Shown piece by piece: positions 1 to 29,178 of a stretch of 29,178 bases of DNA (within the stretch, counting starts at the first letter, position 1; every line of letters begins with the position of its first letter). The stretch is from a virus. The stretch spans positions 1-29,178 of IMG/VR virus record IMGVR_UViG_3300006920_000166, one strand, 5' to 3'. The notes below the pieces were generated by a model. That model had not been told where the DNA came from. It saw nothing but the letters and a program-made list of their open reading frames with translations, and did not search any database. Position numbers and translations under genes: made by a program.

Positions 1-1
1 G

Positions 2-487
2 TTCACTGGGGTTGCTGAGGATTGGTGGCAGATCACTAACGATATGGGTCGTCCTTTGACTCATTGGATTATTGAAGCTAACGCTGCACAAAAATTTATT
101 TTACAATATGACCATTTTAAACGGTGGGCTGCGATGCGAGGTGTGCAACTTGTTCCGCATTATACACATTCCAGAAATAAGGGAGACCCTAAGTATGGTG
201 TCCAAATGTTGGCTCCGTTATGGCGGGTAGGTCGTATACGTTTGCCAGGGAAACAGAACACAGATGCCCGTCCGCATTCGCTTTTGTTGATAAATGAAGT
301 GACTCGATGGAACCCGGAAGGTACTGGTTCTCGCACAGATGACTGTGTTATGGCACAATGGTTCTTGGAACATAATTTAGAGAAATTGTATGTCCCTAAG
401 ATTGATGGGCCTAAACAGTGGCGTCCGTCGTGGGTTTCAGGGCAAGATGTAGAAGGGGACTATTCGTATGCGAGGTCTGTTAGATGA
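2..487 (+). CDS. terL: Terminase large subunit, C-terminal nuclease part (5' truncated)
   Basis: This is the end of the DNA-packaging motor protein, which drives genome into the prohead and cuts concatemers. The reading frame is open from base 2 and runs upstream past the first ATG at base 44, so the gene is cut by the window edge and the N-terminal ATPase part is missing. The visible part reads as an RNase H-like nuclease domain: a WIIEANAAQKFI segment, a PHYTHSRNKGDPKYG segment, and an acidic TDDCVMAQWF motif near the end that fits the last metal-binding position of the family. It overlaps the portal gene by 4 bases (ATGA), the usual terminase-portal order. The assignment rests on these motifs and on position. 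Confidence 0.85.
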   Translation, partial: FTGVAEDWWQITNDMGRPLTHWIIEANAAQKFILQYDHFKRWAAMRGVQLVPHYTHSRNKGDPKYGVQMLAPLWRVGRIRLPGKQNTDARPHSLLLINEVTRWNPEGTGSRTDDCVMAQWFLEHNLEKLYVPKIDGPKQWRPSWVSGQDVEGDYSYARSVR

Positions 488-2244
488 AAACAGTTACAGA
501 GATAGTCGCCATTTACGGTGCGAGGGCACAAGCAACTGACCAAATAAAAGGTCGGATGCGTAACCTTCGAGATTACTATAACGGAGATGTTATAGTTCCG
601 CTACCTGAATTAAATTCTGATGAGCAGTCAGCAGTAGCTAACTTGTTAGCTCAAGGTTTAGATCAGACTGCTATGAGAATAGCGTCTACTCGACCTGACA
701 TTTATTGTCCTCCTGCGGATGTTGCCCGTAAACGGTCTCGCGATAACTCTGAAATTAAACGCAAAGCTTTATTTGGCTGGTGGGAAAACAGTCGCATGGA
801 TTTGCAAATGTCAAAACGTGCTAGGTATCTGATTGGGTACGCTACTACTGTTTCTCATTTGCGATGGAACGCTACTGCTCAATGCCCAGAATGGCATTTG
901 CGTGATCCGTTGACTGCTTACCCTGCGACATTGCTGGGTGTAGAAGATATGCGTCCAAGAGATTGCATTTTTGCGTATGAACGTCCTCTCGGATATTTGC
1001 ACCAAATGTATCCTCAAGCGGCTTCGGTGTTTCAATCAAACAGCGACGCTGGGCCTGATCAAGCTATTGAAATGATTGAGTACGTTGACGCTGAAGAGAC
1101 TGTTCTTATAGCTATGCGTGGACCGGTGCAAACCGGTTTGTTTGGTACGTCGTCTACTATGGACGATAACATAGTTTTAGAATTAGAACGTGTCCCTAAT
1201 CGTTTAGGGCAAGCTCCTGTGGTGTGCGCTCAGCGCATTTCATTGGATGGGGCGCAAGGCCAATTCGATGGCATCCTCGGCATGTATCAGATGCAAGCTC
1301 GATTAATGGCGCTTGAAGTAATAGCGGTGCAAAAAGGAGTTTTCCCTGACACCTGGCTTGTTGGCCGAGCAGGTGAGACACCGCAGATTGTTAATCCAGC
1401 AGATGGGTTAACTGGCGAAGTTGGTGTTATCCGTGGTGGCGATCTTAAAGATATGGCTTTGCAACCTGGGTATATGACTAACCCTGCGATTGACCGGTTG
1501 GAACGGGCGCAACGTTTGACGGCTGGTATTCCGGCTGAGTTTGGTGGAGAGTCTTCTACCAACATTAGGACTGGTCGCCGTGGTGATGCTGTGCTTTCAG
1601 CGGCAGTTGATTTCCCTGTGCAAGAAGCTCAACGGATTATGTCCCGTGCTTTGCAGGAAGAAAACAAGATTGCTATTGACATGGCTAAAGCTTATGCAGG
1701 TAATAGATCTCACACATTTTACATTACGGCTAAAAACGCTAAAGGTTCTGTAGAGTACACTCCGAACGTAAACTTTGACACTAACGATAACATTGTTACT
1801 TACAGTCAAGCTGGGGCCGATATTAATAATCTTGTTATTGGTGGCGGCCAGCGTGTCGGTATGGGCACTATGTCTAAACGTTCGTTTATGGCGATTGATC
1901 CTTTGGTTGAAGATCCAGAGTTTGAGCATGATGCGGTTATTGCTGAGCAGTTAGAAGAAGCTTTGTTGCAGTCTATTCAGCAGCAAGCTATGGAGGGTTC
2001 TATTCCTCCAGCGGATCTTGCTCGTATTATGAGTCTTGTTGCTAACAATCAGAAAGAGTTAGCTGAAGCTGTTGAGCAGGTTCAGAAAGAAGCGCAAGAG
2101 CGTCAAGCTGAGCAAGTTGATGCGGCTGCGCCGGAAGCTCAACCTGGGTTGGCTATGCCAGGGATGGGTGCGGAAGGTCGATCAGTTGCTGCTCCCCCAG
2201 GCCAAGCAGGTGGGGATCTTGGTGCGTTGCTTGGTGCGCTGTAA
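484..2244 (+). CDS. Portal protein
   Basis: The product is 586 aa, a normal size for a portal, the dodecameric ring at the capsid vertex through which DNA enters and leaves. The call rests on position directly after the terminase, on length, and on general character: an N-terminal helical part (RMRNLRDYYNGD), a middle section with tryptophan- and tyrosine-rich strands, then a long helical stretch rich in Glu and Gln, and a low-complexity Ala/Gly/Pro tail from about residue 545. A segment near residues 345-370 (AGIPAEFGGESSTNIRTG) resembles the clip-to-stem area of portals that carry a glycine-rich loop. The start overlaps the terminase stop as ATGA, and the stop overlaps the next start as TAATG. 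I cannot name the portal subfamily. Confidence 0.8.
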   Translation: MKTVTEIVAIYGARAQATDQIKGRMRNLRDYYNGDVIVPLPELNSDEQSAVANLLAQGLDQTAMRIASTRPDIYCPPADVARKRSRDNSEIKRKALFGWWENSRMDLQMSKRARYLIGYATTVSHLRWNATAQCPEWHLRDPLTAYPATLLGVEDMRPRDCIFAYERPLGYLHQMYPQAASVFQSNSDAGPDQAIEMIEYVDAEETVLIAMRGPVQTGLFGTSSTMDDNIVLELERVPNRLGQAPVVCAQRISLDGAQGQFDGILGMYQMQARLMALEVIAVQKGVFPDTWLVGRAGETPQIVNPADGLTGEVGVIRGGDLKDMALQPGYMTNPAIDRLERAQRLTAGIPAEFGGESSTNIRTGRRGDAVLSAAVDFPVQEAQRIMSRALQEENKIAIDMAKAYAGNRSHTFYITAKNAKGSVEYTPNVNFDTNDNIVTYSQAGADINNLVIGGGQRVGMGTMSKRSFMAIDPLVEDPEFEHDAVIAEQLEEALLQSIQQQAMEGSIPPADLARIMSLVANNQKELAEAVEQVQKEAQERQAEQVDAAAPEAQPGLAMPGMGAEGRSVAAPPGQAGGDLGALLGAL

Positions 2245-2360
2245 TGCCAAGAAAAGGTAAAGGATCTAAGATTATGCAGTTTAAACCTTTGTCTAATGAT
2301 TCTACTGATTGCATTGTGTGCGGTTACCCTAAAGAATGGAAAGTTCATCATCATGGCTGA
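2244..2360 (+). CDS. 38-aa mini-protein with CxxC and terminal His cluster
   Basis: This is a short frame with a TAATG start overlapping the portal stop and a TGA that overlaps the next start by 8 bases. The product is basic at the N-terminus (MPRKGKGSKIM) and ends CIVCGYPKEWKVHHHG. A Cys-x2-Cys pair followed about ten residues later by a run of three His could coordinate zinc, so it may be a minimal zinc-knuckle protein. It sits between portal and ejection-protein genes, where small virion or assembly proteins are common. I do not recognise the family. Support comes from perfect tail-to-head coupling on both sides and from the metal-ligand pattern. It could still be a non-coding overlap. Confidence 0.55.
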   Translation: MPRKGKGSKIMQFKPLSNDSTDCIVCGYPKEWKVHHHG

Positions 2361-2691
2361 AAGCGGATTTACAGGTCAAGGTTATGGTCAAGCTAAAGCT
2401 CAAGAAGAAGCGTTAGCTGCGGTTCCTATGGAAGAAGCTATTAGCCCAATGGCTGCACCTAAAATGGTTCCTGGCGGTGATGGTCCGTTAAATCGTCCTA
2501 GCCAGTTACCTCAACAACCAATTATGAGTATGTCGGATGCACAGCCAGTAGCAACTATCCCACAGAAAAGCACTAACGTGGCTCGGATTTTACCTGCAAT
2601 GTTGCAACTTGCTTCTTCCCCTATGGCTTCTCCTTCTACTCGAAAGATAGTTCGGGCTATGCAACAATTAGTTCCAGAACAGGACAGCTAA
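2353..2691 (+). CDS. Hypothetical protein, probably virion-associated
   Basis: The product is 112 aa when started at the ATG at 2353 (MAESGFTGQGYGQAKAQEE). I prefer this start to the in-frame ATG at 2296, because 2296 would overlap the preceding mini-gene far more deeply and give an atypical hydrophobic N-terminus. The protein is rich in Ala, Pro, Met and Gln, mostly unstructured in the first 75 residues, with a probable helix at the end (RKIVRAMQQLVPEQ). Its stop overlaps the next gene as TAATG. The position after the portal suggests a small structural or assembly factor. The family is not recognised. Confidence 0.65.
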   Translation: MAESGFTGQGYGQAKAQEEALAAVPMEEAISPMAAPKMVPGGDGPLNRPSQLPQQPIMSMSDAQPVATIPQKSTNVARILPAMLQLASSPMASPSTRKIVRAMQQLVPEQDS

Positions 2692-5600
2692 TGGGTTGGG
2701 GTTTTGTAGAAAAAATTGGTAAAGGTTTGTATCAAACTACAGCTAAATCTATTGAGTTTGTTACTGACATTATCCAAGAAGGTTTAACAGACGAAGACGA
2801 ATTTGAAGGCGACGGAATAGCTGACACTATATGGGGGTCTTGGAATGACAACATCCTTGGGAAAGATGGCGCTATGCAAGGCGCTATTGGTCCTGAAGGT
2901 GTTGGCGGTACTATTATTGGTGCAATCCCGGAACAACAACGTCAACAAATAAAAAGTGTTATTACTCCTGTTTTTGACACTATGGATTATCTTTATCAAA
3001 ATGTTGTTGATGATCCGCTTAGTGCAGGAGTTTTAGTTTTTGACGGGGCTTTATCTTCAGGTGGAGATTGGTCAACCATTTTTAATGGTAACACTTGGAA
3101 ACAAGCTTTTGATATTGCAGAAACTCGTAGCCTTGGACAAGCGTTAACTTTAGCTGCTTTAGTAAATAACCCTTACGATGAAGCTGAAGTTTTAGAAGCA
3201 AAACAAACTGGCTTGTTTAATATGATGTCAGGCAGCATTGATTTGTTTGCTAACATTGCTTTAGATCCTTTAGCTTGGGCAGGGAAACCGGCAATGCTTG
3301 CCGCAAAGTATGCTCGCAATGGGCGATTTGTTGATGTAGCTAATGCGGGTCGAACGTTTCGCAATCCTTTAAATTTAGCTACTGGTGGTGCCGAGTTTGT
3401 AAAGACTAGACGTTTCCAACGTTTCCAAGAACGTATAGATGGTATGGCTGATGACATAAGCGAAGGGTTAACAGATCGTCTTACTAACAAAAAACCTTTG
3501 AGTGGTGAAGACATTGGATTTGTTGATCAGTTAGCAGGTCAAGTCTTTAAAGAATTTAAAAACGTGCCTGGCATGACAGAAGAGTTAGCTTATGCTGTTT
3601 CTCGTTATACGGGGGAGAATCGTTCTTTAGTTGCTCGTTTAGCTATGGGAGATAATTCGGCTTTGCGTTCTATTGAAGATACAGCTAGCCAATGGGTAAA
3701 ATCTGCTGAGAATTCAGATGGGGCGTTAACTAGAGTTAGTGAGTTAGAAAAAGAAATAGATGATCTTGTTGACCAATTAGATAATCTTTCTGACGACGCT
3801 TTCCCTCAAACGTTGCAAGGTTTAAAAGACGATATTAGTACTAAACAAAATGATTTAGATGTAGCAGAAAAAGATTTGCTTGATTCTCTTAACGAAATGC
3901 CAAGCGAACTTCCGTTTGTAGATGCTTTAAATATTCGTGAATTAAAACTTCGGGATTTGCCTAAGTTAGCAGACGAAGTTGCAGACACAGCTTCTGAAAA
4001 CGCTCGGTTAGCAGTTTTAAACGAGAATCCTTATTTGGTTCAAGCTGCTGCTGATCAGATTATGTTACAGGTAACAGGGGCAATAGACGATGGGATTGGC
4101 GCATTAAGTAAACCTTTAAGTGTTTCTATGGTTGGGAATTTAGGGTATGGCGTAAAAACGTTTGTGTCTAACACGCCTTTTCTTGGGACAGCAACATCGT
4201 TTACTGGTCGCAAATTAACTGTCTTTAGCGAAAAAGTTCCTCAACAAATTATGAATTGGGATGACCCAAGTCAATCTTTTGGACAATTTGAAAAGATGAT
4301 TCGTGATGCAAGCAGAGTTACAACTAAACGGTTTGGTAGGGGAAATAAAGGTGTTGAAGGTAAACAAAATTTGATGGACAAAGTTGGGTTAAACCCTGAC
4401 GAGTTGTTGGGCCAATGGGCTAGAAAAACTACTCAGCAAAGTAAACAAAGATTATTTCAAGAAACAACAGACAAACTTAATAAAGGTATTGTAGATCTAT
4501 ACGGCGATAATGTTCTTAGAGGTTATAAAGACGCTGAAAAATTGCAGATAATGAATTTTGCTTTGCAAAAAATGAAAGGCGATTTAAGTTCTGCTCAAAC
4601 AACTTTAAGAAGTCAAGCAGCTAATGCTCGTATTTACGGAAACAACGCTGGCATTAGTTTTACAATAGCGGAAGAAGGCGCTAAGTCTGTTCAACGGCAA
4701 TTACATAATTTTACTCCGCAACAGTTAGCACAATCTTCTTTAGTGCCTAGATATGATTTAATTGCTAATTTGTTTGATCAAGGTGGTTTAAGGAAAGCAA
4801 CTGGCAACTCCCAGGAAGTACTGGGGGAACTTATGTCTGTTTGGAAAAAGTCAGTGCTTCTTCGTCCTGCTTGGCCCATCCGAGTTTTGTCAGATGAACT
4901 TGCTCGTTCTGCTGCGTTACTAGGAGGGATCGAAACGTTGCAAGGGGCTATGAGAGGTTTTAACGATTTACGTGCTCAATGGTTTGCACGTAATGGTGAA
5001 GATGTGATGACACCTTCGTTAGCTAAAATGAGAACTGCTTTAAAAGACAAAGGTGTTAAGGATGTGGACTTACTAGATAAAGGTGAGTTGTACGAACGTT
5101 ATCTAGTAGATGTAGCAGACGGTTCTCAAAAAGCAGTAACTAAATTAGTTAAAAATACTATTTCAGAAGAGTACGGTAAACGAAGAATAAGAAATCGTAC
5201 TGGCGCTTTTACTGCTGTCGGGTATTTCGCTATGGGGCCAGCAGGTTTAGCTGCTGCTGGTTTGTACAATTTGTATGCTAGAAAGTCTATGCAAAAGTTA
5301 GCTATAAAAGAAATAGGTCAAAACTTTGCGTATCAATTAAGAGATGTGGCTAAAGGTCAGTTAGGTGATGAGATAGCAGAACTTAGGCGCAGGGCGGACG
5401 ATCCTGTTGATGCTTTAACTGCTGCTGAATCTGCTGATCAAATAGAAGATTTGCGGAACGCTGCTGATCTTTTAGAGATACAATCTAAAACATTATTAGG
5501 GGGATATAGGGTAAGAGATCTTAGTCCTTCTTATAAAACTCGTGAGTCTACAAAAAGGCAACAACGGGAACTTGATCGCATTTACGGAAAAGTAGATGAA

Positions 5601-8162
5601 AGTGAACGTTCTGCTGCTTTAGTTAATTTTGATCGTGTTGGTCAGTTGATGAATGATGCCCGTGTAGGCGGGTATTATATGGGTGGTTTCAAATTTGCTA
5701 ACGAGTTTGGTGACACTCCGTACGATGTTGGGATAAATAAACAATCTTTAAGTTCTAACAACAGTAACCGTGCGTTAGTTAACAGTTTAAATAAACAATC
5801 TAAAGATGCAATTAAGATCCAACCACGAGTTGACATTAAATACGATAACTATGTTAACGACCCAAACTCACAAGTTTTTAACAACGGGTTTAATGACACA
5901 GTTAATAAACAATGGAAACCTGAAGGAGAAGATTACGGGCGTGAGTTCCAAGATTTTACTCGAATGTTTTGGGATAATAAAAGCAACGACAACATTTTAG
6001 CTTGGTTAAATAGCAGCGCAGCTAAACCACTTAGAACAGCGATGCCTGACCATATGCGTAATGCTGACAATAAATTAAAATGGGTTGAAGACACCAGAAC
6101 TGAAATAAACAACATTTTGCCTCCTGTGCAAATAGGCGACGTAGACGATATTTTTCAGCCTGTTAGACAAAAGTTAGCTAAAGGCAAAGATATTTCTTGG
6201 AAAGATGATATTGAGCCTCGCATTTTAGAACACACTCAACTAGATAAAACTTTAGCTGAACGTAACGTTTTTGATGGGATTACCGAAATAAGAAATATAG
6301 ACAACGGGATGTACAATGACTTCGGTAAAATTCCGGCTTCTTCTTCCATTATTGAAAGCATGGAAACTGCCGGAGTGTTTAAGAAAGCTACCGGAAGTAT
6401 TGACAATTTGATGGAAGCGTTCGGTACAGATACTGTAGATAATCTTTCTCGAAGCACTGTGTTCGCTGGGGTATATCGCCGAGAAGTTTCGCGCAGAGCG
6501 CAAGCTTACCGTAACCCTGATGGGACTTACAGTTTAACTCCCGAACGTTTAAAACGAATTGAAGATGCTGCTCGTCGTCAAGGCGTAAAAGAAACTCGTT
6601 CTCTTCTTTACGATCTTGCTGATCGTGGACGGTTTGAAGAAATGGTTGGGACTATTATGCCTTTCTATGGGGCATGGCAAGAAGTTCTTACTACTTGGTC
6701 AGGGTTAGCTGTCAAAAATCCTGTGTTTGTTGCAAGAGGGATTCGTTACTTTAAAGCTTTGGAAGGCGAAGACGAAGAAGGAAACCAACGTTTTGTTTAC
6801 AGATTACCTGAAGGTCTTTTAAGCGCTGAAATAGCAGGCACACGAGTGTTTGGAAAGTTAGGAGAACTTGGGTTTACTAGTCTTAAAGTTAACCCTCTTT
6901 CTATGTCTATGATTTCTGCTGGTGCGCCTGGATTTGGGCCAGTTGTAAGTGCGTTAGCTAGTGAAACTATTATACGAAATCCTGAACTGCAAGAATCTTT
7001 AGATTGGATGCTTCCGTATGGCGCTTCTGAAGGTACCAGCATGTTAGATCGTGTGACGCAACAAATAGAACCTACGTTTGTGCGCCGTATGAGAGGTGGC
7101 TATTTTGATACAGCTGAGCGTCAAAAAATGTTGGCGCAAGTTGCTGTGGATTTAGCTGTTCAATGGTCAGAAGCGGGGAATGAGATTATGGATGAAAGAA
7201 CAGTAAATAATTTTAGTGATGAAGTTGAACGTCGTACTAACGATTTGTTAAAAGTTCGAGCGTTAGCGGGCTTAGCTATGCCTGTATCGTTTTCTTTGCA
7301 GTCTCCTTACCATGAAGCTATTGAAGGGTATCGTAAAAGAGTAGAAGAAAAAGGTTTTGATTTTGCCACAGACTGGTTAATTAATGACTACGGAGAAGAG
7401 TTCTTTGCGTTAACTGCTCGTCGTACTATGGTGCGTGGTGTTGCTTCAGCAACTTTGAAAGGCGAAAAGAATTACCGTCAGCACCAAGAATTTGCAGACA
7501 GAAATCCTTTGTTGAAAGATTTTATTATCGGAAAAGTAGGCCCTGACGATGTAGGGTTTGAGTTTAATTACGCCGTGTACAAAACTGAGATAGCTGAAGG
7601 GCGACGTGAGCGTGCTACGCCTGAAGAAATTTTGCGTCAACCTCAACAAAATCTTGGTTGGGTTAAATGGGGCGAAGTAAGAAATTTAGTTTATGAAGAG
7701 TTAGACCGGAGAGGCCAATTAAACGGTTCAGCAAGTTTGCGTGCTAATTCTAATAACGATTTGCGTAATCTTTTAGAAGTTAGCAAAACAGATATTAGGG
7801 CTGAACATCCTTTGTGGTGGTCTGAATATAACTCTGCTCGTGATCCTTTAAAAACAGCAAAAGTTATTGATGGGTTTAGAGAAGTTGTTGATTCGGAAGC
7901 GTTTGCTTATCGCCCTGATGTAGTTCAGCTTGAAGAGTATTTAGAGACACGAGATTTGATTGCTGAAGAACTTAATCGTCGGTGGAAAGAAAGTGGAGAC
8001 GTTGATAACTCTTCTTTGAAAAGTCGCAGTAATCAGGATTTAGAAGATTTGTGGGATGCGGTTCGGACTGGTCTTCGTGTTAATCCTCAATTTAGTAAAG
8101 TGTTTGATCGTTACCTTGAATCAGACAACATTGAACGTAACTCATGGGTGGTTAAAACATAA
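2691..8162 (+). CDS. Giant 1823-aa protein, putative internal virion/DNA-ejection protein
   Basis: This is the largest gene in the window, 1823 aa. It is mostly alpha-helical and hydrophilic. A heptad-like coiled-coil region lies near residues 347-400 (SELEKEIDDLVDQLDNL). A short Gly/Ala hydrophobic segment lies near 836-865 (YFAMGPAGLAAAGLYN). A conserved-looking amphipathic stretch lies near 1322-1354 (MVGTIMPFYGAWQEVLTTW). Two related blocks of about 55 residues close the protein (about 1665-1718 and 1755-1812, both with EEL-[DN]-RR and a SLR/SLK-x-x-S-N-x-DL motif). I see no polymerase or transglycosylase motif. Length, helicity and place between portal and capsid genes resemble T7 gp16-type ejection proteins. 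A tape measure is less likely because no tail-tube genes are near. Function is inferred from context; coding status is certain. Confidence 0.6.
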   Translation: MGWGFVEKIGKGLYQTTAKSIEFVTDIIQEGLTDEDEFEGDGIADTIWGSWNDNILGKDGAMQGAIGPEGVGGTIIGAIPEQQRQQIKSVITPVFDTMDYLYQNVVDDPLSAGVLVFDGALSSGGDWSTIFNGNTWKQAFDIAETRSLGQALTLAALVNNPYDEAEVLEAKQTGLFNMMSGSIDLFANIALDPLAWAGKPAMLAAKYARNGRFVDVANAGRTFRNPLNLATGGAEFVKTRRFQRFQERIDGMADDISEGLTDRLTNKKPLSGEDIGFVDQLAGQVFKEFKNVPGMTEELAYAVSRYTGENRSLVARLAMGDNSALRSIEDTASQWVKSAENSDGALTRVSELEKEIDDLVDQLDNLSDDAFPQTLQGLKDDISTKQNDLDVAEKDLLDSLNEMPSELPFVDALNIRELKLRDLPKLADEVADTASENARLAVLNENPYLVQAAADQIMLQVTGAIDDGIGALSKPLSVSMVGNLGYGVKTFVSNTPFLGTATSFTGRKLTVFSEKVPQQIMNWDDPSQSFGQFEKMIRDASRVTTKRFGRGNKGVEGKQNLMDKVGLNPDELLGQWARKTTQQSKQRLFQETTDKLNKGIVDLYGDNVLRGYKDAEKLQIMNFALQKMKGDLSSAQTTLRSQAANARIYGNNAGISFTIAEEGAKSVQRQLHNFTPQQLAQSSLVPRYDLIANLFDQGGLRKATGNSQEVLGELMSVWKKSVLLRPAWPIRVLSDELARSAALLGGIETLQGAMRGFNDLRAQWFARNGEDVMTPSLAKMRTALKDKGVKDVDLLDKGELYERYLVDVADGSQKAVTKLVKNTISEEYGKRRIRNRTGAFTAVGYFAMGPAGLAAAGLYNLYARKSMQKLAIKEIGQNFAYQLRDVAKGQLGDEIAELRRRADDPVDALTAAESADQIEDLRNAADLLEIQSKTLLGGYRVRDLSPSYKTRESTKRQQRELDRIYGKVDESERSAALVNFDRVGQLMNDARVGGYYMGGFKFANEFGDTPYDVGINKQSLSSNNSNRALVNSLNKQSKDAIKIQPRVDIKYDNYVNDPNSQVFNNGFNDTVNKQWKPEGEDYGREFQDFTRMFWDNKSNDNILAWLNSSAAKPLRTAMPDHMRNADNKLKWVEDTRTEINNILPPVQIGDVDDIFQPVRQKLAKGKDISWKDDIEPRILEHTQLDKTLAERNVFDGITEIRNIDNGMYNDFGKIPASSSIIESMETAGVFKKATGSIDNLMEAFGTDTVDNLSRSTVFAGVYRREVSRRAQAYRNPDGTYSLTPERLKRIEDAARRQGVKETRSLLYDLADRGRFEEMVGTIMPFYGAWQEVLTTWSGLAVKNPVFVARGIRYFKALEGEDEEGNQRFVYRLPEGLLSAEIAGTRVFGKLGELGFTSLKVNPLSMSMISAGAPGFGPVVSALASETIIRNPELQESLDWMLPYGASEGTSMLDRVTQQIEPTFVRRMRGGYFDTAERQKMLAQVAVDLAVQWSEAGNEIMDERTVNNFSDEVERRTNDLLKVRALAGLAMPVSFSLQSPYHEAIEGYRKRVEEKGFDFATDWLINDYGEEFFALTARRTMVRGVASATLKGEKNYRQHQEFADRNPLLKDFIIGKVGPDDVGFEFNYAVYKTEIAEGRRERATPEEILRQPQQNLGWVKWGEVRNLVYEELDRRGQLNGSASLRANSNNDLRNLLEVSKTDIRAEHPLWWSEYNSARDPLKTAKVIDGFREVVDSEAFAYRPDVVQLEEYLETRDLIAEELNRRWKESGDVDNSSLKSRSNQDLEDLWDAVRTGLRVNPQFSKVFDRYLESDNIERNSWVVKT

Positions 8163-8920
8163 TGACAAGTATTGAGCAATTATTAAGACAAAAAAATATA
8201 GCTCCTAGTAGTGTCCCAGTGTCGGGCACTAATTTTGTTATAGGGCAACGGCCTGATACTTATGTAGATATGCCAGCGGCTGGAGGTGGCCCAGACCGGG
8301 ATCTTCAAAGAGAAATTCTTGGGCCAGTGTTCACGTTGGCGGATCTTCAAACTTATGTAGGAGATTTGTCTTTAGAAGAGACTGCTGCTTTGCAAGAAGG
8401 TTTATGGGTTGAAGGCTTTTATGGTGTTATTGAATCTCAAGAAGATCTTGAAGATACCGATAATTTTATAAATGCTTTAGGTGCTGCTGCAAGAGAAGGT
8501 TCTACTCGGTATCAGTGGGGTTTAGCTGAAGATATGGAGGGTGTCCCTACTTTAGATGGACGTTTTTCGGATAGACCTACTCAAGAGTTGTTAGATGAAG
8601 CTAAAGAAAAATATATTAAAGAAGATAAATTGACGTTTGCTGTTAGCCCAGCGTCTTCTATTAATCGTACTGTTGATGCGACGTGGAATTCTGTTTTGGG
8701 GCGTAAGCCTACTGACAAAGAAAGGCGTGCTGCTTTTGAAGCTGTGCGGTCTGCTGAGATTGAGAATGCTCAAGCGCAAAGAGCTGGGGGTATGTATGAG
8801 TCTTTGGATAGGGCAGGCATTTTGAGTAGTCAAGCGGAGATGGGTGATCCAGGGCAGGCTAGGGGTATTGAGATGTCGAATACTACGTCGTTAATTAAGC
8901 AAGCGTTAGGATTAAAGTAA
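8162..8920 (+). CDS. Hypothetical structural protein, putative internal virion component
   Basis: The product is 252 aa, coupled on both sides through TAATG overlaps. The first 50 residues look flexible (SSVPVSGTNFVIGQRPDTYVD). The middle is acidic and helical (LADLQTYVGDLSLEETAALQEG). Near residues 180-200 is a VLGRKPTDKERRAAFEA segment of a kind I associate with repeated helical units in phage internal proteins. No enzyme motif is visible. Its place between two large genes of the same character suggests it works with them in the virion, for instance as a small ejection protein. I cannot name a family. Confidence 0.55.
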   Translation: MTSIEQLLRQKNIAPSSVPVSGTNFVIGQRPDTYVDMPAAGGGPDRDLQREILGPVFTLADLQTYVGDLSLEETAALQEGLWVEGFYGVIESQEDLEDTDNFINALGAAAREGSTRYQWGLAEDMEGVPTLDGRFSDRPTQELLDEAKEKYIKEDKLTFAVSPASSINRTVDATWNSVLGRKPTDKERRAAFEAVRSAEIENAQAQRAGGMYESLDRAGILSSQAEMGDPGQARGIEMSNTTSLIKQALGLK

Positions 8921-11190
8921 TGGTTCAAAATTTTGAAGATATTTTTGACGATGTATCTGAAGCTTTGCTTAAAGATTACGCCAAGTTAGCAGGGATTAGT
9001 CTTGAAAGTTCTTTGTTAGCACGCATAACAGAAAAAGGTATTACAGGTCTTGGGCCAAGCAACAAAAATGAAACAAATTTATTTGACAAAGTATTAGACC
9101 AAGGCCAAAGCCATGTTGAAAACGCAAAAGATGCGATTGCTTTTTTAGATCAAAATGTTAGTAAATTTATAGATGAAATGAACTCGTTGTCTTCAGGCAA
9201 AAGAGAAGGCACTAAAATATCTCAAAAAGATATTAGACGTTTAACGATTCTAGCCGAAAGTAATTTTGAGCAAGATGAAGCAATTCCTGGGGGAAGAACT
9301 GAATCAAATGCTTTAGGTGGTGGTTTAAATAATTTATCTACAGGAGATTTAGGCGGTAGCGCTACTTATGATCCAGGCTCGTTTGAGTTAGCTGCTGAAC
9401 AAAAACAACGTTTAATATCTTTAATTGGTAAAGATGGGGATTTAGGTGTTGCATTAAAAAAATATGTTAAAGGGAAGAACCCTACTTATAACGGTTTGAT
9501 AAATATTATTAGTAAATTGCCTGATCAAATTAAATTAGTTCAGGAAAAAGTCGATGAAGTAAGTATTTCTTCTCGCAATTTGTTTAATGAATTAGTAACT
9601 GTAGAAAATTCTGTTCGTCGTTTAAATCAGTTAGATGCTAATTCAGATAATTATGATGAAGCTACTTTAGATAACGAGTACGCCAAAATTATTAAGTCTC
9701 AATTAGGTGTTATTGAAAATAGTTCTGAACTTTTAAATAATGATAAATATGTAAAAAGTTTAGATAATCTTGCTAAACCAGGAGATTTTGATAGACAACA
9801 AGACAGAAATAGTGATGAGTATCGTCATGCTCGCGCTTATGATGTTGTTGCAGGAAATCCTCGTAATTTGTTGCGAACGCCTGTTGGGGAAGGTGCTGAT
9901 CTTTCTGAACTAGAATTTGCTGAAGAAGTTGACATTGCCTTAGAAGCAGGAGAAAGAGATCGTTTCGCTCCAACAGGTGCAGAAAAAGGTTTAGTACAAT
10001 CTCGACAAGTAGGTGCTGTTGACCCAGTAGAAGTAGTTTCTGACCCTGCGGTTGTAGAACAACAAACTGCTTTAAACATTGAACGTGCTGCTAGAGGGCT
10101 ACCTGCGTTAGTTGTTGACGGTTTGATGGGGCCTGCTACTGAAGCTGCTATTGCTTTATCTGAAGGCGGTTATCGTCAAGCTGAAGTTGATGCTCTTTTA
10201 GCTGTAGATGCACAAGATCCTGTTGAGTTAGATCAAATGTCTCCTGAAGTTCAAAAATATATTATGGAGAACTTTGGTACGGTCGGCTATTTTTCTGATC
10301 GTCAAGACATGATGATTCCTGATCCGTCTGGCGGCGGTGGTGAAGTTAACGCTTACACCTATATTACTGAGAATCAGTTAACGAACTTAGAGCAGATTCG
10401 TTCTTTGATGTCTCAGACTAAATGGTTTAATACTAAAGGCGCAGCGTTAAAACAGTTTGAGCAAGACTGGAATGCTTTGGGTGGATCGCAGTTAGGTGAT
10501 GATGCGGTTAGTGGAAGTTTTTCGGGGGCGACTGAAGCACAAAAAGATTTAATTGATGTTGAGATGGACGTTATCCGACGTGAAGCTAAAAGGTTGCAGT
10601 TAGGTTTAAGCGAAGAAGATATTTGGCAGTTGGCTTTTAACGCTAAAAGTTTGGGGATGGATTCTTATGAAGTTAAAGAACAGTTCACTAAGACTTATAA
10701 CGCTCAGTTAGCTCAGGTAGATCAAGGCTATTTTAATGATTTGCGTTATCAGGTGTCTGATGAGGCCAGCAAATATATGTTAGATATTGGGGCGAATGAT
10801 TTGAATGATATGGCTGAGCAGCTTTATTTAGGTAATACTACTACAGAGATTTTGGAATCTAATTTTAGGACGCAAGCTAAGAACGCTAATCCTGCTTTGG
10901 CTAGTGTTATTGATCAGGGTTATACGCCTCGAATGTATTTCTCTCCTTACAAGAATCAGGCAGAAAAGTTGTTGGGTCGTCCTGTAGATTTTATGGGGAA
11001 TGATTCAGGGTTGTTTACGAAACTTGCGGGTAGTGAGGTTTCAGGTGATGGGTTGCAACGCCCTATGACTAGTAGCGAGTTTGGTAGGGCTGTTCGGGGT
11101 ATGGCTGAGTGGGAGTTTACGGATAATGCTAGGGATGAAGCTTATGATGCTGTGTCTCAGATTACTAAAATGTTTGGAGCGGTAGGCTAA
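8920..11190 (+). CDS. Putative internal virion protein with a peptidoglycan-binding-like motif
   Basis: The product is 756 aa, predicted mostly helical and acidic, with long Asn/Lys/Asp-rich stretches in the first half. Residues about 385-418 read as a half-size PG_binding_1-like unit (RAARGLPALVVDGLMGPATE), where the VDG-x-x-GPAT signature is typical of peptidoglycan-binding repeats. No catalytic lysozyme or transglycosylase motif could be seen. The C-terminal 250 residues are helical with several conserved-looking Trp, Tyr and Phe. It is coupled to both neighbours (TAATG). A role in crossing the cell wall during DNA ejection is the simplest reading, but this is inference from one motif and gene order. 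Confidence 0.6.
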   Translation: MVQNFEDIFDDVSEALLKDYAKLAGISLESSLLARITEKGITGLGPSNKNETNLFDKVLDQGQSHVENAKDAIAFLDQNVSKFIDEMNSLSSGKREGTKISQKDIRRLTILAESNFEQDEAIPGGRTESNALGGGLNNLSTGDLGGSATYDPGSFELAAEQKQRLISLIGKDGDLGVALKKYVKGKNPTYNGLINIISKLPDQIKLVQEKVDEVSISSRNLFNELVTVENSVRRLNQLDANSDNYDEATLDNEYAKIIKSQLGVIENSSELLNNDKYVKSLDNLAKPGDFDRQQDRNSDEYRHARAYDVVAGNPRNLLRTPVGEGADLSELEFAEEVDIALEAGERDRFAPTGAEKGLVQSRQVGAVDPVEVVSDPAVVEQQTALNIERAARGLPALVVDGLMGPATEAAIALSEGGYRQAEVDALLAVDAQDPVELDQMSPEVQKYIMENFGTVGYFSDRQDMMIPDPSGGGGEVNAYTYITENQLTNLEQIRSLMSQTKWFNTKGAALKQFEQDWNALGGSQLGDDAVSGSFSGATEAQKDLIDVEMDVIRREAKRLQLGLSEEDIWQLAFNAKSLGMDSYEVKEQFTKTYNAQLAQVDQGYFNDLRYQVSDEASKYMLDIGANDLNDMAEQLYLGNTTTEILESNFRTQAKNANPALASVIDQGYTPRMYFSPYKNQAEKLLGRPVDFMGNDSGLFTKLAGSEVSGDGLQRPMTSSEFGRAVRGMAEWEFTDNARDEAYDAVSQITKMFGAVG

Positions 11191-12398
11191 TGGTTAATAT
11201 TGATCCTACTCTTGGAGATGGTGGTGTTGGTCGGTCGTATACTCGGTCGGTTGTTGCAGCTCAAGAAGAAGCGGCAGCGGCGGCAGCGGCAATAGCGGCA
11301 AAACAATTAGCTGATTCTTCTGTAAGTACTGTTTCTCCTGCTGGTACCGGTGATGATCCTGCTGGTACCGGTGATGATCCTGCTGGTACCGGTGATGATC
11401 CTGCTGGTGGTATTGTTCCTCCTGCTGGTGCTGATGCTGATGAAATAGAAAGACTACAAGGGCTATTAGATGCTAGCATTGCCAATGCAAATACGCTTAA
11501 AGCTACTACAAATACGCTTAGAACTACTTTAAGTGAATCAAATCAAAAACTGTTTGATAAAACTGCTTTGCTTGAAAACGACATTAAAGGTTCTAAAGCT
11601 ATTATCGCAGACACATTAGCTTTGTACGGTTTACCTGCGAGTTTAGCTACAACGTTGAACAATGCGTTAGTGGGTGGGGAAAGCGGCACAGCTATAGCTA
11701 TGCAAATTAGAGATACTGATGCGTATAGGGCACGTTTCCCTGCTATGGCGCAACGCCGGAAATTAAATTTGCCTGCTGTCAGCGAAGCAGATTATTTAAA
11801 TTTAGAAAGAAATTTTCGTACCATAATGCAAGCAGCAAAACTGCCCGCTACTTTCCATGATGCTCCTGAAGATTTTGATCAATTAATCGCTGGTGATGTT
11901 TCCCCTCAAGAATTTCAAGAACGAGTAACGTTAGCTGAAGTTGCGCGAGATAGTGCAAGCACAGAAACACGACGTTTATTAAACGAGTTTTACGATATCA
12001 GTGAGGGAGATCTTACTGCGTATTACCTTGATCCGACTAGAGCAGAAACTATTTTTGAAGATAGACGCCGTATGGAGTCGGCTGGGTTAGCTGCTGCTTC
12101 ACGGCAAACTATCGGACAAGATTTAACTGTTGGCACTGCGGAAGCTTTACAAGCAGAAAATATTCAACGTCGTGAAATTCAGCAACGGTTAGGTCAACGT
12201 GTTGGTTTGACCGATCAGTTGTTAGGTGAGGAAGAAGCTTTGACTGCTTCTACTATTGCTGAAGCTGAGTTTGGGTTAGATGTTGAGTCTGCTACTAGGA
12301 TGCGTCGTCGTCGCGAAGAGCGTACTACTGGGTTTACTGGTCGTTCTGGTGCGTTAACTACAGCCGGAGGCGTAACTAGTTTAGGTGAAGCAACATAA
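11190..12398 (+). CDS. Structural protein with a PAGTGDD repeat linker
   Basis: The product is 402 aa. An N-terminal alanine run (about residues 26-38, encoded by GCGGCA-type repeats) is followed by three copies of the seven-residue unit PAGTGDD, which looks like a flexible linker. Then come a helical region (about 85-125) and a longer helical domain (about 195-400) with SEADYLNLERNFRTIMQAA and DAPEDFDQLIAGDVSPQEFQERV segments. I associate that second pattern with structural proteins of actinobacterial and marine phages. It is the last gene of the coupled block that begins at the terminase, and its stop is followed by a promoter-bearing gap. It is probably a virion protein; the exact role is unknown. 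Confidence 0.6.
   Translation: MVNIDPTLGDGGVGRSYTRSVVAAQEEAAAAAAAIAAKQLADSSVSTVSPAGTGDDPAGTGDDPAGTGDDPAGGIVPPAGADADEIERLQGLLDASIANANTLKATTNTLRTTLSESNQKLFDKTALLENDIKGSKAIIADTLALYGLPASLATTLNNALVGGESGTAIAMQIRDTDAYRARFPAMAQRRKLNLPAVSEADYLNLERNFRTIMQAAKLPATFHDAPEDFDQLIAGDVSPQEFQERVTLAEVARDSASTETRRLLNEFYDISEGDLTAYYLDPTRAETIFEDRRRMESAGLAAASRQTIGQDLTVGTAEALQAENIQRREIQQRLGQRVGLTDQLLGEEEALTASTIAEAEFGLDVESATRMRRRREERTTGFTGRSGALTTAGGVTSLGEAT
11337..11408 (+). repeat. 21-bp tandem direct repeat, three exact copies plus a partial
   Basis: Three identical 21-bp units at 11337-11357, 11358-11378 and 11379-11399 are followed by about 9 matching bases. Each unit encodes PAGTGDD in frame, so copy-number change would lengthen or shorten a linker without shifting the frame. 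The exact identity points to recent expansion. Confidence 0.95.
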
Positions 12399-12401
12399 TC
12401 C

Positions 12402-12430
12402 TTGCATTTAGCAGTAAATGTTTGTATAGT
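12402..12430 (+). promoter_or_regulatory. Sigma-70-like promoter upstream of the scaffold and capsid genes
   Basis: TTGCAT at 12402-12407 and TATAGT at 12425-12430 are separated by exactly 17 bases, close to the bacterial housekeeping consensus. It lies just after the stop of the preceding gene, in the only sizeable gap of the left half (12399-12523). It would start a transcript near 12437 that serves scaffold and major capsid, the products needed in greatest amount. No experimental support is possible here. Confidence 0.6.
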
Positions 12431-12437
12431 AAACATT
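12417..12437. promoter_or_regulatory. Inverted repeat framing the -10 hexamer (possible operator)
   Basis: AATGTTT at 12417-12423 and AAACATT at 12431-12437 form a perfect 7-bp inverted repeat around the spacer GTATAGT, which contains the -10 hexamer. A dimeric repressor or activator could bind here and control the promoter. The encoded ribbon-helix-helix proteins and the WhiB-like protein are candidate ligands, without direct evidence. The repeat could also be fortuitous in AT-rich DNA. Confidence 0.4.
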
Positions 12438-12476
12438 GTTGATTGGCCCCGTATGGGAGAGCTACCAACAAACCTC

Positions 12477-12500
12477 CATCAAAGTACCACCGCTTTGATG
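12477..12500 (+). promoter_or_regulatory. Leader hairpin upstream of the scaffold gene
   Basis: CATCAAAG (12477-12484) and CTTTGATG (12493-12500) pair perfectly over 8 bp around the 8-base loop TACCACCG. No T-run follows, so it is not a simple terminator. It would lie in the 5' leader of the transcript from the promoter at 12402-12430, 23 bases upstream of the scaffold ATG. It may stabilise the mRNA or shape translation. Confidence 0.5.
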
Positions 12501-12523
12501 CGTACAGGACAGGTGAGCGACAA

Positions 12524-12976
12524 ATGGCAAACAGCAACTCCGTCGATATTGACGAATCAGAAGCTGATGTCCAAACCGAATCGAAACCGAATTGGCGTAG
12601 GGAACTCGAAGGTCGAGCAACCAGCGCTGAGGCAGAACTCGCTTCTTACAAGAGGCGTGACGCTTTCCGATCAGCAGGATTAGATCCTGATGATGCTAAG
12701 GTTAGCTATTTTGTTAAAGGATACGAAGGAGAACTTGATCCCCAAGCTATTGCAGCGGAAGCTACAGCAGCAGGGTTTCTTGGCAGTAATGCTTCTCCTA
12801 GTGACTCTCGGCAAGACGCAGAGCTAGCGGCAGAGCAAAGGATTGCTTTGGCTGGCGAAGGCGGAGATCCGGTTAGCAACCCTGACCTAGACGCACAAAT
12901 TAAAGCTACTAAATCCCCAGAGGAATTAAGAACTTTGATGGAAGCAAACGGTTATTTGTGGGGCGCAACAACCTGA
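12524..12976 (+). CDS. Capsid scaffolding/assembly protein
   Basis: The product is 150 aa from the ATG at 12524, which has AGGTGAG six bases upstream. A longer in-frame start (TTG at 12443) would read through the leader hairpin and is less likely. The protein is charged and helical. An acidic N-terminus (VDIDESEADVQTE) is followed by a WRRELEGRATSAEAELASYKRRDAFRSAG helix and a DPDDAKVSYFVKGYEGELDPQAIAAEA segment, ending in short helices. This is the type of scaffold found immediately before N4-gp56-like capsid genes in phages of actinobacteria. It would guide procapsid assembly and then leave or be degraded. The next gene encodes the major capsid protein, 44 bases downstream. Confidence 0.7.
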   Translation: MANSNSVDIDESEADVQTESKPNWRRELEGRATSAEAELASYKRRDAFRSAGLDPDDAKVSYFVKGYEGELDPQAIAAEATAAGFLGSNASPSDSRQDAELAAEQRIALAGEGGDPVSNPDLDAQIKATKSPEELRTLMEANGYLWGATT

Positions 12977-12984
12977 TTTAGTCA

Positions 12985-13015
12985 TTAAAGCGGAGTCCCT
13001 CTCTCTTTAAGGACT
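12985..13015 (+). promoter_or_regulatory. Alternative hairpins covering the capsid ribosome-binding site
   Basis: TTAAAG (12985-12990) can pair with CTTTAA (13005-13010), or AGTCC (12994-12998) with GGACT (13011-13015). Both pairings involve bases of the AAGGA ribosome-binding site at 13009-13013 that serves the capsid ATG at 13021. They exclude each other, so the site may switch between partly open forms. The stems are short and the effect is unproven. Confidence 0.35.
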
Positions 13016-13020
13016 TCATA

Positions 13021-13959
13021 ATGGCCGTAGGATTTACGGGTACTGGACAGGTAGATTCTTCTACCGGAGCGTTTGAGCAACTCGCTTACTTCGCATTACG
13101 ATCCAACCCTCTTTACGAAATGATCGCAGATGTTCGATCTACAGCGCAAACCCACAATGGTGCGTCTGTAACATTCGACATTTATGACAACATGGCTACC
13201 GCTACAGCAGCGTTAGCGCAAGCAACAGACGTTGCAGCTATCCAGTTGACAGATACGGTAGTTACCGTAGCGTTGGCTGAATATGGTAACGCTGTGACAA
13301 CAACCGCTAAACTGCGCGGAACTTCTTTCTTGAACGTTGACGCAGACGCAGCGAACATTATCGGTTACAACATGGTTGATTCTATCGACACTATTGTAGC
13401 GGGTATTGCTTCAGGTGGAACAAACGAAATTCTGCCTGCCGGTCGTGCCGGTACTGTCAACATTATTGCTACTGACATAATTACCCCTAATCAAACTCGT
13501 ACTGCGGCAGCGAAACTTCGTACAGCTTCAGCACCAGGTTTCGAGAACGGTAACTATGTTGGCATGATTCACCCTGATGTCGCTTTCGATCTTCGTAGCG
13601 CAGCAGCCGTAACTGATGTTATCGCTTACCAGATCCGTCAAGATGGCGCTGCTGTCCGTAACGGTTCTATCGGCACATGGGGTGGTGTGGAGTTCATCGA
13701 GAACCCTCGCGCTAACATCCAGGCCGGTGCCGGTGCTGCCGGTATCAACGTGTATGACACTGTTATAGCAGGCCGTCAGGCTCTCGCTAAAGCATTCTCA
13801 CGGGCACCAGGTTTCGGTGAGCTACCTTCAGTAGTTTATGGACCTGTAACTGATAACCTGCGTCGTTTCATGACTGTCGGCTGGTACCACCTTGTTGGTT
13901 ACGGAATCTTCCGTCAGGCATGTTTACAGCGTGTAGAATCTGCTTCTAGCCTCGCCTAG
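13021..13959 (+). CDS. Major capsid protein (N4-gp56-like fold)
   Basis: The product is 312 aa. The NGASVTFDIYDNMATATAAL segment followed by DTVVTVALAEYGNAVTTTAKL matches the pattern of the N4-gp56 family of HK97-fold capsid proteins (symmetric capsid, no separate protease seen nearby). Further along, GMIHPDVAFDLRSAAAV and a GTWGGVEFIENPRANI strand are also typical of this family. Codon use is richer in GC and more ordered than in the preceding genes, consistent with very high expression. AAGGA lies 7 bases before the ATG. It follows the scaffold gene and is followed by a strong hairpin. The evidence is motif recall and context. Confidence 0.8.
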   Translation: MAVGFTGTGQVDSSTGAFEQLAYFALRSNPLYEMIADVRSTAQTHNGASVTFDIYDNMATATAALAQATDVAAIQLTDTVVTVALAEYGNAVTTTAKLRGTSFLNVDADAANIIGYNMVDSIDTIVAGIASGGTNEILPAGRAGTVNIIATDIITPNQTRTAAAKLRTASAPGFENGNYVGMIHPDVAFDLRSAAAVTDVIAYQIRQDGAAVRNGSIGTWGGVEFIENPRANIQAGAGAAGINVYDTVIAGRQALAKAFSRAPGFGELPSVVYGPVTDNLRRFMTVGWYHLVGYGIFRQACLQRVESASSLA

Positions 13960-13970
13960 TAGCTGCGGTT

Positions 13971-14009
13971 TGGGAGGGTCAGGGTTCCCCCTTTCCCCTG
14001 GCCCTTCCA
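13971..14009 (+). terminator. GC-rich hairpin after the capsid gene, possible partial terminator
   Basis: Bases 13971-13984 and 13996-14009 can form a stem of about 14 bp (two G-T wobbles) around an 11-base C/T-rich loop. The sequence after it is C-rich and then mixed, with only a short T-run, so it may act as an attenuator or as an mRNA 3'-end stabiliser, giving more capsid than fibre message. It lies in the 95-base gap after the capsid stop. Confidence 0.5.
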
Positions 14010-14054
14010 TCCCCCCCCTATTCTTTGTTAGTATCTTGTTAAGCGGAGGTTGAT

Positions 14055-14174
14055 ATGCCTAAAGTCGGTAATAAACATTACAGCTATACCCCTAGTGGTA
14101 GGAAAGCTGCTGCGGCGCAAGCCAAAAGAACTGGGAAGAAAGTTACTAATACTAGAAAAAGAGGGAAACGATAA
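14055..14174 (+). CDS. 39-aa lysine/arginine-rich mini-protein
   Basis: This short gene has GCGGAGG about 7 bases before its ATG, a near-ideal ribosome-binding site. The product starts MPKVGNKHYSYTPSG and ends in a basic tail (RTGKKVTNTRKRGKR), with no acidic residue at all. Such basic peptides with an SYTPSGRKAA-like core recur beside phage capsid genes. The charge suggests DNA binding or contact with the inner capsid surface. Its stop is joined to the next start as TAATG. Function unknown. Confidence 0.65.
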   Translation: MPKVGNKHYSYTPSGRKAAAAQAKRTGKKVTNTRKRGKR

Positions 14175-14245
14175 TGGCCGGATCAGGGAATGTGACTATC
14201 CGACCTAAGCCGATTACAGGTACCGGAGGAGTTAACCGTGGCTAG
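14174..14245 (+). CDS. 23-aa peptide, tentative
   Basis: This very short frame has a start coupled to the preceding stop (TAATG), GAGGG about 8 bases upstream, and an end that overlaps the next gene by 8 bases. The peptide is Gly/Pro/Thr-rich (MAGSGNVTIRPKPITGTGG). It could be a real structural peptide or simply a frame that carries ribosomes to the GTG start at 14238. Only the arrangement supports it. Confidence 0.35.
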   Translation: MAGSGNVTIRPKPITGTGGVNRG

Positions 14246-14681
14246 TGGCCTTTATGCCTTGCCGTTTAAGAATAATTTGACGCAGGTTACGAATTTCCAA
14301 ATAGATTTTGATGATACAACCGCAGGCCGTTTCAAGTGTATGCTTGTCACTTCGTCTTACACCCCTAACTTTGATACTGATTCAGTGTTTGCTGATGTGA
14401 GTAACGAGGTTTCAGGTGCGGGTTACACTGCTGGCGGTGAAGCTCTCACTGGTGTGACGTTCGCTATCAGTGGGGGTACGATTACGTGGGATGCGGGGGA
14501 TGTGACGTGGACTGGTTCTACGATCACTAATGCTGCTGCTGCGGTTATTTATAATACGAGCGAAGCTAACGATCCTTTGATCGCTTATGTTGATTTTGGT
14601 GGGAACTTTTCCACTACGTCGGGTACGTTCCAGATTGTTTGGAATGCGTCTGGCGTCTTTACTTTAGATACGACACCGTAG
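14238..14681 (+). CDS. Putative virion structural protein, beta-rich
   Basis: The product is 147 aa from a GTG start, preceded by GGAGGAG with good spacing; no ATG fits better. The sequence is almost all beta-strand and turn, with Thr, Ser, Gly and aromatic residues alternating (GRFKCMLVTSSYTPNF; TITWDAGDVTWTGSTI). A closing YVDFGGNFSTTSGTFQIVWN block resembles small phage structural proteins that I recall from several tail and capsid-decoration loci. Candidate roles are capsid decoration or a fibre-associated protein. It opens the fibre block, and its TAG stop merges with the next ribosome-binding site. Confidence 0.6.
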   Translation: MASGLYALPFKNNLTQVTNFQIDFDDTTAGRFKCMLVTSSYTPNFDTDSVFADVSNEVSGAGYTAGGEALTGVTFAISGGTITWDAGDVTWTGSTITNAAAAVIYNTSEANDPLIAYVDFGGNFSTTSGTFQIVWNASGVFTLDTTP

Positions 14682-14691
14682 GAGTATCGGT

Positions 14692-14958
14692 ATGGCTAGT
14701 AATTTTCCGGGAGCTTTAGATACAGCGACTCAGCAACCTTCACCTCTTGCTACTACAGAGTTGGATGCGGCAGGGTTTTTGCATGATGAGGTTCACACAA
14801 ATCATTCAACTGCTTTGATTGCTTTGCAAACGAAAATGGGGATTAGTGCTTCAACTCCGACGACGATAGGTCATGTGCTTACTGTTTCGGCGGCGGGTAC
14901 TACTGCTTGGGCGGCGGTTGATACAGATCCGATTCCTCTAATTTTAGCTTTGTCATAG
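14692..14958 (+). CDS. Small fibre-associated protein
   Basis: The product is 88 aa. It begins NFPGALDTATQQPSPLATTELDAA and continues with HDEVHTNHSTALIALQTKMG, a pattern seen in tail-fibre head or trimerisation segments (a GALD start, then a His-rich helix that ends in a KMG-type turn). The C-terminus is short, hydrophobic and ends after VLTVSAAGTTAWAAV, as though the usual long fibre shaft were encoded elsewhere. GGAG from TAGGAG provides the ribosome-binding site. It probably forms part of the tail appendage. Confidence 0.6.
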   Translation: MASNFPGALDTATQQPSPLATTELDAAGFLHDEVHTNHSTALIALQTKMGISASTPTTIGHVLTVSAAGTTAWAAVDTDPIPLILALS

Positions 14959-14969
14959 GAGTATAGAAT

Positions 14970-15302
14970 ATGGCTAATACATTCAAAAACGCACGGGCTG
15001 CGGCTACTAATACTTTGGCAACTGTTTACACTGCTCCTTCTGGAGCAGCGACTGACATAGCTATTGTGTTGTTGGCGCAAGCTACTAACGTGGCTAGTGG
15101 CGCTCAAGCTGTAGATCTTTGCTGGTATGATGCGTCTGGTACAGTTAAGACTGACTTGGTTAAAGCTTTGTCGGTTCCTGAGAAAGCTGCTGTTGGTCTT
15201 ATCGCTGGCAAGCTTGTGCTTGAGAGTGGGGATTATTTGCAAGTCAAGTCTACAGCTAGTTCCCTTATAGAACTGTCAGTTTCTGTATTAGAAATTACCT
15301 GA
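14970..15302 (+). CDS. Small beta-rich tail/appendage protein
   Basis: The product is 110 aa and begins MANTFKNARAAATNTLATVYTAPS. It is predicted to be a beta-sandwich with hydrophobic strands (TDIAIVLLAQATNV; AVGLIAGKLVLESGDYLQVKS). The LESGDYLQVKSTASS turn is a common closing motif of small phage tail-associated proteins that bind to fibres or baseplates. It has a TAGGAG ribosome-binding site linked to the preceding stop. Role inferred from fold type and place. Confidence 0.6.
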   Translation: MANTFKNARAAATNTLATVYTAPSGAATDIAIVLLAQATNVASGAQAVDLCWYDASGTVKTDLVKALSVPEKAAVGLIAGKLVLESGDYLQVKSTASSLIELSVSVLEIT

Positions 15303-15305
15303 TCT

Positions 15306-16262
15306 GTGACAGGTATAACAGCGGGTAGAACGTGGAGTAGGATTGGGCCGGAGGTGGCTCCTACTTCGTCGTCTGCGTCTGGGGTGTGGACTCTTCAAGA
15401 GGCCGCAGAGAATCAGGGGGCTAGTACATGGCCTCAACCTGTTTACTATCCAGTAGCTACAGGCGGCACCGTTACAGATGCTGGCGGATATCGGTACCAC
15501 ACGTTCACAGCTTCAGGCAATTTCGTCGTCTCTAGTGGTGGCAGTGACGTAGACATTATGTGCATTTCCGGTGGTGGCGGCGGCGGAGGCGGTCAAAACT
15601 TCCACGCTCCGGGAGCTGGTGGCGGAGCAGGAGGAATGCTGCAAATTGACGCACAAACTATAACGGCCGCAAGTTACACCGTAACAATCGGCGGCGGCGG
15701 TAATGGTGGTACCGCAAACGGTGGCGGTATAGCCGGGACAGATTCAACAGTTAGCACGCTTGCGACTACCTCAAACGGCGGCGGCGGCGGCGGTGCCGGT
15801 TCTCAAACTAACCCGGCGAATTTAGCTGGTGGATCAGCGGGCGGAGCCACAAAAAACCAAACAGGCGGAAGCGCTACACCCGCCGGACAAGGTAACGACG
15901 GCGGCGATGGCGGAAGCGATTCGGCGGGCGGCGGAGGAGGTGCATTTGCAGCAGGTACTAACGGCAGCGGATACACCGCTGGCCCCGGCGGAAACGGCAT
16001 TAATTGGAAAAGTCTCGGGACAACGTACGCCGGAGGCGGCGGAGGATCAAGCAATTCGAACACCTCAGGTTTCGGAACAAATGGAAACGGAGTCGGTGGT
16101 ACAGGTGGCGGCGGTAATGGCTATTACAACGATAACCCCTCACAGACAAACGGTGACGCAAACACTGGCGGCGGCGGAGGCGGAATCTATGAATTTATAT
16201 TCTCTGGACAAACCGGAGCAAAAGGCGGATCGGGAATTGTGATTATTCGGTACCCCCTCTAG
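15306..16262 (+). CDS. Glycine-rich tail fibre protein
   Basis: The product is 318 aa from a GTG start only 3 bases after the preceding stop. Residues about 13-46 (GPEVAPTSSSASGVWTLQEA) form an N-terminal module shared with the gene at 16613, probably the virion anchor. Then comes a YRYHTFTASGNFVV strand, followed by about 220 residues of Gly/Ala/Asn/Ser-rich sequence with many GGGGGG runs, closing with KGGSGIVIIRYPL. This is the layout of glycine-rich phage adhesins, in which polyglycine helices present host-binding loops. GC content is well above that of neighbouring genes because of GGC/GGA codons. Confidence 0.75.
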   Translation: MTGITAGRTWSRIGPEVAPTSSSASGVWTLQEAAENQGASTWPQPVYYPVATGGTVTDAGGYRYHTFTASGNFVVSSGGSDVDIMCISGGGGGGGGQNFHAPGAGGGAGGMLQIDAQTITAASYTVTIGGGGNGGTANGGGIAGTDSTVSTLATTSNGGGGGGAGSQTNPANLAGGSAGGATKNQTGGSATPAGQGNDGGDGGSDSAGGGGGAFAAGTNGSGYTAGPGGNGINWKSLGTTYAGGGGGSSNSNTSGFGTNGNGVGGTGGGGNGYYNDNPSQTNGDANTGGGGGGIYEFIFSGQTGAKGGSGIVIIRYPL

Positions 16263-16274
16263 GAGCATTTATTA

Positions 16275-16613
16275 ATGGCACATTTTGCGGAAATAGACAG
16301 CGACAACAAAGTGATAAGGGTCTTAGTTGTCAGCAACGACGACGAACACCGAGGCCAAGAGTTTTTGGCTCAGGATTTAGGTTTGGGTGGGACTTGGATT
16401 CAAACTTCTTATAACAACAACATCCGTAAGCAATACGCCGGGATCGGTTTTAGCTACGACGAAACATCCGACGTATTTATAGCGCCTCAACCTTTTGAGT
16501 CATGGACCTTAGACGGCAACCACGACTGGCAACCACCAACACCACGCCCCGATGGTGATTTCTATTGGGACGAAGACACACAAACTTGGCAAGAACTAGA
16601 AGAGGGTGAGTGA
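16275..16613 (+). CDS. Fibre-block protein of a family common in marine phages
   Basis: The product is 112 aa. MAHFAEIDSDNKVIRVLVVSN is followed by HRGQEFLAQDLGLGGTWIQTSYN, then KQYAGIGFSYDETSDVFIAPQPFESW and a closing DGDFYWDEDTQTW. This series of motifs is highly characteristic of a small protein I know from cyanophage and other marine phage structural regions; its function is not established to my knowledge. Position among fibre genes suggests an accessory fibre or chaperone role. Its stop overlaps the next start as TGATG. Confidence 0.75.
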   Translation: MAHFAEIDSDNKVIRVLVVSNDDEHRGQEFLAQDLGLGGTWIQTSYNNNIRKQYAGIGFSYDETSDVFIAPQPFESWTLDGNHDWQPPTPRPDGDFYWDEDTQTWQELEEGE

Positions 16614-17254
16614 TGGTTGGTTATGGTGAGAATGGGTCTGTTGTAGGCCCCCAAAATGTGCCGACTAGTTCGGTGGCTTCTGGTGTGTGGTCTTTGGGTG
16701 AGGTGGCTGAATCTTCACGGGATTCGATCTGGCCTCAACCGGCACAGTCAGCGTTTGAGTACATCACTGGTGTTACAGGTGACGGGTCAACCGCTAATTA
16801 TTCGTTTACTAGCTTGCCGACAACCTACAAAACACTTCGCATTGTCATACAGGCGAGAGATACGAGCACTCAGTATCGACCAATCATCAGAGTCAATAAC
16901 AATGGAACTAGCTATTACCGGGTTGCGCAGATGATTGCAACTAACGCTAACTACTCTGCTTCCGCTCAAACTGGTCTGTCTGGTGTTTACATGGGTATAG
17001 TCCCAATAAATAATCACCCTTACACGGCTTGCATTGACTTCCCGGCATACACGAGTACCAACATGGTTTCTCCCGTTCTGCTTTGGATCGGGCAATCAGA
17101 TCAAACCACTGGCACCAACGCCAGCCCATTGACGATTCAACAGGGCGGGCTATTTGATGGTGTGGCAGCTACCACGCAGATCAACCTCGTCGAAGCTTCT
17201 GGCTACAACCTGTCAACAGGTTCAACTATTACGCTGTTCGGGTTAGCGGCCTAA
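16613..17254 (+). CDS. Tail fibre/receptor-binding protein with shared anchor
   Basis: The product is 213 aa from the ATG at 16613 that overlaps the preceding stop; a GTG one codon earlier is possible. The N-terminus repeats the anchor module of the glycine-rich fibre (GPQNVPTSSVASGVWSLGEV, then IWPQP). From about residue 45 it continues with a beta-sandwich domain (FEYITG, SLPTTYKTLRIVIQAR, NNNGTSYYRV) that is shared with the next two genes. It therefore combines an anchor with a tip domain. Likely virion-exposed and host-binding. Confidence 0.65.
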   Translation: MVGYGENGSVVGPQNVPTSSVASGVWSLGEVAESSRDSIWPQPAQSAFEYITGVTGDGSTANYSFTSLPTTYKTLRIVIQARDTSTQYRPIIRVNNNGTSYYRVAQMIATNANYSASAQTGLSGVYMGIVPINNHPYTACIDFPAYTSTNMVSPVLLWIGQSDQTTGTNASPLTIQQGGLFDGVAATTQINLVEASGYNLSTGSTITLFGLAA

Positions 17255-17268
17255 AAGGAGATGGTTAA

Positions 17269-17784
17269 ATGCTTGAATACATAGCTTCAACTGGAACCCC
17301 ATCTGGTTCGTTTTTAGAAATAAACAATATTCCCAATACCTATAACAGCTTGATGATTACAGGAGTTATGAGTGTCACCGGCACGACGGTTGCTGATTGC
17401 TATATGTTTTTCAATGGCAATACAACTTCTGTTTACAACACGATGTACGGTGGGCTTAGAGATACTAACAGTAATTCCGTTTACAACTTTTCAAACAACG
17501 AAGCACATTTTGGTCGTGGCCCAACTGACAGCATGAATGTCGGCTACGTCTATGCGCCGGTTTATTTAGAAATCTTTGCTTACCGTGGTGACCAACCCGG
17601 AAACTTGGGTTGGTACTCTCTCGCAAGTTATTCAGATACAGCTTCCACAAGCCAAAACCAGTTTTACACAGGTTGGTACTCAGCAGATGAAACAGCAGAC
17701 TTGACGAGGATTCAGTTCATTTGTTCACAAGGTGGATGGGACGCAGACACTGAATTTAATCTTTACGGAAGGACGACTTCGTAA
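17269..17784 (+). CDS. Tail tip/receptor-binding paralogue 1
   Basis: The product is 171 aa with an AAGGAG ribosome-binding site. It lacks the anchor module and begins directly with the tip domain: LEYIASTGTPSGSFLEINNIPNTYNSL, then FNGNTTSVYNTMYGG, finishing with FICSQGGWDADTEFNLYG. The framework (E-Y/H-I, I-P-x-T-Y, F-N-G-x-T, L-Y-G at the end) is that of the tip in 16613-17254 and of the next gene, while the loops differ strongly. This pattern fits duplicated receptor-binding domains with varied surfaces. Function inferred. Confidence 0.6.
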   Translation: MLEYIASTGTPSGSFLEINNIPNTYNSLMITGVMSVTGTTVADCYMFFNGNTTSVYNTMYGGLRDTNSNSVYNFSNNEAHFGRGPTDSMNVGYVYAPVYLEIFAYRGDQPGNLGWYSLASYSDTASTSQNQFYTGWYSADETADLTRIQFICSQGGWDADTEFNLYGRTTS

Positions 17785-18302
17785 TGGCCCCTACTTACGA
17801 GCACATTGCGACTGCGACTGCCTCAGGCAACCCGATGTTTCTTGAAGTTACATCAATCCCGGCAACATATCAGGATATTGAAGTTATTGTCATGTCTAAA
17901 ACGGGCACGTCTAATGGTGCTAGTTCAGGAAAAATTACTTTTAATGGGGTAACTAGCAGTAACTATTCCTGGACAAGGCTTGGCAAAAACGGAACTAGTA
18001 TGCGTACCGGTATAGACAATAGTCAATCGGACTTTGACATAAACTATTCTCACGGTCCTGGCACAGGATCTGATATGAGTGGGTGGGTACGTTTATATGT
18101 TCCCGACTACGCAAGTACGACAGCCCATCCAGTTAACTGGTGGTGCACTAGTTGGGACTCTACGACAGCAGGCGAAGTTGCCTACTCGGCTGGATTGTTT
18201 GAGCCAAGTTCAGCGCAAGCCGTAACTTCCGTGAAATGGACTGTCGTTTACTCCATCGAAAATGGTTGCACAATGAGTGTTTATGGAATCAAATATGTGT
18301 AG
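17784..18302 (+). CDS. Tail tip/receptor-binding paralogue 2
   Basis: The product is 172 aa, with its start coupled to the previous stop (TAATG). It shares the framework of its neighbour: YEHIATATASGNPMFLEV, TSIPATYQDIEVIV, KITFNGVTSSNYSWTRL, and a closing VVYSIENGCTMSVYGIKYV. The middle differs (TSWDSTTAGEVAYSAGLFEP). It is probably another beta-sandwich adhesion domain, which may assemble with its paralogues into one tip. Its TAG stop merges into the next ribosome-binding site. Confidence 0.6.
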   Translation: MAPTYEHIATATASGNPMFLEVTSIPATYQDIEVIVMSKTGTSNGASSGKITFNGVTSSNYSWTRLGKNGTSMRTGIDNSQSDFDINYSHGPGTGSDMSGWVRLYVPDYASTTAHPVNWWCTSWDSTTAGEVAYSAGLFEPSSAQAVTSVKWTVVYSIENGCTMSVYGIKYV

Positions 18303-18310
18303 GAGAAACA

Positions 18311-18538
18311 ATGGCTAACACAATCGTAACTGTGAATGCGACAACAGGTGAAGAAACTGTCCGTAATTTAACAGATGAAGAAGAAGCCCAATATGCTGCT
18401 AGTAAAACACGTTGGGAAGAAGAAGATACTGCTAAAGAAGCGGCAGCTACACAAGCAGCAATAGACGCAGCAGCAGGGAAAGCCAAACTTAAAGCGCTTG
18501 GTTTGACTGATTCTGAGATAGCGGCGCTAGTCGGCTAA
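18311..18538 (+). CDS. Small coiled protein, possible fibre-assembly factor
   Basis: The product is 75 aa from the ATG at 18311, 5 bases after a TAGGAG ribosome-binding site; a longer frame from 18236 would run through the preceding gene and is rejected. The sequence starts with TIVTVNATTGEETVRNLTDEEEAQY and continues as an acidic then alanine-rich helix ending KLKALGLTDSEIAALVG. Small proteins of this type (an RNLT-x-EE core, helical middle, LGLT-x-x-E-I end) often follow phage fibre genes, where some act as fibre chaperones. The role is inferred. Confidence 0.6.
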   Translation: MANTIVTVNATTGEETVRNLTDEEEAQYAASKTRWEEEDTAKEAAATQAAIDAAAGKAKLKALGLTDSEIAALVG

Positions 18539-19347
18539 TGGATATTGTTGACGCACCAAAAAAAGTAACCAGCGGACGACCCATGTCGCCCGTCGGTATC
18601 GTCGTGCACCACACAGCATCTAACCATAAAGCAGACCCAGATGACGTAATCGACATGTGTATACGTGGCGTGAACAAAGTCCCAGGGCCGCTATATAATT
18701 ATATGGTTAAACGTGACGGAACTATCGTCTGTCTGTCAGACAAGTTTAAAGCTAATCACGCTGGACGTGGCAGCCGTAAAGTAATGGACAGACTGAAACA
18801 CGACAGGAAAGTTGTTGAGTCTACAGTCGCGGGCAAAAGCAGCTTCAACTCGTCCCTGTACGGCGTAGCGATCATTAACGACGGCTTAGGTGAGGATGTA
18901 CCTGACGTACAGATGGACGCCTTAGCGCGCTTCTGTGCGTTTCTTTGCGATGGGCACGGCTGGAACCCATTAAGCAGAATCTTAGGGCACAAAGAATACA
19001 CGACACGTAAAATAGATCCAGTGTTTAACATGAAAGCGTTCCGACATCTTGTCGATACGCACACTGTGGGGAAACTTGTGGATAGTTCTCCACCACCTGA
19101 GGAAGAGGGAGAGATGATTCCTTTCCCTGGGGTGCTGAAGAAAGGTTCACGTTCATCGGCAGTAAAGTTTGTGCAAACCTGCGTGGGTGCCAGCAGAGAT
19201 GGTATTTTTGGGAGAGGCACCAGAGCGAAAGTGATTAGGTGGCAGCGGGCACATGGTCTGCTTGCAGATGGCATAGTTGGTCCAGCTACTTGGGCTGCAA
19301 TGAAAATGAGAAGGACTAAAAAAATTGTTCAACCCACGTTTTATTAA
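18538..19347 (+). CDS. Endolysin: N-acetylmuramoyl-L-alanine amidase with peptidoglycan-binding domain
   Basis: The product is 269 aa. The N-terminal domain (about residues 15-175) is amidase_2/PGRP-like. It has VGIVVHHTASNH with zinc-ligand candidate His24/His25, then LYNYMVKRDGTIVCLSD, the NHAG turn (His74), and GHKEYTTRKIDP, whose His151 and Asp160 fit the second part of the metal site; Lys158 replaces the residue often found as catalytic partner. A Pro/Glu-rich linker (about 184-192) leads to a PG_binding_1 domain (about 198-262) with VKFVQTCVGASRDGIFGRGTRAKV and DGIVGPATWAAM. It cleaves the amide between muramic acid and the peptide stem to release progeny. No signal peptide is seen, so holin-dependent export fits the next gene. 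Confidence 0.88.
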   Translation: MDIVDAPKKVTSGRPMSPVGIVVHHTASNHKADPDDVIDMCIRGVNKVPGPLYNYMVKRDGTIVCLSDKFKANHAGRGSRKVMDRLKHDRKVVESTVAGKSSFNSSLYGVAIINDGLGEDVPDVQMDALARFCAFLCDGHGWNPLSRILGHKEYTTRKIDPVFNMKAFRHLVDTHTVGKLVDSSPPPEEEGEMIPFPGVLKKGSRSSAVKFVQTCVGASRDGIFGRGTRAKVIRWQRAHGLLADGIVGPATWAAMKMRRTKKIVQPTFY

Positions 19348-19531
19348 AGACATTTCAGAGCGAGCTATATCAACATTTGTTCAAGCGCTTGGGGCAGCTA
19401 TGGCTATCCCAGGTCCTAGCCTTATTGATTCTTTGAAGGTAGCTGGCGTAGCTGCTATCATCTGTGTAGGCAAAGCTGTTGCTGCATCTAAAGTGGGAGA
19501 TCCTGAAACTGCTTCTATTGGTAAGGGTTAA
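19325..19531 (+). CDS. Holin, r1t-like
   Basis: The product is 68 aa from a TTG start inside the end of the amidase gene (23-base overlap, other frame). ERAISTFVQALGAAM and SLIDSLKVAGVAAIICVGKAVAASKVGDPETASIG follow the pattern of the phage r1t holin family: an N-terminal ER-A-x-x-TF-x-Q helix, two short hydrophobic helices (about 13-28 and 37-55), and a closing GDP-x-TAS. It would form membrane lesions that let the amidase reach the wall. The start codon is not certain: the frame has no ATG near the beginning, so TTG at 19325 is the best choice. Confidence 0.72.
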   Translation: MFNPRFIKDISERAISTFVQALGAAMAIPGPSLIDSLKVAGVAAIICVGKAVAASKVGDPETASIGKG

Positions 19532-19552
19532 CCCCTAGCGGGATGGGATCTT

Positions 19553-20422
19553 ATGAGTTATCGGCAGTCGGGAATTGCTTATAGAGAATCTGACTTTGTT
19601 TATAACAGGTCTGACGCGACTCTAAACGTAGGTGTTATTAACGTAGTTTGTGGTACTCCTACGCTGTTCGAGTTCCCTTACCGTAAGTCTGGGACAGCAT
19701 ACCGGAATAGTTTCCTGTATCGTGAGCCAGCTTCTAACGATAACACTTATGTAGTTAAAGCTTTCCCAGCTACGTTGGCTGTGACTACAGCGTTCTCTGC
19801 TGTGGCAGGCAAACCTATAGACGTGCTTGCCGCTACGGTCAATGTCGTTGCGGGTGTAGCTACAAACATTAACGTTGACGCTAACTACATTGCCCTGATT
19901 GAGGGCATGAACATTCCTGTAGCTATGACTCCTCCGAGTCTTGTAGCAGGTAACGTTCTGAACGTTGCGACTATCCCTGTCACTACGGTCATGGGATCTA
20001 CGCAAGAAGCCATTGTTTATCCTGATACTATAGCGGCTACTGTTGGTGTGCCTGCTCCTGCGGACGTTAGCGGAGATTTCAGTATCACTGCTGGCACAAT
20101 CAAAGCGGTAGTTTCCACGCCGGATGTGCTGCTGCATCGTATCTTAACTGTTCCTCAAAGCAATACTTTACCTCCGGTACTGCGCCCTCAAGACGCCAGC
20201 AAAGCTGCGTTCGCTTTACGTCAACACTACAAGCCTACCGCTAGAGGCATTAACCTAATAATTGTGAACAACGCTTCGGTACAAACGTTTATGCCAGCAG
20301 ATTTCAGCACTGTCACTAGAGTCATTTACGGCGGTCATGCTAGCCCAAACGATTTGACAGCCACCGAGCAAGACATTCTTATAGCCGCCGGTTATCAGTT
20401 CAATATAGGGGAGCCAGTCTAA
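19553..20422 (+). CDS. Structural protein with N-terminal YRxSG repeats
   Basis: The product is 289 aa. Near the N-terminus a short motif occurs twice: YRQSGIAYRESDFVYNR (about residues 3-19) and YRKSGTAYRNSFLYRE (about 43-58). The middle (about 65-190) consists of Ala/Val/Thr-rich beta-strands with imperfect internal similarity, such as VNVVAGVATNINVDA and VPAPADVSGDFSITAG. The last 70 residues form a mixed domain with LIIVNNASVQTFMPADFSTVT and TATEQDILIAAGYQFNIG. I do not recognise the family. The place between lysis and adaptor-like genes suggests a tail or appendage part. The stop overlaps the next start (TAATG). Confidence 0.55.
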   Translation: MSYRQSGIAYRESDFVYNRSDATLNVGVINVVCGTPTLFEFPYRKSGTAYRNSFLYREPASNDNTYVVKAFPATLAVTTAFSAVAGKPIDVLAATVNVVAGVATNINVDANYIALIEGMNIPVAMTPPSLVAGNVLNVATIPVTTVMGSTQEAIVYPDTIAATVGVPAPADVSGDFSITAGTIKAVVSTPDVLLHRILTVPQSNTLPPVLRPQDASKAAFALRQHYKPTARGINLIIVNNASVQTFMPADFSTVTRVIYGGHASPNDLTATEQDILIAAGYQFNIGEPV

Positions 20423-20805
20423 TGCCAATGTACTCATACCGATGCGTCCAGTGTTACACCATTTGGGATGTTAAGCACAAGATGCAAGACACTTACAGCG
20501 AAGCTTGTGAGAGTTGTGGTGGGGAACTAAACAAATATTATGGCAATGTGCAGATAGCTCCGTCGGTTATGCCTACCAGATCTAACATTGATTTGGCTAA
20601 GACTAAAGCTAACGACGCTGCTAAAGATGTTGACATGGCTGCGTACAAACGGTTAAGGAAAGAAGGGTTACAGCCTCCTAGTATTAACGGTTCAGCGAAA
20701 CTTGAGGCCCGTGCCGGTACTAAATGGGAAGTTAACGCAGGACATACTTTATCTCACGAAACTCGTAAGCAAGGGGAGAAGACTTTACAGGAGCACTTAG
20801 GATGA
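20422..20805 (+). CDS. FmdB-like zinc-ribbon protein
   Basis: The product is 127 aa. The first 40 residues form a zinc ribbon of the FmdB type: PMYSYRCVQCYTIWDVKHKM with Cys8/Cys11, then EACESCGGELNKYY with Cys29/Cys32. The rest is helical and basic (AAYKRLRKEGLQPPSINGSAKLEARAGTKWEVNAG), lacking any catalytic motif. FmdB-like ribbons are frequent as small proteins in actinobacterial phages. Here the gene is embedded in the late structural operon with a 4-base overlap to the next gene, so it is more likely to act in virion assembly or late regulation than as a metabolic regulator. Confidence 0.7.
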   Translation: MPMYSYRCVQCYTIWDVKHKMQDTYSEACESCGGELNKYYGNVQIAPSVMPTRSNIDLAKTKANDAAKDVDMAAYKRLRKEGLQPPSINGSAKLEARAGTKWEVNAGHTLSHETRKQGEKTLQEHLG

Positions 20806-21743
20806 CTACCGCTCAGGTGTGGATTGACTCTACACGAGACATGCTTTTATCTAGCTACGTGGAAGAACTAGACGTGTTGACTGCTGCTGTCACTGACACG
20901 ACTGTGCAAACGTTAACGATCCAGGGAACGTCTAGCAGCATAGCTAAGGGTGTGGTGTTTGAGATCGGTACGGAAATGTTTTACTGCACTTCTGTAGCTG
21001 GTAACACAATCAACGTGTTCCGGGCTTACGCTGGTTCGGCTGCCACTACTCACGCTATAGGGGATTTTATTAGGGTCTCACCGAAGTTCCCTACCTACCG
21101 TATCATCAATAGTATTAACGACGATCTGTCAGATTTGAGTTCTCCTGATAACGGTTTGTTCCAAATGAAAACTACTAGCTTCACTTACGACGGTGGGGTT
21201 GATGGATACAATTTGGCTGGGTTGAGTTCTGCCGAAATTAACTCTATCTACATGGTCACTTACGCTGATGTGGGTTCTGAAGCTACAGAACCTCAAGTTC
21301 TTTCCTGGACTTTGCGTCGTAACCGTGACACTACGACGTTCCCTAGCGGGTTAGCTTTGATTCTTTATACTGGTGTGTGGCCTGGTCAGAAAGTTACGGT
21401 CATGTACAAGTCCCCGTTGACTCCTATCGTCGATGGCAGCACGCTTCTTTCTACTGTAGGGTTGGATAGTACGGCTTACGATTTGCCTCCGTTGGGTGCA
21501 GGTATGGCGTTGATGACTACTACTCCTATACGTCGAGAGTTTTTGGATGCTGAAGGGACTTCACGTCTTGCTGAAGAAGTACCTGCTGGCGCTATTTCTG
21601 CGTCGTTCCGTGATTTGATGGGTCGCCGTCGAGCTAGAGTGCAAGCAGAGTCCGCTCGTTTGATTGCCCGCTACCCACAAATGTGGAGCCGTAACTCTGC
21701 TGTAAGACCTACATCGCAATGGAGCGGGTACTCTGATGCCTAA
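20802..21743 (+). CDS. Putative head-tail adaptor or tail structural protein
   Basis: The product is 313 aa. The N-terminal part is helical (AQVWIDSTRDMLLSSYVEEL), followed by beta-rich sequence containing a KGVVFEIGTEMFYCTSVAGN block, of the kind that appears where phage proteins carry a small barrel-like module. A second helical part follows (TYRIINSINDDLSDLSS), then beta-rich sequence and a basic helical C-terminus (SFRDLMGRRRARVQAESARLIARYP). The combination of helical ends and beta core, directly before a large propeller-like gene, fits an adaptor in a short-tailed phage (T7 gp11 position). No firm family match can be made from sequence alone. It overlaps the next gene by 8 bases. Confidence 0.45.
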   Translation: MTTAQVWIDSTRDMLLSSYVEELDVLTAAVTDTTVQTLTIQGTSSSIAKGVVFEIGTEMFYCTSVAGNTINVFRAYAGSAATTHAIGDFIRVSPKFPTYRIINSINDDLSDLSSPDNGLFQMKTTSFTYDGGVDGYNLAGLSSAEINSIYMVTYADVGSEATEPQVLSWTLRRNRDTTTFPSGLALILYTGVWPGQKVTVMYKSPLTPIVDGSTLLSTVGLDSTAYDLPPLGAGMALMTTTPIRREFLDAEGTSRLAEEVPAGAISASFRDLMGRRRARVQAESARLIARYPQMWSRNSAVRPTSQWSGYSDA

Positions 21744-23607
21744 CTCTCAAAGCCTGCCAGTCGAACTGAATGGGATATCTTACCTAGTTGACACTAGGCA
21801 GTACTCACGGACGACTGTGCCAGCTTTGCGTGAACAGCGCGATAATAGTGCTGAGCCTGGAGAGAACGCTTTAGACACGTCTGGTGCGTGGACACGTTCT
21901 CAAACAGATTGGTCGTATGGTGCTGGGCAAAACAGTTTCGATATTAGTGACAGCGACCGCCGTAGATTTAATACTTCTTCTGGTGTTGATATTTGGACGA
22001 AGGGTCAAATCACTCTTCTTCCGATTACTGAAGAGAAACTGAACGCTGTCGAAACGAATTTAGATATCCAACGTATGGGTGTTTACGTGTATGCGGCTCA
22101 CGGAGCTAACGCAGTTTTCTCTACAAACCTTGTGCCTGCCGCCCCGACGTGGACTCCGTTTGTTCCTCGCGCAGGTAACGACGTTAAAGACATGACTTCA
22201 GACGGCACGAACGTGTACTTCGCTTTCGGTTCTGCTGCTGCTATAGCTAAAGCTACATTAGGGACAGCAGCTATTGACGGTAGCTGGCCTACTTCTGGTA
22301 CCCAATCGGCAGACGTGTTGCAGGTGGCTGCGGGTCGGCTCATCGGTGCATTGGGTGCAAACATTTTTGAGTTGGACGCTAACGGTGTGAAGCTTGGCAG
22401 TTCTTTAGATTACACTGCTCCGTTGGCTGCGACTACATGGGTGTCTGTTAGCGGCGGCCCGTCAGGTATCTTCGCTGCGGCGAACACAGATAACACCGGG
22501 TCGGTATATCATATCAATGTGTCAGCTACTGACGGCACTTTACAAACACCTATAGTTGGTGGGCAGTTACCTCACGGTGAGGAGATCAACAAGATCCTTG
22601 CGTACGGTGAGATACTATTGATAGCTACTACCGCCGGGTTACGTACTGCTCTTATCGACACACAATCTAACGCTGTGACTATCGGTCCAGTGATTGAAGA
22701 AGGCGGCGCTGCGTATGCGTTGGAGATTGATTCTAAGTTCGTGTGGTGGGGCGGAAGCGACGGGAAGATTTACAGAGCTAACCTTGCTGTGTTTACTTCT
22801 ACGTTAGTTCCTGCCTGGGCACCAGATCTGGTGTCTACAACGGGGTCAGGTAATGTTACTTCGGTTGCGCGTTTCTTAGGTAAAACATATTTCGGTGCTG
22901 TTGGTGACGGGGTTTACGGCGAGTCGGGGACCGGCGTCAAAGTTGCTACAGGGACACTCAACATTGGTGAAGTGTCGTGGTCAACTGTTGCACCTAAGCT
23001 TCTACGTTCGGTGACGGTACGCCAAGATAGGTCTCAGTACCTGTTCGGCGACACGAAATACAATCAGGCGTCAACAACATATCAGGACGCTGCTTTAGAG
23101 TACCGTGGTAACCCTACTTCTGTGATGCCTGGTTCAGTGTTTTTCTCAGCAACAAACGATAATAACGTTCTTGACACGGTGGGGCCGTTAACTACGCAAG
23201 ACCCTCTGCCTTTCAACTTCGTTACACAATCCTCTGTGTCATACAAGTTCGTGTTAACAATCAACCGGGACAGCGTAGACACAACAGTAGCTCCGATCAT
23301 TCAAGACTGGTTAACAAGTTGTATCGTCACACCTAGCAGAGTTGATGAGATTGTTGCACCAATCATTATGCAACGTCAGGTGTTGACTTCTCGTAACGCT
23401 GGAGCCGCAGCAACGTTTGACTCTGCCACGATCTTCACGTCTCTCAGGAACGTTATGGAGACAGGTATCACGGTTGATTACATTGAGGGGACACGGGCCG
23501 AGAAGGTTACTATAGAGAGAATTTCAATGCAACCGAACCGCCTATCCGACAATGGGGACTGGTGGGAGGGTACCCTTGTAGTGAGGTTACTTACTGTACC
23601 TAGTTAG
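21736..23607 (+). CDS. Putative tail nozzle/beta-propeller structural protein
   Basis: The product is 623 aa. After an N-terminal region (about 1-100) with LPVELNGISYLVDTRQYSRTT and ALREQRDNSAEPGEN, residues about 130-400 show recurrent blade-like segments: strand, G-x-x-I/V-Y/F, then a turn (LIGALGANIFELDANG; KILAYGEILLIATTAGL; FVWWGGSDGKIYRANL; FLGKTYFGAVGDGVYG). This is what a beta-propeller looks like, and T7-like nozzle proteins carry such a propeller. The C-terminal 200 residues are again beta-rich with a QDWLTSCIVTPSRVDEIV segment. With the preceding gene it would complete a short tail. An alternative is a tail-side receptor-binding propeller. Confidence 0.5.
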   Translation: MPNSQSLPVELNGISYLVDTRQYSRTTVPALREQRDNSAEPGENALDTSGAWTRSQTDWSYGAGQNSFDISDSDRRRFNTSSGVDIWTKGQITLLPITEEKLNAVETNLDIQRMGVYVYAAHGANAVFSTNLVPAAPTWTPFVPRAGNDVKDMTSDGTNVYFAFGSAAAIAKATLGTAAIDGSWPTSGTQSADVLQVAAGRLIGALGANIFELDANGVKLGSSLDYTAPLAATTWVSVSGGPSGIFAAANTDNTGSVYHINVSATDGTLQTPIVGGQLPHGEEINKILAYGEILLIATTAGLRTALIDTQSNAVTIGPVIEEGGAAYALEIDSKFVWWGGSDGKIYRANLAVFTSTLVPAWAPDLVSTTGSGNVTSVARFLGKTYFGAVGDGVYGESGTGVKVATGTLNIGEVSWSTVAPKLLRSVTVRQDRSQYLFGDTKYNQASTTYQDAALEYRGNPTSVMPGSVFFSATNDNNVLDTVGPLTTQDPLPFNFVTQSSVSYKFVLTINRDSVDTTVAPIIQDWLTSCIVTPSRVDEIVAPIIMQRQVLTSRNAGAAATFDSATIFTSLRNVMETGITVDYIEGTRAEKVTIERISMQPNRLSDNGDWWEGTLVVRLLTVPS

Positions 23608-23616
23608 GGAGCTTCA

Positions 23617-24375
23617 ATGGCTAAGGTCCTATTCTACGATATAGAAACTGCACCTAACCTCGCATACGTGTGGGGGCAGTATGAACAGAACGTGGTGCAG
23701 CAATACCGGGAGTGGTACATCATGTGCTTCTCCTACAAGTGGGAAGGGCAGAAAGCAGCTAAAGTAATTGCCCTCCCTGACTTTGACTTGTATACGGAAG
23801 ACCCAGAGGACGATCGGGAAGTTGTGCAAGCCTTATGGGATTTGTTTGACGAAGCTGATGTTGTGGTAGCTCACAACGGCGACAAGTTCGACATGAAGAA
23901 AGCTAACGCCCGGTTCATTGTGCATGACATGGGGCCACCTACGCCGGTGCATCAGATAGATACGTTGAAGGCTTCTAAACGGTACTTCAGGTTCAACAGC
24001 AACAAGCTTGACAACTTGGGTACGCATCTGAGTTTGGGCAACAAAGTAACAACTGGCGGGTTTCCTTTGTGGGAGGGGTGCATGAATGGTGATGAGAAGG
24101 CGTGGAACACGATGAAGAAGTACGCTCGCCAGGACGTTGACTTACTTGCAGATCTTTATTACAGGTTGCGTCCGTGGATGACAACTCATCCGAATCTTGC
24201 GTTGTTTGATGGTCGCCCTGATTCTTGTCCGACTTGTGGTCATGCTGATTTGATGCGTCGGGGGTATCGGTCTACGAAGGTTGCTCAGTACGCCCAGTTT
24301 CAATGCAAGAAATGTAAGGCGTATTGTCGTAAGCGTGTGAAGTCTGACGCTACGTCCCCTAACCTAGTGCCATGA
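23617..24375 (+). CDS. DnaQ/RNase H-like 3'-5' exonuclease with C-terminal zinc ribbon
   Basis: The product is 252 aa. VLFYDIETAPNLAYVWG gives the first acidic motif (Asp8, Glu10). VVVAHNGDKFDMKKANARF gives the second (Asp89 or Asp92). YARQDVDLLADLYYRLRPW gives the third (Asp173 or Asp175), so all metal ligands of the DEDD nuclease superfamily are present. Residues 204-235 form a zinc ribbon (CPTCGHADLMRRGYRS, then CKKC), probably for nucleic-acid binding. It degrades DNA or RNA from the 3' end or acts as an RNase H-like nuclease; the substrate is not shown. The gene lies at the end of the structural operon on the plus strand, away from the recombination genes, and overlaps the next gene by 4 bases. 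Confidence 0.75.
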   Translation: MAKVLFYDIETAPNLAYVWGQYEQNVVQQYREWYIMCFSYKWEGQKAAKVIALPDFDLYTEDPEDDREVVQALWDLFDEADVVVAHNGDKFDMKKANARFIVHDMGPPTPVHQIDTLKASKRYFRFNSNKLDNLGTHLSLGNKVTTGGFPLWEGCMNGDEKAWNTMKKYARQDVDLLADLYYRLRPWMTTHPNLALFDGRPDSCPTCGHADLMRRGYRSTKVAQYAQFQCKKCKAYCRKRVKSDATSPNLVP

Positions 24376-25145
24376 GAGTATTTTCATTCGGGGGTGGAGT
24401 TCAATCTACTGCTGCTTTGGTGCTTGCAGCTCAAGGCAAAATTGATTATAAAACTTTTATTTTTGCTGATACAGGGGACGAACACCCAGAAACGTACGAG
24501 TATTTAGAGAACGTCCATAAACCTTTTGCGACGGAACATGGGTTAGAAATTTTGTGTATAAAAAAAACGTGGAAAGACGGATCACAATATTCAATTCTTG
24601 AGAACATTGACCGGTTGCCATCAGCAATTCCGATACCTGTGTATTTAGATTCTGGGAAACCTTGGCAACGACAATGCACTGTAGATTGGAAAATTCATAC
24701 GATAGCTAAAGAGTTGAAACGTCTTGGTGCTACTAAAGATAACCCGGCTCATGTCGGCATGGGGATTAGCGTAGACGAAATACAAAGAGCTAAACCTAGC
24801 ACTATCCCTCACGAAACATTAGAGTTTCCTTTACTAGACTTGTTGTTACGAAGAGACGATTGTCATCGTATTGTTAAAGAAGCGGGTTTAGAGAAAGCTC
24901 CTCGTTCTGCTTGTTTCTATTGTCCGTACCATTCAACAGAGTATTGGCGAGATTTGCGGGAAGAGCAGCCAGTATTATTTGATAGAGCATTAGAGTTAGA
25001 AGATACTTTAAGCGCACGAACCCAAAAAAGGTTTGGGACTAGTGTGCATCTTTGGCGTAAAGGATCGTTAAGAGATTTAGATGACCAACAGCGTTTTGAT
25101 TTTGATGAACCTGATACTTGCGATTCTGGTCATTGCTTTACATAA
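24372..25145 (+). CDS. PAPS-reductase-like PP-loop protein
   Basis: The product is 257 aa. The N-terminus FSFGGGVQSTAALVLAAQG is the nucleotide-binding PP-loop, and FADTGDEHPETYEYLENV follows as in the phosphoadenosine phosphosulfate reductase/DndC-like superfamily. RQCTVDWKI (Cys102), DDCHRIV (Cys164) and RSACFYCPYHSTEYW (Cys181, Cys184) give four cysteines that could hold an iron-sulfur cluster. Family members activate or transfer sulfur, or adenylate a substrate; in phages their substrate is generally unknown, and DNA or tRNA modification is possible. Codon use is clearly more AT-rich than in the preceding genes, suggesting separate acquisition. It is the last gene before the convergent terminators. 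Confidence 0.72.
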   Translation: MRVFSFGGGVQSTAALVLAAQGKIDYKTFIFADTGDEHPETYEYLENVHKPFATEHGLEILCIKKTWKDGSQYSILENIDRLPSAIPIPVYLDSGKPWQRQCTVDWKIHTIAKELKRLGATKDNPAHVGMGISVDEIQRAKPSTIPHETLEFPLLDLLLRRDDCHRIVKEAGLEKAPRSACFYCPYHSTEYWRDLREEQPVLFDRALELEDTLSARTQKRFGTSVHLWRKGSLRDLDDQQRFDFDEPDTCDSGHCFT

Positions 25146-25162
25146 ATGTGTGGGTAAAAAGG

Positions 25163-25199
25163 TTTCTAGCCCAAGCGGTGTTGGTACCTGAGCTAGAAA
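25163..25199 (-). terminator. Rho-independent-type terminator for the minus-strand operon
   Basis: TTTCTAGC (25163-25170) and GCTAGAAA (25192-25199) form a perfect 8-bp stem with a 21-base loop. Read on the minus strand, the stem is followed after two bases by five T (25156-25160). It therefore suits transcripts arriving from the right, after the stop at 25277. Confidence 0.55.
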
Positions 25200-25205
25200 G
25201 AAATA

Positions 25206-25242
25206 CCCCCAACTAAGAAAAGAAACAAACTTAGCTGAGGGG
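25206..25242. other. Imperfect hairpin between the convergent operons
   Basis: CTAAG (25213-25217) pairs with CTTAG (25230-25234) around an A-rich 12-base loop. After mismatches the stem continues with a C-run against GGGG (25239-25242). It has no clear T-run of its own and lies between the two terminators. It may help insulate the operons. Confidence 0.3.
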
Positions 25243-25278
25243 AGCGCCCAAACCACTACGAAAAGGCGCTACATTTTT
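25243..25278 (+). terminator. Rho-independent-type terminator for the plus-strand late operon
   Basis: AGCGCC (25243-25248) and GGCGCT (25265-25270) form a 6-bp GC-rich stem with a 16-base loop, followed by ACA and five T (25274-25278). It suits plus-strand transcripts that leave the PP-loop gene. The T-run overlaps the stop codon of the minus-strand gene. Confidence 0.55.
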
Positions 25279-25582
25279 ATGATACCATACGAGTAACAGT
25301 TCCGTCACTATTTTCTACCCATTCCACAGTTTTCGGTTGAACTTTCTCTGGCTCAGGAGCCACATACGATACACGTAACTGGTATTCGACTGCGTTAACA
25401 GTGAAAGCTTTACACTTGTTTAAAGCATCTATGATAGCCAGCTCAGAGTACCCGGCTATTAGAGCACGCTTAACGATTGCCTGCACCATTTTCACTGACC
25501 CCATTGGCTTAGGGTGCGCTTGATCCCAATATTGTTTAGTGGTTTCTTCCGCTTCTACGTCAGTGATGAACTTGTCAGTCAC
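25277..25582 (-). CDS. Hypothetical protein, last gene of the minus-strand operon
   Basis: The product is 101 aa. The first two thirds are helical (DVEAEETTKQYWDQAH; SVKMVQAIVKRALIAGYSELAIIDALNKCKAFTV), with a three-helix look that could be a small DNA- or protein-binding module. The end is beta-like and polar (VEYQLRVSYV; VEWVENSDGTVTRMVS). It overlaps the WhiB-like gene by 8 bases, so the two are probably translated together. I do not recognise the family. Confidence 0.6.
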   Translation of the reverse strand: MTDKFITDVEAEETTKQYWDQAHPKPMGSVKMVQAIVKRALIAGYSELAIIDALNKCKAFTVNAVEYQLRVSYVAPEPEKVQPKTVEWVENSDGTVTRMVS

Positions 25583-25838
25583 CTTTGCCCAAGATTTTGA
25601 TTGCTGCGGCAGGTCTAAATTCGCATTCTTTCATTACGTTCCCTCTTTCGTAGGCTGAATGGCCGCCCCATGTTAACGACGGCATGTAGAAGTGGTTGAA
25701 CCAGTCGCCTACACAGAGTGCGTACGCTAAGCAGTCTCGTTTAACTGTGCAGTGTTGGTTACAGAACGAAGGTTTGATGTCTCCGGCTGGTATGCCTCGG
25801 CACGCAGCTTTCTGGTACCACCACGGCGTTTCGCTCAT
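25575..25838 (-). CDS. WhiB-like iron-sulfur transcriptional regulator
   Basis: The product is 87 aa. WYQKAACRG (Cys13), SFCNQHCTVKRDCLAYAL (Cys26, Cys30, Cys36) and LTWGGHSAYERGN are the signature elements of WhiB proteins: four cysteines that bind a 4Fe-4S cluster, then the W-G-G turn that contacts the host sigma factor. The family is restricted to actinobacteria and their phages, so this gene identifies the host phylum. The Cys spacing is unusual (C-x3-C where C-x2-C is the rule, and only 12 residues between the first two). In phages such proteins modulate host or phage promoters. It overlaps the methyltransferase stop by 4 bases (ATGA). Confidence 0.85.
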   Translation of the reverse strand: MSETPWWYQKAACRGIPAGDIKPSFCNQHCTVKRDCLAYALCVGDWFNHFYMPSLTWGGHSAYERGNVMKECEFRPAAAIKILGKGD

Positions 25839-26767
25839 TGCGTTAACACTTTGATAGCGTGATGTCCTTGTTGTGGTACGACTCCGTTGCCTAATAGTTT
25901 TAATAGGATGTTACGTTTCATCCCTGAGTTGCATACCCATCCGTGGGGTAGGCCCATCATCCATTCAACGAACCAGGGGTTTAGTTTGCCTTCGTCTACA
26001 GGTTTAGGCGCTGTTCTTCCCAATGTATTTTCCCATCTGGTGATGGCTGATCGGTATTGTCCCCAGGAAGTCTCGCTAACGCATTCTCTAGATTCTGTGG
26101 TTGGTCTAGTGGACGTTCCCAAATGTTCATGTTGCGTGCTTCTCCGTTCTGTGCCCGTGGTGTTGGCAACAGACGAACCTCTATAGACAAACTCTTCCCG
26201 TGACCGTTGCCGTTGTTGTGCTGCTCCCGCTTCTCCATTATCCAATTCTCCCACCACTCCACAGTCTTGTCGTCCCCCATGTCGTTCACTACTGGTGTCG
26301 GTAGCAACACAAAACCATCTAGCTCTTTGATGTGGCGCTCCGACATCGGAAGCTCGGACAATTCCCCAGCGCGAGTCATACCCCATTTCGGTAAGTGTTG
26401 CAACGACGGAGGTTCCTCCGAGAGTAAGGATGCCTGAGACATTCTCCAACACAACTGTTCCGGGTCGAAGAATCCTAATGGCGTCCCCGATATACTCAAA
26501 GATTGCTCGGTCATCTTCTAATCCTTTACGGTACCCGGCTGTACTAAATGGTTGGCACGGGAACCCGGCAGTCACAATGTCTACTTCATCGTAGTCATGC
26601 GGGTTAGTTTTGGTTACGTCTGTGAAAGGTTTAGCTCCGAAATGGGAAGACATTAAATCTATGGCTGGCTTATATATTTCTGAGAACCATGAGGTCTTAG
26701 CACCGTAGAACTGTTCTACTGCGAGGTCTAACCCTCCGTAACCTGAACAGAACGAACCTATCTTCAT
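25835..26767 (-). CDS. Cytosine-C5 DNA methyltransferase
   Basis: The product is 310 aa. Motif I (GSFCSGYGGLDLA, residues 4-16) binds S-adenosylmethionine. Motif IV (AGFPCQPFSTAG, catalytic Cys71), motif VI (LENV, 107-110), motif VIII (QRARW, 147-151) and motif X (GNGVVPQQ, 293-300) are all intact, so it should transfer methyl groups to cytosine C5. Between VIII and X, residues about 155-235 are hydrophilic and low in conserved features, then WGQYRSAITRWENTLGR and NPWFVEWMMGLPHGWV follow, as in actinobacterial phage enzymes. It probably protects phage DNA from host restriction. The start overlaps the nuclease stop (ATGA). Much of the gene also carries a second open frame (25996-26514). Confidence 0.9.
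   Translation of the reverse strand: MKIGSFCSGYGGLDLAVEQFYGAKTSWFSEIYKPAIDLMSSHFGAKPFTDVTKTNPHDYDEVDIVTAGFPCQPFSTAGYRKGLEDDRAIFEYIGDAIRILRPGTVVLENVSGILTLGGTSVVATLTEMGYDSRWGIVRASDVGAPHQRARWFCVATDTSSERHGGRQDCGVVGELDNGEAGAAQQRQRSREEFVYRGSSVANTTGTERRSTQHEHLGTSTRPTTESRECVSETSWGQYRSAITRWENTLGRTAPKPVDEGKLNPWFVEWMMGLPHGWVCNSGMKRNILLKLLGNGVVPQQGHHAIKVLTQ
25996..26514 (-). CDS. Overprinted 172-aa frame inside the methyltransferase gene
   Basis: This ORF lies one base out of phase inside the methyltransferase gene, covering that protein's residues 85-258. It begins with ATG one codon after an in-frame TAG, and AAAGGA lies 7 bases before the ATG. The product has LGFFDPEQLCWRMSQASLL, a KWGMTRAGELSELPM segment, LLPTPVVNDMG (70-80), an NGNGHGKSLSIEVRLLPTP block (to 119), and a GDNTDQPSPDGKIHWEEQ end. 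I recall LLPTP-containing sequences of this kind from actinophage proteins, both free-standing and fused into methyltransferases, but cannot verify that here. Length alone is not proof, since antisense shadow frames of similar length occur in this window. The ribosome-site-like bases also encode the enzyme's KGLEDDR segment. Function unknown. Confidence 0.5.
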   Translation of the reverse strand: MTEQSLSISGTPLGFFDPEQLCWRMSQASLLSEEPPSLQHLPKWGMTRAGELSELPMSERHIKELDGFVLLPTPVVNDMGDDKTVEWWENWIMEKREQHNNGNGHGKSLSIEVRLLPTPRAQNGEARNMNIWERPLDQPQNLENALARLPGDNTDQPSPDGKIHWEEQRLNL

Positions 26768-27099
26768 TGGTCTATTAGCTCAGTCCACAACCACAACGGC
26801 ATCACCACATACGCATCCTTAACGCCCTTGTTACGGCGCTTCACAATCGCAGCGAACCATCTAGACCCAGCGTTACGTCCCTCAGCTTCAGCTTCATCCA
26901 CGAAACCAGCCAAGTTAATTTGCTTATGGTCTTTGAGTTCTAAGCACCACTCAGAAAGGCACCCGTCCCCGATCAGATCTCCCTTGTCTTCAGCACCGGC
27001 CAGTGCTCTTCGTTCTACCCATGCGCCTGTTTCGGCGGATAGGTATCTGACAACGGCTGTCTCGAAGGCGGTGCCCTTCTGCTTGGCACGATTTACCAT
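26764..27099 (-). CDS. PD-(D/E)XK nuclease, Holliday-junction-resolvase-like
   Basis: The product is 111 aa from the ATG at 27099, one base after the previous stop; an upstream in-frame ATG at 27132 would overlap the previous gene by 32 bases and is less likely. KQKGTAFETAVVRYL provides Glu13. RALAGAEDKGDLIG provides Asp41. CLELKDHKQINL provides Glu54-x-Lys56. Together they form the E...D...ExK pattern of the restriction-endonuclease-like fold seen in archaeal-type resolvases and related phage nucleases. A C-terminal RWFAAIVKRRNKGVKDAYVVMPL strand-helix completes the fold. It probably cuts branched DNA in recombination or before packaging. It overlaps the methyltransferase start by 4 bases. 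Confidence 0.72.
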   Translation of the reverse strand: MVNRAKQKGTAFETAVVRYLSAETGAWVERRALAGAEDKGDLIGDGCLSEWCLELKDHKQINLAGFVDEAEAEGRNAGSRWFAAIVKRRNKGVKDAYVVMPLWLWTELIDQ

Positions 27100-27100
27100 C

Positions 27101-27394
27101 TTACTCTTCTTCCTGGTCTTTCCACCAATCAAACCTAAAAGTCACAGTGGTTTCTTCATCGTCCATTTCAAACAGCAGTTCACGTATCGCCGCCTGGATA
27201 ATGTTACTTCGGAAAGCCCACATTGGTAGCGCAGCGACTTCAGGGGGACACCCTGGATGCTTACGCATACTATCCCCGTAAACATCTAGCTCTAAAAGCA
27301 GGTCGCTTGGGATAGCCACCGCTACGAAATCTGTATCGTACGGGACTTCCAAAGCAATTTGCTCGTAGCCATGTGAATTGTTCACAGACTCCAT
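27101..27394 (-). CDS. Hypothetical acidic protein
   Basis: The product is 97 aa. I choose the ATG at 27394, one base after the stop of the small ribbon-helix-helix gene; a longer frame from 27433 would overlap that gene. GYEQIALEVPYDTDFVAVAIPSDLLLELDVYG is beta/alpha, then MWAFRSNIIQAAIRELLFEM is a helix, and the end is a strand with an acidic tail (TVTFRFDWWKDQEEE). No known motif. Its place between recombination genes suggests a helper in DNA metabolism or regulation. Confidence 0.65.
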   Translation of the reverse strand: MESVNNSHGYEQIALEVPYDTDFVAVAIPSDLLLELDVYGDSMRKHPGCPPEVAALPMWAFRSNIIQAAIRELLFEMDDEETTVTFRFDWWKDQEEE

Positions 27395-27395
27395 A

Positions 27396-27554
27396 CTACA
27401 CGTACGCCTCTCTGTAGAGCTTGAGTGCGTCACGGATAATATCGGATTGGCTTTTGTTGTTCATCACAGCAGCCGCCTTAATGTACTCCATCTCATGCTG
27501 ATACAACCGGACGTTTATAGCAACTGATCGTTTATTGTTAGTGTCTATGTACAT
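27396..27554 (-). CDS. Ribbon-helix-helix DNA-binding protein, 52 aa
   Basis: This small gene fills the gap between the SSB gene and the next one. Its ATG shares a base with the SSB stop (TAATG), and its TAG lies one base before the next ATG. The product begins MYIDTNNKRSVAINVRLYQ (beta-strand with Arg, Asn and Ser in alternating positions). It continues EMEYIKAAAVMNNKSQSDIIRDALKLYREAYV (two helices joined by a turn), the typical CopG/Arc layout. Such proteins dimerise and insert the strand into the DNA major groove. It could be a repressor acting on the early operon or on the promoter at 12402-12430. Confidence 0.75.
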   Translation of the reverse strand: MYIDTNNKRSVAINVRLYQHEMEYIKAAAVMNNKSQSDIIRDALKLYREAYV

Positions 27555-27973
27555 TAGAAAGGCTCCTCATCTGTAGCGAACGCAGCCTGAACAGTCTTAA
27601 CTGCTGCTGTGTCTTTCGGTGTAGAAGCAATACCGTCAGGTACTGAAGCTCCCTCGAAACGCATTGACAGTGACACGTCGTCAGCTACTACCGCTAACTT
27701 CGATCTTTTCTGCCCTTCTTTAGTTTCCCATTGAGAGAAATCTAGGCGTCCCGTTACGGTAATCCTTTTGCCTTTAGCGCAGGACTCCGCAATGTTCTCA
27801 CCTAACGTTTCCCAGGCTGAGCAGTCAATGTAATGTGCTTGTTTCTCACCGTCCTTTTTCATCTGGTTCCATGCGATACTGAAATCGCAGATAGCTTTAC
27901 CGCTACTTGTGAACCGTAGTTCGGGGTCTCTTGTAAGATTCCCAGTGAGTGTTACAGTATTTCCGTTAGCCAT
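27554..27973 (-). CDS. ssb: Single-stranded DNA-binding protein
   Basis: The product is 139 aa with an OB-fold. NTVTLTGNLTRDPELRFTSSGKAICDFSIAWN is the classical start. HYIDCSAWETLGENIAESCAKGKRITVTGRLDFSQWETKEGQKRSKLAVVADDVS is the core, including the Trp and basic residues that bind DNA. A short linker ends in the acidic tip DEEPF, which recruits partner enzymes. It covers ssDNA during phage replication and annealing. It overlaps the annealing-protein gene by 8 bases. The length is shorter than typical bacterial SSB because the linker is reduced. Confidence 0.92.
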   Translation of the reverse strand: MANGNTVTLTGNLTRDPELRFTSSGKAICDFSIAWNQMKKDGEKQAHYIDCSAWETLGENIAESCAKGKRITVTGRLDFSQWETKEGQKRSKLAVVADDVSLSMRFEGASVPDGIASTPKDTAAVKTVQAAFATDEEPF

Positions 27974-28367
27974 TGCTTTCTTCTTTCTTTAATAGTGCGT
28001 CATACAGGTAGTAGTTATCTTGCGCCCAGAGATGCAGACCCAAACCTAACCTCATAGCGCAACGCTTGAGTGCGTCGCTGATACCTTCTTTGAGAAGCTC
28101 TCCGCTATCAGACATTGATCGTGTACCGATACCTCCCGCTTCTTCTACGGTCACTTCACGGCCATCAATGGTGCAGGTTAGAGCTACGATTACTCCATCG
28201 ACTTTACCGTCCACATAGATGATGTGTTTTACTTCTATATTGTGTGGACCTACGATGCCTAAAAGGTTTTGTGATACTTCCGAGTGGGAGACGTAATCAA
28301 ACTTGCCTTTTTTGTCAACGTATCGTGGGTGGAATGGTTTAGCTAACTTAGTTAATTGCTCAGACAT
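27966..28367 (-). CDS. Rad52/Sak-like single-strand annealing protein
   Basis: The product is 133 aa. FDYVSHSEVSQNLLGIVGPHN, VDGVIVALTCTIDGREVTVEEAGG and ELLKEGISDALKRCAMRLGLGLHLW make up a beta-beta-alpha fold, with the helix motif (SDALKRC-x-x-LG-x-G-x-x-LW) that is typical of Rad52-like phage annealing proteins. It pairs complementary single strands in recombination-dependent replication, with SSB encoded directly downstream and a RecB/Cas4-like nuclease upstream. The protein is short for the family (often 150-250 aa), so the C-terminal partner-binding tail is minimal. It overlaps both neighbours by 8 bases. Confidence 0.78.
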   Translation of the reverse strand: MSEQLTKLAKPFHPRYVDKKGKFDYVSHSEVSQNLLGIVGPHNIEVKHIIYVDGKVDGVIVALTCTIDGREVTVEEAGGIGTRSMSDSGELLKEGISDALKRCAMRLGLGLHLWAQDNYYLYDALLKKEESNG

Positions 28368-28572
28368 CTATTTCCCTTTCTAATTTGTACGAATAATAAT
28401 TTTGTTTAGGTAACTTCTTTTTATGTATCACATAGCCCAGCTCACGTAACTCACGCAACCTACGCAGCCCTTCGCTACCACCAACAGCCTGGTTACATAA
28501 CGCAGGACCTCCCACCCATTGACCGTTAGCGTTCTGCAAAGCTTTCAATACTTGTGCTTTACGTCCTTTCAT
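28360..28572 (-). CDS. Winged-helix DNA-binding protein, 70 aa
   Basis: The product is 70 aa. AQVLKALQNANGQWVGGPALCNQAVGGSEGLRRLRELRELGYVIHKKKL is a helix-turn-helix with a recognition helix (GSEGLRRLRELRELG) and a wing (YVIHKKKLPKQNYYSYKL), of the kind seen in small MarR/ArsR-sized phage regulators. It starts within the stop of the preceding gene (ATGA overlap) and runs 8 bases into the next. It is probably a transcription regulator of the early operon; a DNA-processing accessory role is possible. Confidence 0.7.
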   Translation of the reverse strand: MKGRKAQVLKALQNANGQWVGGPALCNQAVGGSEGLRRLRELRELGYVIHKKKLPKQNYYSYKLEREIDV

Positions 28573-28757
28573 TCTTCCTCCTCCTGCTTTTCCTCATCCA
28601 AAGTATTAAATAAATCTTCAATGTCATTCAAATAATGATGAATAGCATGGCTACACATATTGTGTTTATAAAGATTCAACTCCTGCGAATATTTTTCCAG
28701 CCTTTTATAATCATTTAAACTGATAGTTGTTGACACTTTCCTAACGGCACTTGACAT
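28569..28757 (-). CDS. Ribbon-helix-helix protein, 62 aa
   Basis: The product is 62 aa from the ATG at 28757, which has GAGG 7 bases upstream; a TTG two codons earlier overlaps the previous stop but lacks spacing to a ribosome site. AVRKVSTTISLNDYKRLEKYSQELNLYKHNMCSHAIHHYLNDI gives one strand (VRKVSTTISL) and two helices, as in CopG/MetJ-like proteins, followed by a Glu-rich tail. It is probably a dimeric DNA binder. It is related in layout, but not in sequence, to the 52-aa protein encoded at 27396-27554. Confidence 0.65.
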   Translation of the reverse strand: MSSAVRKVSTTISLNDYKRLEKYSQELNLYKHNMCSHAIHHYLNDIEDLFNTLDEEKQEEEE

Positions 28758-28759
28758 AA

Positions 28760-29178
28760 TCAATCCTCGAATTGTTCACGGTTAATCCATTGACCGTTCT
28801 TCAACGGAATAAGAACATCATCCAAACTCAACGCTTGGGCAGGCATAGTGTCGCACAAACCCCAGTAATCACAGTAACGACACCGCCACGAACCCTCCGT
28901 ACCTCCAGGTTGTGGCAACGTCTCAACATGTCCCCACCCAGGAATAAACCGAGCAGGTAACACGTCGCTCTTAATCTCTTTAGCGATCGCATTTATTCTC
29001 TCAGCTTCAAGCTGCGAAACTTCCCGAACCGTACGACCATCACCAGGAACCGGATCGTCCAGACCCAACATCCACTCAACAGTTTCCCCCGCTTGGATAT
29101 GGTCACGGGGTTTGAACTGGTTACCGGCGTTATCTTTAGCCAAGTACACTATGTGGATAGCGTCAGCATCAACAGCTA
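28760..29178 (-). CDS. RecB/Cas4-like PD-(D/E)XK nuclease, C-terminal part (5' end outside window)
   Basis: The frame is open to the right edge, and the sequence upstream of the first possible start (GTG at 29149) continues naturally (DADAIHIVYLAKDNAGNQ), so the gene is truncated by the window. WRCRYCDYWGLCDTMPAQ contains the cysteine cluster that in Cas4/AddB-type nucleases holds an iron-sulfur cluster near the C-terminus. The upstream LEAERINAIAKEIKSDVLPARFIPGW helix fits the same family. The catalytic D...ExK part must lie beyond the window. With the annealing protein and SSB it forms a recombination set. The last residues (LIPLKNGQWINREQFED) are a tail of unknown role. Confidence 0.68.
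   Translation of the reverse strand, partial: AVDADAIHIVYLAKDNAGNQFKPRDHIQAGETVEWMLGLDDPVPGDGRTVREVSQLEAERINAIAKEIKSDVLPARFIPGWGHVETLPQPGGTEGSWRCRYCDYWGLCDTMPAQALSLDDVLIPLKNGQWINREQFED

Follow-up and report, generated by a model that had tools for sequence, protein, structure and literature searches.

This locus raises the question of whether a cytosine methyltransferase gene in a viral genome fragment carries a second gene written over it in another reading frame and, if so, what the second product would contribute. The window, the whole stretch of DNA that was analysed, comprised 29,178 nt (IMG/VR record IMGVR_UViG_3300006920_000166). To our knowledge, few long genes nested on the same strand are solidly supported in dsDNA phages or in cellular organisms. 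The enclosing gene and the frame nested within it are designated alpha and beta.

The methyltransferase gene and its nested frame

Alpha (complement 25835..26767) encodes a complete C5-cytosine DNA methyltransferase of 310 aa. It was assigned as such by PF00145 (E 2e-40; 139.4 bits against a curated cut-off of 22), with further matches to TIGR00675, above its cut-off, and to phrog_363 (E 3e-55). All catalytic motifs were found, including the catalytic PC, ENV and motifs VIII-X, and the stretches GFPCQP, LENV, GAPHQRAR, LNPWFVEWMMG and GNGVVPQQ were read. The motif VI core (ENV) is located at complement 26438..26446, where the +1 frame reads it within the WRxS of beta. By sequence, the motif IX region (LNPWFVEWMMGLPHGW; complement 25940..25984) lies downstream of the beta stop, and motif X (LLGNGVVPQQ) is at complement 25868..25897.

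Beta (complement 25996..26514) lies wholly within alpha, one base out of phase (+1), and has 172 codons; its assignment draws on phrog_1008, on relatives and on alpha synonymous sites. The initial annotation had described this frame with the same coordinates, phase and length, with an ATG one codon past an in-frame TAG, with the ribosome-binding-site-like AAAGGA (complement 26522..26527) 7 bases before the ATG, and with LLPTP twice, 45 residues apart; all of these features were found as described, the two LLPTP being at residues 70 and 115. Its caution that antisense frames of similar length occur elsewhere in the window was likewise borne out, antisense or other frames of such length being present. 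The length of beta alone is therefore insufficient as proof, for which the conservation tests given below suffice.

Beta was divided into an N-terminal domain (FDPExxCWRxSQ ... LPKWGMTRAGEL; complement 26311..26514), which lies over alpha motifs VI-VIII, LLPTP module 1 (VVNDMGDDKT...NGNGHGKSLSIEVR; complement 26173..26307) and LLPTP module 2 (RAQNGEARNMNIWERPLDQPQNLENALARL; complement 26065..26172), which stands in first to fourth place in other phages. The modules are about 25-45 residues long and shuffleable, and they take up different places from phage to phage. No tandem DNA repeat was found behind the two modules of the window.

Selection on the two frames

The length of the +1 frame was compared with synonymous-codon shuffles of the window alpha. 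A +1 frame of at least 173 codons arose in 0 of 5000 shuffles, the mean +1 length over 1000 shuffles being 65 codons; the +2 frame and the three antisense frames showed no excess over the same null. Eighty related loci were taken from an IMG/VR scan by alpha residues 1-100 alone, which are upstream of beta. An HMM of the beta N-domain matched the +1 frame in 57/57 non-redundant full-length loci picked in this way; since these very loci had served to build the HMM, which may in part mirror the underlying alpha motifs, the weight rests on the shuffle, synonymous-site and pair tests. Against the synonymous null, +1 length gave p<=0.01 in 31 of the 36 loci with GC <0.58, and +2 length gave p<=0.05 in just one of 57. 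The beta frame stays open in AT-rich genomes (GC 0.41-0.50), and in one locus that at first seemed to have no beta, the frame is present but shortened to 89 codons. Two checks proposed at the outset were thus run, on stop codons in the +1 frame of relatives and on independent homologues of its product: the frame stays open, and the homologues exist.

Synonymous-site conservation was measured over 53 alphas of <90% identity. The ratio of observed to expected codon identity was 1.10 over alpha codons 1-83, 1.60 over codons 85-157 and 1.06 over codons 258-310, and the step coincides with the start of beta. Single codons were strongly biased: V110 was GTC in 44/53 alphas (expected 16), L125 was CTT in 42/49 (expected 8), G129 was GGG in 49/52 (expected 11) and D85 was GAT, the codon that creates the beta ATG, in 42/51 (expected 21). 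A replicate set, independent of the first, comprised 67 alphas that a beta C-terminal pattern had picked out in cellular genomes across many phyla; it gave ratios of 1.07-1.24 upstream and 1.45-1.74 across the overlap; A18 (counted from ENV) was GCC in 56/56 and one glycine was GGG in 61/63. The excess synonymous-site conservation in alpha, a further check proposed at the outset, was found precisely over beta.

The constraint on each frame was assessed with segment pairs picked by blastn nucleotide similarity regardless of frame. An earlier test of the modules had picked pairs by beta similarity, a biased choice, and its result held with the nucleotide-picked pairs. In the LLPTP region, amino acid identity in beta was 0.677 vs 0.457 under random placement of the differences, and that in alpha was 0.447 vs 0.461, as for unconstrained drift; the fastest-changing position was the third codon position of beta, and over module 1 beta alone was constrained. 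Over motifs VI-VIII, beneath the beta N-terminal domain, both frames were above random (beta 0.453 vs 0.411, alpha 0.608 vs 0.421), and outside the overlap +1 frame identity was below random. These pairs point to alpha as the coding frame as far as motif VIII and once more from motif IX onwards, to beta alone between those two motifs, and to both frames over motifs VI-VIII. Selection was found on both frames over shared bases, and the comparisons confirm, at the level of sequence, that beta is a genuine protein-coding gene overprinted on alpha. The overprinting first noticed in this gene is real, though not peculiar to it, being widespread and akin to that of M.EcoHK31I and Corndog gp6/gp7.

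Relatives, architectures and known split enzymes

Beta found no match in Pfam, in NCBIfam or in a sequence search of the PDB. It matched phrog_1008 ('DNA methyltransferase'; E 4e-10), with beta residues 8-131 on profile positions 68-214, as did 48/50 beta relatives. The profile continues into the motif IX-X region (positions 217-318), beyond the part spanned by beta; in the window this region is in the alpha frame, the alpha C-terminus matching positions 217-318. Because beta and the alpha C-terminus match one profile, the pieces form one protein in some phages. The initial annotation had mentioned LLPTP proteins fused between motif VIII and the WGxYxxAIxRWE region, and such fused forms were found, in which the alpha frame itself contains LLPTP modules in the interval from motif VIII to motif IX. 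Module 1 of the window is 63% identical over 56 aa (E 8e-22) to a module fused in the alpha of locus L116.

In cellular genomes, 76/80 beta relatives chosen by beta alone lay over an alpha frame containing PCQ and ENV. Many phyla were represented, among them the Euryarchaeota with a MAG from Guaymas, which shows a split-type alpha/beta overlap on a contig that could be viral or misbinned.

Four architectures were defined from hand-checked examples, a regex classification having missed many motif IX variants. In type A, alpha is complete and beta is nested and unannotated (the window, many IMG/VR loci, mycobacteriophage Papez, Gordonia phage JKSyngboy). In type B, alpha goes no further than motif VIII, and the modules plus motifs IX and X are in beta (Streptomyces phages Lilbooboo, phiBT1 and Samy; Gordonia phages Upyo and Float294; Corndog-type Dylan). 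Type C has motif IX in beta and keeps motif X in alpha (phage ctjLE16, Synechococcus phage S-H1, Microcystis phage Mwe-JY08, Leptospira and Nostoc plasmids, the E. coli ETEC H10407 prophage). In type D, found in Rita, Fancypants and prophiGD91-2, the beta N-domain is in the +1 frame and further LLPTP modules are in the alpha frame.

These arrangements were compared with known two-part enzymes. M.EcoHK31I is an E. coli enzyme (YGGCCR). Lee, Kam and Shaw reportedly described in 1995 that its beta is encoded inside the alpha gene in another frame, and the two polypeptides are reportedly near 310 and 172 aa and both required for methylation in vitro. The window shares with it, as so described, a second polypeptide within the alpha gene in another frame. 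M.EcoHK31I is a natural two-polypeptide C5-methyltransferase in which alpha has motifs I-VIII and X and beta has motif IX (PMC3404938). Unlike this enzyme, the window keeps motif IX in alpha, and its beta stops before it; the exact M.EcoHK31I plan was found in ctjLE16, Synechococcus phage S-H1, the Leptospira and Nostoc plasmids and the E. coli ETEC prophage. M.AquI is a natural split C5 enzyme with motifs I-VIII in one chain and IX-X in the other (PMC3404938), a split which the type B phages resemble, whereas the window alpha is not split in this way. In the Corndog-type cluster O mycobacteriophages, the methylase genes gp7 and gp6 overlap in different frames (PMC4351075), by 209 nt in Dylan; in these phages motif VIII is the last one in alpha, motifs IX and X being in beta, whereas the window has a complete alpha that encloses the whole of beta.

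The overlap in the window is a variation on known, poorly explored split or nested methyltransferases, and it differs from the closest of them, M.EcoHK31I and Corndog gp6/gp7, in keeping motif IX in alpha. Nested beta recurs among phages and plasmids and in genomes across many phyla, mostly unannotated. Literature searches, whose reach was papers outside subscription, returned no description of widespread nested beta, a weak sign of novelty.

Beta as a putative second subunit

In C5 enzymes the target-recognition domain sits between motifs VIII and IX. The LLPTP modules stand at this position in fused and split enzymes, and in the split types B and D they fill the VIII-IX gap and are the only material there, which suggests that beta would give target recognition. 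The favoured reading, to which a probability of roughly 0.7 was assigned, is that beta is a separately translated nested gene for a second methyltransferase subunit, its modules most likely serving target recognition in trans. Translation of beta would start inside the alpha gene, at an ATG and ribosome site of its own, and alpha would supply the catalytic core (motifs I-VIII, IX and X), the alpha reading between motifs VIII and IX being an unconstrained linker where the target-recognition domain should be. Beta would dock on alpha and its LLPTP modules would most likely supply the recognition; the phage could then methylate its own DNA with the alpha/beta pair, countering host restriction, and module shuffling would alter the target set. 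From sequence we infer that alpha and beta are both produced and form a complex, and that DNA is read by the modules. With all motifs present, alpha might in principle act alone.

An unlikely, though not negligible, alternative is that beta is real but serves as an assembly or scaffold subunit or as a regulator of the methyltransferase, the LLPTP modules being used otherwise, for example against a host restriction factor. The overlap with alpha in 76/80 beta-chosen loci would fit any alpha partner, and in hybrid phages alpha has LLPTP modules of its own and yet the beta N-domain is retained. Structure prediction is also compatible with such a role, as neither AlphaFold model gives a target-recognition fold: beta alone was modelled poorly (pLDDT 65, pTM 0.30), a fold search of the PDB with this poor model found nothing, and in a fused LLPTP enzyme the catalytic core was well folded and the LLPTP region unfolded (pLDDT <50), which makes that model uninformative on the modules. 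What argues for recognition instead is the placing of the modules at the target-recognition position in the fused enzymes, and as sole material there in types B and D.

It is very improbable that programmed frameshifting or hopping from alpha to beta and back to alpha makes one fused enzyme. Such a route was raised for Corndog gp6/gp7, whose authors reported that the gp6 frame has coding potential across the overlap with gp7 and that gp7 contains a strong ribosome site, and left two products, a frameshift, a hop or an intron as options (PMC4351075); mass spectrometry identified neither product (PMC4351075). The LLPTP modules in the alpha frame of related phages would also suit it. However, selection already acts on the beta codons that lie over alpha motifs VI-VIII, upstream of any point where a shift would be of use, and in the window a fusion with alpha motifs IX-X would require two shifts. 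Beta is also predicted to have its own conserved start and ribosome site: a +1 ATG was present at alpha codons 83-88 in 46/53 loci, against 23.8 expected from synonymous shuffles, and an ATG together with an SD core of at least 4 bases in 43/53 relatives, against 20.3. A single frameshift product was ruled out by the two-frame selection over motifs VI-VIII together with the conserved start. The initial annotation had offered dual coding or a frameshift to a fused enzyme; homologues, the open frame and the synonymous sites uphold the first, and selection on beta over motifs VI-VIII and its own start tell against the second. The cluster O question of two products or a frameshift would likewise be answered in favour of two products.

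Scarcely credible is a non-coding shadow held open and similar by alpha motifs and codon bias, for although long +1 frames arise by chance in GC-rich relatives and some beta residues are forced by alpha motifs, alpha synonymous sites are frozen over beta alone, and this in two independent data sets, the alpha reading of the modules is unconstrained where beta is conserved, AT-rich genomes (GC 0.41-0.50) keep the frame open, and a shadow ORF was ruled out by the synonymous-shuffle, synonymous-site and pair tests.

The odds are about even that a large and mostly unannotated class of DNA methyltransferases, spread over phages, plasmids and the genomes of many phyla, encodes its target-recognition modules in a second frame of the catalytic gene, the modules being dual-use cassettes moved between frames, in trans as nested beta and in cis in alpha. 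Were this true, a change of frame could rewire specificity, as could shuffling. The nested arrangement also offers a handle, possibly a modular one, on methyltransferase specificity.

Dual frames lead annotators to call now one frame and now the other. In Acidovorax phage Alfacinha3 (736-1902 of the locus) and Pseudomonas phage LPPA33 (844-1446) beta was called as the gene and the methyltransferase frame of alpha was passed over, opposite to the usual error. In phiBT1 (1339-2268), gp9.1 is annotated 'DNA methylase may be inactive', and its missing motifs IX-X are in an unannotated overlapping +1 frame. In the E. coli ETEC H10407 prophage (739-1653), an unannotated type C beta (GWPTPAASD...) lies under an annotated 'DNA cytosine methyltransferase' whose alpha is without motif IX; methyltransferase genes related to this one were found by blastn in 56 E. 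coli genomes, beta being inspected in the H10407 copy only. In mycobacteriophage Jarcob (1201-2371) a lesion puts the downstream methyltransferase half in the +1 frame, and the beta N-domain runs directly into alpha motif VIII, apparently in a frame-broken relative of Rita.

Genes near alpha (window positions 23617-28367) encode an RNase H-like exonuclease, a PAPS-reductase-family protein, an SSB and a Rad52-like protein. A small Cys-rich gene, WhiB-like by eye and with no Pfam match, begins on the alpha stop in an ATGA overlap; this gene and its neighbours suggest an actinophage.
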